DNA from: Theionarchaea archaeon
GTDB lineage: Archaea > Methanobacteriota_B > Thermococci > Methanofastidiosales > SZ-28-30
DNA: 64,000 bases
Direction: 5' to 3'
NCBI GenBank assembly: GCA_018992685.1
Contig: JACVGT010000011.1
Coordinates: 124,001 to 188,000, forward strand
The notes below the pieces were generated by a model. The model searched no databases and had not been told where the DNA came from. It saw only the letters and a program-made list of their open reading frames with translations. This document shows positions 1 to 64,000 of the stretch, piece after piece (position 1 is the stretch's first letter; every line of letters starts with the position of its first letter). The translations under genes were made by a program, and so were the position numbers.

Positions 1-155
1 AATCTCTGATCCCTGCCAATTTGATCTTCGACAGAACTTCTGGTAGGATAAACCCATACCAACCTCTTATTATTAGAGAGAGCTCAAAGATTCTGTTCTG
101 ACGTTATTCTTCATTCCTCTGACAACTCTTAAGTGCGACCTGATCAATATAGAGC

Positions 156-1031
156 ATGAACCCTCTATCCGTAAGATGCATCCTTTTGGTCATTTTGGTT
201 TTGGGTTGTGTGAGTGCGCCTCCTCCAACTCCAGAGTCTCCAGCACCTGCTACACCAACCTTGACTCCTGCTCCTGGGGTGAACCCTGAAAGAGCCCAAA
301 ATGCGCCAGGTATCTTTTACTCACACACTGTTCAAGACAATTTCACAATCTATGTCGGACTCCCCAGTAACTATGATCCAGAGAGTTCTGACCAGTATCA
401 TACCATATATTTGCTGGATGGGGACTGGTATTTTGATGGTTCACACTGGAGAATGCCTGATAATGGTGTCAAGGGGATTGTACGCACTTTAAGTTACCAG
501 GGGTTGATACCTGAATCCATTGTCGTAGGAATTGGATACCCAGAAGAGAATAATCGGGGGAGGGACTTTCTCTGGGACTACAACAATTTTTATGTATTTT
601 TGAAAAATGAACTCATTCCGTCCATAGATGAGAATTACAACACTGATGTCACGAGAAGAACATTAATAGGTCACTCAGATGGTGCATTCTTTACGTTACA
701 TGCCCTTTTCCAGTGTGGTAAGCCAGACAATCCTTTCACGAATTTTATCGCTGTCAGCGGTGATTTCACCAAGGTAAATGGTGTATTGTCTGCTGAGGAG
801 ATGGCGTTACACCAGCGGAATAGAAGTGTACCTGCTTCATTGTTCATGGCGGTGGGCGGGCAGGAAGAAGAACGGTTCATATCAAGCAACAGGCAAATGG
901 CAGAGATTCTAGAAAAGAGGGATTACACAGATTTCAGGGTTATCTTTAGGGAGTACTACGGACTGAATCACGGCAACATTGTGAGTGTTGCTATTCAGGA
1001 TGGATTATTATGGATTTTTTCAGATGAATAA
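156..1031 (+). CDS. Esterase-like alpha/beta hydrolase lipoprotein
   Basis: Predicted secreted esterase of the enterochelin esterase (Esterase D) type, anchored to the membrane as a lipoprotein. The N-terminus is hydrophobic and ends in a lipobox-like LVLGC with Cys18, followed by a Pro/Thr-rich linker to about residue 45. The hydrolase domain holds the nucleophile elbow GHSDG (Ser174) and a likely catalytic His272 in the motif LNHGN near the C-terminus. The length of 291 residues suits the family. A TATA-like CTCTTAAG lies about 25 bases before the ATG, so the message may be leaderless. It stands alone, convergent with the AOR gene. The substrate cannot be told from sequence. Confidence 0.75.
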   Translation: MNPLSVRCILLVILVLGCVSAPPPTPESPAPATPTLTPAPGVNPERAQNAPGIFYSHTVQDNFTIYVGLPSNYDPESSDQYHTIYLLDGDWYFDGSHWRMPDNGVKGIVRTLSYQGLIPESIVVGIGYPEENNRGRDFLWDYNNFYVFLKNELIPSIDENYNTDVTRRTLIGHSDGAFFTLHALFQCGKPDNPFTNFIAVSGDFTKVNGVLSAEEMALHQRNRSVPASLFMAVGGQEEERFISSNRQMAEILEKRDYTDFRVIFREYYGLNHGNIVSVAIQDGLLWIFSDE

Positions 1032-1203
1032 TGACTGCCCCCTAGTTCTCAGCATCCTCCTGGTCATGAATGGGCTGATAGGTGACTATGAAATCAATGA
1101 GCCAGTTCTGTTGATAGAGAGCATATCGGGATCTTTTGCCTGCAATTGCCTGTACGATTCCCCAAAGAATTTATCAACGGTCATCATTAAACATTTGATC
1201 ATA

Positions 1204-3081
1204 TCACGAGATTAGAGAGGCTTCTCTGAGCTTCACTTCGACGTCTTCGAGACCAAGGTTGCGTAGTGTTTCTGGTTTTGGCACACCATTCTCGTTCCAG
1301 CCAGCGGCATTAAAATATTCAAGCTTTGACTTCTCAAATGCAGTTCTGTCCAGGGATCTTCCCTTGTCAGGTCCTGAGGGTAATGGCTCCCAGAACCGTG
1401 GCGGAAGCTCATCATCGAGGTTCGGTTTCCATGTGATGTCAGGTCCACCCAGGAGGAGCATAGCCCTCTGCAGCTGTAGAATTCTCAGAGCTTTTTCTTG
1501 ATACCATTCCTCTTCTGTCAGTTCCCATCCTGTTACTGCTTCGTAGAAGTTGAAGATGTCTCTATTATCAAGTGCCATTGCAGCAAAAAAGCAATAGACA
1601 GCTGAGTCTCCCATGATTGAGAACAACTCGCTATGCCTGTGGCCAATCGGGAGATCAGCCCCTGACGTGTGGTCTCCTGCCTGGACTGAACATGCATACG
1701 CAATTGGGTTCGTTGTTACATAGTCTCTTCCACTTCTAATGCCGTGTGCCCCAATAGCTACACCCTTTTCGTGAATAGCATATTTAAGCACATCAAGACC
1801 TTTCATTTCACTAATCTTCACAGCAGCTCGATAGATCCCCTCACTTAAAATATCACCAATTCCCTGTCTCGTGGCTATTCTCTCAGCCAGGGCTGCGAAG
1901 GCTTCAACATCCCCCCACTCAAGAGCTATTCCATCGAGATCCTCTCGTGTGAGTATTCCCTTTTGGTACAGTTCTGCTGCGAATCCGAGAACTGCTCCAC
2001 TCTGAATTCCGCACGAACCCAGCTCGTTACTTACGTAAGAAAGGTATATATTCTTTTCAGGAGTAAATATCCCGAGATTTGTTCCCAAGTAGGATTCAAG
2101 TTCATAATCTGGATTGTCGCATATTGCTCCTTCATACGTTCCATCTTTCAGCACAGAAACCTTGAGGCACGTTGTTGGGCAACCGAAATCTCCCCAATTT
2201 TTTTTGACCCAGTACTTGTCGAATTCTTCTCCTTTGTAACTCTGTTCTTGGTGCCATTCCTCTTGCCAGTTTCTGATGGGTTCTGAACTTGTTTCAGCTC
2301 CAAAATAGTAACCTCCTGCTCCTGTTCCCCAGCGTCTAAACCGTTCACGTTCAAAATTCTTTACTAGAAATTCCTGGACAAGATCTAGAGTCCTTTCTTT
2401 ATCATATACATCTGGTAATGGACCAAACCCTTTCGCCACAAGTGCTTTCAGGTTCTTTGCTCCCATGACCGCCCCATATCCGCCGTAACCTGCAGCATGT
2501 GCATACTTAGAAGTGACAGCGGCTATTCTCGCCTTGTTTTCTCCAGATGGTCCAATATAGAGAAATGAGGGCTCAATTACTTCTCCATACCCCGGTCTAA
2601 TATCTTTGATTTCTTTGAGTGATTCTTTAACAAGAAACCGTACGGTTTCTCTGGCTTTTTTACCCCAGATAGGTGAAGCTTCCTTAATTTCGACGTGGTT
2701 GTCGCATATGAAGAGGTAGCACGGCTGCTCTGCCTTTCCACGTATGATCAACCCATCATACCCTGCGCATTTCAAGTCGATTCCGAATTCGCCTGCTACC
2801 GTCGAGCCTATGACACCATTGCTTTGAGGTGACTTTCCAGAAACACAGATCTTTGTTCCAGGAAAGTATCCTGTCAGTGGGCCTGTGAGTACGAGAAGCA
2901 TGTTTTCTGAGCTGAGTGGATCTACACTTTCCCATGTGCTCCCCAGTATATCCCATAATATCCTTGTAGCCAACCCTCTTCCACCAATATAGTCTCTGAG
3001 AACGCTGTCTGGAACCTTCTTTTCCTTAATAGCTCTACTGGAAAGATCTATTTCCAGAAATTTTCCAGCGTAACCCCTCAT
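1204..3081 (-). CDS. Aldehyde ferredoxin oxidoreductase (tungsten enzyme)
   Basis: Oxidises an aldehyde to a carboxylic acid with ferredoxin as electron acceptor, using a tungsten bis-pterin and an iron-sulfur cluster. The N-terminus MRGYAGKFLEIDL, the YIGGRGLATR stretch and the length of 625 residues are typical of the AOR family. The usual cluster motif C-x2-C-x3-C is changed: Asp298 replaces the first Cys, then Cys301 and Cys305 follow, and the distal Cys497 (GDSAVYC) is kept. A similar Asp swap is reported for Pyrococcus WOR4, which holds a [3Fe-4S] cluster. The start codon overlaps the ferredoxin stop by 4 bases, so the two form an operon. The aldehyde substrate is unknown. Confidence 0.9.
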   Translation of the reverse strand: MRGYAGKFLEIDLSSRAIKEKKVPDSVLRDYIGGRGLATRILWDILGSTWESVDPLSSENMLLVLTGPLTGYFPGTKICVSGKSPQSNGVIGSTVAGEFGIDLKCAGYDGLIIRGKAEQPCYLFICDNHVEIKEASPIWGKKARETVRFLVKESLKEIKDIRPGYGEVIEPSFLYIGPSGENKARIAAVTSKYAHAAGYGGYGAVMGAKNLKALVAKGFGPLPDVYDKERTLDLVQEFLVKNFERERFRRWGTGAGGYYFGAETSSEPIRNWQEEWHQEQSYKGEEFDKYWVKKNWGDFGCPTTCLKVSVLKDGTYEGAICDNPDYELESYLGTNLGIFTPEKNIYLSYVSNELGSCGIQSGAVLGFAAELYQKGILTREDLDGIALEWGDVEAFAALAERIATRQGIGDILSEGIYRAAVKISEMKGLDVLKYAIHEKGVAIGAHGIRSGRDYVTTNPIAYACSVQAGDHTSGADLPIGHRHSELFSIMGDSAVYCFFAAMALDNRDIFNFYEAVTGWELTEEEWYQEKALRILQLQRAMLLLGGPDITWKPNLDDELPPRFWEPLPSGPDKGRSLDRTAFEKSKLEYFNAAGWNENGVPKPETLRNLGLEDVEVKLREASLIS

Positions 3082-3611
3082 CCTAAGACCTCCTTCGTGG
3101 TTTTCTCTCCAAGAATGTGGTTGGCAACTTTTCTTGTGAGTTCTTTGGGCGTTGCAGCCAGCATTTTATAGGAAATGCTTTTTTCTCTTGGCAAGAGAGT
3201 TAAAGCGTTCCATCTACCTTCCAGGCATGCTTTGACGCATTGTGGTTCCCCATCACACAAGTCGCATATGACAATGGAGCTACCATCTGGATGGAGGTGT
3301 GGAACCTTCCCTGGGCACGCTGTTATGCATAACCCGCATGCTGTACACGTCTCCACATCTACCTTAACTGCTCCAGTCTGATGGATTACAGAAAGGGCTC
3401 CTTCTGGACAGGCTTCAACGCAGGGATAATCCTCACATTGGAAGCATAAATGGGGAATCTCTATTCCCGGAACAAGCATGAAAACTCTGATTCTTGAAGC
3501 TTCAGGCCAGATTTCCTTTTCGTGGTAGAGTGAACAGGAAATCTCACATCTTCTGCATCCGCTGCAATTCTCATAGGATCGCTCGATCCTAAATTGATCA
3601 TCCTGGTCCAT
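3078..3611 (-). CDS. Ferredoxin subunit partner of AOR, multiple [4Fe-4S]
   Basis: Electron-transfer protein of 177 residues, probably the redox partner of the AOR encoded immediately downstream. Cys motifs run through the whole chain: an N-terminal C16-x2-C-x2-C-x3-C group, a CFQCEDYPCVEACP group, a CTACGLCITACP group and a CDLCDGEPQCVKAC group, enough for about four clusters in the pattern of the DMSO-reductase beta-subunit/HycB family. I chose ATG at 3611 because GTGAG sits 5 bases upstream; a GTG at 3620 is possible. The last codon overlaps the AOR start (ATGA). The promoter is probably the TATA element near 3690, read on the minus strand. Confidence 0.85.
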   Translation of the reverse strand: MDQDDQFRIERSYENCSGCRRCEISCSLYHEKEIWPEASRIRVFMLVPGIEIPHLCFQCEDYPCVEACPEGALSVIHQTGAVKVDVETCTACGLCITACPGKVPHLHPDGSSIVICDLCDGEPQCVKACLEGRWNALTLLPREKSISYKMLAATPKELTRKVANHILGEKTTKEVLG

Positions 3612-3682
3612 AATACTCACTTATTGGATTGAAACATGTGCATTCCACAAAGGAAGATAGGTCAGAAGTCTTTTCTCAGTTA

Positions 3683-3697
3683 AACCTTATAAATCTA
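3683..3697. promoter_or_regulatory. TATA element between divergent AOR and ABC operons
   Basis: The stretch AACCTTATAAATCT is a good archaeal TATA box and is close to symmetric. It lies roughly midway between the two divergent starts (ATG 3611 minus and ATG 3769 plus), giving each a leader of about 50 bases. It could serve both operons. Inference from sequence only. Confidence 0.5.
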
Positions 3698-3768
3698 TTG
3701 CATCAGTGTCAGGGGATATCTTTAAATTGAAGCAATTCAAGTCTCATCAGAAAACATTGGTGATCTTC

Positions 3769-4623
3769 ATGATAATAGAGACAAGAGATCTGACAAAATA
3801 CTACGGGAAAATCAGAGGAGTAGAAAATCTAAACTTTTCCATTGAAAAAGGCGAAATTTTTGGATTCTTAGGTCCGAATGGTGCAGGAAAAACCACAACC
3901 ATAAGAACGCTTCTTGGATTTCTAAAACCCACGAGGGGAAAGGCTCTCATTTTTGGAGAGAATGTTGAGAAGGAAATTGTGAGGATAAAGGAGAAGACAG
4001 GATACATTCCCGGAGAGTTCGCCCTCTACGGAGATTTGACTGCTAGAGATTTGCTGAAATACTTCGGTACATTGAGGAGAAACTTCGATGAAAAAAGACT
4101 TGAAAGACTGTTGGAGATATTTGAACTCCCGCTGGATAGAAAGGTCAAGGGATATTCACGGGGAATGAAACAAAAATTGAGCATCGTGCAAGCTTTCATG
4201 CACAATCCTGAACTGATAATTATGGACGAACCGACAGCTGGGCTTGACCCTTTGCTTCAGGGGAAATTCTACGATTTCTTAAGAGAAGAAAAGAAGGAAG
4301 GCAAGACCATGTTCATCTCATCTCACATATTGACGGAAGTAGAAAAAATCTCAGACAGGGTGGGTATAATAAGAGATGGAAGTTTGATAGCGTTGGAAAA
4401 TGTAGATTCTCTGAAGAGTAAAAAAGGAAAAGTCGTGAAGGTGAAAACTGCAGAAAAACTAACAGTCAGGGGAATAAAAACCAAGTTGGAGAATGGATGG
4501 ACGACCTTCGTTGTCACAAAAGATATGGATGAAGTCATCAAAGAATTGGCGAACTACACTATCAGAGATATAGAAATAGGCGAACTCAGCCTCGAGGAAA
4601 TATTCTTGCATTATTACAGGTGA
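3769..4623 (+). CDS. ABC transporter ATP-binding protein (ABC-2 exporter)
   Basis: Cytoplasmic ATPase of an ABC-2 type exporter, 284 residues. It shows Walker A GPNGAGKTT at residues 35-43, the signature YSRGMKQKLS, Walker B LIIMDEPTAGLDP and the H-loop ISSHILTEVEK. The C-terminal 70 residues form the accessory domain usual for drug or antibiotic exporters of this type. The start is ATG 3769, preceded by GGTGATC at good spacing; upstream codons in the frame look non-coding. Four bases separate it from the permease gene, so the two are co-translated. The substrate is unknown. A paralogous pair follows at 6.5-8.0 kb. Confidence 0.92.
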   Translation: MIIETRDLTKYYGKIRGVENLNFSIEKGEIFGFLGPNGAGKTTTIRTLLGFLKPTRGKALIFGENVEKEIVRIKEKTGYIPGEFALYGDLTARDLLKYFGTLRRNFDEKRLERLLEIFELPLDRKVKGYSRGMKQKLSIVQAFMHNPELIIMDEPTAGLDPLLQGKFYDFLREEKKEGKTMFISSHILTEVEKISDRVGIIRDGSLIALENVDSLKSKKGKVVKVKTAEKLTVRGIKTKLENGWTTFVVTKDMDEVIKELANYTIRDIEIGELSLEEIFLHYYR

Positions 4624-4627
4624 TCAT

Positions 4628-5422
4628 ATGAAAATAGCAATTCATGACGTAAAAAACAGCTGGAAGGGGACCTTGATGTTACTCCTGGCCTTTATTGGTC
4701 TTGTTGTCATGATACTATCAATATACCCTGGTATGAAAGGGTCCATTGATATGTGGAGGGATAATCTTCCTGAGGTTGCGTTAACTACGTTCGGGAGATC
4801 GGGGATTGATTTGTCAATGGTGGAAGGCTATTTGAATGTGGAGTTCTACCAGTGGGGATGGGTGCTCACTCTCGGTATCTACTTTGCATTCATTTCCTCC
4901 TCCTTGATTTCAAAAGAAATAGAAAGTAAGACGATAGATATGCTCCTCTCAAACCCTGTTTCTAGGGCAAGAGTTGTCCTTGAGAAGTTTTTTGGACTAG
5001 TGCCAGCGATAATCCTGATGAACGTTGTGATGCCTATTGCCATTCTTGGATACTTGAAATACATAAACGAGACCATAGATGTGACCTATCTGTTTTACAC
5101 TCATCTTGTATCTGTTTTCTATCTGTGTGCAGTCTGTGCCATTGGGTTGTTGTTCTCCGTCATCTTCGATGAAACGAGAAGAGCAAATGTAGTGGCAATA
5201 GGAGTCATCTCTGGTATGTATATTATGGAAGTCCTCTCATTCATTTCAGAGAAATATTCTGCAATAGGGAAGATATCTATAATCCATTACTACGACCCAG
5301 GAGAAATGCTGGTGCATCACACCGTTGAAGCTTCAGACGTAATAATCCTGTTCTTCATAACTGCAGTGATACTCGTGGCAGCTGCGATCTACTTCGAGAA
5401 GAGAGATATTGCTGTCAGTTAG
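4628..5422 (+). CDS. ABC-2 type permease
   Basis: Membrane subunit of 264 residues for the ATPase just upstream. It has about six hydrophobic segments: one near the N-terminus, four in the middle including the stretch near residues 80-95, and one at the C-terminal end before the basic EKRDIAVS tail. The motif SKEIESKTIDMLLSNPVSR after the second segment is typical of ABC-2 permeases and likely contacts the ATPase. The GGTGATC ribosome site overlaps the ATPase stop codon, indicating coupling. It is clearly paralogous to the permease at 7230-8027. Confidence 0.9.
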   Translation: MKIAIHDVKNSWKGTLMLLLAFIGLVVMILSIYPGMKGSIDMWRDNLPEVALTTFGRSGIDLSMVEGYLNVEFYQWGWVLTLGIYFAFISSSLISKEIESKTIDMLLSNPVSRARVVLEKFFGLVPAIILMNVVMPIAILGYLKYINETIDVTYLFYTHLVSVFYLCAVCAIGLLFSVIFDETRRANVVAIGVISGMYIMEVLSFISEKYSAIGKISIIHYYDPGEMLVHHTVEASDVIILFFITAVILVAAAIYFEKRDIAVS

Positions 5423-5870
5423 AGTTGTATCTCCCTTTGCGTTCCATTGTCATTGAGTGAATGGATGATCTGGATCCCCGATTTATGCAGCATCTTCACC
5501 GAATTTTGAAATCCGAAAGTGAATAGAAGGACTTATACGTGAAGCCGGAAAGTGAAGGTATGGAACCTCCCACAGATGCGAACATACTACCCAAGCATTT
5601 TGCTTTTTGCATTCTTCATTCCTCGTGGAGGGACATCTTCAACATTCGATGTAGCATCACACCTATCCAGATGAGTTGGAAGAATACTACCCAATCTTTG
5701 GTAGAAAGGATGCAGAAAGAGTGGAATACATCACGGTACCAGGAGGATGATGCAGGTCAGCTGTGAAGCAGTTCTCAAAGTCCTTGGAGTTTAAGAAATG
5801 AGAGTCTTTACCATTGATTGGATACCTTCTATGATAAAGCAGTGATATACCCAACAAGATGGATGAGAAA
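5423..5870. other. Intergenic region without a clear gene
   Basis: About 450 bases. A TATA-like GACTTATACG occurs near 5530, and a 75-codon frame starts at 5539, but its composition looks random and it has no ribosome site. Broken coding-like stretches may be remains of a lost gene; nothing can be named. Confidence 0.3.
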
Positions 5871-6449
5871 CTAATCTACTAGGCTACCATACATCCATGA
5901 ATACTCGTTATCAGTCCTTTCAAACCCCACTTTTTCGGCTAATTTTATACTTGGCACATTCTCCTGACCGCAATGCCATCCAATAGAACCATGATTACTG
6001 GACAAACAGGAGTCCACGAGAGCTGCTGTTGCGATGGCGCCAAACCCTCTCTGTCGGTATTCTTTGACTGTTTGTACTGTGAACTCACACGAAGAACCAT
6101 ACCTGAATGAAAGACACCAGCTGACAGCCGCTTTATCTCTATAGACCAGGCAGTAACCTTCAAATCTCCTTCTTATGAATTCATCAACAGAAGCAATAAT
6201 GTCTTTGACTTCTCCAATAAGTGTATCAATGTTGTCTATATTGCTCTTCAACAAGTTCTCATCGACACGTCTTAAGGCAAATCCTGGAGGTATTCTGTCT
6301 TTCCAGTCGGTAACAACCTTCTGGCTAAATGCATAGTAGCAGCGAGGCATCCTCCTCGGAAACCGATCTATCAGTACCTCATTATTCAGTACCTTTTTTT
6401 CCCAGTGATGTGAGCATATTACGAAATACAGGGTTATGTTCCTCTTCAA
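5871..6449 (-). pseudogene. GNAT acetyltransferase, N-terminus apparently truncated
   Basis: Resembles the GNAT_acetyltran group (PF12746-like) of small-molecule acetyltransferases. The acetyl-CoA binding region is present (VKEYRQRGFGAIATAALVDSC), as is the C-terminal pair HCGQENVPSIKLAEKVGFE. Family members usually run to about 250-260 residues with an N-terminal domain; here only about 190 residues remain and the only start is a TTG at 6449 with no ribosome site. The frame stays open upstream into the head-to-head ABC gene, so the true beginning seems to have been deleted. It may still give a folded catalytic domain, but expression is doubtful. Confidence 0.6.
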
Positions 6450-6475
6450 TGCATCGGGGGCAATTACTCTCGTGC

Positions 6476-7228
6476 AAGACCACCACCATCAGACTCTTCC
6501 TGGACCTGATCCGCCCCACCCGAGGGAGAGCTGAAATCTTTGGACTAGAAACGCAGAAAAACTCGCTCAAAATCAAAAGCCGCATTGGTTATATCCCTGG
6601 TGATCTGAGTCTGTACGATGCAATGTCTGGAAAAAGGTTCCTGCAATTTGTCTCTTCCTTGAGAACGAAAGAACCAGTGATGGCAGATGCGCTCTGTGAA
6701 CGGTTTCAGGTAACAGTGGACAGAAAAATTAAGGAGTACTCAAAAGGCATGAAACAGAAAATTGGTATTGTCCAAGCTTTCATGCATGATCCCGAATTGG
6801 TCATCATGGATGAGCCCACGCTGGGGTTAGACCCATTAATGCAGCGAGAGTTCTACACGTTCTTGAAAGAAGAACAGGAAAAAGGGAGAACCTTCTTCAT
6901 ATCTTCTCACATCTTAAGTGAGGTTGAAAAAGTGTGCGATCGTGTGGGAATCATAAGAGAAGGGAACATCGTGGCAATAGAAGATGTGGAAACTCTGAAA
7001 AAGAAGAGTGGGAGACTCATGGAAGTCACTTTCTCGAATGACGTCACAGAGGAAGACTTTAACATTCCTCAGATTTCAGTAGTATCCATAGAGAATCGTA
7101 CGGTGCAGTTCAGGGTTACTGGTAACATGGATGATGTTATCAAGCATTTGTCTCATTTCGAAATTAAGGATCTCGTTTCAAAAGGTGTATCGGTAGAGGA
7201 TATATTCATGCACTACTATGGTGATTGA
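6476..7228 (+). pseudogene. ABC ATPase lacking N-terminus and most of Walker A
   Basis: Paralogue of the ATPase at 3769-4623, but homology begins only at the Lys codon of Walker A (KTTTIR, 6476). The first 40 residues, including the Gly-rich loop, are missing and replaced by unrelated sequence reading GQLLSC before KTTT. The rest is intact: signature YSKGMKQKIG, Walker B VIMDEPTLGLDP, H-loop SSHILSEVEK and the C-terminal domain. Without the P-loop glycines it should not hydrolyse ATP. The likely cause is a deletion that joined it head to head with the GNAT gene. It still overlaps the permease's ribosome site. Confidence 0.75.
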
Positions 7229-7229
7229 A

Positions 7230-8027
7230 ATGAAGATTTTTGTCAAAACGCTGCGAGAGAAATCAAGAGGAATTCTCATTTTGATGGTACTATTTTTGGG
7301 ATTCGCAATATACACTGCAGCTATGTTCCCTGCCATGGGTGAAGATATGCTGAAAAACCTTGATAGAGTACTTGATTTTCCAGCTTTCAAAGCCTTCGGA
7401 AAGTCTGTATCCACGCTTACCGCTATTGAGGGTCTCTTCGTGGTTGAGATATATCAATGGATGATTGAACTTCTCTTGGCAGGATATGTTGTCCTCTTTG
7501 CTGCGAGTTTTGTGTCTGGAGAAATCGAGAAGAAAACTATAGATGTATTGCTGGCAAACCCTATTTCACGAACCCGAATACTCCTAGAGAAGTACCTAGC
7601 ATTGGTGGTGATGATTGTCATGGTGAATGTGGCGCTGTTCATAGGAGTTGTTGCAGGGATAGCATACATTGGTGAAGAAACAGATGTAACCTGGCTGGCG
7701 TACACTCACATCGTGTTGATGCCGTTCCTTCTGGCTGTGGGTTCTTATTCCACTTTCTTATCGGTATTGTTCGATGATTTTCGGAAGGTGATGTCTGTGG
7801 GACTTGGGATCTTGTTCGGTACTTTCTTCTTGGATTCAATTTCCTTGATGGCAGAAAAATATGCTTTCGTATCCAAGGTGACGCTGTTTCACTACTTTGA
7901 TCCAGGAGAAACCCTCGTTTTGCACAAGATCGAGTGGAACCACGTAGTGGTGTTATGTGTGGTAGCTGTGGCACTGCTCTTGGCTGCTGTGCAGTGGTTC
8001 AACAAGAGAGACATCAACATTACATGA
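7230..8027 (+). CDS. ABC-2 type permease (second copy)
   Basis: Membrane subunit of 265 residues, paralogous to the permease at 4628-5422 along its whole length (shared SGEIEKKTIDVLLANPISR, a Y/FDPGE motif near the last loop and the C-terminal NKRDI tail). I chose ATG 7230, which has GGTGATTG upstream overlapping the ATPase stop, the same arrangement as in the first pair; an ATG at 7218 is less likely. Its own ATPase is truncated, so the permease either works with the first ATPase or is on its way to being lost. Confidence 0.85.
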   Translation: MKIFVKTLREKSRGILILMVLFLGFAIYTAAMFPAMGEDMLKNLDRVLDFPAFKAFGKSVSTLTAIEGLFVVEIYQWMIELLLAGYVVLFAASFVSGEIEKKTIDVLLANPISRTRILLEKYLALVVMIVMVNVALFIGVVAGIAYIGEETDVTWLAYTHIVLMPFLLAVGSYSTFLSVLFDDFRKVMSVGLGILFGTFFLDSISLMAEKYAFVSKVTLFHYFDPGETLVLHKIEWNHVVVLCVVAVALLLAAVQWFNKRDINIT

Positions 8028-8584
8028 CGATGCTGACTTCATGACGATATTGACTTTTTTCCTTTTTATGAAGCACTTGGATGAACTTGAGGCGGGATGG
8101 GATGAGAACTCCTTGGAGGTTATTGATGTAGATATTACACGCCAGATTGAATCAGCTTCTGGAATTCAACCTCATCCGGAGCTTAATAATTCGGAAAATC
8201 ATTTCATCATAGTCTTTGCAAATGTTCTCGCTTGATCCAAGTCTTCATGACTTGGTTTTCCTCGATTAGTAAGGAAAAACTTCCCCTTGCAGAAGAATTT
8301 ACCTTTGATACAAGTTTCCTTGGTACTCAGAACATCTTCCATTCCTTTAACCTCAACTCCCTCTCCTGCCGCCGAGGTCCCAGACAAGCAACAGTTCTTA
8401 ACGTGAAATCACTCTCTTCTGTTCCAATTACTGTTCTTGTGATTCTACAACCATGTTTTCCTAATGGGCCAATAGAGGAAGATGCTTGAAATGTGCGCAT
8501 CAAAAACCTAAAATCTGAAACTATTAATTGTTTAGGTCAGAAAAGCTTAAATACACAGGATGAATAAATAACAGAGGTGATAAA
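8028..8584. other. Intergenic region with promoter of the ferritin gene
   Basis: No convincing gene in about 550 bases; short open frames on both strands lack ribosome sites and family features. The right end holds a clear promoter: AAAGCTTAAATAC at 8542-8554 is a BRE/TATA, and GAGGTGAT at 8574-8581 is the ribosome site of the next gene. Confidence 0.5.
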
Positions 8585-9136
8585 ATGGCAAAAGTAACAC
8601 GTGAAGTGGTAGAAAAAGCTGGTGTTAATGTAGATCAGCTGGTAGAGTCATTAGTTAGGAATGCTGCAGCGGAATTGACAACATACTACTATTATACTAT
8701 CCTCCGAGCAAATCTGATCGGACTGGAGGGAGAGGGAATCAAAGAGATTGCAGAGGTTGCTCGTATCGAAGATCGGAATCACTTCGAAGCTTTAGTGCCA
8801 CGGATTTATGAACTCGGAGGAGCTTTGCCCAGAGATATGAAAGAGTTCCACGATATCTCAGGATGCCCTCCTGCATACTTGCCCGAGGACACAACTGATG
8901 TCAACAAGATTTTGAAAGTCCTTGTGGAAGCTGAGAGATGTGCAGTCCGTCAATATACCAACGTTTGTAACCTTACTGCCGGAAAGGACCACAGAACCTA
9001 TGATCTTGCGCTTTCAATCCTCAACGAAGAAATAGAGCATGAATCCTGGTTCTCCGAGTTCCTGGGCGAGGGACCCTCAGGGCACTTCATGCGCAGGGGA
9101 GAAAGCTCACCATTTGTGTCCAAATTTCTGAAGTAG
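8585..9136 (+). CDS. DPSL-type ferritin-like protein (thioferritin)
   Basis: Dps-like cage protein that oxidises and stores iron with peroxide, protecting the cell from oxidative damage. Four-helix ferritin-like pattern with ligand residues Glu30, Glu62, His66, Glu116, Glu149 and His152. Cys94 and Cys119 are 25 residues apart, as are the paired cysteines that mark the DPSL class described in Sulfolobus and Pyrococcus; a further Cys128 follows. The length of 183 residues fits. A strong TATA and a GAGGTGAT ribosome site precede it. The cytochrome b5-like gene follows 33 bases later and may share the transcript. Confidence 0.88.
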
Positions 9137-9169
9137 ATACAAGTTTATCTCCTTTCTCCATTTTATACC

Positions 9170-9412
9170 ATGAAACTATTCAGCAAAGAGGAACTTGCCA
9201 CGTATAATGGAAAAAATGGTGCTCCAGCATACCTGGCATACAAGGGGAAGGTATACGACGTTTCTGACAGTTTTCTCTGGCGAAATGGAAATCATCAGGG
9301 GTTCCACATGGCAGGCGAAGACTTGACCACGAGTCTTGACCGAGCACCTCACAATGAGGATCTCCTTGAAAGGGTTCCCGTGGTGGGAATTCTTGATGAT
9401 ACTTCTGAATAA
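9170..9412 (+). CDS. Cytochrome b5-like heme/steroid binding protein
   Basis: Small soluble protein of 80 residues made of a single cytochrome b5-like domain (PF00173-type). The fold pattern is visible as KLFSKEELATYNG, then AYKGKVYDVSDS. Possible heme ligands are His42 or His46 in NHQGFH and His61 in APHNEDL; the classical HPGG loop is altered, so heme binding is likely but not certain. It has no membrane anchor. Its position after the DPSL ferritin suggests a role in iron or peroxide redox chemistry. Similar small proteins occur in anaerobic archaea and bacteria without known function. Confidence 0.82.
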   Translation: MKLFSKEELATYNGKNGAPAYLAYKGKVYDVSDSFLWRNGNHQGFHMAGEDLTTSLDRAPHNEDLLERVPVVGILDDTSE

Positions 9413-9439
9413 ATACCTTCAAAAATGAGAGAAATGTTT

Positions 9440-9566
9440 CAGCTCGTCGGAGTTGCTTAATGAATCATCCCTCCCTTCAGTAATTCAATGACCTTTGCTT
9501 ATGCTTGAGATTCTGGACAACAGCCAGGAGCATCACGTGGGTCTAGCGAGTGTGACGAAGACAAAG
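9440..9566 (-). mobile_element. Fragment of transposase 3' end
   Basis: About 125 bases closely match 17,690-17,815, which is the 3' part of a transposase remnant. The shared stretch includes AATGAATCATCCCTCCC and TTCTGGACAACAGC. The copy begins near 9440 and stops near 9566, inside the end of the TolB-like gene, to which it supplies the last codons. Confidence 0.75.
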
Positions 9567-10827
9567 CACAAACGTATGTGAAGATTACAAAAGAGATCCA
9601 GCTCCGTTTAGTTTTGTGTGCACATTCTCTTTCTATCCAACTTCCTCCATAAGCCCCAATTGGAAATACATTGTAGGGGAATTTCTCCAATTCCACAAAT
9701 TCCCCATTCCTGTACACGTACAGGCTTTGCTTTAACTCCGTTGGATCAGGTACACCTATTTGTCTGATGAAGAGAATACCTCTCGATTTCCATTCAGGCA
9801 CCATGTTAGCATAACCAGAATCCAGGACTTGTTCCTCTTTTGTATCGACATCAACAATGACTAACTCATAGATTCCAAAGGGTTCGTTTTCCTTACCTGT
9901 CTTCAATCGCGAAAAGACAATTTGCTTATTATCAGGGCTCAAATCAGGATCAGCATCAATTCCAATTGGATACCCCCTCTGAGGCCCTTCATTGTCCGGA
10001 TTTTTCCCGCCATCAGTGATTTTTTCTAAATTTCCCCCATCTGAATCCATCAGCCAGACCTGAGACGGTTTTTCAAGCCAGGGTAAGGGAAGTCTGTTAA
10101 ACACGATCTTTGATCCATCCTCAGACCATGAACAATCAAAATCCATATACTCTGCATCATCAGTTAGTTCCACCAGATTCTTCTTAAAGTCAATTGTGTA
10201 GATATGGTGTGGATGACTAATATCTAGACCTTTTCTTGCAGAAAAAACGATTTTCTCACTTATACAGGAGTAATCCGGGTTATTTATGGCATCCAGTCCA
10301 CATTCAGAGGTAAGACAGTTCATCTCCCCTGTGGTTAAGTCCAAGAGGTACAGTTCTGTCTTGTCCCTATCAGTAACCATCCCGTCCTTGTCGGTGTCAG
10401 CGCAGGCTGCATTACACATAATCGTCGTGGTGTCCACAACCTGGCCATTGACAAAACAGCACTCTATATTTGTTATCTGGATAACATTTCCTGTCTCCAT
10501 GTCTAGAGCAAATAACTGTCTCGGGGAAGCCAATCCATCGTCTGGATTATATATTTTCTTGTTGCAGAGAGGATCATTGATGAAATTGTTCTTTAATTCG
10601 TACTTTTCATCTAGACAGGCAACATCATCCAAAACATATCGAATGGAACTGAAGATGATATCCATGGATTCTGGAATTTCATTGACGAGGATCCCTTTTG
10701 GTATTTCTGTAGGTGGTTGCTTTTCCATCTGGTCTTTCTCTTCAACACATCCACTGATCACTATAATTCCCAGTAAGAGAACTCCTACCAGGGAGAACAT
10801 TTTTCCATTCTTGCGTCTAATTTTCAT
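9499..10827 (-). CDS. TolB-like beta-propeller lipoprotein, 3' end rearranged
   Basis: Predicted exported lipoprotein with a signal segment ending in VISGC and then a PD40/TolB-type propeller. Repeats with motifs such as WSEDGSKIVFNR, LSPDNKQIVFSR and an ALDMETGNVIQIT strand mark the blades. A calcium-binding-like DTDKDGMVTDRDKTE loop sits within. I chose ATG 10827 with AAGGAG six bases upstream; ATG 10833 directly abuts that site. The last 20 or so codons are supplied by a transposase fragment, so the native C-terminus has been lost. Likely binds a protein or glycan at the cell surface. A TATA-like AATATATACTTA lies upstream. Confidence 0.75.
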   Translation of the reverse strand: MKIRRKNGKMFSLVGVLLLGIIVISGCVEEKDQMEKQPPTEIPKGILVNEIPESMDIIFSSIRYVLDDVACLDEKYELKNNFINDPLCNKKIYNPDDGLASPRQLFALDMETGNVIQITNIECCFVNGQVVDTTTIMCNAACADTDKDGMVTDRDKTELYLLDLTTGEMNCLTSECGLDAINNPDYSCISEKIVFSARKGLDISHPHHIYTIDFKKNLVELTDDAEYMDFDCSWSEDGSKIVFNRLPLPWLEKPSQVWLMDSDGGNLEKITDGGKNPDNEGPQRGYPIGIDADPDLSPDNKQIVFSRLKTGKENEPFGIYELVIVDVDTKEEQVLDSGYANMVPEWKSRGILFIRQIGVPDPTELKQSLYVYRNGEFVELEKFPYNVFPIGAYGGSWIERECAHKTKRSWISFVIFTYVCALSSSHSLDPRDAPGCCPESQA

Positions 10828-10833
10828 CAGCAT

Positions 10834-11134
10834 CTCCTTGGAATTACCTAGGTTGATTCTTACTTCCCTATTCCCACATAAGTATATATTTCTTTTCTCT
10901 ATTCAGTAGTTCTGAATGTAGAAAATTACTGCACACATATCGCGAAGCCTGTAATCAAAAGAACGACAAGGGCAGCCATATCTGATACCAAGTGCTGGTT
11001 GGAAGTCCTCTGTCTACAAGCAAAGAGAAAAGATCTCAGAAGGGTTGGTGAGAGTATTTCAGCGACAGGAACGTTATTGGTGGCCACCCCATAATATATT
11101 CATTAGAGTTGTTTCGTGTATGTTCCATCATAGG
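10834..11134. other. Intergenic region
   Basis: Holds the minus-strand promoter of the TolB-like gene (AATATATACTTA near 10,885). The rest shows no coding potential that I can support. Confidence 0.4.
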
Positions 11135-12379
11135 TCATTCGTGTAGTGTTCTGGAAAAAACTGCATTTGCCACTATACCTCCAAGTGTGGTAATTGCACA
11201 GGTACATAACAGAGAACCCAGTGAAAGAACAATGAGAAGGACTTCGTTACCTAGGAGACTATCCAAACCTTGACTTTCTCTCTGGATAATTCCAAAGAGA
11301 CCGAAGACTGCATTGAATACATAGTAAGCTAAGAAAAGCACAATCCCAGTTTTCAAAGATATAAGAGTGCTTTCTTTGTAATTCAAAGGATTCTTATATA
11401 TCCTATACGTTAGAAAGACGGCTGCAAATCCTGCGCTGGCAAACAGGAAAACAGCAAAATAACTCTGAAATACAAAGACTGCCAAAACACCTGCAGCAAT
11501 TCCTGCCATAACTGCAGGACTCTTTCTATGGAACAATACTAATATGACAATTCCCGCAGCTGCAAGGGACAAGAGTGAAATTGTTACTAATTCAAAGACT
11601 ATCAAAAATCTTAAATCGATATCAAGTCCAGAAAAATAATCAATATCTTCTTTTATGTTTTCTTGATTCATGTGAATTCCATATAACAAGAACAAATCGG
11701 CACTTGCGCGTACGAGATCCTCTTCAGCCATATGTTCTTCATACGTATTGTAGAGGATTTCAGCTCTTTCTTTGGTGTAGCTATCCCATGGGGTTAAAGA
11801 TATTCTTTTGAAAAGGGACAATTCCTGTAAAGAGGAGGCAAGAATTTCTTCTTTGAGTTCTTCGGGAGTTTCCCAGTAGATTTGAGCACCTGAGAACTCC
11901 TTTTTCAAAATTTCCAGAGTTGCAATTTCATCTCTTATGGCAAGGCACCATTCTCTGTAGTGTGCAGTACCTTCCAGTTCTGCCATTGTCTCTTCGGGAA
12001 CCGTTTCAAATTCTTTCAGTTTCTCAGCCCAGTATCCAGATGCACTCGCATATGCTATAATATTATCTGAAACAACTACTATGATAGAAAAGAGCTTTCC
12101 ATAAAAACTAATGGTGGCTGTGACTGGCAGTCTCGTTCTGGGAATGTTACGAATGAATTTGATTTGAGACACTAAATTTCCCCGGCAAGCCATGATCACA
12201 GTATCCATAATATAGACCTGTGGGTCTTGTTGTGTAGAAAGAGAATTTGGAGGAGCTATTTCCTCGACGTAGTTGTCAGCCCATTCGTTCAGGACACGAG
12301 TTTTTCTGACAGACAGAATTTCCGAGAACAGCATGAAGAATAGAAAGAAACTGAATACAACCAAGAGCTTTTTCTTCAT
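11135..12379 (-). CDS. Uncharacterised membrane protein
   Basis: I do not recognise a family. The 414-residue chain starts with a hydrophobic signal or anchor segment (LLVVFSFFLFFMLFSEIL), then an extracytoplasmic region of about 220 residues with helical Glu/Leu-rich stretches, and ends in a bundle of about five or six membrane segments from residue 245 onward. The last segment contains CTCAITTLGG. This layout resembles a sensor or a transporter accessory protein, but nothing decides. It stands alone between repeat-derived regions. Confidence 0.6.
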   Translation of the reverse strand: MKKKLLVVFSFFLFFMLFSEILSVRKTRVLNEWADNYVEEIAPPNSLSTQQDPQVYIMDTVIMACRGNLVSQIKFIRNIPRTRLPVTATISFYGKLFSIIVVVSDNIIAYASASGYWAEKLKEFETVPEETMAELEGTAHYREWCLAIRDEIATLEILKKEFSGAQIYWETPEELKEEILASSLQELSLFKRISLTPWDSYTKERAEILYNTYEEHMAEEDLVRASADLFLLYGIHMNQENIKEDIDYFSGLDIDLRFLIVFELVTISLLSLAAAGIVILVLFHRKSPAVMAGIAAGVLAVFVFQSYFAVFLFASAGFAAVFLTYRIYKNPLNYKESTLISLKTGIVLFLAYYVFNAVFGLFGIIQRESQGLDSLLGNEVLLIVLSLGSLLCTCAITTLGGIVANAVFSRTLHE

Positions 12380-12512
12380 GAGGCGTCATGGAGTTGGACC
12401 TTTAAGAGTTTTTGCATCTTCTAGTTCTCTCGGTTAGTTCAGAAGAACAGATAGTACAAACTATCATTCGCTTGTCTGAAAAGAATTGTTCTTGCCGATA
12501 ATTCTCCCGCCA

Positions 12513-13195
12513 TTCATGCTGGGGTTTGGTGGCGGCTGGAAGCGGGGAGTAATTCCCTCTATTCATGGAACGTCAACCTGGTTAACTTGGGAATAACAGG
12601 TACCCTGGGCAGTATCAGCACCAGCAAGACACCTCTCAAGGCTCTCCCCCGCCTTGGTTATTCTCTTGAGGTTACTATTTTCAGGATTGAGACGTTCTGA
12701 CCTCTTCCTGGATAAAGGTACAATTGATGCTCCTGTCGAACCCTCAAGGCTCCTGTGCATGAAGAAATCCACCCCCCCTGGACACGGACTGGGAGTATCT
12801 TTGCCGTGGTGTTCACCGTTGTTACCTTCATTTTCCTGATGCTTTCCACACATCCAGCCGTAAAAGCTCTTAGGATTGTCGTGCCCCTGATCCCTGTTGC
12901 TGTGCTTATTGCCGCAATAAATGCGTTTAATGAAGAGTTCACCCTGCGTGCTGCTCCCCTTTCGGTACTGGTATCCACTCTGGGTAGTCAGCAGGCACTC
13001 ATGATCACCGCAATCTATACGGGCTGGGGCATTTCTACAGCGTGCCCAATGGAGTGTTGAGTGTTCTCCTGTCAGGATTCCTAGGCTGGTTCCTCGGGAA
13101 GAGCCTCCTGGAAACGGGAGGATTCTTATGGGCATAGCTGATTCACTTCCTGCCTGATGCTATCATCTTCACCTTCTACGCAATGAATGTATAAT
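12513..13195 (+). pseudogene. Decayed CPBP intramembrane protease (copy of 39,745 gene)
   Basis: DNA similarity to the intact CPBP gene at 39,745-40,659 runs from about 12,513 (GGGGTTTGGTGGCGGCTGG) to its stop near 13,195. The conserved catalytic stretch NAFNEEFTLRAAP survives, but the 5' third is absent, the frame shifts several times and a stop interrupts the C-terminal segment (GGCATAGCTGATTCAC). It lies in the same order as in the intact locus, next to an S-layer gene fragment, so it belongs to a duplicated block that has decayed. Confidence 0.85.
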
Positions 13196-13346
13196 GCGAT
13201 GGATTCAGATTCTCCGCACTGTACAAAGCATTATTAATTATGTTGCTAATCAATAATGTTAATCATTATTGAAGTATAGCAAAGGTATAAATTCCCAGAA
13301 TTCTTTAGAAGAAGCTGGATGTCGTTTCGAGGTATAGAGGTGTTAC

Positions 13347-13571
13347 ATGAACTGGCTTGGCAGAATTGGTCTCATCGTGTGGTCTATAAGTGTGGTAAGC
13401 TATTCAGTTCTGTTTATTCTTAATATTTATACAAGAACTGAGCCTGCCGTGAGGGCTCTCTGGATCGGGTCTATCGTGGGGACACTAGGGGGGTTCCTTC
13501 TCATGTTTATATCAGTGGTGTATGACCGATATAGGCAACTGGAAACAGAGCAGATTCATCCAAAGGTTTGA
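13347..13571 (+). CDS. Small two-helix membrane protein
   Basis: A 74-residue protein with two hydrophobic segments (about residues 6-26 and 38-60) and a charged C-terminus. Family not recognised. It is supported by a promoter-like GGTATAAATT near 13,284 and by GAGGTG seven bases before the ATG. It takes the place that the QueG-like gene holds in the intact copy of this block, so it was inserted, or kept, when the block diverged. Confidence 0.6.
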   Translation: MNWLGRIGLIVWSISVVSYSVLFILNIYTRTEPAVRALWIGSIVGTLGGFLLMFISVVYDRYRQLETEQIHPKV

Positions 13572-13632
13572 AAGATGAAAGGTTCCTGAAGATCTCTCAC
13601 AAGTGGTATGGAAGATTCAACAATCTAACTCA

Positions 13633-13968
13633 GCCCTCAGCCAGGGCTTTCGCAGCTTCTCGAGTAGCATCTGGTCTTTTCCTCCCACAATCAGAACATC
13701 ACACATTCCATAGGGTGCCGCAATATATTTCCACTCGCCAGGAGATTCTTCCCAGTTTTCCAGAGAAATGCCTTCTGTAACCAGTTCTTTGACAATTGCT
13801 TTGGCTACCGATCCACCAATCAGGATTAAATTGCGCCCGCAGGAAATCGTCCATTAGCTAAAATCCGGCTTTGTGTCCCCCTGCACAATATTAGCTTCAT
13901 CAATTACATTTTCAGGCCTGATCCGGGAAGAGTCAATGGGCGTAACGAATGCAGTGAGATAAGAGATC
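13633..13968 (-). pseudogene. Fragment of S-layer protein C-terminal domain
   Basis: Matches the 3' end of the S-layer gene at 41,516-43,744 on the same strand, from CAGCCCTCAGCCAGGGCTTT to about AGTAAGAGATCCC. The encoded end reads close to the S_layer_C pattern (AAPYGMCDVLIVGG, DATREAAKALAEG). About 110 codons remain with at least one frame break, and no 5' part is present. Confidence 0.85.
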
Positions 13969-14085
13969 CCAACATTTAGGCGAGACTTGATCAAGAAGAT
14001 GGAAAGTGGATGAGGTGAAAGGAAAGAAATTGAGAAGAAAACAAAAGATACTTAAGGTAGGAGAGCAAAACTGATGAGATGAAAG

Positions 14086-14850
14086 ATGGAATGGAGGAAA
14101 ATATCAATTCGGGATCACAAGGGTAAGATTGCTTTCATAGTTCTGGCAGCAGTCTTGCTTGTAGGATATTTCATAGTATCTAAGCCCCTCACGTATCATC
14201 AGTATCACAGAGATATTACACGAAAAGTCGACAATGACTTTGAGGAAACCCTATTGGAAATGTCAGAAACCCTTGACTACCCCTCAATACTTGGATTTGA
14301 AGATGAGTGGGGAGAAGGAGAATTGAACCCGAAAGAAGAAATATACACACAATATATCAGCAAAGACTTTATCCAGTACTACTGGGATAGACTTGGGCAC
14401 TTGAAAAGCAGGTTGAGCAGAGGATACTGCTACATGTATTATGGAGCAGATGTTCACTATGTAGATAACCTGAGCGCTGTCGTCTACGAAAAAGACTCCG
14501 AACATTCTGAGTACAAGTATGCAATAACTCTGGAACCTCTCATATCCACACTTTACCCTGATATTGATATTCCTGCTTATGGTATGGCATCTTCTGTGTC
14601 ACACAGCTGGGTTGCATTCTGGAATGGAAAGGATTTTGACATACTGGAAGGAATTGTGATCGGCGAAGATGATAACATTCTGCTAGAACGAGATTTCACT
14701 GACTGCATTCTCGTTGAGATGGTTCTTCATTATGGGAGACAAACGTTCGTGCTATCGGGTTCTGGATTCGTTCTGTTTCAGGATGTGGTATTCGACCAGA
14801 ATGGAGACATACTGATGATCAGTATATGGAGAATTGACTGGGAGAGTTGA
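14086..14850 (+). CDS. Uncharacterised membrane-anchored protein
   Basis: No family recognised. The 254-residue chain has one N-terminal membrane segment (IAFIVLAAVLLVGYFIV, about residues 17-34) followed by an extracytoplasmic domain rich in aromatic and acidic residues, with beta-strand-like stretches toward the end (ILLERDFTDCILVEMVLHY). Two cysteines may pair. A TATA-like GATACTTAAG lies about 35 bases upstream. It follows the decayed S-layer fragment and probably faces the outside of the cell. Confidence 0.6.
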   Translation: MEWRKISIRDHKGKIAFIVLAAVLLVGYFIVSKPLTYHQYHRDITRKVDNDFEETLLEMSETLDYPSILGFEDEWGEGELNPKEEIYTQYISKDFIQYYWDRLGHLKSRLSRGYCYMYYGADVHYVDNLSAVVYEKDSEHSEYKYAITLEPLISTLYPDIDIPAYGMASSVSHSWVAFWNGKDFDILEGIVIGEDDNILLERDFTDCILVEMVLHYGRQTFVLSGSGFVLFQDVVFDQNGDILMISIWRIDWES

Positions 14851-14933
14851 TTAGAACTGGCAGATACTTGTACGAGGTTTCGCAGGAGATCCTGTAACTC
14901 AGAGACTATGGGGCCCAGGCAGCCCTCCAAATT

Positions 14934-15659
14934 TCAATTCTTTTTTACTATGTGCAATCTTTCTAGCGAATAAACATAATCCCTCGTTTGTATTTTCCAA
15001 TCTGATAGATAATCCGCAATGAAAGACCATATCGGAGCCATGTATCTTAGTTCACCATGCAGTAAACAGGAAAAAGTGATGTGCTCATGGTTGGATCTTT
15101 TCTTTCTCAGTTGGGAAAGCGGTCTCTCTTTCTTAAATTCTGTTGAGGAATACCACTTTGATTCATCCACTATAGACAGATGTTCTGTGGTGTAGATTGG
15201 TTCAATGAGCTCCACACGATTATTATAGACGCCAGTTTCTTTAATGTACCGTTCCACATCTTCCAGATATTCAGGTTCTCCGCGTAAGATAAGCGCAAGA
15301 TAGAATAGCTCTCGAGAGAGCCCCCTGGAGTGAAGAAGTGCCAGTATATATAGGGAGAAAATGAGTGCAATGCCAGCAAGAAGAAGAGAATGGTCATGAA
15401 GATACATGCCACAGAAAAAGACCGATAAACTCCACGTTCCAAGAGCCATAATAATGTGTTTCATTCGTGTGTAATACTCAGGCATCGGTGCACTCTGTCC
15501 TGAAGTAAACAGGGTGAGAGAAGTGAGACCTGACATCCAGGCCATTAATCTCATCCCATAGCCGTGATAGGGAGAGGGATACAGAATACAGAAAATGAGT
15601 ACAAGTGCTACATTTGCGAGGTGGAGTATTATCATGGTACGGTTTCTCGTTGTTATCAC
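14934..15659 (-). CDS. Uncharacterised membrane protein
   Basis: A 241-residue protein with four hydrophobic segments in its first 110 residues, followed by a hydrophilic cytoplasmic part of about 130 residues. Family not recognised. The longest start is a GTG at 15,659; an internal ATG before IILHLANV is equally possible. It is surrounded by genes of accessory character and nothing in the context suggests a role. Confidence 0.55.
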   Translation of the reverse strand: MITTRNRTMIILHLANVALVLIFCILYPSPYHGYGMRLMAWMSGLTSLTLFTSGQSAPMPEYYTRMKHIIMALGTWSLSVFFCGMYLHDHSLLLAGIALIFSLYILALLHSRGLSRELFYLALILRGEPEYLEDVERYIKETGVYNNRVELIEPIYTTEHLSIVDESKWYSSTEFKKERPLSQLRKKRSNHEHITFSCLLHGELRYMAPIWSFIADYLSDWKIQTRDYVYSLERLHIVKKN

Positions 15660-15934
15660 CTGCGATTACATCAGTCCACCGTATGCACAGTCTCTTGAAG
15701 GTTGTAAGCCTATTGATATCCCCTGGATTATCGGAAGACTGAGGATCATCAGAGCTACTATGAAAGTCTCTGGTTATAAATCTGTGGCCTTAAAGGTCGT
15801 AGATCACCTCTTTTTGGCCTCTTGAAATACATTCAAAGAGCAGTCACATAAAAAAGCTTATACATCTTGAGTCTCCCAATCAAAGGTGGAGGATCTGATG
15901 GTTCGAGAGAGTGAAGAAGAGGAGTAATGATCAC

Positions 15935-16591
15935 ATGAGTAAGGATTTTCAGACGAGTTGGATGGAGATTTTTCTCCAGCGTGTTGAGGAGATTGCGGGA
16001 CAGGAGATCAAGGAGAAAGTGCAAGAAGGGAAAGAGAAGCTGCCCCTGCCCAACACACCAAAGGCAAGAAAGGAAATCTCAACATGGATTGCCCATGCCA
16101 TTGAGAAGCTCGATAATCTGGTCGACGAGAAAAAGAGAACCGACATACTGGTGGCCACCTGTCCCCATACATACCCAAAGAAGCGTATACGTGAGATGAG
16201 AGCCCTGTTCCAACAACTGGGCAGCATTGACAGGCTCATTGAAGAAATGCTAAAGGATACATCCTGGGGAGGCGTCCCCTATTATGATTATCCAGAAAGG
16301 GTCGAAACCGTCATCCGTATTACCAAGGTTCCTTTCAATCCTAAGGCCTACAAGATTGCTCAAACTGAACAGGAAAAAAGAAATTCCTACTGTCACTGCC
16401 CTGTGGTGCGGAAAGCCAATATGGAAATATCATCCACCATATGTTGCTGCTCGGGAGGATGGGATAAACAGCTATGGGAAGGTATTCTGGGCGAACCTCT
16501 TCGTGTAGAGCTTGCAAAGTCTATACTCAAAGGGGACGAATGCTGTGTCCATACTATCGAGATTCCTGCTCACTTTGTCGAGGGCCAGTAG
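15935..16591 (+). CDS. Cys-rich protein with YCHCP/CxCS C-terminal domain
   Basis: The 218-residue protein has a helical N-terminal half and a C-terminal domain with ordered cysteines: YCHCPVVR, then CCCSGGW, then GDECC before a final IEIP strand. The same pattern ends the protein at 28,617-29,615, so the two share a domain, possibly of the V4R or ATC-hydrolase-like kind; I cannot name it with certainty. The Cys/His groups could bind a metal or small thiol ligand. I chose ATG 15,935, as GAGGAG lies upstream; the frame could start at GTG 15,911. A TATA-like GCTTATACATC occurs near 15,855. Confidence 0.7.
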   Translation: MSKDFQTSWMEIFLQRVEEIAGQEIKEKVQEGKEKLPLPNTPKARKEISTWIAHAIEKLDNLVDEKKRTDILVATCPHTYPKKRIREMRALFQQLGSIDRLIEEMLKDTSWGGVPYYDYPERVETVIRITKVPFNPKAYKIAQTEQEKRNSYCHCPVVRKANMEISSTICCCSGGWDKQLWEGILGEPLRVELAKSILKGDECCVHTIEIPAHFVEGQ

Positions 16592-16633
16592 CTGCCCGCA
16601 TTTGGGCACAAATCCCATGACATCCTGGCAATT

Positions 16634-17566
16634 TCATGCCTTGAATCGTCTCCTAAGAGCTCTATATCCTTCCTCAAAAGTGCAAGGATACCCCAATAAT
16701 GCATCTTTCATGATATAGAGTGGAATTCTCTTGAAGTACAATTCCGATCGCAGGAGCATCTCTTCGTCCTTTGTACCTTTGTATGACTCGAAGACACGGG
16801 TTGCAAATGGTAAGCCATATTCTCGTAACCCAGTGAAATCGATAGCTGGATCACCAAGAGAGCGATCGCTAAAGTCAATGATGTTTATTCGCCTTTCTTG
16901 AGCGTCCCATAAGATGTGTTCGCTTCCCAAATCATTATGAGCGAGTACATGGGAATAATCGTGGCTAAGGGCAATTTCTAGTTCTTCAAAGTATTCTTCG
17001 ATGGAATGAATATATTTCTCAGGTAGACGAGGATAGAGAAGAACTCGTGTGTCTCGGACGAGCTCTTCGTACATTCTTTTCTGGTCTTCTGTTCTAACGT
17101 GACATTTCTTGAGGATGGATCTTGGTGTGGCGTGGAGAGCTGTAATGAATCCAGCGAGTTGGTTGGCAGCGCATTCCTTTTCAGAATCAGATAGGTGCTG
17201 AAAGCGAGAAGTCGTGAGTTCCAGGCCTTTCACCAGTGGATACCCGGCAAATGATTCGTCTCTGGAAATGTAAATGTAGTCAGGAATACCTACATCGACT
17301 TTTCTTTTCAGATAATGAAGGAGTTGTATCTCATTCATGAGCTCTCTCCTGTAAGAAGAATCTCGTGGAGCACGAAACACAATCATCTCATCGAGGATGA
17401 TGACTACATGATCCCACCCCTGAGTCAGGTAGCGATAGGTCTTCCATTCGAGTTCTGGAAACTCCTCTCTGATTCTCTGTAAGAAGCATTCCTCTTTCAC
17501 AAAGTCATTTTGACTACTCTCTATAAAGTTCTTCTTATAGGCATCATTCCGAACGCATCCTGGCAT
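16634..17566 (-). CDS. Aminoglycoside phosphotransferase-family kinase
   Basis: Kinase of the APH/choline kinase fold, 310 residues. The catalytic loop reads VLAHNDLGSEHIL, with Asp as base and downstream His/Asn-type metal residues, and the metal-binding segment reads INIIDFSDRSLGDPAIDF. The N-lobe contains VVIILDEMIVFRAPR with a plausible ATP-binding Arg/Lys region. Members phosphorylate aminoglycosides, macrolides or metabolites such as homoserine or fructosamine; the substrate here cannot be decided. It lies beside a transposase remnant in an accessory region, which fits a horizontally moved gene. Confidence 0.85.
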   Translation of the reverse strand: MPGCVRNDAYKKNFIESSQNDFVKEECFLQRIREEFPELEWKTYRYLTQGWDHVVIILDEMIVFRAPRDSSYRRELMNEIQLLHYLKRKVDVGIPDYIYISRDESFAGYPLVKGLELTTSRFQHLSDSEKECAANQLAGFITALHATPRSILKKCHVRTEDQKRMYEELVRDTRVLLYPRLPEKYIHSIEEYFEELEIALSHDYSHVLAHNDLGSEHILWDAQERRINIIDFSDRSLGDPAIDFTGLREYGLPFATRVFESYKGTKDEEMLLRSELYFKRIPLYIMKDALLGYPCTFEEGYRALRRRFKA

Positions 17567-17596
17567 GGCTGTGTTCTCTGGGGAATATCCTGGAAG

Positions 17597-18190
17597 TTAA
17601 TATTGAGGAGGTAGCTCTGGGCAAGTATAATGATGTATGCCCTCAATGCAAAAAGCTACCCTGTGAATGCTCCCTGCAGTGAGCATGTTTGGCAGCTCGG
17701 GTGCTAGCCCGTGATTTGTCCAATGAATCATCCCTCCCCTCAGTAATTCAATGACCTTTGTGTATACCTTGAGATTCTGGACAACAGCTAGGAGCATGAC
17801 ATGGGTCTTTCGGGTGTGGCGAAGACAGCGTTGTGTCCTGTTGCTGTGTCCAGTCTCCGTCCCGTCAAAGACACCTTCAATCATTCCACGAAATTGCTTA
17901 TAGAGTGTTTCACAGAAGTCTTTCCGTGCTTTCTGTCGAATGAGAGAAGCACCGCAGGATTCCCTCTGTTTGATCATGGGGATGAACCTCTCTTGTATTC
18001 AAGTCTGAGGTATTCCTCACTGTCATACCCTCTGTCACTGAGAACAATTCCATGAAAGATTTTGCGCGTCAGGAAATCATAGTAGCGTGAATTGTGGGCA
18101 GTACCATGAGAAACAGCGGCTGTAACAAGTGCAGTGACTCCATGCCCTGGAGTAAGTCCTTGTTCTTTCCAGTAGGCAAATCGAAGCTAC
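17597..18190 (-). mobile_element. Transposase remnant (DDE type), 5' truncated and frameshifted
   Basis: Minus-strand reading gives a DDE transposase C-terminal half. From about 18,185 the frame reads GVTALVTAAVSHGTAHNSR, then FHGIVLSDRGYDSEEYL with the second catalytic Asp, and then breaks near 17,985. It continues in another frame from 17,977 with a Glu in the EGVFDGTE region, as in IS5/IS1182-like enzymes. The N-terminal half is missing, ending abruptly next to the defence operon. A piece of the same 3' end occurs at 9,440-9,566. No inverted repeats or target duplications were identified. Confidence 0.8.
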
Positions 18191-18197
18191 TCAACTC

Positions 18198-18593
18198 CTA
18201 CATTATGGGATAGTAAAGATAACCAGGTTCCATTGAACCTATGTCATGAGGTCTTGGAAGAATCATTGCTAGAGGTCGGTCATGAATACTGGGGTTATCA
18301 GGAATTCTTTCAATGTCACATTCTACAACGAAGATCAGTGACGCATCAATTGCGAGCATGTCTGTAATCCCCGTATTCAAGACTTTTCTCGCCTGCTCTA
18401 TAGCTTCATCTGTTGAATACTTGAGGAATCTATCTAGTCCCTCTACAATAGTGAGTTTTTGGTGAGAATTGGTCTCAATCAATCTCAATAGATTAATAAT
18501 GCTTGTCTTGTGTATTAGAGTGAAATCTTCATCATGAATATCTCCGAATTTCTGACCCTCAATAACGTGGAATCCTCGTTTCCGTAGGTCCAC
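18198..18593 (-). CDS. Unknown small protein, last gene of BREX/Pgl-like operon
   Basis: A 131-residue protein with GTG start directly after the stop of the methylase gene (TAAGTG), so it belongs to the operon. No Walker A motif. It has an alpha/beta look, with strands such as LTIVEGLDRFL and ASLIFVVECDIERIP and a central acidic helix. The stop codon lies only a few bases before a transposase remnant, so the C-terminus, or further genes of the operon, may have been cut off. Family not recognised; it could be the start of a larger accessory protein. Confidence 0.6.
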   Translation of the reverse strand: MDLRKRGFHVIEGQKFGDIHDEDFTLIHKTSIINLLRLIETNSHQKLTIVEGLDRFLKYSTDEAIEQARKVLNTGITDMLAIDASLIFVVECDIERIPDNPSIHDRPLAMILPRPHDIGSMEPGYLYYPIM

Positions 18594-21206
18594 TTATTTC
18601 ACCTCCAAGCCGAAGTCCTCCAAGGTCTTGCTAGGTGAGGTTTTGAAGGTGTGATATATCCTTTTCCATGTTGTATTATTCGTCCGCTCCGCCATAAATC
18701 CCATATACTGCCCCAACCTCTCCTTGTCGAGACCTGTTCGGAGTATCATTTCGAGTGTACTACCAAAGTTTCCATTGTCTTCTCTATCTATCCATAATAG
18801 ATGAGCTGCGTCAATGTAGGTTAAAGGAATTCTCCTGGACATCTTTTTGTCGATGAAGTCTTTTCTTTCATTCGGCGGTGTAATAGTCATTATATCCTTT
18901 TTTTTGTCTCTCACCACCAGTTTCTCCTCTTCAAACGTATTTGTTTCTATGCCTCCGTGTCTAGTGAGCTTGTTAATTGTATCATTCGAGATTTTCACTT
19001 TCTTCGCAAAGATGCTAGCATATATCTTTGATATCCGATCAACATCTGGCACTCTCTCCAATACACGCCTCAATAGTGAATCAAATACAATGTCTCCCAT
19101 GATTTCCATCGAAACTTCTGAGACATCGAATACCTGACTATCTCTCGTAATGTTCCCATAGTTTCGGCTGTAAACCTGCAAGGCCTTTCCCATTGCAATT
19201 ATGAAGGCATCTTCAACTTCAAGGTCGGGATGCTTGTCGACAATAGTGCTTATGCTAATATCAACATGGCTTCTTAGCTCGCTTTCAAATATTACCCAAG
19301 GTACTTGCTGGTGCTTTCTTTCGAGAAGCTTACGACAGACTATAATTGAATTATAGTTTATTCCAAAGGCTCTTACTCCACTTGGAGTCTCACCATGCGT
19401 TGGATAAACTGCAGTAACATAAAACCCTGCTTTGAGTATTGCACTTAAAATCGCAGACCACGCTTCAGTTTTCTTGTGCTGGAATACAAAAACCAATATA
19501 CCATCTTCTCTAAGAACTCGGTGGGATTCGCTAAGCACTCTTGTCATTCCTTCAATGTAGAACCTTTCATTTTTACCCTGAGTAGCATTGACCAGTATTT
19601 CTCTGTCTTTTCTTGTGAGCGGAGATTTGAAAACATCTTTGTCTTCCAACCCTAACCTGAGCCAGACATAGAAGAAATCTGACAGTTCAGAGTACATTAT
19701 GTTGGCATAGTACGGAGGATCAGTTATTACTGCATCAACACTTTTTTCTGGGATGAAATCAAGATCCTCTGCAGTATCACATCTTAGTAGTACATCTCTA
19801 TCCCCAAGGAGATCTTCAAAGTAACTGGTGTTGTTACCATTGATTTCTTCATCTTGTATGATTAATTTACTTCTGATCTTTTTTCTTTGTCCATGTTTTC
19901 CTTTTTTCAACTTGAATCTTATCTCATATGGACTTTGTTGATATTCAAGTGCCCTGAGCGCTTTTTCAAAATATTTCCGGAATGTTCCTCTCCCGTATTT
20001 CGTTCCCCACACATTTCCTTCAATCGGAAATACTGGTGGCCAGAAATGGTGACCACCAAAGAGTGGTTCAATCTCAAGTCTTATCATGTTGTATACTGTG
20101 AACATATTATTTGAATTCAGACTATCTGAGAAGAGGATTAGAAGAAATTCCTTGATATTCTCATCTTCGGTTTTCAATATTTCTTCGAGGACTAGGCTAA
20201 GGCATACAAGCTGTCTCTTGTTAAACATTTGATACCAATAGCGGTAATTAAAGTTCCTCATTTGATTTGTGTTGAAACCAATAGGAATTTCCTGAAGAGG
20301 TATTAATTTCCCAAACAGTTGATCTCTCTTCTGGATAAATTCGCTATTTGCCCTCATGTACAGTTCAATGTCCTTTTCATCAGGCTTCTTGTAATCTCTT
20401 CGCTTCCATCCGCTTTCTTCGCACTCCTGACAGTAGTATTCTATTGCGTACATCTCATGTTCTGGTGGGTTTTTGGTGTCTTTCACTGCAGAGAGAATAT
20501 CTCCTTGGTATTTGCAGTGTTGGCACTTATATATCTTTCCAGTAGCGAATCCATTGTCAGGACTGAATCTGCTGGCACAGGCAGAACAAAGGATTACTTC
20601 AAGACTCTTTTCTGCGGAAAAGATTTCACCACATCTGGGGCACTGATAAACCCAGTGATCCCTGAGTTTGGCAACTACAAAAGACCTATACAATGGTACA
20701 TCTTTGCTGCAGTTTTCACACTTCACCTTCTTTGCCCAAAAAACATACATTACATCTGCATTGTGACCTTTGTTGCATGAAGTCCTATAATAAGATAGTA
20801 TCTGATTCTTGGTTGCTTCTTCGATTCTCTTAAGCTCTTTTCTTATTCTTGTTTTTTCCACAGGTTTAAGTTCCATTCTTGTGATATACCATGCCAGGGG
20901 ATTTATGTCAATGCCTATCATTCTGCAACCGAGTCTATGCCCTTCTATGATTGTTGTACCACCGCCCATAAAAGGATCAAGAATAATAGGGGGATTTCCT
21001 TTCTTGTTTCTTAATTTACTTCTTTTGTAATAGTGGATCATGGGATCTTCTTCAAGAAATGTGCCAAGTATGAGTGCCCGAAAAGTACTACCAACCCTGC
21101 GGGCAAACCATTTATGAATATGATATATTGGTTTTCTCGCATTGCTTTCACTCCAGGCGATTTCATCTATCTGTTCGATTGGAAAGTCTTTTTCGATATA
21201 CGGCAC
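18594..21206 (-). CDS. DUF1156 adenine-specific DNA methylase with zinc ribbons
   Basis: Large DNA methyltransferase of the COG1743 kind (PglXI-like in type 3 BREX), 870 residues. The N-terminal DUF1156 region reads IYHIHKWFARRVGSTFRALI. The AdoMet motif DPFMGGGTT is at 77-85 and the catalytic DPPY at 496-499, far apart as in this family. Between them lie five Cys pairs (163/166, 189/192, 207/210, 228/231, 259/262) forming zinc ribbons. It would methylate adenine in host DNA to mark self. The start is GTG one base after the PglZ-like stop. Full length and intact. Confidence 0.88.
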   Translation of the reverse strand: MPYIEKDFPIEQIDEIAWSESNARKPIYHIHKWFARRVGSTFRALILGTFLEEDPMIHYYKRSKLRNKKGNPPIILDPFMGGGTTIIEGHRLGCRMIGIDINPLAWYITRMELKPVEKTRIRKELKRIEEATKNQILSYYRTSCNKGHNADVMYVFWAKKVKCENCSKDVPLYRSFVVAKLRDHWVYQCPRCGEIFSAEKSLEVILCSACASRFSPDNGFATGKIYKCQHCKYQGDILSAVKDTKNPPEHEMYAIEYYCQECEESGWKRRDYKKPDEKDIELYMRANSEFIQKRDQLFGKLIPLQEIPIGFNTNQMRNFNYRYWYQMFNKRQLVCLSLVLEEILKTEDENIKEFLLILFSDSLNSNNMFTVYNMIRLEIEPLFGGHHFWPPVFPIEGNVWGTKYGRGTFRKYFEKALRALEYQQSPYEIRFKLKKGKHGQRKKIRSKLIIQDEEINGNNTSYFEDLLGDRDVLLRCDTAEDLDFIPEKSVDAVITDPPYYANIMYSELSDFFYVWLRLGLEDKDVFKSPLTRKDREILVNATQGKNERFYIEGMTRVLSESHRVLREDGILVFVFQHKKTEAWSAILSAILKAGFYVTAVYPTHGETPSGVRAFGINYNSIIVCRKLLERKHQQVPWVIFESELRSHVDISISTIVDKHPDLEVEDAFIIAMGKALQVYSRNYGNITRDSQVFDVSEVSMEIMGDIVFDSLLRRVLERVPDVDRISKIYASIFAKKVKISNDTINKLTRHGGIETNTFEEEKLVVRDKKKDIMTITPPNERKDFIDKKMSRRIPLTYIDAAHLLWIDREDNGNFGSTLEMILRTGLDKERLGQYMGFMAERTNNTTWKRIYHTFKTSPSKTLEDFGLEVK

Positions 21207-21207
21207 C

Positions 21208-22122
21208 CTATCTACCTCGATTCTGTTTTATTTCGATAAATGGGATGATCGTTTCAAGAAAAGATAATCCACCATGTCGCACATGGACGTATTTTCCTCT
21301 TTTTATAGTATTGTACCTTCCCACAAGTATCCAGTAGTTGTCAAACTGCCTGCAGTATCTTTTCAGAGATTCTGGAACGCTAGACGAATACCTCTTGTTA
21401 CTTGGGAAATCCGATAATCCCTTCCAGGAGAAGGTATCCACAAAATATCCATGATCTGAGGTGACAATAATCCTATCATAGAATGATAGGTGTTCTAACA
21501 ACTCAAAAAGAATGCTCTTTGTTTTACTAAGCACCTTTTTGAGATCTTGGGTTTCGAATGCACTCGTGAACTGAGAAAACATAAAGTCGGGAAACGTCGA
21601 CCAGATCAGCAACTTATTCTTGTCCACGGGAATATCACCAATGGCATCCTCTCTTTCCAAGTGGACGTAATAATACTCGTCTCCAGTTCTAATTTGTGAA
21701 GGTGACGAGGTGTTGAAGTATTGACTTGTGAAGAATTCCGTTTCGCTCGGGATTGCCGAGAGTGTGTATCCATATCTTATCTCTTTGTGTCTTTTCAAAT
21801 CTCTTGATAAGGGTATAGCCTCTCTTAGGCTCATTCCGTCCATAATTATAAGACAAAAGCAGTTTTCCAATGCTATCATTGGTATTGCATTGTTCTTGCC
21901 TACGTTCTGTAAGATAGAGTCAAATACCTCTGGAAAGATCCTGAAAACTTGTTCTTCAAATTTGGATGTTAACTTCTCCCCCAGAGGGTAGTAATTGTCT
22001 TCTTCTGACAACGCGTAGTTCCAGATTTCATTGAGAGATACGAATATCTCATCTAATGGATCTCCCTGGATAAGTTTATTAATATCAGCGATTCTAACCG
22101 AATCCTTGTCTATCTCTATCAT
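21208..22122 (-). CDS. PglZ-like alkaline phosphatase-fold protein
   Basis: A 304-residue protein with the hallmarks of PglZ: LIIMDGMSLREA with metal-binding Asp95, AIPSETEFF as the likely Ser/Thr position, IVTSDHGYF with Asp223 and His224, and VRHGGLSFLETIIPF with His283. These are the metal ligands of the alkaline phosphatase superfamily. PglZ is the common core of all BREX and Pgl phage-defence systems, although its role is not settled. It is shorter than most PglZ proteins, so it is a compact form. The start overlaps the ATPase stop by 4 bases (ATGA). Confidence 0.82.
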   Translation of the reverse strand: MIEIDKDSVRIADINKLIQGDPLDEIFVSLNEIWNYALSEEDNYYPLGEKLTSKFEEQVFRIFPEVFDSILQNVGKNNAIPMIALENCFCLIIMDGMSLREAIPLSRDLKRHKEIRYGYTLSAIPSETEFFTSQYFNTSSPSQIRTGDEYYYVHLEREDAIGDIPVDKNKLLIWSTFPDFMFSQFTSAFETQDLKKVLSKTKSILFELLEHLSFYDRIIVTSDHGYFVDTFSWKGLSDFPSNKRYSSSVPESLKRYCRQFDNYWILVGRYNTIKRGKYVHVRHGGLSFLETIIPFIEIKQNRGR

Positions 22123-25118
22123 ATCTCCTTTCTCCTTGCGAGAAACCTAATGTTCAAGTCACCAGCTTTCTTAAGAAGATTCATGAGTTCCCTTGCAGTT
22201 AAGTCCTTTGCAACTTCTATCCTAACATCTTCCATGATGTCGGCATCTTCCACTTCTTTTTCAATTCTCTTCAATATCTCGCTGATCGTCCCTTCTTCTC
22301 TAAAGATGATTCTTTTCTTTGGTAGCTCTCGGGATGGACCCTTCCCCTTTGGTAATGAGAAAATACTCTTATCTTTGTCAAATACGAGCCTATTTTCATC
22401 AATTAAGGAGGCGATTGCATAATTAATGATTTTCTTTTCTGTTGGAAATATCTTGGATACTTCTTCCACAAGGGGTTCCCTTCTGAATTCACCTTCCTTT
22501 TCCACTTCAATGAATACTTTTTTCTTCACTTCTTCAGTTAATTTTTCCTCCGGAAGTTGAATTACAACAGAATCTTTTCCTCTCAAAATGTGCACTTGGG
22601 TCCCTATTTCTAAGTTGTCTCCTGCCATTAAGACAAGATCATCCGTTATGCCAGAATTCCCGTGAGTTTCTTTAAGAATTATGCTTAAATCTGTCACCTT
22701 GGTGGCAATTCTTTCATTAACGATCTTGAGAATCAGTGGCTCCAAGATTTCAGCAGCCTCTTCTACTACAACTAAGGCGCTAAGTTTTACATTCGAAGGT
22801 CTACTGATAATCCTATTCTCCTCTAAAGCAAATATTCCATCCTCTGTGTTTATTGATGAAATGTAGACTGTTTCGAGAATTTTATCATCAATGAAAGGAT
22901 AGCTCTCCGCGAATTTCCTAAAGGGTAATCTCTTCTTGTCTCTGACCATTACTGCTATATCACTTGAAGTGGGAGGTATGGCAATTTCTAGTGGTTTCTT
23001 GACAACGTCTTCATTGCCAATTGTCTGAGGCGATATAGGTTTTCTATAAAGTATTCTGCCTTGTTTCGTCTTGATAGCTACCTGGCCAATTTTCTCTGTT
23101 TCAACCAGTAATGATAATAAATCCTCATCTCTTAAGAGCATTGGTGCTCCTTCAAGCCTGTACAACCTCTCCTTTAGATCTCGTACTGATATTTCATCGT
23201 TTTCCTCTAAGATCATGTTCAAGAAGTATTCTAAGAGGTCTTTTGAGGCATAATTCCTAATAACTCGGTCAACATCTCTAAGGCTTGTTATGGTCCTTTC
23301 ATCTGGAGCGGGTTTGTCTCTTGGATTCTTCCTGAACCATCTGAATCCCCTCCACCCAGCATTATCTATCTGTCTTGTTATATGTTTCATGTATTCTTCA
23401 TGGAATTCCTTGAAGGGCTTTTCTTGCCCTTCCGTATCGGCCAATTCATCACTAGCTATTATTCGCTTAGCTAGTTTTATTGTTTCATCGCTTTTCAGGC
23501 TATAACTCGGATACAGAAGATAAAGGGTGTTTCTGTTCGTGAATTCTGGCGGATATAGATATGAAACATCTATGGGTTTTTCCAATAGTGTTAGTATTTT
23601 CAGTCTTTTATCGTTACTAATCTCAGATGGATCATGAATGAGTCTGTAACCTTTGATCTCGGATGAAGCTTTTCTTTCTACCAGTTTTTCTATGATCTGT
23701 AGAGCATCACCTGAAGACACCAACTCAGATTTTCTTTCGATTTTTACTGCAACTGGAAGCTCAGTCGTTATGACATATCTTATTGTTCCATCTTCCTCAA
23801 CTCTCTTCAATCTCGTCCATTTCTCCAAGAATGATATAGTGTCATCAATATCTTGAACCTTATACTTCGGACCGCAACCAAAGACAATGTCCTTGACGTC
23901 GGCGCCTTTTTTTGCTTCAGTGGTGCCTAGCATAGAAGTGATCAATATTGCTCTAGCAAGTTCAAATGAGATTATACCATCCTTGACTTCCTTTGTATTC
24001 TGCACAAATCCTATGTCTTCAAAATATGCATCAACAACCTTAGGATTTGCTGAATGCAAATAATCGCGTAAGATATCATCATCAAGGTCTGAGGAGATTA
24101 TCAGGTCTACTTCATCGATTTTTCTCATCACAACTTTTGCTAGCATTACAAGCATTTGCCTTACTCTAAGATGACTCAATGTTCTAAGGAACGAAGGATG
24201 GAATGGATATGCTTTTTTGAGCTCGTCCTTCAAGTATGAGTTTTCATCTAGCCCCTTCTTGCGCAATCTTTCCCCGATTGTCCTCAGATAATCTGGAATA
24301 ATAATGTCTATCTTGTTTTGATCAATGCTCTTGAACAATCTGAACCTGACAATGCCAAATATGTCATCCGATCTTTGCATGATTATCGAAGAACCACCAC
24401 GTGGGCGAGCCACAATATCCCTCAGTACTTTGACGTCAGAAGATATACCTAAGAAGGTTGTAACAAGCTTAAACTGACATCGTGAATCTTCAGAGGATTC
24501 AGAAAGACCCTGCAAGAACCCTCGAACTCTTGCTTTCTCTTGGTTGTTCTTTGCATCATACCAGTTGTCAATTTCATCAATTAGCATTAGGACGTTTTTC
24601 TCCCCTATTGCTTTCTTTATTTGATTAGATCTAGGCCAATCACCTTCTCCAAAGCCAATGTCTTTTCCCAGTGCTTGAAAAAGGGGGGACCATAGGTCTC
24701 TATAGCTAACACTCTGAAGAGGTATTGGGATAATTGCGGTTCCCCTGATTCTAGGAAAGTCTATACCCCATTCTTGAAACCATCTATCAGCATGATCTGT
24801 ATGTCTGAAGATATGATACAATGTTAGAAGAACATGAGATTTCCCTGAACCCAAATAACCATCTAAAGGAAAGACACCGGGACCGGTGCTTTCAATTTTC
24901 TCCTTTATGTCCCTCAATATCTCTCTTATGACACTGGTAGGGTATGTATGAGAAAAGAACCATTCCGGGTCACCCTCTAGTCCTCCCAGCTGAGCTGGGG
25001 CTTTTGGTCCCTCAGGAGGCCTGAAATTGTCCCATGATATTACGGGATTGATATTTCTGATAAGTTGGGATTCACTTTTGGCGTTGACTATTTCTTTACG
25101 AAGTTTGACAGCAAGCAT
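22119..25118 (-). CDS. DUF499 AAA+ ATPase (BrxC/PglY-like)
   Basis: Large P-loop ATPase of COG1483 type, 999 residues. Walker A is GYLGSGKS at 87-94 and Walker B LMLIDEIDNW with Asp181/Glu182. A sensor-like region and a long C-terminal half of winged-helix or strand-rich segments follow, as in BrxC/PglY and DUF499 proteins. It is the first gene of the operon, with ATG preceded by GGGAGGAG at 7 bases. A minus-strand TATA (ATTAAATATT) lies near 25,297. Known BrxC proteins couple ATP use to DNA modification and restriction by the complex. Confidence 0.87.
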   Translation of the reverse strand: MLAVKLRKEIVNAKSESQLIRNINPVISWDNFRPPEGPKAPAQLGGLEGDPEWFFSHTYPTSVIREILRDIKEKIESTGPGVFPLDGYLGSGKSHVLLTLYHIFRHTDHADRWFQEWGIDFPRIRGTAIIPIPLQSVSYRDLWSPLFQALGKDIGFGEGDWPRSNQIKKAIGEKNVLMLIDEIDNWYDAKNNQEKARVRGFLQGLSESSEDSRCQFKLVTTFLGISSDVKVLRDIVARPRGGSSIIMQRSDDIFGIVRFRLFKSIDQNKIDIIIPDYLRTIGERLRKKGLDENSYLKDELKKAYPFHPSFLRTLSHLRVRQMLVMLAKVVMRKIDEVDLIISSDLDDDILRDYLHSANPKVVDAYFEDIGFVQNTKEVKDGIISFELARAILITSMLGTTEAKKGADVKDIVFGCGPKYKVQDIDDTISFLEKWTRLKRVEEDGTIRYVITTELPVAVKIERKSELVSSGDALQIIEKLVERKASSEIKGYRLIHDPSEISNDKRLKILTLLEKPIDVSYLYPPEFTNRNTLYLLYPSYSLKSDETIKLAKRIIASDELADTEGQEKPFKEFHEEYMKHITRQIDNAGWRGFRWFRKNPRDKPAPDERTITSLRDVDRVIRNYASKDLLEYFLNMILEENDEISVRDLKERLYRLEGAPMLLRDEDLLSLLVETEKIGQVAIKTKQGRILYRKPISPQTIGNEDVVKKPLEIAIPPTSSDIAVMVRDKKRLPFRKFAESYPFIDDKILETVYISSINTEDGIFALEENRIISRPSNVKLSALVVVEEAAEILEPLILKIVNERIATKVTDLSIILKETHGNSGITDDLVLMAGDNLEIGTQVHILRGKDSVVIQLPEEKLTEEVKKKVFIEVEKEGEFRREPLVEEVSKIFPTEKKIINYAIASLIDENRLVFDKDKSIFSLPKGKGPSRELPKKRIIFREEGTISEILKRIEKEVEDADIMEDVRIEVAKDLTARELMNLLKKAGDLNIRFLARRKEI

Positions 25119-25567
25119 TCGATTTCTCCTCCCTCACCTGTTCATATCTATCATCCTGTGTAAATGGGAAAAATGTGAAATGACTCCTGTTCTCAAAGAC
25201 CGTTTCCGTTGAGCCCATTCTTACCCATTTCAATTCGTCTGAATGAAGGATTGAAGTATTCGTCCCTCTGAGCATTTCATCACTTCGCGCATGTATGAAT
25301 ATTTAATGTTGTTTTGGTATAAAAAGCTTGTGTCTCAGTGATGTCAGATTATTCGAATTTTCTAGAAGGTTCCAGGCATTTCTTGCATTTCTCACGGCCT
25401 AGTGATAAGGTAGCTTGGATGAGATTAAAAGGAAGAGCAAAACTACCAAGATATCTGACCATAAAATCTCTTCTTAAGTCCGGCCTCTTTCTGATTCAAA
25501 CATGATTGTCACTACGTGGGAACCCATCAAGGTCCGGATTCTTGAATATCGAAATTGCATCCTGCTC
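25119..25567. other. Intergenic region with operon promoter
   Basis: Contains the minus-strand TATA (ATTAAATATT near 25,297) of the defence operon and a plus-strand TATA (GGTATAAAAAGC, 25,316-25,327). A short 54-codon frame on the plus strand is listed separately; otherwise nothing is supported. Confidence 0.5.
25341..25505 (+). pseudogene. Possible short gene or 5' remnant (54 codons)
   Basis: A frame of 54 codons begins with ATG 25,341 and reads as plausible protein (SRHFLHFSRPSDKVAW, then LPRYLTIKSLLKSG). It lies just behind a good TATA box, but the ATG is only 20 bases from the TATA centre, slightly too near for a normal start. The composition resembles the N-terminus of a DNA-binding or transposase protein cut short. 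Identity is unknown and coding is uncertain. Confidence 0.3.
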
Positions 25568-25927
25568 TCAGATCCACTCCAGTTCTTCAACAGTCAGGCT
25601 GCTCTTGACGTCGCCTGTATGCTTCGTTTCCTTGGGCTCTAACAGCATCATGTGAACTTCTTCGGGGGCAACTGGCCTGTGTTCGACCCCTCTCGGGACA
25701 ACAAATATTTCTCCCTCATTCAGGGTGATGTCTGTGTCTCTCAGTTCAATTGTCAGCTGACCTCGTATGACAAGGAACAGCTCGTCTTCATTCTGGTGGC
25801 TGTGCCACACCATTTCTCCTTTCGCTTCTGCTATTTTTACATACTGTCCGTTCAGTTCTGCAATAATCTTGGGAGTCCAGAATTCATGTATGAGACTCAG
25901 CTTATCCTCCAATGTTATCTTGTCCAT
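25568..25927 (-). CDS. Cupin-domain protein
   Basis: Small single-domain cupin of 119 residues. The metal-binding pattern is visible as WHSHQNEDELFLVIRG (motif 1) and the motif 2 region IFVVPRGVEHRPVAPEEVHMM. I chose ATG 25,927 because a strong GGAGGT sits 7 bases upstream; longer starts at 25,951 or 26,008 lack this. Such cupins bind a metal and act as small isomerases, dioxygenases or sensors of sugar-like ligands; the exact role is not clear. The gene lies 102 bases after the Ntn-hydrolase gene on the same strand and may be co-transcribed. Confidence 0.85.
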   Translation of the reverse strand: MDKITLEDKLSLIHEFWTPKIIAELNGQYVKIAEAKGEMVWHSHQNEDELFLVIRGQLTIELRDTDITLNEGEIFVVPRGVEHRPVAPEEVHMMLLEPKETKHTGDVKSSLTVEELEWI

Positions 25928-26029
25928 TTTTTTTACCTCCGATAGATTCATGGTTGTCTCTTTCCACCGTGGACGGAAGGAGAGTATTTCCATAATCAGG
26001 GTTCCCATACTCTTCCAGGGAATCTCACT

Positions 26030-27052
26030 TTACGAACGAGACTTCACTCCAAGCCCTATTACCAGGATAGCACTGACTAGAATCAGACCCAGCACAACGT
26101 ACCTCTGAAATGGAGAATCTGGGACAGCTTCAGGTTCGACCGTGCCCCCTGGGCCAGAGCCAGGCTGACTCTCAAACGCTACCAGCTCGGACAGGTAAAC
26201 ACCCTCACCGATATTCATTGTAATGTGTTCACGGAATCCCCTGACGGTTTCTACAGTCTCATTCAGTAATGAAATTTTCCATATCTTATCAAAGTCACCT
26301 TCCAGAGTGAGGTAGACGTCATTATTTCCAGGATCAAACAGCATGGAACAGCGCGTTGAAGCATTCGTTCCATGACTTACAACACTTTTCAGTAGAGAAA
26401 ATCCATCTTCCAGATCGAAAGCTCCTGCATGGTCCCTTAGATATCTGCACGCAGTCTTGTATCTGTCACTGCCTGCTCCGTAGACAGTTTCATATGGCTC
26501 GCCTGCAAACTCAGCACAAGGGAAATTCGTCATAACAATAAAATCACCTTCAATTCTGGTACTGAGGTTATCCCCCTGGCCAACCTCCACAATCATGGCA
26601 TCACCATATGCATCAGCATATAGGCTGTGAAGTGACACCATCCCCGTTACCATCTCATGATCATGCAGTATACTAGCGACATCCTGACAGCTGCTTAGCA
26701 TCATTGCTGCTTCAAGCAACTCTGTCATCTCCATTTCGTCGGAATCTTCAGATATTTTTCCAGGAACCCCGGGGAACACCATCTGGACGTTACAGAACAG
26801 CCCCTGTGAGTTCATGACAGCAATAGGCACAAAAAGATCTCTTTCCCACTCAAGTTTCATACAGAAAACCTTCAGGTCTCCCATTGTTGTGACACAGAAC
26901 ATCAAGTCTTTTGAGGGATCATAATCAAAGTTCATTCCGTAGAACGTTCTGTCAGCGTATACAGCAAAACTCGTGCATGCAAGGAGAGAACTGGAGCTGA
27001 GGACAAATAATGCAGTTACAGATAACCACACGCTTGCAGCTTTCTTTTTCAT
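26030..27052 (-). CDS. Secreted Ntn hydrolase (C45/choloylglycine-like), membrane anchored
   Basis: A 340-residue exported amidohydrolase-like protein. A signal peptide ends at SSLLA and is followed at once by Cys26 (CTSFAVY), which would become the N-terminal nucleophile after cleavage, as in acyl-CoA:6-APA acyltransferase or choloylglycine hydrolase families. The NFDYDP region and the later MTNFPC match the fold. A Pro/Gly-rich linker and a C-terminal membrane segment (VVLGLILVSAILVIGLGV) with basic end anchor it outside the cell. The substrate could be an acylated amide or peptide. Confidence 0.75.
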   Translation of the reverse strand: MKKKAASVWLSVTALFVLSSSSLLACTSFAVYADRTFYGMNFDYDPSKDLMFCVTTMGDLKVFCMKLEWERDLFVPIAVMNSQGLFCNVQMVFPGVPGKISEDSDEMEMTELLEAAMMLSSCQDVASILHDHEMVTGMVSLHSLYADAYGDAMIVEVGQGDNLSTRIEGDFIVMTNFPCAEFAGEPYETVYGAGSDRYKTACRYLRDHAGAFDLEDGFSLLKSVVSHGTNASTRCSMLFDPGNNDVYLTLEGDFDKIWKISLLNETVETVRGFREHITMNIGEGVYLSELVAFESQPGSGPGGTVEPEAVPDSPFQRYVVLGLILVSAILVIGLGVKSRS

Positions 27053-27274
27053 CTTGACATCTCCACGTGCTGATTTTTCTCAATTGAAGAGGAGGTCCAC
27101 TCATTAATTTCAAATTGTGGTATTCAACTGCCGGATCTTTCTGCAGTTCCCGTATGAGAAGCCACTGTCAATACTGTACTTACTATAGTGAATAGTAACT
27201 CACCTTTTTAACTCTTGCGGTTGGGAACACCTCCCTCTAGGAACATTTATCAGGGTGGGAGACACAGTAGGACT

Positions 27275-28576
27275 ATGAAAAAATGGGTGGTTGTACTGTT
27301 GATGCTTTTGGTAGTTCCTGTGGATGCTGAATCTTGGCAGGAATACGAATCCAGCCACTTCATATTCAACTATCAAGAAGGTTACCTCACGAGTGATGAC
27401 GTGGCTCGCATAGCAGAAAACCAAGAAGCAATCTTTTCAACACTCGTTGACCTCCTGGATTTGAAATTTCATGGAAAAGTAGTGTACTACCTGTACGGAA
27501 ATCGTGGAGATTTCAAGTCTTTGTCTCAGGCGTACTATTCGGGGGGAGTCCACATCTTGTGTACCACATGCGAGAACCTCTGTACCAAGGGATTGAATGA
27601 AGCCCACGAAATGACCCACGCCCTGTCCGTCCAATTGAACGTCCAGCAGCAAAGACTCCTGTCAGAAGGACTGGCAGTATACTGCCAGAACTACATCAAC
27701 CAGAGATACAATCTCCACAGTATTGCCAGAACACTGCATGAAGAAACTGGGTTGTCCGTCAAAGACGTTCTGCACGGGTTTTATGAGTACATTCCCTCCA
27801 GCTATTTCATCTCGGGATCTTTTGTCACGTTCTTGCTTGAAGAATATGGAATGGCGTCATTCAAGGACTTTTATGGAAGACCTCTCACTGGTGATTCTTT
27901 TGTTCAGGTCTATGGAAAGCAAGTGGACACTCTTGAAGAGGAATGGCTGAAGGCTATTGAACAAACAGAAAGGAGCCAAGAAGAAAGAGATTTCGCTCAG
28001 CTCATGATTGCCACCACAGGAGGAGATGATACCCCCTTTTTTTTCGGGCGTGACTATCCCGAATATGCCACCCACCCTTCTAGGGCAGAAGAAATAATGT
28101 GTATCATCCATGATACAATAAAATCTGATCGAGAAAAAGCATTTTCTTACGCGAACCAATATAGAAAAGTGATGCAAGCGTGGAACCAGGGCATTGATAT
28201 CTTCAGGAAGGCTCTAGAGGAGAAGAACCTGCAGATGAAACCAGAATTGTTTGAGAAGGCTGCATTACTGTATGGGGTGGCAGGTGATGAGGACATGAAA
28301 ATACAAGCAAGAAAGTATGCTGCAGGGTATATCTCCCTGGCACAGGCCCAGACATTCTTGGAACAGAAGTGTGTGCCGGCTGCAGAAGATGAGTTAGAAA
28401 AAGCGAAGATCCTCCTCAAAGGTGCCGGAGCGGAAGAACACATCGGTCAACTTGACGAATACCTTGTTGAGTTGAAAAGGCAAAACGCGGACACACTTGA
28501 CATCTTTGTCATTCTTTTTGGAATTGTCATGGGGGGGAAAGTTCTCCAGAGGATCTATTCTCGTGTTCTGAAATAA
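27275..28576 (+). CDS. Secreted gluzincin metallopeptidase (peptidase MA-like)
   Basis: Exported zinc peptidase of 433 residues. ATG 27,275 gives a clean signal peptide (KKWVVVLLMLLVVPVDA), whereas a longer frame from 27,215 does not. The zinc site HEMTH has His111, Glu112 and His115, and the third ligand is Glu131 in SEGLAVY, spaced as in the peptidase MA family. The N-terminal region has the usual YESSHFIFNY strand. The C-terminal 170 residues are helical with a TPR-like pattern, and the very end holds a hydrophobic segment (IFVILFGIVMGG). It likely degrades proteins at the cell surface. Confidence 0.82.
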   Translation: MKKWVVVLLMLLVVPVDAESWQEYESSHFIFNYQEGYLTSDDVARIAENQEAIFSTLVDLLDLKFHGKVVYYLYGNRGDFKSLSQAYYSGGVHILCTTCENLCTKGLNEAHEMTHALSVQLNVQQQRLLSEGLAVYCQNYINQRYNLHSIARTLHEETGLSVKDVLHGFYEYIPSSYFISGSFVTFLLEEYGMASFKDFYGRPLTGDSFVQVYGKQVDTLEEEWLKAIEQTERSQEERDFAQLMIATTGGDDTPFFFGRDYPEYATHPSRAEEIMCIIHDTIKSDREKAFSYANQYRKVMQAWNQGIDIFRKALEEKNLQMKPELFEKAALLYGVAGDEDMKIQARKYAAGYISLAQAQTFLEQKCVPAAEDELEKAKILLKGAGAEEHIGQLDEYLVELKRQNADTLDIFVILFGIVMGGKVLQRIYSRVLK

Positions 28577-28616
28577 ATCGGAATAAAAAAGAGTGGATGT
28601 ACACGAACCTAAGAAT

Positions 28617-29615
28617 TCATGGAGATTTCTCAGCAGCCTCCACAACATCTGCGGGAAGATGAACTGCAAACTCGCACACAAGGTCTCCACTCAGAACAGA
28701 TTTCAAAACTTTAACTTCTATTGGCTGATCGAGAACGATCTCCCAGTATGCCCTGTAGTATCCTGCACTACAGTTGCAGAATATAGGAGAGACGGGTTGT
28801 GGGGATTTTACCAGAGCTTCTCTTACCCACGGGCAATGGCAATAGTAATAGCGCCTCTTCTGTTCATCCGTTTCCCTCAGGTATTCATCTGCCATACACG
28901 GGATTTTCCTCACGATAAGTACGTCTCCTTTGCGAACACCGCCTTCAATATAGGGATCATTCGCTATGAAATCAAGCACTGGAGCAGTGATTCTCTGCGT
29001 GAAATAGAAGGTTCCATCCTTGAAATGCTTCTCCAGCTCCTGGAGATACGCTGAGCGCTTGGTTTTGAGGAACTCATCAATATTCTTTGATTTGAGAAAT
29101 CTCTCTCTGTCAGGCTTCCGCCATTGCTCATAACGATCTCTCAGCCCCTGATTCAAGAATTGACAACAGCGCTCGACACCCAGGACTTTTTCAAGTCGTG
29201 GTAGAAGTTTCTTTGTGTATTCTGGTTTCTTATCAGGAGGTATTCCCAATGGAGGAAGAGATATCCCCTCAAAGACCTTGTTTCTGATATCATCACCAAA
29301 TTCCTCTATCAATCGCCTGGAAAGATTCTCCATCACCTCTCTTCCGTCAAGAACTTCCATTGCAGCGAGATAGAGGTCCGGATTTGCCACAAGTCCATAA
29401 CGAAGAATACTCAGGTAGGCCTCCAGGGTGTTCTCCCCTTGATCAACCAGATGATTGGAATACTCATAGAAATCTTTTCCTGATGCTCTGTCAACAGTGG
29501 TCCCTTTCTGTTTTAGGAAACCATCAAATTCCTTCACCAGAGCAATAGACCTTTCAATCGTTTCTTTTTCTACATTGTTTTTCTCCATGAACATTCTGAA
29601 TTTCTTCTCATCCAT
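28617..29615 (-). CDS. Protein with SAM-like N-terminal region and YCHCP domain
   Basis: A 332-residue protein. The first 100 residues resemble the helical N-terminal SAM-like domain of tyrosine integrases (FLKQKGTTVDRASGKDFYEY), but no integrase catalytic domain follows. The C-terminal 130 residues share an ordered Cys pattern with the gene at 15,935-16,591: YYYCHCPWVR, FCNCSAGYY and a Cys in GDLVCEF before a final strand. The function is unknown; the cysteine-rich part may bind a metal or thiol ligand. A minus-strand TATA-like GTATTTATATAG lies near 29,765. Confidence 0.72.
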   Translation of the reverse strand: MDEKKFRMFMEKNNVEKETIERSIALVKEFDGFLKQKGTTVDRASGKDFYEYSNHLVDQGENTLEAYLSILRYGLVANPDLYLAAMEVLDGREVMENLSRRLIEEFGDDIRNKVFEGISLPPLGIPPDKKPEYTKKLLPRLEKVLGVERCCQFLNQGLRDRYEQWRKPDRERFLKSKNIDEFLKTKRSAYLQELEKHFKDGTFYFTQRITAPVLDFIANDPYIEGGVRKGDVLIVRKIPCMADEYLRETDEQKRRYYYCHCPWVREALVKSPQPVSPIFCNCSAGYYRAYWEIVLDQPIEVKVLKSVLSGDLVCEFAVHLPADVVEAAEKSP

Positions 29616-29948
29616 AGGGTCACCTTCTCTTCTTCTGAAGACTTCACACTTGAACCGTCTCCACAGACTTCACCATCTTCCCATTTCCTGAGAAGATTTG
29701 TGTTCAGCCACTGGTACGGAATCACGTGCATGAACTCCGACCTCACTTTTTCTTTCTTCTATATAAATACTCATCTCTCCTTGTCAATGGCTACTCAATC
29801 CTGCAGACCAACTGTCTCTCTCCAAAGAGATTCATCATACGAGGCCGCCAATTTCAGTGATCTGTAAGCCACCATTGGGGTACTCTTCACCGCCCAGGAG
29901 AAAAAGATAAGAGCACCTGCTAATAATGGTTCAACAGGAGGAATAAGA
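29616..29948. other. Divergent promoter region
   Basis: About 330 bases between divergent genes. It holds a TATA-like TATATAAATAC at 29,759-29,770 that suits the minus-strand gene, and GGAGGAATAAGA as ribosome site for the plus-strand crotonase. No further gene is seen. Confidence 0.45.
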
Positions 29949-30659
29949 ATGGGAAGAGAAGATGATATAGGCCCGGTACATATTGAATACAACGACGAAG
30001 TAGCTGTGGTAAGACTAGCCCGTGGTGTCACGAATGCGATAAATTTGGAACTTGTTCAGGAACTGCACAACAAGTTCTTTTCCATTGGGTGGGATATCCC
30101 GGAACTCTATTATTTTGACAGAAGGAATTTCACTGAGTTTTTTCGCGCATTTGCTCGATTGCAGATAGATCTGTTTACCCTGCCAATACCTACGATAGCA
30201 GCTATGACAGGACATGCAGTTGCTGGAGGGTGTATTCTGGCTCTTTGCTGCGATTACAGGTATATTGCTGAAGGGAAAAAGTTCATGGGGCTAAACGAAG
30301 TGAAGCTCGGCGTTCCTATTCCGTATCCTGTTGACTGTATCCTGCGGAGTATTGCAGGAACACGTATTGCCCGCACCATGACGGAGTTTGGTGAGTTCTA
30401 CCTACCTGAGCAGTTGCTGGAGATGGGTATCGTGGACTGTGCAGCGCCGTTGGAGGAAGTACTACCTCTTTCAGTAGAGAAGGCTCAGGTACTGGGTGCT
30501 CTGCCTCGAAACGCACGTGCTGCAATTAAGAGAGACCGTACAGAAATAGTTGAAGCACAGATTCTGCCCCACCTTGAAGAGAAAGAACGAACATTCTTGG
30601 ACTGTTGGTTTTCTCCTGAGGCTCGACACCAGCTTGAAGAACAAATGAAGAAGTTTTGA
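29949..30659 (+). CDS. Enoyl-CoA hydratase/isomerase-like protein with internal deletion
   Basis: Crotonase-superfamily protein of 236 residues. The first oxyanion-hole segment is FFSIGWDIPEL and the second is AMTGHAVAGGCILALCCDYRY, both well kept. The usual 20-25 residues between helix 1 (NLELVQELH) and the FFS segment are missing: QELHN runs straight into KFFSIGWD, although the frame is preserved. This removes a core beta-strand and shortens the chain below the normal 255-260 residues. It may be inactive, or refolded. A GGAGGAAT ribosome site precedes the ATG. The acyl-CoA substrate is unknown. Confidence 0.8.
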   Translation: MGREDDIGPVHIEYNDEVAVVRLARGVTNAINLELVQELHNKFFSIGWDIPELYYFDRRNFTEFFRAFARLQIDLFTLPIPTIAAMTGHAVAGGCILALCCDYRYIAEGKKFMGLNEVKLGVPIPYPVDCILRSIAGTRIARTMTEFGEFYLPEQLLEMGIVDCAAPLEEVLPLSVEKAQVLGALPRNARAAIKRDRTEIVEAQILPHLEEKERTFLDCWFSPEARHQLEEQMKKF

Positions 30660-30746
30660 ATACGTGACGTGCTGGAGTGTCACTACAGTTGCGTATCACC
30701 AGTTTAGAAGAGAAATGTATAAGAGTAGTGCAGACCAAATACTTCT

Positions 30747-31574
30747 ATGAGAACAGTAGAACTGGGGAAAACGGGCGAGAAGATACCTGTTATAGGACAG
30801 GGCACCTGGGGTCTTGCTCGCTGGAAATCAGCAGAGTATTATCAACAATGGAAGAGGGTACTGCATCTGGGGATTTCCCTTGGGATGACGCATATTGACA
30901 CAGCTGAAGCGTATGGAATGGGGGTGGCGGAACGAATCGTTGGTGAGGTAGTCAAGGAATACCCTCGTGATGATCTTTTTATCACCAGCAAGTTGTTACC
31001 CTTTCGAGTATTCCATAACAGTATGAAGAAGGCTGCGTACAGGAGTCTTGAGAGGCTGCAGCTGGACTATTTTGATCTGTATCTGGTTCACTGGCCAAAT
31101 CCTATCATATCCATTGAAAAACACATGAAAGTCCTGGAAGAATTGGTCGAAGAGGGAAAGACACGATTCATTGGAGTGAGCAATTACTCTGTGAATCAAG
31201 TAGAGACTGCCATGAGGGCTTTGAAGAAGCATGAGCTCGCAACGAACCAGGTTAAGGCAAGCGTGGTAGCCCAGGAACACCTCAGCGATTTGCCCCTTTA
31301 TCAAAAGGAAACGGTCACATTGACAGCATACAGTCCTTTGGGTCACAAAGGGTTAACCAATATTCGAGATGATTTGCGAACAAAGCTTGTGCTCCTCGGT
31401 GAGAAGTACAACACTACCATTCAGCAGATTGCACTTTCATGGCTTGTGTCTATGGAGGGAGTCATTACCATCCCAAAGACAGTTGCTCTTGATCACGTAA
31501 GAGCCAATGCCCAGGCAGCAGAGATCGTATTGTCATCAGAGGAAATCGACATGCTATTCCAGGATGCCCGATGA
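30747..31574 (+). CDS. Aldo/keto reductase
   Basis: NADPH-dependent carbonyl reductase of the AKR superfamily, 275 residues. The catalytic tetrad is visible as Asp51 (HIDTAEAYG), Tyr56, Lys82 (ITSKLLP) and His in LYLVHWPNP. The C-terminal coenzyme site region IPKTVALDHVRANAQA matches AKRs. The length is usual for archaeal and bacterial members. The TATA ATGTATAAGAG at 30,715-30,725 is about 27 bases before the ATG, so the mRNA is probably leaderless. It stands downstream of the crotonase gene but has its own promoter. Confidence 0.92.
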   Translation: MRTVELGKTGEKIPVIGQGTWGLARWKSAEYYQQWKRVLHLGISLGMTHIDTAEAYGMGVAERIVGEVVKEYPRDDLFITSKLLPFRVFHNSMKKAAYRSLERLQLDYFDLYLVHWPNPIISIEKHMKVLEELVEEGKTRFIGVSNYSVNQVETAMRALKKHELATNQVKASVVAQEHLSDLPLYQKETVTLTAYSPLGHKGLTNIRDDLRTKLVLLGEKYNTTIQQIALSWLVSMEGVITIPKTVALDHVRANAQAAEIVLSSEEIDMLFQDAR

Positions 31575-31722
31575 GCTGCTGAAGAGATGGAGATCTCAGA
31601 TCTAGATGCCGTGCTCCCATGACTCTGGGAGACACAAGACCGTTTTACTTTAGATTATTCAGCACTTCATTAAGAAAACCATATAAGCAAAGAATGGGGG
31701 AATTCATGTAGGGTAGATATAC

Positions 31723-33150
31723 ATGAAGACCGCTCGTACCACTGAAATTCTTGCAGTTGTCGTTGGCAACAGAGAATATTTTCCAGATCAGTTGGCTGAA
31801 GAGGGAGGAAAGGACGTGATCCGGACTCTCACGGATCTTGGGTTCACCATAATAACCAATTTCTCTGAAGAGACAGGCACTGGCAGTGTCCAGACCTGGA
31901 ATGACTCCAAAGCATGTTCTCAGATTCTTAAGGAAAATGCAGACAAGATAGACGGTGTGGTAGTAACCCTTCCGAATTTTGGTGACGAAAAAGGGATTGC
32001 TGAAACCCTGAAGCTTTCCAGCTTGCCTGTCCCCGTTCTTGTTCATGGATTCCCGGATGAATCAGAAAAAATGGATAGAGCACACCGAAGGGATTCCTTT
32101 TGTGGAAAGATCTCCGTGTGCAACAACCTGTACCAGTATGGGATACCCTTTACCAACACCCGGTTCCATGTGGAAGCTCCAGATTCCCAGGAATTTCAGG
32201 AAGATGTAATTCATTTCGGGAAGGTCTGTCGGACAGTAAAAGGACTGAGAAATGCTCGGTTGGGTGCTATTGGAGTACGGCCCAATGCATTCAAGACTGT
32301 TCGGTACAGTGAGAAACTCCTGGAGAACAATGGTATTGCCTTGGAAGTCGTGAATCTGATGGAAATCGTGGGTCGGGCAAGAGAACTGGAAGACACCTCA
32401 CCCGAAGTCAGAAAAATACTGACTCAGATGAAGCAGCTATTCGCATTGGAGAATGTTCCTCCAGGCCCTATTACCAAAACTGCCAGACTTACTGCCGTTA
32501 TCCTGGAATGGGTTCAGGAACTTGAACTCGATGCAGTTTCCTTTAACTGCTGGCCTGCAATAGAAAAATACTATGAAATAGTTCCCTGTGCTGCTATGGC
32601 CATGTGCTCCGACTTCTCCGTACCTGCTGCATGCGAGACAGATGTCATGGGATCTCTTTCCATGTACGCCCTCCAGCTCGCTTCGGGAAGGCCCGCAGCT
32701 TTGGCCGATTTCAACAACAACTACAAGAATGACCTTGACAAGTGCGTGCTCTTTCACTGCAGCGCCTTTGCACCTCATTTCTTTGAAGAACGTCCTGAAG
32801 TAGTTTGTCACGAAATGCAGGGGTGTTATGGGTCACTAAGTGGAAAAATGAAGGCAGGACCAGTAACTCTATTCAGGGTGGAAACTGATGATATCAAAGG
32901 AAAAATCAAAGGATACGTTGCTGAAGGCGTAATCACAGATGATGAAGTGGAAACGTTCGGTTCATACGGTGTTCTCGAGGTTAACGAACTGCAATCCTTG
33001 CTACATTATGTCACAGGACATGGGTTTGCTCATCACGTGGCCCTGGTACGAGATCACGTAGCTTCTGTCATACAAGAAGCTGCTTCCACGTATTTGGGCT
33101 GGGAAATCTTCACTCACGGGACCACAGGAAGGACTGGACCAGGAGATTAA
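31723..33150 (+). CDS. L-fucose/arabinose isomerase-like protein
   Basis: A 475-residue protein of the fucose isomerase family (COG2407-like). The C-terminal half contains NCWPAIEKYYE, CSDFSVPAACETDVMG, and a DFNNNY segment, where acidic residues bind the divalent metal, and HCSAF follows. Members interconvert aldoses and ketoses, though several archaeal ones have unknown sugars. TATA AACCATATAAGC near 31,680 and a GTAGGG-type site precede the ATG. It ends by overlapping the convergent ferredoxin-like gene by 4 bases. A PfkB sugar kinase lies 1 kb further on. Confidence 0.8.
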   Translation: MKTARTTEILAVVVGNREYFPDQLAEEGGKDVIRTLTDLGFTIITNFSEETGTGSVQTWNDSKACSQILKENADKIDGVVVTLPNFGDEKGIAETLKLSSLPVPVLVHGFPDESEKMDRAHRRDSFCGKISVCNNLYQYGIPFTNTRFHVEAPDSQEFQEDVIHFGKVCRTVKGLRNARLGAIGVRPNAFKTVRYSEKLLENNGIALEVVNLMEIVGRARELEDTSPEVRKILTQMKQLFALENVPPGPITKTARLTAVILEWVQELELDAVSFNCWPAIEKYYEIVPCAAMAMCSDFSVPAACETDVMGSLSMYALQLASGRPAALADFNNNYKNDLDKCVLFHCSAFAPHFFEERPEVVCHEMQGCYGSLSGKMKAGPVTLFRVETDDIKGKIKGYVAEGVITDDEVETFGSYGVLEVNELQSLLHYVTGHGFAHHVALVRDHVASVIQEAASTYLGWEIFTHGTTGRTGPGD

Positions 33151-33842
33151 CCTCTTTTTTCCAGAGTGATGGCCTCTGCGGGGCAAGTAGATACACACAA
33201 CCCACACCCTGAACACAGGTCAGGATTGAAGACCACACTTCCGGTCCCTATCTCTCTCGCGCCAAACTGACATCTCGTAACACATACTCCGCACCCCGTA
33301 CACCGGGAACTGTCAGTTGCAGCCACTGCACTGAAGCTTAGAATGTGGCGCAGAACTCCAAATCGCACTGCTGCAGACAGGACAAGACAGCAACACATGC
33401 AACAACTACAAATCTCGTTGATTCCTTCCCGATCGACAGCCAGGGCCATATGCACAAGCCCAGCCTTGTGAGACTGGTCCAGAACTGCCAGGGCTTCTTC
33501 AATGGTGACTTTTCTGGGATTCAGCTTTCTCAGTTCATCGCTGGTTAATGCCTGTTCTCCTCGTTCATTCAATCTGAGACAGGTGTGAACTGGAAAATCA
33601 CAATTCTTCCTCTCTACTCTGCACGTACAATCCATAAGCACAATCAGCCAGGCATCTTCCAGGTATTTCCTGGCTTCTTCAAGGTTGAGGACTCTGTTTT
33701 CACCTCTTATCTCAACCTCTACAGGGACAGTCACTGCAGTGTGAAGTCTCCCTTCTATATCCCCAATTTCCTCCGCAGTCCAGTCACCTGTGAGTTCGTG
33801 CCTGTGCTTACTGCTCCGGGCATAATTCGCCTCTTTTGTCAT
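33147..33842 (-). CDS. [4Fe-4S] protein with CxCCxCCC motif and two ferredoxin clusters
   Basis: A 231-residue iron-sulfur protein. The middle contains DCTCR and a Cys cluster EICSCCMCCC; the C-terminus holds two classical ferredoxin motifs, CTGCGVCVTRCQ and CSGCGLCVSTCP. This layout occurs in many anaerobe proteins that pair with oxidoreductases or methyltransferases. I chose ATG 33,842, which follows GAGGAGTG at good spacing; a longer frame to 33,974 lacks a ribosome site. The stop codon overlaps that of the convergent fucose isomerase-like gene (TTAA). It probably passes electrons, but the partner is unknown. Confidence 0.82.
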   Translation of the reverse strand: MTKEANYARSSKHRHELTGDWTAEEIGDIEGRLHTAVTVPVEVEIRGENRVLNLEEARKYLEDAWLIVLMDCTCRVERKNCDFPVHTCLRLNERGEQALTSDELRKLNPRKVTIEEALAVLDQSHKAGLVHMALAVDREGINEICSCCMCCCLVLSAAVRFGVLRHILSFSAVAATDSSRCTGCGVCVTRCQFGAREIGTGSVVFNPDLCSGCGLCVSTCPAEAITLEKRG

Positions 33843-34107
33843 GGTATTCACTCCTCTGAAGCCATCAGTCATGCATCGCGCCCATCTATTGCAATTACTT
33901 GGGACCCTTTTCTCCTGTGTGATAGCTTCAACATTGACACAACCATCACGTTCTTCAGTTAAAACTGTTTTCAACTCTCTTCATCATTTACCCATAATTT
34001 TACATAAACAGCAAAAGATCTGAAATGAGATAATCCATCATAATAAGGAGAAGCATTCTTCACATCTTTTAATGAATAGGTGCAACCCTTTTCATCCGGG
34101 AGCAGCG

Positions 34108-34995
34108 CTAGAATCCCTGCAGAATAGCCTTTTCTGGTATTGCACCTTTTACCCCAGCCACCTTTCCTGCCAGTTCAACAGCATAGTCAAGCATCCTCTC
34201 CTCGTCAACCTTCTTGATGAGAGAATGTACAATCCCTGCAGTGAAGGCGTCTCCACAGCCAGTTGTGTCTACAACATCAATTTCGGAGGCAGCTCTGTGG
34301 AGTACCGTTGTTTCAGAATACAGAGAAGCTCCTTCACTCCCTCTTGTCACAAAAACGTACTGCAGGTTGTGGTGCTGCATCAACCTGGTTATCACCATAT
34401 CATCAGACTCTTCACTCTTGTATAACATCTTGATTAATCCCAGTTCCTGTTCATTTATCTTTAAGATATCTGCCATCTCTACTGATTCTGTAAAGAGTGA
34501 TTCCCAGCTACTAATCCCCTCCCTGTAGTTGAAATCATAAATTTTCACTGCATCTGTTGATCTCAGAAGAGTTCTCAAAGTGTTCCTTGAGACACTGTGT
34601 CTCTGCGCCAGTGTTCCAAAGCAGAAGAATTTTGTGGCTGAACAGATGCGTGCCATGCCTTGATCAAAGGTAATATAATCGAAGGCCACATCATTGGCTA
34701 TGAGAAAAGCAGGATTCTTATTCTTGTCACGCGTGACTGTCACCGTGCCCGTCTTGTGCTCATTGATCTGACAGAGCAGTGGAACTTTCTCACTGGCAGC
34801 AGCCTGAAGTCTCTTCCCTTGTTCATCAGATCCCACAGCCGTTATCATGAATGTTCGTATCCCTGTGAGTGAGGCCAGGGCTGCTGCATTGAAGGGAGCT
34901 CCTCCTATCTTCTCTTCTCCATCTTCATAGATGTCCCACAGGAGTTCTCCAAAGCAGACGAGGTCAGTTGCTACAAAGTGTCTCGCGTACTTCAT
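34108..34995 (-). CDS. PfkB-family sugar kinase (fructokinase-like)
   Basis: Carbohydrate kinase of the ribokinase/PfkB family, 295 residues. The N-terminal signature GGAPFNAAALASLTG and the C-terminal signature VVDTTGCGDAFTAGIV, with the catalytic Asp in GCGD, are both present. The start FGELLWD and the substrate-binding region best resemble fructokinases. It phosphorylates a sugar with ATP. A minus-strand TATA (CATTTAAATAT) sits near 35,029 and the leader is only a few bases. The fucose isomerase-like gene nearby may supply a ketose substrate; this is inference. Confidence 0.88.
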   Translation of the reverse strand: MKYARHFVATDLVCFGELLWDIYEDGEEKIGGAPFNAAALASLTGIRTFMITAVGSDEQGKRLQAAASEKVPLLCQINEHKTGTVTVTRDKNKNPAFLIANDVAFDYITFDQGMARICSATKFFCFGTLAQRHSVSRNTLRTLLRSTDAVKIYDFNYREGISSWESLFTESVEMADILKINEQELGLIKMLYKSEESDDMVITRLMQHHNLQYVFVTRGSEGASLYSETTVLHRAASEIDVVDTTGCGDAFTAGIVHSLIKKVDEERMLDYAVELAGKVAGVKGAIPEKAILQGF

Positions 34996-35338
34996 GCTAC
35001 CACCAGCTACATCTGTTCTGAGGATATTTAAATGCCTCAGTGTGGAAGCCAGGACGTGTCCTCAGGCCCTTGAAGAATTGATGTCGCTGTCCGTTCCTTA
35101 AACAAGGGTTGTCACAGGTGTGGAGAGGACATTACCAAGATGATAAGGTGGCTACTAGACAGCAGGTCCACAGAACGTGGCTTCAAGAGGGGTATCACCA
35201 GCAGATGAACCGGAACTCAAAGCTCCTCGGCTCCCCCTGTTATTTTCTGCCTTGCATGCTGCCTGACCCACTGTTCCCACGAAAGATAAAAAGAAAGAAG
35301 TGGAAAACCTTTAAAACTGAAAAGTATTCAATATAGTT
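34996..35338. other. Divergent promoter region
   Basis: Holds the minus-strand TATA near 35,029 for the kinase and a plus-strand TATA (ACCTTTAAAACT, 35,308-35,319) about 27 bases before the flavodoxin ATG. The 270 bases between show no gene that I can support. Confidence 0.5.
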
Positions 35339-35854
35339 ATGGAAAAAGTCGTCACGAACAAGCACGAGGCAGGAACAGCAGGGAAGGCCGTAATCGTGTA
35401 TGACTCATGCTATGGGAATACAGAGAAAATCGCCACATCCATGGGCGAGGCTATTGCTGGTGGCACGAGAGTTGTCCGGGCCGCTGAAGCACATCCTTCC
35501 GATTTGAAATCCGTTGAGGTTCTCATCGTTGGTTCTCCGACGCAGGGGTTCAGAGCGACAAAGCCTGTGCAGGAATTCATTAAAAGCATTCCTGAAGGTG
35601 CCCTCAAGGGGATCGCTGTGGCAGCTTTTGACACAAGGATGCCTGCCGACGATGTGGGAAAGGGGCTGCGATTCATCATGAAGGTTGGCGGCTATGCTGC
35701 TCCTCGCGTTGCAGATGAACTCAAGAAGAAAGGTGGCACCTTGGCAGGACTTCCCGAAGGGTTCTTTGTCAAAGGCAAAGAAGGTCCACTGAAAGAAGGA
35801 GAATTAGAGCGTGCTGCCACGTGGGCAGAAAGTATCATCAAGAAAGGAAAGTAG
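35339..35854 (+). CDS. Flavodoxin-family protein
   Basis: FMN-binding electron carrier or flavodoxin-like reductase of 171 residues. The phosphate loop is YDSCYGNTEKIATSM, close to the classical T/S-x-T-G-N-T; the second flavin loop region is VGSPTQGFRATKPVQEF. A C-terminal helix (ELERAATWAESIIKK) closes the fold. TATA ACCTTTAAAACT is about 27 bases before the ATG, so the transcript is probably leaderless. It is followed 16 bases later by the GH5 glycosidase gene, but no functional link is obvious. Confidence 0.88.
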   Translation: MEKVVTNKHEAGTAGKAVIVYDSCYGNTEKIATSMGEAIAGGTRVVRAAEAHPSDLKSVEVLIVGSPTQGFRATKPVQEFIKSIPEGALKGIAVAAFDTRMPADDVGKGLRFIMKVGGYAAPRVADELKKKGGTLAGLPEGFFVKGKEGPLKEGELERAATWAESIIKKGK

Positions 35855-35869
35855 CTAGGACCAATCTAA

Positions 35870-37786
35870 ATGCGTATTTCCTTCCTTACCCATAATATTG
35901 AAAGTGATTTCATGCACCTGACTGCAGAGAAAGAATGGTTCAAGGATTCTGAAGGACGCTCAGTCTTACTCCGTGGAGTGAATCTCGGCGGAAGCTCCAA
36001 AGTCCCAGCTCCTGATGGCGCCACTCATATAAAGACAGATTTTTCAAACCATGAAGATGTCTCCTTCGTCGGTCGTCCCTTCCGTTTGGAAGAAGCTGAT
36101 GAACACTACACCCGACTGCAGAGCTGGGGATTCAACTGCCTCTGGTTCCTCGTTACCTGGGAAGCTATCGAACATGCGGGACCGGGTGTCTATGATAGAG
36201 GCTACCTGGACTATCTTGAAGCCGTAGTCGAGAAAGCAGGAGAATATGGCTTTTTTGTTTTCATCGACCCGCATCAGGATGTGTGGAGCAGGATGACAGG
36301 AGGAGACGGTGCACCCGGATGGCTCTTTGAGAAGGTGGGCCTGGACTTTACCACCTTTGATGCGACAGAGGCCGCCATTGTCATGCAGCACCGTTACCCA
36401 GACTATGAACCCATGTGCTGGCCACAGAACTATAACCGATTTTCAGCAGCGACCATGTTCACCCTCTTCTTTGGTGGGAATGATTTTGCCCCGCATTGTC
36501 TCATTGACGGTCGCCCAGTCCAGGAATACCTGCAGACTCACTACATCAATGCTATCACCCAGGTTGCAGATCGGCTGAAAGGTCTCCCTCACGTCATAGG
36601 ATACGAATGTATGAATGAACCCCACCCCGGATTCATTGGAGTGAATGATCTCACTGTGCCCACTCGAGTTGCAGATCAGATCATGCCTGGACTGCAAATC
36701 CCACCCTTTGACGGCATGGTTTCGGCTTCAGGGGTTCCTCGAACCGTTAAAGTGGCGGAGCTCAAGAGACTCGGAGTCAAAATAACTGGTGAAACTGTCA
36801 TCAATCCAGGGAAGGTATCATGCTGGCTTCGTGACAGAGATGCCATCTGGCAGAAAGAGGGCATCTGGGAGATGGGTCCTGAAGACAATCCAAGGTTACT
36901 CCGTCCCGATCATTTTGGAATAGTCAATGGTAGTCCGGTACTCTTCTTTACCGACTATCTCACTCCGTTTATCAACCGATATGCAACTGAAATCAGAAAT
37001 ATACACCCAAATGTCTTTATTTTTGTTGAAGGTGAACCCTATCATCCAGAAACAATGAAATGGGAGTTGAACGATGCTGGAAACGTGGTGAATGCCAGCC
37101 ACTGGTATGATGGTGTCACGCTCATTACCAAGAAGTTTTCTGCACTGTACAACTATGACATCACCACAGGAAGTCTTGTATTCACTCACAGGGGCATCAA
37201 GAATATGTTTACACGTCAATTAAGAAGAATGAAAGAAGCCTCAACCAGGATGCAGAATATTCCTACAGTAATTGGCGAATTTGGCATCCCTTTTGACATG
37301 AATAATAGACGAGCATACAAGACTGGTGATTTTTCCAGTCAGGTTACAGCATTAGCCATGAACTATGATGTTCTGGATTCCCTCTTACTCCACAGTACTC
37401 TGTGGAACTACACGGCAGACAACACAAACCAATGGGGTGACCAGTGGAACCTGGAAGATTTATCTATTTTCAGCAGGGACCAGAAGAAAACCAGTGATAT
37501 CAGCAGTGGGGGACGTGCTCTGAAAGGATTCTGCCGTCCTTATGCTCAAAAGACTGCAGGGACTCCACTGCGCATGTCTTTTGATCTGAAGAAGGGGAGA
37601 TTCCTCTTTGAGTTTGACACTGACCCCACAGTGGATGAGCCCACAGAGATTTTTGTCCCGCGTGTCCAGTATCCTGGAGGGGCTACCGTAGCAGTGACGA
37701 ATGGACAATTTCAGAAAAAAGATGACCACGTATTCATTTTTGCAGATACTCCCGGGCGGTGCATTGTGGAGATTTCAAGAGTGTGA
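35870..37786 (+). CDS. GH5 glycoside hydrolase (endoglycoceramidase-like, GH5_12-like)
   Basis: A 638-residue glycoside hydrolase of family 5. The N-terminal VLLRGVNLGGSSKVP is typical of the endoglycoceramidase/sterylglucosidase branch. The acid/base Glu250 lies in YECMNEP and the nucleophile Glu470 in VIGEFGIP. A C-terminal beta-domain begins after about residue 560. There is no signal peptide, so it works inside the cell, as do the EGCrP-type enzymes that hydrolyse glucosylated lipids. Start could be M1 or Met15. The substrate may be a glycolipid, possibly an archaeal one; this is inference. Confidence 0.85.
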   Translation: MRISFLTHNIESDFMHLTAEKEWFKDSEGRSVLLRGVNLGGSSKVPAPDGATHIKTDFSNHEDVSFVGRPFRLEEADEHYTRLQSWGFNCLWFLVTWEAIEHAGPGVYDRGYLDYLEAVVEKAGEYGFFVFIDPHQDVWSRMTGGDGAPGWLFEKVGLDFTTFDATEAAIVMQHRYPDYEPMCWPQNYNRFSAATMFTLFFGGNDFAPHCLIDGRPVQEYLQTHYINAITQVADRLKGLPHVIGYECMNEPHPGFIGVNDLTVPTRVADQIMPGLQIPPFDGMVSASGVPRTVKVAELKRLGVKITGETVINPGKVSCWLRDRDAIWQKEGIWEMGPEDNPRLLRPDHFGIVNGSPVLFFTDYLTPFINRYATEIRNIHPNVFIFVEGEPYHPETMKWELNDAGNVVNASHWYDGVTLITKKFSALYNYDITTGSLVFTHRGIKNMFTRQLRRMKEASTRMQNIPTVIGEFGIPFDMNNRRAYKTGDFSSQVTALAMNYDVLDSLLLHSTLWNYTADNTNQWGDQWNLEDLSIFSRDQKKTSDISSGGRALKGFCRPYAQKTAGTPLRMSFDLKKGRFLFEFDTDPTVDEPTEIFVPRVQYPGGATVAVTNGQFQKKDDHVFIFADTPGRCIVEISRV

Positions 37787-38043
37787 GATTTTCAAGTACG
37801 GGCATGATTCGTGGTCCCATCCAACCCACTCCATGAAATCCACATCAGATATGTGCCCTGGGTGATCCTTCCATCCTCCTCTGTAACGGGCACCACCTCA
37901 TGCCTCCCACCTGACAGACTGCTTCTGGTGTTCGCTACATGTACAAGTGCGTGGTTCACATGCTGTAACCCATCGACGCGAGAGAGCGAACCTCAAAAGC
38001 TCGAAAAGGAAACCTTTATAAAAGTGTCTAAAGAGGAGCTCCT

Positions 38044-38241
38044 GTGACAGATAGGAAATTCTCAAATGGCATGCTTCTTCTTGTGGTAGGTCTTTTGATC
38101 TCAAGTATATCCTCAGTGATAGAGGACTTTGGGATTTTTGGATCTTCTGGCAGTCTTGCCATGGGCTTTTTTGATGGACTTTCAGTAGTGATGTTCGCTG
38201 TGGCAATCTTTTTTCTGGTCAGGAGTAGAAATCCAGCTTGA
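38044..38241 (+). CDS. Small two-helix membrane protein
   Basis: A 65-residue protein with GTG start and two hydrophobic segments (about residues 9-25 and 41-60). Family not recognised. It is well supported by signals: TATA CCTTTATAAAAG at 38,013-38,023 and GAGGAG at 38,033-38,038, five bases before the GTG. It is transcribed alone. Function unknown. Confidence 0.65.
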   Translation: MTDRKFSNGMLLLVVGLLISSISSVIEDFGIFGSSGSLAMGFFDGLSVVMFAVAIFFLVRSRNPA

Positions 38242-38383
38242 ACATAATTGTTTCTGTTATCCTCTCCAAGGTCTCTTCCACATGCTTCAGAAGTGAGTGA
38301 TGGCAGAGAAGTTCCTGTATACTGAGATCAGCCTCTAGAACATCTTGCGCAACCTATAAATACCAGATCATAACAGTTTTCCC

Positions 38384-39652
38384 ATGAAAAAGGTTGTGAT
38401 TATAGCTGTTGTTGTTCTACTTGTTTCCGGATGTGCAGGCCAGAATCCAAAGGTGGAAGACGCTGGCTCCACAGTAGCAGCCATTTCTGTCATCGTAGAA
38501 TATGGGAAAAGCCTGGACTGGTGCCCTGCTAATGATCTCATTGCTTTTGGCAAGATGAGAGAGGATTCGTACTATGATGTGTGCATCATGAAGCCTGATG
38601 GTTCCCAGGAAATATGTCTAACCGACAAGGAATGCCCTCAAAAGCACAATGGCAATCCTGTCTGGCATCCTTCGGGACAGTACATCGTGTTCACGTCTGA
38701 AAACGGTGATGTTACAGGACATGAATATGATAGGGTTTCCATCCCGGGAAGAGGGATAAACTGCAACTTGTGGGCAGTGACACCGGACGGAGAAACCTTC
38801 TGGCAGCTGACAGAGTATCGCACCAGTTTCACCAATCCCAGAGGCGTGATTCACCCCCAGTTCTCCCATGATGGCAGAACCCTCATGTGGGCAGAAAGAG
38901 TGGGGAACAAGGAAGGGACCCCCTGGGGAGAGTGGGCACTGAAAGTGGCGGATTTTGTGGCAGATGGGAATTGCCGCCTGGAGAATATCAAGACCTACCA
39001 GCCCGGTGAGTCACTGAGGTTTTATGAGACTCATGCCTTCTCAGGAGATGACACGAGAATCCTGTTTTCAGGGAACCTTCTCTCAGACCAACTGGAATGT
39101 GGACTGGATATCTACGAACTCAACTTGAAGACAGAGAACCTCAGGAGGCTAACTGATACGTTCAACGACTGGGACGAACATGCCCATTATTCTCCGAATG
39201 GGGAAAAAATTGCCTGGATGTCCAGTACTGACCTTGGTGACCTCGGGATTACTTTTGATGATATCAAGAACCATCTCTGGGGCCTCAAGTTGAAGACTGA
39301 ACTGTGGATCATGGACACAGACGGTTCACACAAGCAGCGGCTGACCTCTTTCAATGAACCCGGCAACGGTGAATACCCGGGGCATGTTGCTGTCAGTGAT
39401 AGTTCTTGGTCACCAGATGGAACGAAAATTGCTGCCTGCATAGCATATGAGGATGGAAAGGATTCTGGGAAATTCCGCTCAAGGATCATTCTCGTTGATC
39501 TCGGTGCCCAGAAAAAGGATTTCATAGGTACTTCGCATTTCGGAGCATTCAGGAATGTGCGACTCTTCCTGTTAACGGCAGTTTATGATCTATTTATCCA
39601 CCGATTTCCGAACTTGATTTCATTGGGTGTACGGTGGATAAATCTGGTCTGA
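38384..39652 (+). CDS. TolB-like beta-propeller lipoprotein
   Basis: Exported lipoprotein of 422 residues. The signal segment ends in LLVSGC (Cys17) and is followed by PD40/TolB propeller repeats such as WHPSGQYIVFTS, FSHDGRTLMWAE, FSGDDTRILFSG, YSPNGEKIAWMS and WSPDGTKIAACI. Probably a surface protein that binds a partner protein or glycan. The last 30 residues do not look like a propeller strand and are encoded beside an inverted repeat flanked by a 10-base direct repeat, so the 3' end may have been altered. It is distinct in sequence from the lipoprotein at 9,499-10,827 but of the same class. Confidence 0.82.
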   Translation: MKKVVIIAVVVLLVSGCAGQNPKVEDAGSTVAAISVIVEYGKSLDWCPANDLIAFGKMREDSYYDVCIMKPDGSQEICLTDKECPQKHNGNPVWHPSGQYIVFTSENGDVTGHEYDRVSIPGRGINCNLWAVTPDGETFWQLTEYRTSFTNPRGVIHPQFSHDGRTLMWAERVGNKEGTPWGEWALKVADFVADGNCRLENIKTYQPGESLRFYETHAFSGDDTRILFSGNLLSDQLECGLDIYELNLKTENLRRLTDTFNDWDEHAHYSPNGEKIAWMSSTDLGDLGITFDDIKNHLWGLKLKTELWIMDTDGSHKQRLTSFNEPGNGEYPGHVAVSDSSWSPDGTKIAACIAYEDGKDSGKFRSRIILVDLGAQKKDFIGTSHFGAFRNVRLFLLTAVYDLFIHRFPNLISLGVRWINLV

Positions 39653-39664
39653 TAATGATCTATT
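39585..39664. repeat. Inverted repeat between 10-base direct repeats
   Basis: ATGATCTATT occurs at 39,585-39,594 and again at 39,655-39,664. Between and overlapping them lie ATTTATCCACCG and its complement CGGTGGATAAAT, separated by about 27 bases. The arrangement looks like a small insertion with a target duplication, or a hairpin terminator. It lies at the very end of the lipoprotein gene. Confidence 0.5.
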
Positions 39665-39744
39665 CCATGTAATAGGTACTCTCGTGAGTCCTGTGGCCAG
39701 AATGGAATGGCAAGGCTTATATACTCGTAGAATAACCCAGCGCC

Positions 39745-40659
39745 ATGAATGATGAGGAATATCCTGAGCGTTCACGCCGAAAAGTAACAGTGATTGCCTG
39801 GATAGCCATGCTGATTGCCAGCAATCTGGCAATCATTCTCTGGCGAGAAGTATCATCAGGTGAACCTTCTTGGTGGCCCTGGATTCATGCAGTTGGATTA
39901 CTCGCGTTATTCACTCTCACCTTCATTGATGGAGACTTGAAGCCGCTTCGAGCATTTGTCGGAATTTTGCTTGTGATATTCATTCTCGGGTTTGGAGGCG
40001 GCTGGAAATGGGGAATAATTCCCTTTATTCGTGGAACTGACGCCTGGCTCACATGGGAATCCCAGACGCCCTGGGCGTTCTCAGCAATTGTCACTCACCT
40101 CGTGAGGCTCTCCCCCGCCTTGGTTATTCTCGCAGGGTTGCTACTTTCAGGATTGAGACGTCCTGACCTTTTCCTGGTCAAGGGTACAATTGATGCTCCT
40201 GTCGAACCCTCGCGGCTCCTTGGTATGAAGAAGCCAGAACCCTGGACGCGGACTGGAAGTATCTTTGCTGTGGTGTTCACGGTGGTTACCTTCATGTTCC
40301 TGGTTCTTTCGACCCATCCTACGGCAGATGCTTTCATGAATGTGCTGCCTCTTGTTCCTGTTGCTGTGCTTATTGCCGCAATAAATGCTTTTAATGAAGA
40401 GTTCACCCTACGTGCTGCTCCTCTATCTGTGCTGGTGTCCACCCTGGGTAAACAGCAGGCTCTCTTGATAACAACAGTCTATTTCGGGCTTGGACATTTT
40501 TATGGCGTCCCCAGTGGAGTGCTGGGTGTTCTCCTATCAGGGTTCCTGGGCTGGTTCCTCGGGAAGAGCCTCCTGGAAACACGAGGATTCTTCTGGGCGT
40601 GGGTGATTCACTTCTTGCCCGATGTCATCATCTTTACTTTCTACGCCATGAATGCATGA
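39745..40659 (+). CDS. CPBP intramembrane metalloprotease
   Basis: Membrane protease of the CPBP (Abi/CAAX) family, 304 residues with about eight hydrophobic segments. The catalytic EE motif is in NAFNEEFTLRAAP (Glu-Glu-x3-Arg), followed by GLGHFYGVPSG with the metal-binding His and by a last His in WVIHFLPD. Such proteins cleave prenylated or membrane-bound substrates, and some protect from bacteriocins. This is the intact version of the decayed copy at 12,513-13,195. It is followed by the QueG-like gene and a convergent S-layer gene. Confidence 0.88.
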   Translation: MNDEEYPERSRRKVTVIAWIAMLIASNLAIILWREVSSGEPSWWPWIHAVGLLALFTLTFIDGDLKPLRAFVGILLVIFILGFGGGWKWGIIPFIRGTDAWLTWESQTPWAFSAIVTHLVRLSPALVILAGLLLSGLRRPDLFLVKGTIDAPVEPSRLLGMKKPEPWTRTGSIFAVVFTVVTFMFLVLSTHPTADAFMNVLPLVPVAVLIAAINAFNEEFTLRAAPLSVLVSTLGKQQALLITTVYFGLGHFYGVPSGVLGVLLSGFLGWFLGKSLLETRGFFWAWVIHFLPDVIIFTFYAMNA

Positions 40660-40781
40660 TTGAGATGGATGCAGAACGGGGTATTACGCAATGACGTTAA
40701 TCAATGTTGGTGATCATTAATGCTAATAATTATTGAAAAGAGAGCATCAACCTATATATGGTGTGATCCCCTTACGAGTTC

Positions 40782-41486
40782 ATGGTAGTGAGAGGCGACG
40801 AGATTGGAGACATCCTCAACCGTGAAGGGATTGTGGAGTACGGGATCATGAAAACATCTGGCTATGATCAAGAAGCTCCCGTGGGTCACAGAGCTTCAGA
40901 TTTCCTACCAACAGCCCGGACCGCCATCGTCTACATTTTCCCCGTTGATCGGGATGTCGTAAGAAAGTTTCCTCGGGATTTTGCTGGAGAATCCTACGAA
41001 GCATATGTAAGAGAAAAGAAAAGGGTTACTGACCTGCTCCTTGATGCGGGCGAGGTGCTGGCTGCAGCCCTCAGGGAATGGGGATTTGATGCCAGGGTCA
41101 TACCCAAAGGATCGAGAGAATACATGGGATGGATCTCGCTCAAGCATCTGGGGTATTATGCAGGATTGGGATTTCTCGGAAGAAGTTCTCTTCTCATGAA
41201 TCTGACCCATGGTCCAAACCTTCGGATAGGTGCAGTACTCACAGATTGCCAACCACAAGACCTTGCAGCGCCTGCGGGTGTTGAGGCAGTGTGTCGTGAC
41301 TGTAAGAGATGCATTACAGCCTGCCCAGCCCATGCTCTGGAAGTTCCCAGAGAAGGTGAACTGTACCGCATCTCCAAGGAGAAATGTCACAGATATTTCT
41401 GCAGAATGAAAGGCATTACCTACAGCTCAGAGAATGCCAATGTGGTTTGTGGCCTGTGCAGGCAGGTGTGCCCCGTGGGTACATAG
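40782..41486 (+). CDS. Epoxyqueuosine reductase-like [4Fe-4S] protein
   Basis: A 234-residue protein similar to the QueG/reductive dehalogenase-like group. It holds two [4Fe-4S] motifs at the C-terminus, CRDCKRCITACP and later CGLCRQVCPVG, with extra cysteines (CHRYFC) between. The N-terminal half includes a GYYAGLGFLGRSSLLM segment typical of the family. QueG reduces epoxyqueuosine in tRNA with cobalamin, but archaeal tRNA carries archaeosine, so an alternative substrate is likely. Start is ATG 40,782 with a TATA (CCTATATATGG) near 40,755. It shares the segment with the CPBP gene. Confidence 0.78.
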   Translation: MVVRGDEIGDILNREGIVEYGIMKTSGYDQEAPVGHRASDFLPTARTAIVYIFPVDRDVVRKFPRDFAGESYEAYVREKKRVTDLLLDAGEVLAAALREWGFDARVIPKGSREYMGWISLKHLGYYAGLGFLGRSSLLMNLTHGPNLRIGAVLTDCQPQDLAAPAGVEAVCRDCKRCITACPAHALEVPREGELYRISKEKCHRYFCRMKGITYSSENANVVCGLCRQVCPVGT

Positions 41487-41515
41487 AAGAAAGAGATGTC
41501 CGGGAAATTCTGTGA

Positions 41516-43744
41516 CTACCTGAGGCCCTCAGCCAGGGCTTTCGCAGCTGCTCGAGTAGCATCACGATCTTTTCCTGCCACGATGAGCATGTCACAGGTT
41601 CCATACGGTGCCTTAATGTATTCCCATTCACCATCAGATAGTTCCCAGTCTACCCTAGAAATTCCTTCCGTGACGAGTTCTCTCACAATGATATTAGCTA
41701 CCGGTCCACCAATCAGGATCAAATTTTGCCCACACGAAGACTTCCATTGGCCAAAATCCAGTTCCGTGTCATATTGCACGAGTGTGGTTTCGTCCACGTT
41801 GGTGGGCCGTAACCGGGAATAGTCTACAGGGGCAACAAAGGCCGTCAAGTAAGAGATCCCATCCCCATCTTCGCAGTCAAAAGCCACATCAGTCACTTCG
41901 ATACTGAAGTACGATTTGTCCTCGAAGGATGGTCCGGAGATATCCCATGAATGGGTCCCCCGGGGGCACAGATTTTCGCACAACACAACGTTCAATTCAA
42001 CCATCAGCTGACCAGCAGCGTGCCACACTGCAGGATCTTCAATATCATATGTGTTGATGCACTCCACGTGCGACCCATCCGTGGCTTTGCAGTCATTTGT
42101 GATACTGCCATCCCTGTCTAGATCATCACCTTCGAGAAGAATCCCGTTCCAGTAACCAGCTTCGTATCCAATGTGTCCGTCGTTGCTGTCCAGAAGCCCA
42201 TTGCCTCCTGTGTCATCTGGAGCTACGGAGGTATCGGGTGGCCACAATCCAGTGCCTGGAGGTTGGTGAAGAAGTACTCCATCTTCTCTGTCATCCCATC
42301 CTGTCTGGTACACATCCAAGACCAACCTGTAATCATGAGGATCAGAAGTCCAGGGCGAGGCACACGATCGACCATACCAGAATTTCTTGTTCTCCAGCCA
42401 ATACACGTTGGCTCTAACAGCCAAAGTACCACCTTTACCAATGACGATCTGAACGCCATCAATGACAATGTCGGCCGCACTGAACAAGAGGTGTCCTTGC
42501 CCCTGGTCATCAGCATAGTAAAACCATGTGTAATCCGCCCATGCGCCCTCTTCAATGCGATGGATGATTGCTTTATCATAATCAGGAGAGCCATCGCTAT
42601 CGTAATCATAGCTGGCGAGAGCAGTCAGTTCTCTTGGATCTAGCCTCCTGTTTCTATTCAGATCATTGCAGCACGGGTATGCGGTGAAAGGGAACTCCTC
42701 TTCATAAACCCCAGAGGAGAATCCAGTCAGAGGATCCAGCGTCATCCAGAAATCTTCCAGAACCTCTCCGAAAACGGAAGCCTCAAAATAGGCTTTGTTA
42801 TTGTCAATATCTACATCTAGAAGTTCAATAGAGTAATCAGAGACGTCATAGAGATCTCCTTTTTTCAGCAGTACCTCTTCAAAGTGGGGAGTACCTGTTA
42901 TTACGTATGGCATACCGTGGAGATATCCAACATCCCCTGTTGTGAAGTTGATGTCAAGTACAGGGCCTGCGTCGATTACGGTATACACCTCTCCAAAGAG
43001 CGTAAAGCAAGGTAGGTGTTCATGTATGACCATCCAGGGTTCGGGGACAAAGAGAAGAGTGTAAGGATCGAAATCCACGGCAAAGGGAAAGCCTGGAGAC
43101 TCCCCTTTCGGCAGGTCCATCAAAACTGAGGGGGGGACAAAGATGTTATCTGCTCTGTACGTAATCCCGGGAATCAAGCTCCGCTCAGAAGGTTCCTGGT
43201 CCCGGATGTCTTTCTCCCACCCGTACAAACACGCCCTGCAGTCAGAAGATGCACTCGAACGTTCCACATTGAATTGAAGCTGGAATTCTTCGTGTGTCTC
43301 CCACGGTTGAAATGTGCTGTCTCCGTTCCCCCAGAAGGCATGGTTATCATCATCAAAGTACCACAGCCCTCTCAGTGAATACGTGAGAGGAGGGGTAGTA
43401 TTGTCCCACTCCGCATATGAAGCGCTGTCCGGCACATCAACTGTGGGGAGTCCTCCTTTTTCCCCACCGAGGAGACGAATATCATCATGAGAGGCTGAAT
43501 AGGCTCCTATTATGATGAGATCATCAGATTCGGTGAAGGTCATTGTACCAATTGCAGCCGCCAGCACGGTCGCTGATATGACATCCATGGCGGCAGCGTC
43601 CTTACCCACCACCAGAGTAACTGCAGTGGTGCCTGTTTCCTCATCGACAAAGAACTCGGCAGGAATTTCTAGGGAATTCGCACTTGAAAGCAGAAAGCTC
43701 ATCAGAACCATACCACCTGCGAGGACCCCATGTAGTTTATTCAT
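41516..43744 (-). CDS. S-layer protein
   Basis: Major surface-layer protein of the type known from methanogens, 742 residues. A signal peptide (residues 1-23) ends in SSANS. The N-terminal domain shows VVGKDAAAMDVISATVLAAAIG (S_layer_N-like), the middle is acidic and rich in beta strands and Tyr/Trp, and the C-terminal domain shows LILIGGPVANIIVRELV and MLIVAGKDRDATRAAAKALAEG (S_layer_C-like). A strong ribosome site AAAGGAGGAAAACT before the ATG fits high expression. A fragment of its 3' end is duplicated at 13,633-13,968. Confidence 0.9.
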   Translation of the reverse strand: MNKLHGVLAGGMVLMSFLLSSANSLEIPAEFFVDEETGTTAVTLVVGKDAAAMDVISATVLAAAIGTMTFTESDDLIIIGAYSASHDDIRLLGGEKGGLPTVDVPDSASYAEWDNTTPPLTYSLRGLWYFDDDNHAFWGNGDSTFQPWETHEEFQLQFNVERSSASSDCRACLYGWEKDIRDQEPSERSLIPGITYRADNIFVPPSVLMDLPKGESPGFPFAVDFDPYTLLFVPEPWMVIHEHLPCFTLFGEVYTVIDAGPVLDINFTTGDVGYLHGMPYVITGTPHFEEVLLKKGDLYDVSDYSIELLDVDIDNNKAYFEASVFGEVLEDFWMTLDPLTGFSSGVYEEEFPFTAYPCCNDLNRNRRLDPRELTALASYDYDSDGSPDYDKAIIHRIEEGAWADYTWFYYADDQGQGHLLFSAADIVIDGVQIVIGKGGTLAVRANVYWLENKKFWYGRSCASPWTSDPHDYRLVLDVYQTGWDDREDGVLLHQPPGTGLWPPDTSVAPDDTGGNGLLDSNDGHIGYEAGYWNGILLEGDDLDRDGSITNDCKATDGSHVECINTYDIEDPAVWHAAGQLMVELNVVLCENLCPRGTHSWDISGPSFEDKSYFSIEVTDVAFDCEDGDGISYLTAFVAPVDYSRLRPTNVDETTLVQYDTELDFGQWKSSCGQNLILIGGPVANIIVRELVTEGISRVDWELSDGEWEYIKAPYGTCDMLIVAGKDRDATRAAAKALAEGLR

Positions 43745-43893
43745 AGTTTTCCTCCTTTCCTACTGCACTACTGAACAACAAGCACACTGTATGTCAGGAA
43801 TCATATAACTCTTTGCCTGAAGCCCGATGAACGACTCTTCCCACCTGCAGCCATGATTTCATCCATTACGGTTCTTCCTGACATGACACTGTG

Positions 43894-44736
43894 TCATCCT
43901 TTCTCCTCACTGAGGACGATCTCCGCCTTCTTCACTAGAGAACTCAGTTTCTTCTTTGAGATGCCAGTTTTCCTCTTCAATTCATCGAAATCCATATCTA
44001 CTACTTGCTTTAGCAGTACTATGCCAGCAGAAGACAGGGCTTTGAGAGTAAGGCTATCCAACCCTTTCAGGTATGTTGCAGGATACACCTGAGTCTCTCC
44101 AATGGATGCGGCCAGATCGAGCTCAGGGGGAGCGTTCCATCCTAAATAGTCAATTCCTCTGCAATCTGCGTATCTCCTGGCGTAATCTGAAAATTTGGTG
44201 TTACACACCAGGAGTATTCCATTGATTTTGAGGTCATTGTGCCCAGATTCAGACCCATCTGCAACATCTTCAAGAACGGCTCTGGCGATTCGAGCTTCAT
44301 CCAGTCCGGTGACAGTGCGGTAGTTGCGGTGGTGTTTTACTTCCAGAAGGAAGGTCTTCCCATCTTTCTCAATGATGCCATCAACCTCATGTTCCACGCA
44401 TTTTCCTGCAAGTATTTGATTGGGAGACACAGTGTACCCTTTTCTGTTCAGGAGAGTTCTGACAAAGTGTTCGAAATCTGGTTTCGAATTCATGAGAGCC
44501 AGGGCTTTTCTGAGACTTATCACATGCTTTGTGGCAGGCTTATACTCTGCCATGAGTGCAAAAATCATTTCCATGATTCTTCGAGTTCGGACTCCATCGT
44601 TCGTTCTGCTTTCTACTTCACTTGCCACAGTCTCTGCCAGCGTCTGAGAAGCGCCCATTCGTAGGCAGGTTTTCACAATCTTCCCCCTGTCAAAAGGTAC
44701 TCTTGTTCCATCTGCTTTCGTAACATACGTGGTCAT
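43894..44736 (-). CDS. ATP-cone plus Mrr-like nuclease plus HhH protein
   Basis: A three-domain protein of 280 residues. Residues 3-85 form an ATP-cone (VTKADGTRVPFDRGKIVKTC, then RRIMEMIFALM), the nucleotide-sensing module of NrdR and ribonucleotide reductase. Residues about 90-190 form a PD-(D/E)XK Mrr-like nuclease with HEVDGIIEKDG and FLLEVKHH (Asp, Glu, Lys). The C-terminus carries helix-hairpin-helix-like segments that should bind DNA. Such fusions occur in archaea and have no settled function; one idea is nucleotide-controlled cutting of DNA. There is no methylase next to it. Confidence 0.82.
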   Translation of the reverse strand: MTTYVTKADGTRVPFDRGKIVKTCLRMGASQTLAETVASEVESRTNDGVRTRRIMEMIFALMAEYKPATKHVISLRKALALMNSKPDFEHFVRTLLNRKGYTVSPNQILAGKCVEHEVDGIIEKDGKTFLLEVKHHRNYRTVTGLDEARIARAVLEDVADGSESGHNDLKINGILLVCNTKFSDYARRYADCRGIDYLGWNAPPELDLAASIGETQVYPATYLKGLDSLTLKALSSAGIVLLKQVVDMDFDELKRKTGISKKKLSSLVKKAEIVLSEEKG

Positions 44737-44871
44737 CAGTCTACTTGTGTTGTCGAGTTATTTAAGGTCTACCACTGTTCTGTTGGGCACAAAAGAGAAG
44801 AGATGCACACGCTTACTGGCGTGAAAAGAGAGTCCTCCAGATCAAAAAGAAAAAGAAAAAGGAAAATAGTT

Positions 44872-45660
44872 CTAGGGACGCAGTGTCCCTGCAAATACCT
44901 GCCATGCCAGCAGTGATTTGGCAACGAGACTCAGCACCACGTACATTTTTTCCCCGTAGAGGTAGTCCTTCCATCTGCCCACGTTCTTGTACTGGAGGAT
45001 CATGTTCACGGCAAAGAGGTTGAAGAACACAGCAATCGAGATGAATATTGCTATGACAAAGGTGGGAACTGACGTCCCCTCTGTGGATGAAGCGCCCAGC
45101 AGTGATATGAATATCACGATCCAGGGCACAACTCCTGCAATGCATCCGATGATGTAGGACGTCCAGCTTGTCTTTTCAGTGGTCTGGTTATGGAGCTCCA
45201 TCATGTATCCCATGAGATTCATGACCCCCGTGAGGGTGAACAGAGCCAGAAGTGTTCCGATATCATAGATTCCTACAAGCATGGCGATTAGTACAATCAT
45301 CAGTGAGGCACTGAAGGTGTATTCTATCCAGCGGAAGCTATTCATGTGCGACTTCAGATTTCTGACATAGACGGCGAATCCTGGGGGAGAAGCCACAACA
45401 AAATGAGCGATGGCTGACATAAACAGGAAGAGGGCAACTGCAGGACCCAGTGGCAGGTGATACAGTGTTTCTGTGGCTGGAACGAGACTGGCGGTTTCTG
45501 GGTTGAACTGGAGGTAGGTTGTAGTGACGGGCAAGGAGAAATCAGTGCTGATGAGCACCATGAGAATACCCTGAACCAGATGGAGAACACCCATGAAGGC
45601 ATTGAATTTCCGGAGGTTCTGAAATTGTCTCTCTGAACTAGCCCTTGAATTCTCTTTCAT
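44872..45660 (-). CDS. Heliorhodopsin
   Basis: Light-sensing retinal protein of the heliorhodopsin family, 262 residues with seven membrane segments and the N-terminus inside. Family signatures read HLVQGILMVLIS, FSLPVTTTYL, PLGPAVALFLF, FRWIEYTFSASLMIVLIAMLVG and WIVIFIS. The Schiff-base lysine is Lys248 in SLVAKSLLAWQVF and the counterion is Glu113. Heliorhodopsins do not pump ions; they have a slow photocycle and may regulate partner proteins. No retinal or carotene synthesis gene is in this window. It lies alone next to a CDF transporter. Confidence 0.93.
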   Translation of the reverse strand: MKENSRASSERQFQNLRKFNAFMGVLHLVQGILMVLISTDFSLPVTTTYLQFNPETASLVPATETLYHLPLGPAVALFLFMSAIAHFVVASPPGFAVYVRNLKSHMNSFRWIEYTFSASLMIVLIAMLVGIYDIGTLLALFTLTGVMNLMGYMMELHNQTTEKTSWTSYIIGCIAGVVPWIVIFISLLGASSTEGTSVPTFVIAIFISIAVFFNLFAVNMILQYKNVGRWKDYLYGEKMYVVLSLVAKSLLAWQVFAGTLRP

Positions 45661-45726
45661 TATGTAATATGGGAGGCAATCTTTATAATCTTTTCAGTGC
45701 AGGGTGTGAGACAGGTTTTGGACCAC

Positions 45727-46653
45727 TCAGGGGGAGCTCGGGCACGTTGAATCTGGTTCAGAGTCGCTGAGGTGGGGAACTGCTACGACTGTCAGATGTT
45801 CTAGGTCAGAATAACGGTTATTGACCAGATTCTGGATCTTGGTACTGATTTCATGTATTTGCTTTACTGTCATGACCTCTGGAACTTCAATTTCGATTTC
45901 TCCCTGAATTACGGGTCCTGTCCTCCTCAGCCGGGCGACACGTGCTTTTTCCACACCTGCAACCTGTTCAGCTATGGCCTGGATTTCCTGCCTTTTTACG
46001 AAACAATCAGCGTCACAGGCATCTACTAGGACAAAGCTTGCTTCCTTTACTGTGGCAAATCCAATGCTCACAATAATGGCCGCTATGATGAATCCCGCCA
46101 CCGCATCTGCCACCGGATATCCTCTCGCAGACAATATTAAGGCTATCACAGCCAGAAATGAGGCGGTGCCGTCCTTCACAGTATTGATTGCATCGAGTTT
46201 AAGGGAACTCAGCCCCATTTTTCTTCCACGTATGAATTTTTCTATACCCATGCCCCAAGCCACCAGAGCTGCCAGGAGGGCGACCACAGCTCCCACCAAT
46301 GGAATACTCACAGGGTGAGGATCTACCAGCTGCATATACGCCCGGTATACAATGTAGGACGCCAATCCCATCATGACCATTGCTGCACCAATTGAGGCAA
46401 GGTTTTCAATCTTGTAGTATCCGTAATGAAACCTGCTGTCTGGTGATCTCTTGAAGAACCTGAGACCCACCCACACGATTAGGGAGACAAACCCATCTCC
46501 AATGCAATCAATCCCATTGGCAGTGAGGGCAACACTTCTAGCGACTGTCTCGCCCATGACAACTTGAACAACTCCAAATCCCATCAGAATTAGAATAGTA
46601 AGTCCTGCAGCTCTCTGAGCATAATATAGCGGTTTTTCGTTCATGGACATCAA
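45727..46653 (-). CDS. Cation diffusion facilitator (CDF) transporter
   Basis: Membrane exporter of Zn, Mn, Fe or related divalent metals in exchange for protons, 308 residues. Six hydrophobic segments with the metal-site residues in segment 2 (NGIDCIGD) and segment 5 (DAINTVKD), and the motif RFHYGYYKIENL between segments 2 and 3. A cytoplasmic C-terminal domain (about residues 215-300) has the usual dimer fold. In segment 2 the motif is N-x2-D, more like Mn or Fe CDF members than the H-x3-D of zinc exporters. It follows the small secreted protein and heliorhodopsin genes without an operon link. Confidence 0.88.
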   Translation of the reverse strand: MMSMNEKPLYYAQRAAGLTILILMGFGVVQVVMGETVARSVALTANGIDCIGDGFVSLIVWVGLRFFKRSPDSRFHYGYYKIENLASIGAAMVMMGLASYIVYRAYMQLVDPHPVSIPLVGAVVALLAALVAWGMGIEKFIRGRKMGLSSLKLDAINTVKDGTASFLAVIALILSARGYPVADAVAGFIIAAIIVSIGFATVKEASFVLVDACDADCFVKRQEIQAIAEQVAGVEKARVARLRRTGPVIQGEIEIEVPEVMTVKQIHEISTKIQNLVNNRYSDLEHLTVVAVPHLSDSEPDSTCPSSP

Positions 46654-46670
46654 TAGTCACTTGATGGAGC

Positions 46671-46862
46671 CTAGCCAGGAATGGGGCCTGCACCACCCCC
46701 CGGACCACCAAGGGTGGCGCAGGGGCCTGCAGATGGAGGAAGGAATCCCAGAAGACGCAGAAATTCAGGAATTAGTGGCTCTTCGTCTGATTCTTGGATA
46801 GCACAGAAGGAACCCACCATAAGACAACCGACGATCAGGAAGAGGATTAACACCTTTTTCAT
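46671..46862 (-). CDS. Small secreted protein, Gly/Pro-rich C-terminus
   Basis: A 63-residue product with a signal-like segment (VLILFLIVGCLMVGSFC) and a short Glu/Pro/Gly-rich tail (GGPGGGAGPIPG). The start is well supported: GGTGAG lies 4-9 bases before ATG 46,862. The lipobox-like stretch GSFC is not canonical, so it may be a secreted peptide or a lipoprotein. Family not recognised. It could be a single-copy surface or signalling peptide; nothing further can be said. Confidence 0.6.
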   Translation of the reverse strand: MKKVLILFLIVGCLMVGSFCAIQESDEEPLIPEFLRLLGFLPPSAGPCATLGGPGGGAGPIPG

Positions 46863-47316
46863 GTTCTCACCTTATAGTATCAGTATCAACCACCATAAAA
46901 ATGTTTTGGTGCAGGCTACACAAAGATCTGGATATTTTTCCTGCTTTTTTCCTCAGTTCAAATCAGACTCTCTTTTGATCACTCCGCCACCGATTTTCAG
47001 AACAACCTGCAGAGAATCAATAGTCTGGTCGTTGGACAGGAACTCGTTCTGGCATCTCTCTGCAATCCGGTGCTGCTTCAGGAATTCTCCTCCTGCACTA
47101 TACCACAGCTCTGCTGCTGTTTCACATCTCTTTTATTCCGAGGTTCTTGAGCTACTGTTCCCAGTCTCCTTGATTGTGAGTTCACAAAGTGGGTTAGTAC
47201 CGTCTTGTGCCACCTATCAATCCGGGGGAAAGCACTCTGATGCTCATGACAGGTCGAATCCAAAATTCCCGCCATGTATTTAAGGGTAGACATGACAGAA
47301 CACATGAGGTCAACCC
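46863..47316. other. Intergenic region
   Basis: Open frames on both strands look random. The right end holds the promoter of the next gene: GTATTTAAGGG at 47,275-47,285 and GAGGTC just before ATG 47,317. The remainder shows nothing I can support. Confidence 0.45.
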
Positions 47317-48276
47317 ATGTCCCCAGGTACTTCCTTGAATCTTTTTGAAGAAGAGCTGTACGATGTGGTAATCGTTGGTGGCGGTCCTGCAGGGCTCAGC
47401 GCTGCTCTCTATGCAGCCCGGTTCAACTTGAAAACCATTGTACTGGACAAAAACCCTGCTTCAGGAGCTCTCGGGCATGCAGAGAAGATTGAGAACTACC
47501 CTGGGATTCCCCAGGAGATATCAGGTCAAGCTCTCCTATCCACGTTCAGGGAACAGGCAGAACATTTCGGAGCTTCTGTCGTGCAGACGACAGCCGTAGG
47601 AGTGAATTTTGATGGAGACATCAAAGAGGTGATGACAGCTGAAGGTTCATACAGGGGAAAGACTGTCATCATTGCGACAGGGGCTATGGGGAGGAAATCC
47701 ACCCTAAAAGGAGAGGCTGGCTTTACCGGGAGAGGAGTGAGCTACTGTGCAGCATGCGACGCTCCCTTCTTCAAGGGAAAGACGGTGGCTGTCGTGGGTG
47801 AACTCGAAGAGATCCTGGAGGAAATAGATCCTGTCACTGCGTTTGCTGATATCGTCTATATCATTCTGCGGAAAGAAGCCTCATCAGAACTTCTGGAAGC
47901 CATGGAAAATGTCCGCATTCTCCGTGAGACTTCCGTTACTGAGATTCTGGGAGATACAACGGTGACTCATCTTGCAATCACTGATAAGAGAGGTGAAAAG
48001 AAGATGCTGCCCGTTTCCGGCGTGTTCATATTCCTGCACGGGAGCAGCCCCATTGTGGATTTCCTGTACAACACAGTAGAGGTAACCCCTGAGGGATGTG
48101 TACAGGTCAACCGAGAGGACATGTCCACCTCAGTACGCGGTGTGTTTGCAGCTGGCGATGTTACCTGCAAGAGGTTCCGGCAGGTAGTCCTATCTGCTTC
48201 TGAGGGATGTGTAGCTGCCCTTTCTGCAGAAAAATACCTCAACCAGCGAAAAAGAGCGAGATCACAGTGGGGATGA
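47317..48276 (+). CDS. Thioredoxin reductase-like flavoprotein without NADPH motif
   Basis: FAD-dependent disulfide reductase, 319 residues. The FAD motif GGGPAGLSAALYAARF starts at residue 21 and the redox pair is Cys144/Cys147 (SYCAACDAPF). The NADPH-binding Rossmann loop, usually GGGDSA-like, instead reads VVGELEEILEEID (161-171), and the HRR arginines are replaced by LRKEASS. The C-terminal FAD motif GVFAAGDVTCKRFRQ is intact. Loss of the NADPH site resembles the F420H2- and ferredoxin-dependent thioredoxin reductases, so the donor is probably F420H2 or ferredoxin. It keeps thioredoxin-like proteins reduced. Confidence 0.85.
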   Translation: MSPGTSLNLFEEELYDVVIVGGGPAGLSAALYAARFNLKTIVLDKNPASGALGHAEKIENYPGIPQEISGQALLSTFREQAEHFGASVVQTTAVGVNFDGDIKEVMTAEGSYRGKTVIIATGAMGRKSTLKGEAGFTGRGVSYCAACDAPFFKGKTVAVVGELEEILEEIDPVTAFADIVYIILRKEASSELLEAMENVRILRETSVTEILGDTTVTHLAITDKRGEKKMLPVSGVFIFLHGSSPIVDFLYNTVEVTPEGCVQVNREDMSTSVRGVFAAGDVTCKRFRQVVLSASEGCVAALSAEKYLNQRKRARSQWG

Positions 48277-48470
48277 TCCAGTGATTTTCGGATTCTTTCC
48301 TGAGGTAGATTTGTTCATCAGAAAATGGTATGATATTCATTTTTTCTGGAAATAAAGAATGGAGACGTGTCTGTCCAGTCTGAAGTCAGAAATTCCTTCC
48401 ATAATCTTTCCTTTTAATGTGAAGCGTAACCTTTTTATGGTGAAAATGCACTACTACATGGGGAAACCAT

Positions 48471-50639
48471 ATGAGGGAGTTTAAGTCGTTGAAGCCGGAA
48501 GGTCTCCCTTTTGAATATGATGCAGGTCTTCATGGGGAGGAGCCTCTGGTTACCGTGGAAGAACGAGAACGGAAAATCGTACTTTCGTATATATTTCCAG
48601 GGTTCTATCTTTCAGACGACTCTCGCACCGTGGAGGGAGTCGTGATTCCTTTCAAGCAGGTGACCATACCCCACACTCAGTTCCTGGCAGAGAGTGGTAA
48701 ACCCTTGCTACCGTCATTCGGACGGTACGTGCAGATTCCTGATGACTGTCGCTATAGTGTCACGGTAGAACCAGGAAACCCAGTCTATTTTGAACCTGTT
48801 CTGATTCTGCCTGCTCAGGAGCTGCTGGTAGATGGCAAGAAGATAAATCGATTCGAGTATGACAAAGACTTCTACAGAACTGACAGGCTGTATCCTGAGG
48901 ACATTGTGGAGGTGACGGGTCCCCTCACTATTGATGAGTATCGTGCTCTGCTCATTCATGTGAGACCTCTCCAGTACAACCCCGCACGGAAAAGGCTCGT
49001 AGGGTTCAGTTCTGTTACGGTTACCATCCATCTCAGCCCGTCTCCAGGCGAAGGAGAACCCACAGATACTGCAATAGACAGGAAAGCCTACGGAAACTTC
49101 TTTTTGAACCCAGTACGCGGAATTGGGACCAGAGTTGAGATACCTCCTGCTCGGGCAGGAGCCCCCTTGCCAGGCGGAGGTCCAGAATTCCTCATTATCT
49201 ACCATGATCGATTCAAGGAACCCGCAGGAAAGCTGGCCTACTGGAAAACTATGCGGGGGCTTTCTACAGAGGTGGTCCCCCTTGATCAGGTTGGAACCAC
49301 GGTGAAGGCGATAAAAGAATATATTCGAAAGAGAAGACGAGCCGCAGGAAGTCGTCTTCAGTATGTTTTATTGTTCGGGGACGTTGAAGTCATCCCCTCA
49401 GAGAAGATTACAGGGAGCCCTTCAGGTCACAATATCACTGATTACTACTATTCTACAAAAGAGGATCCCACTCGCAACGACCAGTATGTGCTACCATGGC
49501 TTTCAGTGGGGCGGATTCCTCTCCAGACTGAAGAACAAGGATTGGGTGTGGTTGACAGGATCATATCATATGAGAGAGATCCACCCAAGAACCTTCACTA
49601 CTACAGGAAGATGGTATTTGCGGCCTACTTCCAGGACAAGGGTAGACGGGATGGCAGAGAAGACAGAGCCTACGTGAGAACCATGGAGACCATAGCTGCC
49701 CACATGACAGGGTTGGGATTTGAGGTGGAACGGGTGTATGTCACCAGCAACCCTGACGTGCGAGAATATGTGGACGGCAGTCTGGTACCTGAGACGGTGA
49801 GAACGCACCTTTTCAGTGAGGAAGAAGCCACTCAAAAGCTCATAGAAGCCGTCTCTGAAGGATGTTTGCTGGTCGGGCACAGAGACCACGGATCCTCCAC
49901 AGGATGGGTTCACCCCGCGTTCAAGACGCCCCACCTCGAATCCATCATCAGTGACACGCCGTCTGTCTTTTACAGCATCAACTGTTTGACAGGACGGTTT
50001 GATCTCCGGAGACCAAGGGAGTGTTTTGCTGAAAAGCTGCTTTCCATGGAAGGAGGTGCCCCTTCCCTTATTGCAGCCACAAGACCTTCCCACACCTGGC
50101 TGAATGACGATTTGATGAAAGCACTTTTTGATGCCATCTGGTCCGGGATTATCCCCACATTTCCAGGGTTTACAGCAAGTTATACCGTGAGGAACAACAG
50201 AATAGGAGATATCCTCAACTACGCCAGGACCTATCTGCCCCTGACATTGAGCGGAGGCCTGCGCCACGTCAAGGATCACCTGGAAATCTACCACGTCATT
50301 GGAGACCCTTCTCTTGAGATCTGGAAAGAGTGTCCCAGGGCCAATGCCATTGAGACTGAGTACCGACAGGGATACCTGAGAATTACCATGGATTGCTGTC
50401 CGGTGGGCACCGTCCTCACCCTCTGGTGTGGCAGTGATCTCGTTAAGAGATTGACACCCACTTCTACCTACGTAACCATATCTTTGAGAAATACAGCAGT
50501 CTACTCCCGTGCCAGAGAACCCATTGTCGTCTGTTTCTGGGCACCAGGGTATCGATTCCAGAGGATACAGGTTTCCACCCAGAACTCTGGCGCATCATCT
50601 CCATCGAGAGAAAAACGCCTATCTAATGACGGTTCCTGA
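48471..50639 (+). CDS. Gingipain-like C25 cysteine peptidase
   Basis: A 722-residue protein of the caspase-like clan. The N-terminal 210 residues are beta-rich, like a gingipain propeptide. The catalytic domain follows from about residue 228 (PEFLIIYHDRF), with the His in LVGHRDHGSSTGW and the Cys in YSINCLTGRFD, the order expected for C25. A C-terminal immunoglobulin-like domain closes the chain. No signal peptide is evident, which is unusual for this secreted family. The gene ends 21 bases inside the convergent UMP kinase gene. A TATA-like CCTTTTTATGG lies near 48,433. Confidence 0.85.
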   Translation: MREFKSLKPEGLPFEYDAGLHGEEPLVTVEERERKIVLSYIFPGFYLSDDSRTVEGVVIPFKQVTIPHTQFLAESGKPLLPSFGRYVQIPDDCRYSVTVEPGNPVYFEPVLILPAQELLVDGKKINRFEYDKDFYRTDRLYPEDIVEVTGPLTIDEYRALLIHVRPLQYNPARKRLVGFSSVTVTIHLSPSPGEGEPTDTAIDRKAYGNFFLNPVRGIGTRVEIPPARAGAPLPGGGPEFLIIYHDRFKEPAGKLAYWKTMRGLSTEVVPLDQVGTTVKAIKEYIRKRRRAAGSRLQYVLLFGDVEVIPSEKITGSPSGHNITDYYYSTKEDPTRNDQYVLPWLSVGRIPLQTEEQGLGVVDRIISYERDPPKNLHYYRKMVFAAYFQDKGRRDGREDRAYVRTMETIAAHMTGLGFEVERVYVTSNPDVREYVDGSLVPETVRTHLFSEEEATQKLIEAVSEGCLLVGHRDHGSSTGWVHPAFKTPHLESIISDTPSVFYSINCLTGRFDLRRPRECFAEKLLSMEGGAPSLIAATRPSHTWLNDDLMKALFDAIWSGIIPTFPGFTASYTVRNNRIGDILNYARTYLPLTLSGGLRHVKDHLEIYHVIGDPSLEIWKECPRANAIETEYRQGYLRITMDCCPVGTVLTLWCGSDLVKRLTPTSTYVTISLRNTAVYSRAREPIVVCFWAPGYRFQRIQVSTQNSGASSPSREKRLSNDGS

Positions 50640-51272
50640 ATGATTTCCCGCAAGAACCTTTTCCAAATCTTTCATGTCTTCTACGCCGATTACTACAGTC
50701 TGAAGGCCATTATGGGAGATGACAGTTGCAGCTACAGGATCAATGACAGAAGAAATTCCCGCTTCAAACTCCTTTTTGGAAAAGGATTTCAGCTGATTAA
50801 AGCTCATCTTTGAAATCTTTCTTGCAGCTGGGTCTCTTGCAGGATCAGCAGTAAAGATGCCCCCTACATTGGTCACCTTCACCAGGATATCTGCATTGAC
50901 AACTTCTGCCAGCAACGCTGCCACCGTATCAGTAGTCTGGCCAGGAGTAGTCCCACCCAAGATGGGCAACCCTCGTGCGTGGATGGCTTCATGGATGTCT
51001 CGTACCAGTTCCGCTCCTGCGATGCAGGTGACAAGCAGCAATGCATTCAGCTGTGAGGAGAGTATTCCCAGGGTATCAAGGGTTTCTTCTGTGGCATTGT
51101 GATCTCTGGCTGCGGAAATGTACCTCCGGGCAGTCCTGCCTCCACCTACTACCAGGAACAGGGCATGAGTTGCTCTGATTTTTTCAACCTGCGCTACCAA
51201 GGTTGCCAGGACTTCTTTGTCAATTTCTGAAGGTACCAGGACAGAGCCGCCAATACGGAGCACCACTTTCAT
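50619..51272 (-). CDS. pyrH: UMP kinase, archaeal type
   Basis: Phosphorylates UMP to UDP with ATP in pyrimidine nucleotide synthesis. The amino acid kinase fold is visible as VVLRIGGSVL, then the Gly-rich LVVGGGRTARRYISAAR, the LPILGGTTPGQTTDTVAALLAE segment and the ILVKVTNVGGIFTADP loop. The length of about 217 residues fits the archaeal form. I chose ATG 51,272: the TATA centre lies 26 bases upstream, so the mRNA is probably leaderless; a TTG at 51,290 is less likely. The divergent aRF1 gene appears to use the same TATA box. Confidence 0.9.
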   Translation of the reverse strand: MKVVLRIGGSVLVPSEIDKEVLATLVAQVEKIRATHALFLVVGGGRTARRYISAARDHNATEETLDTLGILSSQLNALLLVTCIAGAELVRDIHEAIHARGLPILGGTTPGQTTDTVAALLAEVVNADILVKVTNVGGIFTADPARDPAARKISKMSFNQLKSFSKKEFEAGISSVIDPVAATVISHNGLQTVVIGVEDMKDLEKVLAGNHSGTVIR

Positions 51273-51293
51273 ACTCCTGTGTTTCCACAAAAA

Positions 51294-51303
51294 CTATATA
51301 AAC
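51294..51303. promoter_or_regulatory. Bidirectional TATA box between pyrH and aRF1
   Basis: CTATATAAAC has a symmetric core (TATATA). Its centre, near 51,298, lies 26 bases from the ATG of aRF1 (51,324) and 26 bases from the ATG of pyrH (51,272) on the other strand, the normal distance to the archaeal start site. Both genes would be leaderless and driven by one element. Confidence 0.6.
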
Positions 51304-51323
51304 ATAAGCCTTACCCTTAAATC

Positions 51324-52580
51324 ATGAAGAAAAAGACGGAACAGTATAAATTCAAAAAAATGCTCGATCATCTTTCATCTTTTAAAGGGAGACACACTGA
51401 GCTTGTCTCTTTGTATATACCCGCAGGGTATGAAATCCCCAAAGTAGCCCAGCAGATAAGGGATGAACAGGGGACCGCAGTCAATATTAAATCTACCACC
51501 ACCCGGAAGAACGTGTTGGGAGCACTAGAAAGGGTATCACAGCATCTCACCCTGTTCAAGGAGCCTCCTCCCAATGGCCTGGTGATCTTCTGTGGTAATG
51601 TCTCAGAGAGAGAAGGTGTTTCTGATATCCAGTTGTTTTCGTTTGAGCCCTTAAAGCCGTTGAGTACCCGAATTTACCGATGTGATCAGGAATTCGTGCT
51701 GGAGCCTTTATATGATATGCTGGAGGCAAAAGAGGTCTATGGGTTATTGATTGTAGAGAGAAATGAAGCCACTGTGGGGATACTGAAGGGGAAGAGTATC
51801 AGTATGGCGGATTACATGACCTCAGGAGTCCCGGGGAAGACCCGGGCAGGAGGACAGTCAGCTCATCGGTTCGAGAGGCTGAGAGATGCTGCAGACCATG
51901 AATTCAGGAAGAGGATCGCAGAACATGCCAACCGCATTTTCCTGGATGAAAAGAACCTGTCGGGAATTCTGGTAGGAGGTCCCGGACACACCAAGAACAA
52001 GTTTTTTGAGGGAGGGTTCCTGCATCACGAGTTGCAGAAAAAGGTTATTGGCATTGTGGATACCAGCTACAATGGGGAGTATGGGTTGAGGGAACTGGTG
52101 GACCGCGGAGAAGACATCCTGCAGAATCTGGAAATGACCCACGAACGGGACCTGGTGCAGCAATTTTTGAGGCAGCTGGTTAATGATGAGCCGGTGACGT
52201 ACGGAGAGAAGGAGGTGCGCTACGCCCTGCAGATAGGTGCTGTGGAGACAGTGTTGTTGTCAGAGGATGTGGACTTATACCGGGTTAGGATAGCATGCGA
52301 GGTCTGCAACCACACAGAAGAGATGACCCTCTCGGGCGAGAAACTGAGGAAGTTCAGAGAAGGAATTGCAGATTCGAATTGCCCTCAATGCGGTAATGTG
52401 AAGCTAGTCATCAAAGAGGAAAAGGAGCTGGTGGAAGACTTCACTGAATTGGCAGAGGCAACAGGAGCTGAAGTGGAATTGATTTCCACCGAGACTGAGG
52501 AAGGTTCGCAATTGTTCAAGGCATTTGGCGGGATAGCTGCTTTGTTGCGATTCAGGGTGGAACAGACTGTGTTGCCGTAG
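51324..52580 (+). CDS. prf1: Peptide chain release factor aRF1
   Basis: Recognises all three stop codons and releases the nascent chain. The 418-residue protein shows domain 1 with the NIKS motif (residues 54-57), domain 2 with AGGQSAHRFERLR (GGQ 176-178), and domain 3 with a zinc-type minidomain (CEVCNHTEEM and NCPQCGN). All are diagnostic of archaeal/eukaryotic eRF1. The TASNIKS context reads TAVNIKS here. Its 3' end overlaps the convergent kwaB-like gene by 29 bases. It shares a TATA with pyrH and is probably leaderless. Confidence 0.97.
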   Translation: MKKKTEQYKFKKMLDHLSSFKGRHTELVSLYIPAGYEIPKVAQQIRDEQGTAVNIKSTTTRKNVLGALERVSQHLTLFKEPPPNGLVIFCGNVSEREGVSDIQLFSFEPLKPLSTRIYRCDQEFVLEPLYDMLEAKEVYGLLIVERNEATVGILKGKSISMADYMTSGVPGKTRAGGQSAHRFERLRDAADHEFRKRIAEHANRIFLDEKNLSGILVGGPGHTKNKFFEGGFLHHELQKKVIGIVDTSYNGEYGLRELVDRGEDILQNLEMTHERDLVQQFLRQLVNDEPVTYGEKEVRYALQIGAVETVLLSEDVDLYRVRIACEVCNHTEEMTLSGEKLRKFREGIADSNCPQCGNVKLVIKEEKELVEDFTELAEATGAEVELISTETEEGSQLFKAFGGIAALLRFRVEQTVLP

Positions 52581-53877
52581 AGTTGATTGTCGATCCGACA
52601 ACCTTGATTTCTGTCTCTTTCTTGACTGATCCGTGTTTTCCTTGAGCATTTGCCGTGATTGTGTACTCCCCTGCAGCTTTATATGTATGTTCAGTAGGGA
52701 AGAAGTCGGGGTGGGACGTTTCTCCAGTGCTGCCGTCTCCCCAATCCCAAGTAACGGTATCGGCATTAATCACATTGCCATTAATCGTTACAACCTTGCC
52801 GCAGACTTGGGGGCAAGGAGGACCAACTATTCTTATCCGAGGTAGTGCCTCTTTTGAATAGACGTCATAGCGGACCAATGTCGAGGTGGACAGCAAATAT
52901 GCGTCATCAAGTGCTCGTAATATTGACCAGAGATCCTTCTGTTTGACAATTATCTGTCTAGTTCTGTTGAATTCCAAATCCAGAACATACTGGTTACAAA
53001 CATCATCCAGCGTATCTGGGGTAATCAGTGCCAGAGTTTTACTTTCCAGAATGCTGTAAAGTTTCCTGACCTTCTTTGGATCATTTTTCGACAATTCCAC
53101 CAGCAAATTGGTGTTGTCCACAAGATTTAGTTGTTCCAGGGTAGGTTTCTTTGATTCAACCTTCTCCATGAACACTTCCATGAAACTGAAGATTATCTCG
53201 AACTGGTCTCTGTTGAAAATGTAGATTCTCTTATTCCTTGTATCATAGATGCAGTCAACTTCCTTGTCTACAGTGAGGGCAGGCTCATCAAGTCTATTGA
53301 AGACTCCGTCTCTCACAAAGAGCGGAATCAATCCTGCATTCTCTAGTATCCTGCCTGGTGTGAATTTCCTGAATAGTACGAGTCCGGCGTCTCTTATATG
53401 TACAGCCATTGCCCAGGGAACTCCATTATCTTTGATATTATAACTGTCCAAACCAAGTGACTGCATGTCCTTGTATATCTTGGGAAAGTGATCAACCTTA
53501 CTTGCTTCAATTTGCTCGATTACAGACTGGTCGGCGACAATACCGGGACTATATTTGCGTAAACACAGTCCATCTATCTTTAGCAGACCATCCATTTTGT
53601 TTTCGCCTATTCCCTCTAATACTAAGCCAACATCCCAAGTAATATCTGTTTGAAGAACTTCGTACGTGATTTCATAGTCTCCGCTTGCTGGATTATTGTT
53701 TCCTTTCTTACCTCCTAGGTTCTGATCTTTCAATCTCCTGTTTTCTTCTTTCCGCTTTCGCTTATGTCTATTAATAAAGAATAGCTCAACACTACTTGGT
53801 GAAGCTCCTACGAGCCTGCCCTTCATACTTCCCAGTAACACGTTGGCATCTACTACATTGTTGGTATCTTCCTCCAT
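52552..53877 (-). CDS. kwaB: KwaB-like DUF4868 protein with C-terminal PKD domain
   Basis: A 441-residue protein whose middle part resembles DUF4868, the domain of KwaB from the Kiwa phage-defence system (RIYIFNRDQFEIIFSFMEVF and the AGLVLFRKFTPG region). KwaB binds DNA in the known system and acts with the membrane protein KwaA. The N-terminus includes a basic stretch (NRHKRKRKEENRR). Residues 352-430 form a PKD domain with WDWGDGSTGE and AGEYTITANAQG, a module not usually found in KwaB. The start overlaps the KwaA stop (TAATG), behind a strong GGAGGTGA. The Kiwa assignment is from pattern and partner, not from a search. Confidence 0.7.
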   Translation of the reverse strand: MEEDTNNVVDANVLLGSMKGRLVGASPSSVELFFINRHKRKRKEENRRLKDQNLGGKKGNNNPASGDYEITYEVLQTDITWDVGLVLEGIGENKMDGLLKIDGLCLRKYSPGIVADQSVIEQIEASKVDHFPKIYKDMQSLGLDSYNIKDNGVPWAMAVHIRDAGLVLFRKFTPGRILENAGLIPLFVRDGVFNRLDEPALTVDKEVDCIYDTRNKRIYIFNRDQFEIIFSFMEVFMEKVESKKPTLEQLNLVDNTNLLVELSKNDPKKVRKLYSILESKTLALITPDTLDDVCNQYVLDLEFNRTRQIIVKQKDLWSILRALDDAYLLSTSTLVRYDVYSKEALPRIRIVGPPCPQVCGKVVTINGNVINADTVTWDWGDGSTGETSHPDFFPTEHTYKAAGEYTITANAQGKHGSVKKETEIKVVGSTINSTATQSVPP

Positions 53878-54431
53878 TACCTCACCTCCTCATCGTAGGT
53901 GTTATCTGATTCTGTGTCCTTTTTTCCTATATCAAGATATATATTATCTGACATTCTTGTGGCGTGAATCAGCTTTCCTCTTGCCAGCTTGAATTTTCTA
54001 GTTATAAGCACGATATTTCCACCCTTGACAGCTTCTACATCGTGGATCTTGAATCCAAAAACATTCAACAGCGGATTTATGAATATGAGATTCGAGTGGA
54101 TGTAGACGAAGAAAATCACAATCAGCAGTATCACAATGGAGGCAACATCCTGCCATTGAGTGAATTCGAACCCCAGAAAAACAATAATATATGCTATTAT
54201 GTAGTCCAATGCGTCACTGGTTCTGTTTTTCGATTTTTTGACATTGAATCTCCTAGGATTCCATTTCCTTGCAATCATAAAGACTGGGATCCAGATTGAA
54301 TTCACAAGTAACAATACAAGAATGGAAATCCAGAAGTTCCTTGATCCCACTTCAAAGTACTTGATAATGAAAATCAACAAGAGAGGTGAGTATGCACTGA
54401 CAAACAAGAGACTTCGAACCCAGCCCCTCAT
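53877..54431 (-). CDS. kwaA: KwaA-like membrane protein
   Basis: A 184-residue membrane protein with four hydrophobic segments (about residues 7-24, 32-52, 75-92 and 97-117) and a cytoplasmic C-terminal domain of about 65 residues (VEAVKGGNIVLITRKF, then DNIYLDIG). This layout and the neighbour fit KwaA, the membrane sensor of Kiwa. It precedes and overlaps kwaB by one base, so the pair is translated together. GGTGGGAAG sits before the ATG. Known Kiwa acts at the membrane site of phage attachment. The family call relies on topology and the KwaB-like partner. Confidence 0.65.
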   Translation of the reverse strand: MRGWVRSLLFVSAYSPLLLIFIIKYFEVGSRNFWISILVLLLVNSIWIPVFMIARKWNPRRFNVKKSKNRTSDALDYIIAYIIVFLGFEFTQWQDVASIVILLIVIFFVYIHSNLIFINPLLNVFGFKIHDVEAVKGGNIVLITRKFKLARGKLIHATRMSDNIYLDIGKKDTESDNTYDEEVR

Positions 54432-54664
54432 CTTCCCACCCCTGACAGAGCTCTGTAACCCTTCTCAAGTGATGACTGCCCTTTCCCCTGGCAGCATACT
54501 TCAGCACGTTTTGAGATGCGTGGAATCACCACAACCACCGCAGGTTCTTACGTGGTAGAAGTATTTACCCTTTTGGTATGTACTATTTTGTGTAAACCCA
54601 GGATTTACCTTTGGGTTTCCAAGGCATCAAAAAGCTTAAGTAGTCTCTCTTTTCTTCTGCACCA

Positions 54665-56368
54665 ATGTTTGAAATCAGGGCAAAAGATGGACTGGGAAGA
54701 ATTGGCCGCCTTGAAATACATGGAAAAGTAGTAGAAACTCCAGCACTCATGCCTGTAATCAACCCGAAAAAGGCTGAAATCACCCCCCGTGAAATACAGG
54801 AGAGGTTCAAGGCCCAGATGATTATTACCAATGCATATATTATCTATGAATCCTCCTTGCGGGAAGAAGCTGCATCCAGAGGGGTTCATACATTGCTGGA
54901 TTTTGACGGGGTTATTGCCACGGATTCAGGAAGCTTCCAGCTCATGAACTATGGGAATATTACCGTCACCAACCAAGAGATTATCGAATTCCAGCAGGCC
55001 ATCAAGTCTGATATATCAACCTTCCTGGATATCCCTACAACTCCTACCTGCACTTACGAAAGGGCTCTCACCGATCTGGAGGCTACCCTGGAGCGAGCTC
55101 GGGAAGCACAGAACCTCAAGAAAGGGTTCATGAATGGTACAGTCCAGGGAGGGAGGTTCCTTGATCTGCGGGAGAGGGCCTGTAAAGAACTGGCCACCAT
55201 GGACTTTGAGATCCATCCCCTGGGAGCTGTGGTCCCTTTCCTGTTGAAATACTCATTTACGCCCTTGATAGACATTATTCTCACCTGTAAGAAACATCTA
55301 CCAGTTGAGAGGCCTGTCCACTTGTTTGGAGCTGGCCATCCGCTGTTGTTGCCACTGGCGGTTTTGTGTGGATGTGATCTCTTTGATTCAGCAGCCTACA
55401 TTCTCTATGCCAAAGGAACCAGGTACCTGACACCATCAGGCACCAAGAATCTGGAAGACCTTGTCTATTTCCCTTGTGAGTGTCCCGAATGCTCAAGGAC
55501 CGATCCAGAAACAGTCTCCAGACTTTCCTCCCAGGAGAAAATTGCCTTTCTCACCAGACACAACCTGTATTCCACGTTTGGGGAACTCAAGAGGATAAAA
55601 CAGGCCATTCATGAAGGTTCGTTGTGGGAACTCGTAGAATCAAGAATCAGGTCACACCCCAATTTGCTGGAGTCATACCGTGTCATCAAGAAATACTCTG
55701 ACTTTATTGAAACTTATGAGCCGTTCACTAAGCGGAGTGGTTTTTCCTATACGGGGGCAGAAACCCAGTTCAGACCGGTGACAGCCCGGGCCAGATCCAG
55801 GATAGCCCGTATAAGAGGCGAAACCTTTGAACATCCCGTGTTTGGTCAGGTTCCCGTTTCCCTGAGCCAGACCTACCCTTTTCATACTGACGAGGTAGTC
55901 AGTCTGACAGAAAAGGACATGATCAGAGACATTGCAGTATACCAGTTTGGTGTGGAGGCTGCCCCCCTGTTTGAAAAAGCGAAAATCTCCTATGGAAGAA
56001 CGGGAAAAGTACGCCATCTGCACGAAGACGGCTCCCTCCTGGCCACCCTGCGTCCCATGGATGGGCTGTTCGTTTTGACTTTTGAGGGGGCACAGAAGCT
56101 GCATTCCCTGGTCCCACCTCCCCAAAGACGAGTTGTAGCAGATGAAGAAGCCATCCCCTTTGTGAAGGATGGTAAAGACTTGTTTTCTCGATTTGTTGTC
56201 TCCATGGATGAAACCCTGCGCGCGTACGAAGAAGTGCTCATAACTGATAGGGCAGACATCCTTCTTGGAGTGGGACGGCTGACGATGTCTCCACCAGAGG
56301 TTCAGGCTTTTAAGAGAGGAGTTGCAGTGTACTGCAGGAGAGGTGCTGATGCCATACGTGATCCTTGA
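54665..56368 (+). CDS. tgtA: tRNA-guanine(15) transglycosylase (archaeosine synthesis)
   Basis: Exchanges guanine-15 of archaeal tRNA for preQ0, the first committed step to archaeosine. The TIM-barrel domain begins MFEIRAKDGLGRIGRLE and holds the catalytic region ATDSGSFQLMNYGN and FLDIPTTP; the zinc site reads CECPECSR with a later His. The C-terminal part contains the extra archaeal domains and a PUA domain (ILLGVGRLTMSPPEVQAFKRG). The length of 567 residues is normal. TATA AAGCTTAAGTAG lies about 27 bases before the ATG, so it is probably leaderless. The next gene overlaps its end by 20 bases. Confidence 0.96.
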   Translation: MFEIRAKDGLGRIGRLEIHGKVVETPALMPVINPKKAEITPREIQERFKAQMIITNAYIIYESSLREEAASRGVHTLLDFDGVIATDSGSFQLMNYGNITVTNQEIIEFQQAIKSDISTFLDIPTTPTCTYERALTDLEATLERAREAQNLKKGFMNGTVQGGRFLDLRERACKELATMDFEIHPLGAVVPFLLKYSFTPLIDIILTCKKHLPVERPVHLFGAGHPLLLPLAVLCGCDLFDSAAYILYAKGTRYLTPSGTKNLEDLVYFPCECPECSRTDPETVSRLSSQEKIAFLTRHNLYSTFGELKRIKQAIHEGSLWELVESRIRSHPNLLESYRVIKKYSDFIETYEPFTKRSGFSYTGAETQFRPVTARARSRIARIRGETFEHPVFGQVPVSLSQTYPFHTDEVVSLTEKDMIRDIAVYQFGVEAAPLFEKAKISYGRTGKVRHLHEDGSLLATLRPMDGLFVLTFEGAQKLHSLVPPPQRRVVADEEAIPFVKDGKDLFSRFVVSMDETLRAYEEVLITDRADILLGVGRLTMSPPEVQAFKRGVAVYCRRGADAIRDP

Positions 56369-56999
56369 TTCTCAGACAAAGAAGAGAGAATTGAAGAAAG
56401 TTGCCCCCTCCCTGTACTACTGTACTCCAGATAGGCTGAAACGGTACCCCGCTGCATTGTGTTTCCAGAAGAGAAAAGTCAAAAAATACCGCCTTCAGCA
56501 GAGACAGAAGCATGTGGGTTACATCCTCATGTGGTACAGGATCGAAAATCACGCAGACAAGAACCGTAAAATCGTGCACCGCATGATCGAGAAATCGTTG
56601 GGATTCCCTGTTGCCCGCTCATTGATCGCCTTCCCCTATATACACTATGAGTCAGATATGCCCTTCCTATCTCCCCAGAGGATTTTCACCCGTGCCCAGA
56701 GCTTGGATATTAATATGTCCAGGGTTGGTGTCCTCACCCCCCTCGGGAAGACTCATGAACGCTTGCGAGAAAGAGCAGAGCACTATATGAGAAGCAAGTA
56801 CGAACATCTCATACGACGGGTCTTGAAAGCTCCTCATGACAGGAGGACACGGAGTGAGATTCGCCAGAGCTATAAGAAACTGAAGCACAAGGGAAGAACA
56901 TTATCTGCAATTCTAGGAACTGATGTAACAAAGTTGGAGAGAAAGACATATACTATCATCTGGAAGTGGGAAAAAATAGGACAGACACAAAAAAAATAA
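56349..56999 (+). CDS. Basic protein of unknown function downstream of tgtA
   Basis: A 216-residue, strongly basic protein (many Arg/Lys-rich segments such as YRLQQRQKHV and RRVLKAPHDRRTRSEIR). Family not recognised. ATG 56,349 is preceded by GAGGTG, and lies 20 bases inside the end of tgtA, so it is translationally coupled to it. The charge and the coupling to a tRNA-modification enzyme suggest an RNA-binding role, but nothing proves it. The 3' end runs into an AT-rich region with poly-T tracts. Confidence 0.6.
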   Translation: MPYVILDSQTKKRELKKVAPSLYYCTPDRLKRYPAALCFQKRKVKKYRLQQRQKHVGYILMWYRIENHADKNRKIVHRMIEKSLGFPVARSLIAFPYIHYESDMPFLSPQRIFTRAQSLDINMSRVGVLTPLGKTHERLRERAEHYMRSKYEHLIRRVLKAPHDRRTRSEIRQSYKKLKHKGRTLSAILGTDVTKLERKTYTIIWKWEKIGQTQKK

Positions 57000-57141
57000 A
57001 TGGAAAATTTTTGAGATTTTTATTTGCAAATGTGATATAAATCGGCGATCTGAAACTTATTTTTTATTAAAATCGATGAAGCTGCCTGTCCTGTTGATTT
57101 ATTCTTTTTTTATGCAATATTTGAAGTTTTGCGAGTGCAGC

Positions 57142-57160
57142 GAAAAGATTTTATAAACGG
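57142..57160 (+). promoter_or_regulatory. Promoter of first LysW-like gene
   Basis: GAAAAGATTTTATAAACGG carries the BRE/TATA. The same 19 bases occur at 57,746-57,764 before the second copy. The ribosome site GGAGGTGAT follows about 15 bases later. Confidence 0.8.
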
Positions 57161-57188
57161 TAAAAGATCAAGGCGGGAGGTGATACAC

Positions 57189-57362
57189 ATGATACTGGAA
57201 TGCCCCATCTGTGATGCAACGATCACAATAAACAATCCCAAGGAAGGAGCCATTGTGGTATGCGAGGAATGTGATACAGAGTTCGAGCTTGTTCAGTTCG
57301 ATGATGAATGGGATCTCTTGGAAGTTGGAGAAGAAGACTGGGAAGAGGAAGAGGATTTCTGA
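57189..57362 (+). CDS. LysW-like amino-group carrier protein, copy 1
   Basis: Small acidic protein of 57 residues with an N-terminal zinc ribbon (CPICD and CEECD) and an acidic tail ending EVGEEDWEEEEDF. It is homologous to LysW/ArgW, the carrier that holds alpha-aminoadipate or glutamate during lysine or arginine synthesis. Canonical carriers end in EDWGE with a C-terminal Glu that receives the substrate; here the tail runs on past EDWE and ends in Phe, so charging must differ or be absent. ATG 57,189 is fixed by GGAGGTGAT upstream. No lysX or argX is in the window. Confidence 0.8.
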   Translation: MILECPICDATITINNPKEGAIVVCEECDTEFELVQFDDEWDLLEVGEEDWEEEEDF

Positions 57363-57792
57363 TTTATCTTCCTTGACTTTTTTTATTTTCATGCATGGAG
57401 TTAGCTTCAAATCATTGCTTCTTAATTTTTGAATATCCTGATGAGTACAGACTTCTCAAGAAGACACGAATTGCTGAGTGGATTCTTGTGGGAAGACTAT
57501 GAGACGCTCTCTGTGAACTCTGTGTCTTGTGAATGCGGGCAGGGCGCACGCTGATGCTGTGAAAGCTTTTGATGGAATAATAGGACAGACACCGGGTAAC
57601 TTAGAATGACGAGAAAGAGGAGATTATGAGGTAGCTCCATATTGAGTGACATTCTGTAATTTATTTTTTCATTTTTATTATCCATGGTGCCGATAAGAAG
57701 GGTTAAATCCATCTTTTGACGTGTAACACCACGAGGAAATCAATAGAAAAGATTTTATAAACGGGCTAATCAACGCCACCGAGGTGTTCTAC
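57363..57792. other. AT-rich spacer with terminator and second promoter
   Basis: Contains a plus-strand poly-T stretch just after copy 1 (CTTGACTTTTTTTATTTTC), probably its terminator, and the promoter of copy 2 at 57,746-57,764. The 350 bases between have no gene that I can support. Confidence 0.5.
57746..57764 (+). promoter_or_regulatory. Promoter of second LysW-like gene
   Basis: Identical 19-base BRE/TATA stretch to that at 57,142-57,160. GAGGTG lies just before ATG 57,793. This shows that promoter and gene were duplicated together. Confidence 0.8.
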
Positions 57793-57966
57793 ATGATGTT
57801 GGAGTGTCCAATTTGTGACGCCGCTATCAACGTGAAGAATCCACAAGAAGGAGATATCGTTACCTGCAAGGAATGCGATACAGAGTTCGAGCTTGTTCAG
57901 TTCGATGATGAATGGGATCTCTTAGAAGTGGGAGAGGAAGACTGGGAAGAGGATAAAGATCTCTAA
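57793..57966 (+). CDS. LysW-like amino-group carrier protein, copy 2
   Basis: Second carrier-like protein, also 57 residues, with zinc-ribbon pairs CPICD and CKECD and the tail EVGEEDWEEDKDL. The middle of the gene is almost identical in DNA to copy 1 (46 bases in a row from CGATACAGAGTTC region), while the ends differ, which suggests gene conversion or recent duplication. The C-terminal residue is Leu, again not the Glu required by known LysW chemistry. ATG 57,793 follows GAGGTG at 57,782-57,787. A second ATG follows at once. Confidence 0.8.
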   Translation: MMLECPICDAAINVKNPQEGDIVTCKECDTEFELVQFDDEWDLLEVGEEDWEEDKDL

Positions 57967-58060
57967 TCTGTCTTCCTTCTTTTATTTTTGTTCTTCTATC
58001 GAGAAAGGATTGCCCAGGCTGGAGGTCAGTGTCAATTGCATCTGGCTGAAAAGCAGATGA

Positions 58061-59407
58061 TCATGCCATTCTTCTTCTGTACAGTGCTGCAATTATCAAA
58101 GTTATTGAAAGTCCTGCTATTCCAGCTATCCAGTATGGATTGATCCATTCTCTGCCTTTTTCTGGTGAGGATACTTTTGTCGGAACAGGAGACACAGAAG
58201 AAGGGGTGATTTCTCGTGGGGAAGAAGATTCAGGAGGTTCAGGGCTGGGCGTGTCAGGAGGTACGTAGCCAGGCACACCATAACAGTGGACAATCCCATC
58301 CACCGATCCGATGTAGAGGGCACCTCCTGCAATTGCAGGGGAAGATTCGGCAATTTCTCCTGTTTCCATAAGCCAAACTAGCTCACCGGTCTCCCCTTCA
58401 AGACAATATACGTATCCATCATGAGACCCGATGTATACCTTCCCATCGACTGCAGCAGGAGATGAGTCGATATCGTCGCCTGTTTCATAGGACCACACTA
58501 GCTCGCCACTATCACTATCGAGACAATATACAAAGTTATCCCCTGATCCAATATACACGTTCCCATTCATTACCGCGGGTGAGGAATACACAATTTCCTC
58601 TCCAGTATCAAACACCCAGACCAATTCCCCGGTATATGCATCAAAACAATAGAAATAGGAGTCACAGCAAGGATACACATACGAGCCAAAATATACTTTA
58701 CTTCCGTAGACTGTGGGAGAGGAACGCACTCTGACATAGTGTTCTCCCATTGAGTAAGACCAGAGAAGCTGGCCTGTATCTGCTGAGAGGCAATAGACGA
58801 TAGTGTCTCGAGCACCTACAAAAACTCTTCCATCATAAACAGCAGGAGAGGAAGCGATCCATACTCCCGTCTCATAGGCCCAGAGGACTTCTCCCGTATC
58901 TGCTGAAAGGCAATATACCTTTGTATCCCCAGACCCTACGTATACTTCTCCTTCCACTACAACAGGTGAAGTCCACACTGCCTGACCAGTTCTGTATGTC
59001 CAGACTGCCTCTCCTGTCTTCGCATCAAGACAGTACACCGAATGGTCATTCGACCCAATGTACACCTTTCCATTGCTCACAGCAGGAGAAGATACCACTT
59101 CACCTTCTGTCTGGTATGTCCAGACTGCCTCTCCTGTCTTCGCATCAAGACAGTACACCGAATGGTCATTCGACCCAATGTACACCTTTCCATTGCTCAC
59201 AGCAGGAGAAGATGCCACAGCACCGCCCGTTTGATACGTCCACAGCTCCTCCAATTTGTCAGGCAGGCTACACTGAGAATATCCTGTGTGTACAGCATTC
59301 AACCTGAACATGGGCCAATCACAGAATGTCTGAGACATGCACCATGAACTGGCATATCCAGCACACAATACCAGTACCAGGACACTGACTCCGCATTTCC
59401 ATTTCAT
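58061..59407 (-). CDS. Secreted PQQ-type beta-propeller protein with C-terminal anchor
   Basis: Exported protein of 448 residues. After a signal peptide come about eight PQQ/BamB-like repeats, each containing VYCLDxxTGE-like and SSPAVxNGKVYIGS motifs. A Pro/Ser-rich linker (SPEPPESSSP) and a C-terminal membrane segment (IAGIAGLSITLIIAALY) with RRRMA anchor it to the cell. Two neighbouring repeat units are identical at DNA level over 100 bases. It is probably a surface adhesion or scaffold protein; PQQ is not expected as a cofactor. TATA GGTTTAAATAG near 59,453 serves the minus strand. Confidence 0.85.
   Translation of the reverse strand: MKWKCGVSVLVLVLCAGYASSWCMSQTFCDWPMFRLNAVHTGYSQCSLPDKLEELWTYQTGGAVASSPAVSNGKVYIGSNDHSVYCLDAKTGEAVWTYQTEGEVVSSPAVSNGKVYIGSNDHSVYCLDAKTGEAVWTYRTGQAVWTSPVVVEGEVYVGSGDTKVYCLSADTGEVLWAYETGVWIASSPAVYDGRVFVGARDTIVYCLSADTGQLLWSYSMGEHYVRVRSSPTVYGSKVYFGSYVYPCCDSYFYCFDAYTGELVWVFDTGEEIVYSSPAVMNGNVYIGSGDNFVYCLDSDSGELVWSYETGDDIDSSPAAVDGKVYIGSHDGYVYCLEGETGELVWLMETGEIAESSPAIAGGALYIGSVDGIVHCYGVPGYVPPDTPSPEPPESSSPREITPSSVSPVPTKVSSPEKGREWINPYWIAGIAGLSITLIIAALYRRRMA
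58994..59213. repeat. 120-base tandem repeat within PQQ-like gene
   Basis: Bases 58,994-59,093 are identical to 59,114-59,213 (100 bases, period 120 bases), including the stretch CTGCCTCTCCTGTCTTCGCA. The unit corresponds to one propeller blade, so one blade was copied recently or homogenised by gene conversion. Confidence 0.9.
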
Positions 59408-59816
59408 AGTATCGCCTTCTGTCTGCTGATAGATGGCATAATTTGGGCTCTATTTAAACCTTTTGTGGGGTCAGTGCAATGGGAAGATCGTGAGCATAGG
59501 TCATCAATTCAGGCTGCCCAGGGTTACCCCAGTGTTCTATCATTGCTGGTCCTCCCGATTTTTCAGTTGACGGTGGATAATTCCATTTCGATTAGTTTCA
59601 AACAGCAGGAAAACTCAGAGTCCTGGATTGTTGATTGTACTCTTGAACTGGAACCTACCATTCTTCGAGGCAGGAAGACCTCCGTCTCTTGTGTATCCAC
59701 CGAGTCTCAGATGTTTAAAAGAACGTATGAAGAGGGAAATTGACTCTCTTGAGTCTAGGAAGGGCAGAAAGCATGCTTCGTTGAGTGCATCTGTCCAGAA
59801 TACCTGCACACAATGA
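59408..59816. other. Intergenic region
   Basis: The left end holds the minus-strand TATA (near 59,453) for the PQQ-like gene. The remaining 340 bases show short open frames with no ribosome site or homology that I recognise. Confidence 0.4.
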
Positions 59817-60884
59817 CTATTCCTTCCTTTCTGTGCGCACGTTGTAGACGATCCACCACACTCCACATGAGAGAGCTATTGATAACACTATCGACGTGAT
59901 TAGTGCCCTCTCCACGAAGGCATATGGGTTCTCCGCGTACGATACGTGGAATATCACCTTCTGGATCAGGGAACCGGTCCTCATCACGTACTCTTCATGA
60001 ACGATTCTGTCCTGTTCAGAATGAATGTGGGGATACAACCTGTTGGTCGATCTTGTAATGCCTGCAGCTGGTATTCCTTTTCTGTTGAAAGGGACATGAT
60101 CACTAAATAGAGGGCCAATAGAGGGGGTTCCCTCATCTGATAGTCCATATATGAGCTGTGCAAGCCAGAATGAGGCAAACCTGTGAGATCTCAAGCAGGA
60201 AATGTGAAGATCTTCCCCTACACCCACTGTATCAACGCAGATTACGCCTTTCAGATTCGTCTGAAGAGCATCTGCCATGTCGGTGGACTCTGTCAATCCC
60301 TTTTCTTCGCCCGTAAAGAAGGTGATCATGAGCGTGTTCTTGGGAGATTCAGGGATATCCAATTCCAGCAGGATAGCCACTCCTGAAGCATTGTCATCTG
60401 CACCCGGGGAGTCCTCCACCGTGTCAAAGTGAGCACAGAAGAGAAAGGATTCCTCTTTTTCTCCCTGGATTGTGGCTGTGACGTTTGTGTGGTATTCTGG
60501 TGATAATCCCTTCTGGTGTAATATTCTTTCAATGTAGGAAGCAGCCTCCTCTTCTTTTTCACTGGAGTAGGGCCTGGGGCCAACAGCTGTGGAAAGATAA
60601 TCTACGTGGATGAGCGGATCCCCTGTGTACGACAAACTGTAGTCAGGTGCAAACCATGAGGTTAGAGGGGAGATGGTCAGAAAGAAGAAGACAAATGAAA
60701 AAGTTGTTACAAACAAGAGAGATTCAGTCCATTTCTTATGTGCAACAACGTTGAAAAACCACAGTAAAACCAGAAAGAGTATCAGTTCATGGACCATATA
60801 GATGTAATATGGGAAGGGATACCCAACAACAAGTGAGGAGACAATGGTGGCCAGCAACACTGAGAGGGCTAAGAAAGGTTTCAC
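59817..60884 (-). CDS. M28-family membrane aminopeptidase
   Basis: Zinc peptidase of family M28 with membrane segments at both ends, 355 residues. About three hydrophobic segments occupy the first 80 residues, and the last lies near residues 325-345. The zinc and catalytic residues read FCAHFDTVEDSPGADDNASG (His, Asp, Asp), FFTGEEKGL (two Glu), a VDTVGVG Asp, and SDHVPFNRKGIPAAG (His). Such enzymes remove N-terminal residues from peptides outside the cell. It may work with the surface proteins encoded nearby, but this is inference. Confidence 0.87.
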   Translation of the reverse strand: MKPFLALSVLLATIVSSLVVGYPFPYYIYMVHELILFLVLLWFFNVVAHKKWTESLLFVTTFSFVFFFLTISPLTSWFAPDYSLSYTGDPLIHVDYLSTAVGPRPYSSEKEEEAASYIERILHQKGLSPEYHTNVTATIQGEKEESFLFCAHFDTVEDSPGADDNASGVAILLELDIPESPKNTLMITFFTGEEKGLTESTDMADALQTNLKGVICVDTVGVGEDLHISCLRSHRFASFWLAQLIYGLSDEGTPSIGPLFSDHVPFNRKGIPAAGITRSTNRLYPHIHSEQDRIVHEEYVMRTGSLIQKVIFHVSYAENPYAFVERALITSIVLSIALSCGVWWIVYNVRTERKE

Positions 60885-61134
60885 AAGAGGAAATTGAGGA
60901 GATACCTTTTATGGCTTGCGCCCTTGGATTCTCGTCTGCCGGTACATGGTGGATACTTTCGCAAGATGCTTCCTCTCTTACTCGATTCGGGGCACTGGTT
61001 CCTGAAACTGACATCCTGAAGGTTCCTATCCTATCTGCTCGACCGTCACGCCACAAGAAAGTCTCGACACCGTAAGAAGCCTATTATCTCAGGGACCCTG
61101 TTTCTTGTGGAAACTGCGTAGACTTGAGATGGAT

Positions 61135-62037
61135 TCAGGTCAAAAACAGGAGCAGTACTGTCAGTGAACCGATGCTGGCTATGGTAGATGTCAGAACTGC
61201 ACTGGAAACAAATCCGGGTTCTGCATCGAATTCAATGGCAATCAAGACAGAATTAATGGCCGTAGGCATGGAACATTCAACAATCAAGATACTCCGCAAT
61301 ACACCCTCTATTCCCATTAAACTGGTGAGAGCAACGCCGATAAGAGGAGATAGCCCCAATCGCAAGATATTAACCAGTAAGAGTGATTTGAAATCTTTGT
61401 TCATATGCGTATTGCAGAGTTGAATACCCAGAAGCACCATGCACACGGGGATGGCGGCAGATCCCAGGAGGCCGACTGATTTTCCCACGAAAGAGGGAAC
61501 TTCTACATGGAGTGAGCTGATGAGAGATGCTATTACTACTGCATATATGAGTGGGATTTTGAATACGTTCAGAAAGGACTCCTTGAAGCTGGACTTACCC
61601 CTAGATGCGATGTACACGGCAAGCGTGTACATGATGATTGATCCATACATCATGTAGGCCAGCGCACTGATTGTTCCTTCTTCACCAAAGGCAAAGGTGC
61701 ACAAGGGGACGCCATAGTTGCCTGAGTTGGTAAAGAGGACTGACAGGAGGAATGCACTCTCTACAGTCTTCTCCAGATTGAGAAGTCTACAGGCTGTGAG
61801 GGATATGATGTAGAGGATTCCCGTAAACCCCACCACGAAGACTCCAATAACTGCTAGGCTGCCCAGGACATCTCTGTCTATGAACGTAGTGAAGACTAGC
61901 GAAGGAAGGAGGATATAGATACTGAGGTGGGCTATGGAACGTGTGTCCGGGTTCTTGGTCTTACCCAGCAGGACACCAATCCCAAATATAAGGAATATGG
62001 GGAAGAGTACGTCCATGAGCACCTGGATGAGGTCCAT
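61135..62037 (-). CDS. AEC-family transporter (auxin efflux carrier-like)
   Basis: Membrane protein of 300 residues with about ten hydrophobic segments in two five-helix halves. The segments LMDVLFPIFLIFGIGVLLGK and FTNSGNYGVPLCTFAFGEEG, and the closing SMPTAINSVLIAIEFDAEPG, match the Mem_trans/AEC family, whose members export or take up organic acids such as malate. The substrate is not known. Start ATG is at 62,037; no ribosome site is obvious, and the leader may be short. Confidence 0.87.
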   Translation of the reverse strand: MDLIQVLMDVLFPIFLIFGIGVLLGKTKNPDTRSIAHLSIYILLPSLVFTTFIDRDVLGSLAVIGVFVVGFTGILYIISLTACRLLNLEKTVESAFLLSVLFTNSGNYGVPLCTFAFGEEGTISALAYMMYGSIIMYTLAVYIASRGKSSFKESFLNVFKIPLIYAVVIASLISSLHVEVPSFVGKSVGLLGSAAIPVCMVLLGIQLCNTHMNKDFKSLLLVNILRLGLSPLIGVALTSLMGIEGVLRSILIVECSMPTAINSVLIAIEFDAEPGFVSSAVLTSTIASIGSLTVLLLFLT

Positions 62038-62581
62038 GGGTAGGCGTTGTGATGGGTCTTAAAAAGATTGTGGGTATTCACTCCATCTTGCATGGTAAAG
62101 GACTGAGTCGTACCATCCGTATAATCAGAAATCAGGGAACGACAAACGGTAGTAGCGAATGGATCAGTCTTTACAAACAGCAAGTTGAAGTCAGAGATCC
62201 GTACGTATGCGTCCGGACATGAATCTTCATTTTATGTCCTTTTATTTTTTATTATCATTTCCATTATTCTTAAAAAGAAATTTTCATCATCATTCTAAAT
62301 GTCGTGTGCGGTTTTTTTATTAATTATCCACCGACTTTGAAATCGGGTCGCGAAATTCGCAGAGTCCGCAAGCTTTATAAAGAATGGAGCCCTCTACTTA
62401 TTATAACTGGAAGGTACTGGTTGGAAGGGTAAATCCCCCCGAGGCTCAACAAACCATTGCCCCCATAACCTTCTTCTCAAACACTGAGGCCTCTCAGCGG
62501 AGAGCCCATATTCCAACTCTCCTTCCGACTTCTGCTTTTCACGAGATACTCTCTCTGCTGGTGGGTAGAAGGTCATGATCC
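62038..62581. other. Non-coding region with an orphan promoter
   Basis: Contains a strong plus-strand TATA (GCTTTATAAAG at 62,372-62,382) with no gene behind it: the next plus-strand gene is 800 bases away. The 180 bases that follow could encode a small RNA, but they match no RNA class that I recognise. The left half is AT-rich with poly-T tracts near 62,240. Confidence 0.45.
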
Positions 62582-63058
62582 TCATTCTCCATCAAAGGTG
62601 AACAGATCCACGATCCTCCTGGCAGGCTCAAATGCTTTGCAAAATCGTCTCAGACCTGGTACTGCTTCAATCTGTCCCCTTTCATCCCTGTAGGCATGCA
62701 GTCCATCAGGGAATACCAGGTCTCTGCGATCCTTATTGGCGAATGCTACAATGACACTGACAATATACACTGTATTCTCCTGGGGATCGGGAAGGTTCAC
62801 CGTTTTATCATAAGATATATCAGTGATATCCACACCGTCAACAGTTTCGGAACGCCTCTCAGTTTCTTTCACTCGCGCCACCTTTCCACTTCGTGGAATT
62901 ATGATATCCTTTTCACCCTGTCGGATGACCACATCATGAGGGGTTAAATTTATGAGGACGGGTTTTTTCTTTTCAAAAAGGCTCTTGACTTTCTGAAAGA
63001 CCTTTGAAAAAAGGTTGAAAGCCTGCTTTGTGCTATCTGAAAACAAATCCCAACTCAT
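62582..63058 (-). CDS. Phage-like conserved protein (NLTPHDVVI family)
   Basis: A 158-residue protein with LINLTPHDVVIRQG, IIPRSGKVARVKE, LPDPQENTVYIVSVIVA and a DRRDLVFPDG segment. This pattern occurs in small proteins of phages and of mobile regions in bacteria and archaea, with no known function. I favour ATG 63,058: a TATA (CCTTTAAGA, minus strand, near 63,086) lies about 28 bases upstream, so the message is leaderless; ATG 63,076 would be too near. The first 30 residues are helical and basic. It may be a relic of a provirus. Confidence 0.65.
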   Translation of the reverse strand: MSWDLFSDSTKQAFNLFSKVFQKVKSLFEKKKPVLINLTPHDVVIRQGEKDIIIPRSGKVARVKETERRSETVDGVDITDISYDKTVNLPDPQENTVYIVSVIVAFANKDRRDLVFPDGLHAYRDERGQIEAVPGLRRFCKAFEPARRIVDLFTFDGE

Positions 63059-63195
63059 GACGAGATGTTCTTCCATGACATCTTAAAGGTTTCCCACCGT
63101 CCTTTCTCCCTCCTGACAAGGGGTTCACATCCCCTCTCACCGACCTGAAGTGGATCAGCACCCAACCCTTTTATGTGACGACTCAAACACTGATC

Positions 63196-63738
63196 ATGCT
63201 CACGCAAGAACAAGGCCAGTACCTGGTAAATCTAGCCAGGAAAAATATTGCTCACTTTCTCAAGACTGGAACAGCACTTCCTATCAACGGCTTTCCCACC
63301 ATTCTCAACGAGAAAAGAGGTGTATTCGTCACTCTCAAGAAGAACGAGCATCTCAGGGGCTGCATCGGGTATCCAGAGCCTGTCTACCCTTTAATCGAGG
63401 CACTCTTGGATTCTTCGATTTCTGCAGCGGTGAGAGATCCCCGGTTTCCACCTGTTACCGCCTCTGAAATGGAGACTGTTACTGTGGAGGTTACTGTCCT
63501 GACAGAACCGACCCCCATCAAGCCAGATCCTGCCAACGTCACTATTGGAAAGGACGGTCTCATGATAGAACAGGGTATGTTCAAGGGCATCCTTCTCCCC
63601 CAGGTACCCGTGGAATGGGAGTGGGATTCTGAAGAATTCCTTTGCCAGGCGTGTATCAAGGCAGGACTCCCTCCAGATTGTTGGCTGGACAAGAAAACTG
63701 TCGTCTACGCATTCCAGGGTCAGATCTTCTCTGAGTGA
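63196..63738 (+). CDS. AMMECR1-domain protein
   Basis: Archaeal AMMECR1-domain protein of 180 residues. The motif LRGCIGY is clear (residues near 55), followed by the AAVRDPRFPPVTASEM segment and EWEWDSEEFLCQACIKAGL near the C-terminus, all typical of the family. Archaeal members often sit near genes for radical SAM or MEMO1-like proteins; the function remains uncertain. I chose ATG 63,196 because a TATA (CTTTTATG, centre near 63,170) lies 26 bases upstream. The frame could extend to GTG 63,175. Confidence 0.92.
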   Translation: MLTQEQGQYLVNLARKNIAHFLKTGTALPINGFPTILNEKRGVFVTLKKNEHLRGCIGYPEPVYPLIEALLDSSISAAVRDPRFPPVTASEMETVTVEVTVLTEPTPIKPDPANVTIGKDGLMIEQGMFKGILLPQVPVEWEWDSEEFLCQACIKAGLPPDCWLDKKTVVYAFQGQIFSE

Positions 63739-63806
63739 GAGTTCATATTTTCCGGAAAGCGTAGGCTTTGCATGCTTTTCTTACATTACCCAAAGTGAAG
63801 AGAAAC

Positions 63807-63816
63807 CTTTATATAC
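63807..63816 (+). promoter_or_regulatory. TATA box of glutamine synthetase gene
   Basis: CTTTATATAC, with an AAAC BRE-like stretch before it, lies 25 bases upstream of ATG 63,836. The transcript is probably leaderless. Confidence 0.75.
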
Positions 63817-63835
63817 AGGGATACCCAACGTACAT

Positions 63836-64000
63836 ATGCACACCCCTGAAGACATTGTTGACTTTTGTGAAGAAAGAAACATCCGGCTCATAAAATTACA
63901 GTTTGCTGACCTCGTGGGAGAACTGAAACAATTCGAGGTTCCTCTCAAGATCTTTCCCAAGGCACTTGAAGAAGGACTGAGCTTTGACGGTTCATCCGTC
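63836..64000 (+). CDS. glnA: Glutamine synthetase, N-terminal part
   Basis: The first 55 codons of type I glutamine synthetase, running off the window end. It reads MHTPEDIVDFCEERNI, then LIKLQFADLVGELKQFEVP and ends at LSFDGSSV, the FDGSS signature of the N-terminal beta-Grasp domain. The full enzyme joins glutamate and ammonia with ATP and would be about 440 residues. The start is fixed by the TATA box 25 bases upstream. Confidence 0.95.
   Translation, partial: MHTPEDIVDFCEERNIRLIKLQFADLVGELKQFEVPLKIFPKALEEGLSFDGSSV

What the first reader, a model, noticed from the sequence alone, without database searches (positions are those of the whole stretch)
18198..25118. Reduced BREX/Pgl-like defence operon: DUF499 ATPase, PglZ-like, DUF1156 methylase and an unknown small protein
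Seen: four genes in one direction, with overlaps or one-base gaps. Established: DUF499/BrxC-PglY-like ATPases, PglZ and DUF1156 methylases (PglXI of type 3 BREX) are core parts of BREX/Pgl phage defence. Here there is no BrxA, BrxB, BrxL, BrxF or helicase, the PglZ is compact (304 residues), and a 131-residue protein of unknown family closes the operon. It may be a minimal or new subtype, or a locus cut short by the transposase remnant at 17,597-18,190.
Basis: partly seen in the sequence, partly recalled or inferred. Interest (0 to 1): 0.85.

Follow-up and report, generated by a model that had tools for sequence, protein, structure and literature searches.

The report
Helicase-free four-gene archaeal BREX-like defence operon
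An archaeal genome carries a compact four-gene antiviral operon that encodes the same four functions as the core of the BREX defence system (ATPase, DNA methylase, PglZ nuclease and probably a small sensor/adaptor) but lacks the helicase its published relatives are said to have, and the same helicase-less set recurs across salt-loving archaea, so it looks like a natural minimal version rather than a broken one.

Summary
In detail: four tightly coupled minus-strand genes at 18198-25118. They are a DUF499 AAA+ ATPase (999 aa, Walker A/B intact), a compact stand-alone PglZ (304 aa, both residues needed for PglZ nuclease activity conserved), a DUF1156 N6-adenine methylase (870 aa) and a 131-aa protein. 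It is not BREX proper. Gene content and order match the 'Type-3 BREX-Related (BR)' system published in January 2026 (PMC12839542: DUF499 + MTase + stand-alone PglZ + inactive-STAND protein + Swi2/Snf2 helicase), minus the helicase. The 131-aa protein is probably the inactive-STAND component (same position; weak sequence and fold support). No Swi2/Snf2 helicase was found anywhere in this genome. The same ordered quartet without the helicase occurs at 17 haloarchaeal loci, four of them in genomes with no match to the bacterial BrxHII-type helicase; bacterial relatives have it as the fifth gene. The missing helicase is therefore typical of the archaeal branch, although a local loss beside the transposon relic cannot be excluded. 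[quoted passage not shown] Verdict: a real, helicase-free archaeal variant of a recently described system; moderately interesting.

The parts
22119..25118 (-). DUF499 AAA+ ATPase, 999 aa (BrxC-like scaffold ATPase)
   Evidence: PF04465 44.5 bits, NCBIfam DUF499_antiphage 44.8 bits, PADLOC HmaC 40.5 bits
24837..24860 (-). Walker A, GYLGSGKS (residues 87-94)
   Evidence: motif scan
24573..24590 (-). Walker B, LMLIDE (residues 177-182)
   Evidence: motif scan
21208..22122 (-). compact stand-alone PglZ, 304 aa
   Evidence: family profile hits PDB PglZ 9nv3_C E=3.4e-8 and PorX; homologues in the same slot at all 25 relative loci compared
21838..21840 (-). PglZ D95 in IMDGMSLRE, invariant
   Evidence: alignment A1
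21739..21741 (-). PglZ T128 in LPSET; aligns with PorX T272 / E. fergusonii PglZ T538 (nuclease ablated when mutated)
21448..21456 (-). PglZ D223-H224-G225, invariant
21268..21276 (-). PglZ H283-G284-G285; H283 aligns with PorX H500 / PglZ H741
18594..21206 (-). DUF1156 N6-adenine DNA methyltransferase, 870 aa
   Evidence: PADLOC PglXI 114.8 bits, HmaB 107 bits; NCBIfam DUF1156_antiphage 142 bits
20955..20978 (-). MTase SAM motif DPFMGGGT (residues 77-84)
20421..20720 (-). five CxxC motifs (CENC, CPRC, CSAC, CQHC, CQEC; residues 163-262) in the insert between the SAM motif and the catalytic motif
19707..19721 (-). MTase catalytic motif DPPYY (residues 496-500)
18198..18593 (-). 131-aa protein, probable inactive-STAND (BrxB/BrxF-like) component without a Walker A motif
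   Evidence: best of 321 window ORFs against a profile of the small proteins of other quartets (E=0.0035), 0 of 3000 shuffles reach its score; model resembles AAA+ folds weakly
17597..18190 (-). decayed repeat/transposon relic just past the 3' end of the operon (not part of the system)
   Evidence: partial copies elsewhere in G000 and G001; no Pfam match

Best explanation
It is a complete, helicase-free, four-gene archaeal variant of the Type-3 BREX-Related (DUF499-centred) modification-restriction system. Proposed working: the DUF1156 methylase marks a short site in host DNA by N6-adenine methylation. The DUF499 AAA+ ATPase assembles on DNA and holds the methylase, PglZ and the small protein together. 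The 131-aa protein, an inactive AAA+/STAND remnant, docks on the ATPase and regulates PglZ. When the complex meets unmethylated viral DNA, it switches from methylation to restriction, and the compact metal-dependent PglZ nicks the DNA or degrades nucleotides so that replication stops. Shown here: the genes, their coupling, intact ATPase/MTase/PglZ motifs, recurrence of the quartet, and absence of the helicase. Inferred from Type-1 BREX (PMC13326643, PMC12205998): complex formation, the switch and PglZ nicking. Not shown: any activity of this operon.
For: Operon structure and families. PglZ identity and the two residues needed for PglZ activity. The same ordered quartet DUF499 - stand-alone PglZ - DUF1156 MTase - ~130 aa at 17 haloarchaeal loci with no complete Swi2/Snf2 helicase of this type in the fetched stretch. 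In an all-against-all comparison of 25 relative loci these four are the only genes that recur throughout: ATPase and PglZ homologues in all 25, MTase in 24, the small protein in 19 by BLAST. Bacterial relatives have the same order plus a helicase as last gene (L032, L033, L071). No SNF2-domain protein in the own genome, while the same search rings in 14 of 14 control genomes. Four quartet-bearing haloarchaeal genomes have no match to the bacterial Type-3-BR helicase, while the same search finds it in the Methanoperedens genome. [quoted passage not shown]
Against: The 3' flank is rearranged: a truncated transposon relic begins 8 bases after the last stop codon, just where bacteria and Methanoperedens (L068) have the helicase, so a local loss is possible. 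The genome is 91% complete, so a helicase elsewhere could be missed. The iSTAND call is weak: hhalign gives 1.5% probability, and Foldseek's best match has E=0.027 on a model of mean pLDDT 61. In Type-1 BREX, BrxB was crystallised with the N-terminal PglZ residues 1-98, a domain this compact PglZ lacks, so the partner contacts must differ. Divergence is high (17-39% identity to the relatives). No methylation or defence data exist.
Confidence: 0.7

Rival explanations
1. A Type-3 BR system that lost its helicase at this locus by insertion or deletion next to the transposon relic, and is now restriction-deficient, perhaps methylation only.
For: A 5'-truncated relic abuts the operon exactly where the helicase sits in L068, L032, L033 and L071. 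No helicase elsewhere in the genome.
Against: All four remaining genes are intact and coupled. Haloarchaeal quartets with different 3' flanks lack the helicase too, including in genomes with no match to the bacterial helicase. On the tree the presence or absence of the helicase needs only two changes.
Confidence: 0.2
2. The helicase is supplied in trans by an unrelated helicase or translocase of the host, so the quartet is not truly helicase-free in function.
For: Several haloarchaeal hosts have SNF2-type helicases at other loci (pHLAC01 at 25.7 kb, G397, G409). A few loci have other helicases nearby (L063 upstream ResIII, L064 XPB-type fragment, L070 446-aa RapA_C fragment).
Against: The window's genome and four haloarchaeal genomes have no match to the Type-3-BR helicase, and no neighbouring helicase is conserved across quartets.
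Confidence: 0.2
3. The operon is mainly a DNA-marking or regulatory methylation system, with PglZ and ATPase needed for methylase activity, not a defence system.
For: In Type-1 BREX the ATPase, BrxB and PglZ are required for methylation itself (PMC13326643). No canonical nuclease lies in the operon.
Against: The PglZ residues needed for nuclease activity are kept. Relatives sit on plasmids and beside other defence-type genes: McrBC/AAA_5 ATPases, Pbe genes, SIR2-HerA.
Confidence: 0.15

Closest known systems
Type-3 BREX-Related (BR) system (Rakesh & Krishnan, NAR 2026, PMC12839542)
   Same: DUF499 ATPase, DUF1156-type N6-MTase with zinc motifs in the insert, stand-alone active-site-bearing PglZ, small protein in the iSTAND slot, same gene order as the bacterial examples found here
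   Different: No Swi2/Snf2 (BrxHII-like) helicase here, nor at 17 haloarchaeal loci; the paper's main text says the subgroup retains all three core components, helicase included (its supplementary tables could not be read here)
Type-1 BREX core (B:C:X:Z assembly of BrxB, BrxC, PglX, PglZ; PMC13326643)
   Same: The same four functions: AAA+ ATPase, adenine MTase, PglZ and (probably) an inactive AAA+ protein
   Different: DUF499 instead of BrxC/DUF6079, a different MTase class (insert instead of C-terminal recognition domain), PglZ without its N-terminal BrxB-binding domain, no BrxA or BrxL
Type-3 BREX (BrxF, BrxC, PglXI, BrxHII, PglZ, BrxA)
   Same: MTase most similar to PglXI among PADLOC models; PglZ C-terminus weakly matches BREX_PglZ_3
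   Different: No BrxA, BrxHII or full-length PglZ; ATPase is DUF499
Hma / Type-1 BR (helicase, MTase, DUF499 ATPase)
   Same: ATPase and MTase match HmaC and HmaB
   Different: PglZ and small protein present, helicase-nuclease absent

Membership tests
Type-3 BR system | DUF499 AAA+ ATPase | tested here: met
   PF04465 44.5 bits, above cut-off; Walker A and B intact
Type-3 BR system | N6-adenine MTase with DUF1156 and recognition insert (subset with two 4C zinc motifs) | tested here: met
   DUF1156 25.1 bits (cut-off 24), N6_N4_Mtase 55 bits; DPFMGGGT at 77 and DPPYY at 496 with five CxxC between
Type-3 BR system | stand-alone PglZ with intact metal-site residues | tested here: met
   304 aa; profile E=3.4e-8 to PDB PglZ; T128 and H283 aligned with T538 and H741
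Type-3 BR system | small inactive-STAND protein (82% of systems) | tested here: inconclusive
   same slot and size; profile E=0.0035, 0 of 3000 shuffles; hhalign 1.5%; Foldseek best match DnaA AAA+ domain E=0.027 on a pLDDT-61 model
Type-3 BR system | Swi2/Snf2 BrxHII-like helicase without nuclease fusion | tested here: not met
   absent from the locus and from the held genome
BREX (any type) | BrxC/DUF6079 ATPase | tested here: not met
   DUF499 is the only family above its cut-off
BREX (any type) | BrxA-like DNA-binding protein | tested here: not met
   no such gene in or beside the operon by Pfam, NCBIfam or PADLOC
BREX / BR | site-specific adenine methylation and virus restriction | not testable with these tools
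   needs native DNA sequencing and infection assays

The most novel reading that the evidence does not exclude
The archaeal quartet is a self-sufficient, minimal BREX-type immune machine: ATPase, methylase, small inactive AAA+ adaptor and a bare PglZ domain do both self-marking and restriction with no helicase, translocase, BrxA or BrxL, and PglZ is the only effector.
Probability: 0.45. Interest if true: 0.7.

Novelty: new variant of a known kind. Interest (0 to 1): 0.5.

Why it matters
Which BREX parts are essential, and what role helicases and accessory proteins play, is an open question. A naturally occurring four-gene set that matches the Type-1 B:C:X:Z core, found in genomes where no Type-3-BR helicase was detected, offers a small system in which to test whether PglZ alone can restrict viruses. 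It also qualifies the published picture that the helicase is a constant part of Type-3 BR systems, at least for archaea.

Tried and rejected
PF08665 search of the own genome gave no match: the single protein is too divergent, so a family profile was used instead. The single-sequence genome scan with the PglZ found nothing; the 9-row alignment was too diverse to search with; a 4-row alignment worked. A viral-contig scan found nothing. The single-sequence fold of the 131-aa protein was useless (pLDDT 35); the aligned fold was better (61) but gives no significant match. NCBIfam scan of the 17 aligned small proteins gave no BrxF/BrxB match. hhalign could not confirm kinship between the archaeal and bacterial small proteins or with the window protein, so that step rests on position plus profile and shuffle tests. 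Relatives L003-L011, first found through the MTase, were not matched by the PglZ search of the same genomes and were set aside as other DUF499/DUF1156 systems. A first tree had two mis-framed MTase rows and was rebuilt. The only same-genus genome (G001) lacks the operon, so no empty-site comparison was possible.

Full report
Observation. The four minus-strand genes are as described: a 999-aa ATPase (22119-25118), a 304-aa protein (21208-22122), an 870-aa methylase (18594-21206) and a 131-aa protein (18198-18593). They are joined by a 4-base overlap, a 1-base gap and a 0-base gap, with plausible ribosome-binding stretches, so they form one translationally coupled operon. The operon has 39% G+C against 45% for the window.

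Families. The ATPase is DUF499 (44.5 bits, cut-off 23) and no BrxC family matched; the methylase has DUF1156 and N6_N4_Mtase domains. PADLOC's nearest models are HmaC for the ATPase and PglXI/HmaB for the methylase. The 304-aa protein falls below the PglZ cut-off alone (18.3 bits), but a profile of nine relatives matches PglZ 9nv3_C (E=3.4e-8) and PorX structures. The invariant residues of the family include D95, T128 of LPSET, D179, D223-H224 and H283. T128 and H283 align with PorX T272/H500, which correspond to E. fergusonii PglZ T538/H741; T538A abolishes nuclease activity (PMC12205998). The ATPase has GYLGSGKS and LMLIDE; the methylase has DPFMGGGT at residue 77 and DPPYY at 496, with five CxxC motifs in the insert.

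The published frame. Rakesh and Krishnan (PMC12839542) describe DUF499-centred BREX-Related systems. Their Type-3 BR has ATPase, methylase, helicase, a stand-alone PglZ and an inactive-STAND protein. Our operon fits this apart from the helicase.

Neighbourhood comparison. Plasmid searches and a genome-collection scan gave relatives. At 17 haloarchaeal loci (L030, L031, L034, L035, L057-L067, L069, L070) the order is DUF499 - PglZ (~300 aa) - DUF1156 methylase - 128-132-aa protein, as in the window. None has a complete Swi2/Snf2 helicase of the Type-3 BR kind in the fetched stretch; L070 has a 446-aa helicase C-terminal fragment 3.9 kb downstream. L034 and L067 have identical ATPase and PglZ, and the methylase frame of L034 is interrupted. 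Bacterial relatives (Aminobacter L032, Citrobacter L033, Kiritimatiellae L071) have the same order with the helicase last. Among archaea, a Methanoperedens locus (L068) has a 1092-aa SNF2 helicase in that place, and its near relative, an ANME-2 locus (L055), has none. Comparing 25 relative loci, only the four genes recur throughout (ATPase and PglZ 25, methylase 24, small protein 19 by BLAST).

Is the helicase elsewhere? The window's genome (3.03 Mb, 45 contigs, 91% complete) has no SNF2-domain match, although the same search rings in all 14 controls, and no close match to two relatives' helicases. Of the quartet-bearing haloarchaeal genomes, four (L060, L065, L066, L069) have no match to the Aminobacter helicase and one (L058) only an 18.8-bit match, while others do have SNF2-type helicases elsewhere. 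The Methanoperedens genome is a positive control in that search. On a tree of the three large proteins the presence or absence of the helicase needs two changes; the window is a long branch of uncertain place, and the root is assumed to lie with the bacteria.

The 131-aa protein. It has no library match and no Walker A motif. A profile of the small proteins of other quartets, built without it, ranks it first of 321 window ORFs (E=0.0035); none of 3000 shuffles reaches its score. hhalign is not significant. A model with 17 sequences (mean pLDDT 61, 70-80 over residues 31-90) has alternating strands and helices; its best Foldseek match is the DnaA AAA+ domain (E=0.027, probability 0.91), and most of the 50 listed matches are P-loop NTPases, none significant. 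This agrees with an inactive AAA+/STAND protein but does not prove it.

Mechanism. [quoted passage not shown] BrxB, an inactive AAA+ protein, bridges BrxC and PglZ (PMC13326643). PglZ is a metal-dependent nicking nuclease that contributes to defence (PMC12205998). The archaeal quartet encodes the same four functions, so the simplest reading is a stand-alone version of that core. One step must differ: BrxB was crystallised with PglZ residues 1-98, and the compact PglZ lacks that domain, so the small protein must contact PglZ another way or act mainly through the ATPase (inference).

Truncation. A decayed repeat/transposon relic starts 8 bases after the last stop codon, at the place of the helicase in L068 and in bacteria. 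A local loss is therefore possible, but it is not needed, because the helicase-less state is the rule in the haloarchaea seen here.

Verdict. A real, intact, helicase-free archaeal variant of the Type-3 BR system. It fails one defining feature of that system as published, so I describe it as a variant that probably works like it and not as a full member. The paper's supplementary tables could not be read, so its authors may have recorded helicase-less loci there.

Noticed in passing
L033:10763-13640 (Citrobacter plasmid; similar PglZ hits on Klebsiella, Enterobacter and Raoultella plasmids): A SIR2_2 protein and a HerA-type ATPase are inserted between PglZ and the methylase of a Type-3 BR operon on an IncN plasmid, next to Tn7-like genes; possible built-in second effector.
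   Followed up: partly
L055:10905-13011 (ANME-2): Two genes sit between PglZ and the methylase (400 aa unknown, 306 aa with a weak HSDR_N_2 match), so the PglZ-methylase junction seems a repeated insertion point; the small protein there is short (102 aa).
   Followed up: partly
L022:311-14312 and L023:5000-19900: Two loci of the same class as the window have DUF499-PglZ-DUF7680 diverging from methylase-135 aa-226 aa-194 aa (weak nuclease match), beside PbeA/PbeC-like genes: a split arrangement with a possible extra nuclease.
   Followed up: partly
L030:14088-20244, L035, L065, L067, L069; also L060:1245-5736: A D12-type adenine methylase and a convergent AAA_5 ATPase with a partner gene (weak McrBC match in L060) recur next to one group of haloarchaeal quartets; possible companion restriction module.
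   Followed up: partly
L056:7468-18393 (Desulfofervidaceae): DUF499-PglZ pair followed not by the methylase but by SMC-like ATPase genes and a UvrD-like helicase: the ATPase-PglZ pair may be separable from methylation.
   Followed up: no
L055:6666-7358 and L068:6708-7400: A RadC-family gene lies directly upstream of the ATPase in both ANME-2 and Methanoperedens loci.
   Followed up: no
window 15911-16591 (+) and 28617-29615 (-): Two DUF6144-related genes lie on either side of the operon in opposite orientation (the second is below the family cut-off).
   Followed up: no
window 16634-17566 (-): A phosphotransferase with an APH domain (65.8 bits), far below the cut-offs of the named resistance families; probably an ordinary APH-like kinase.
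   Followed up: no
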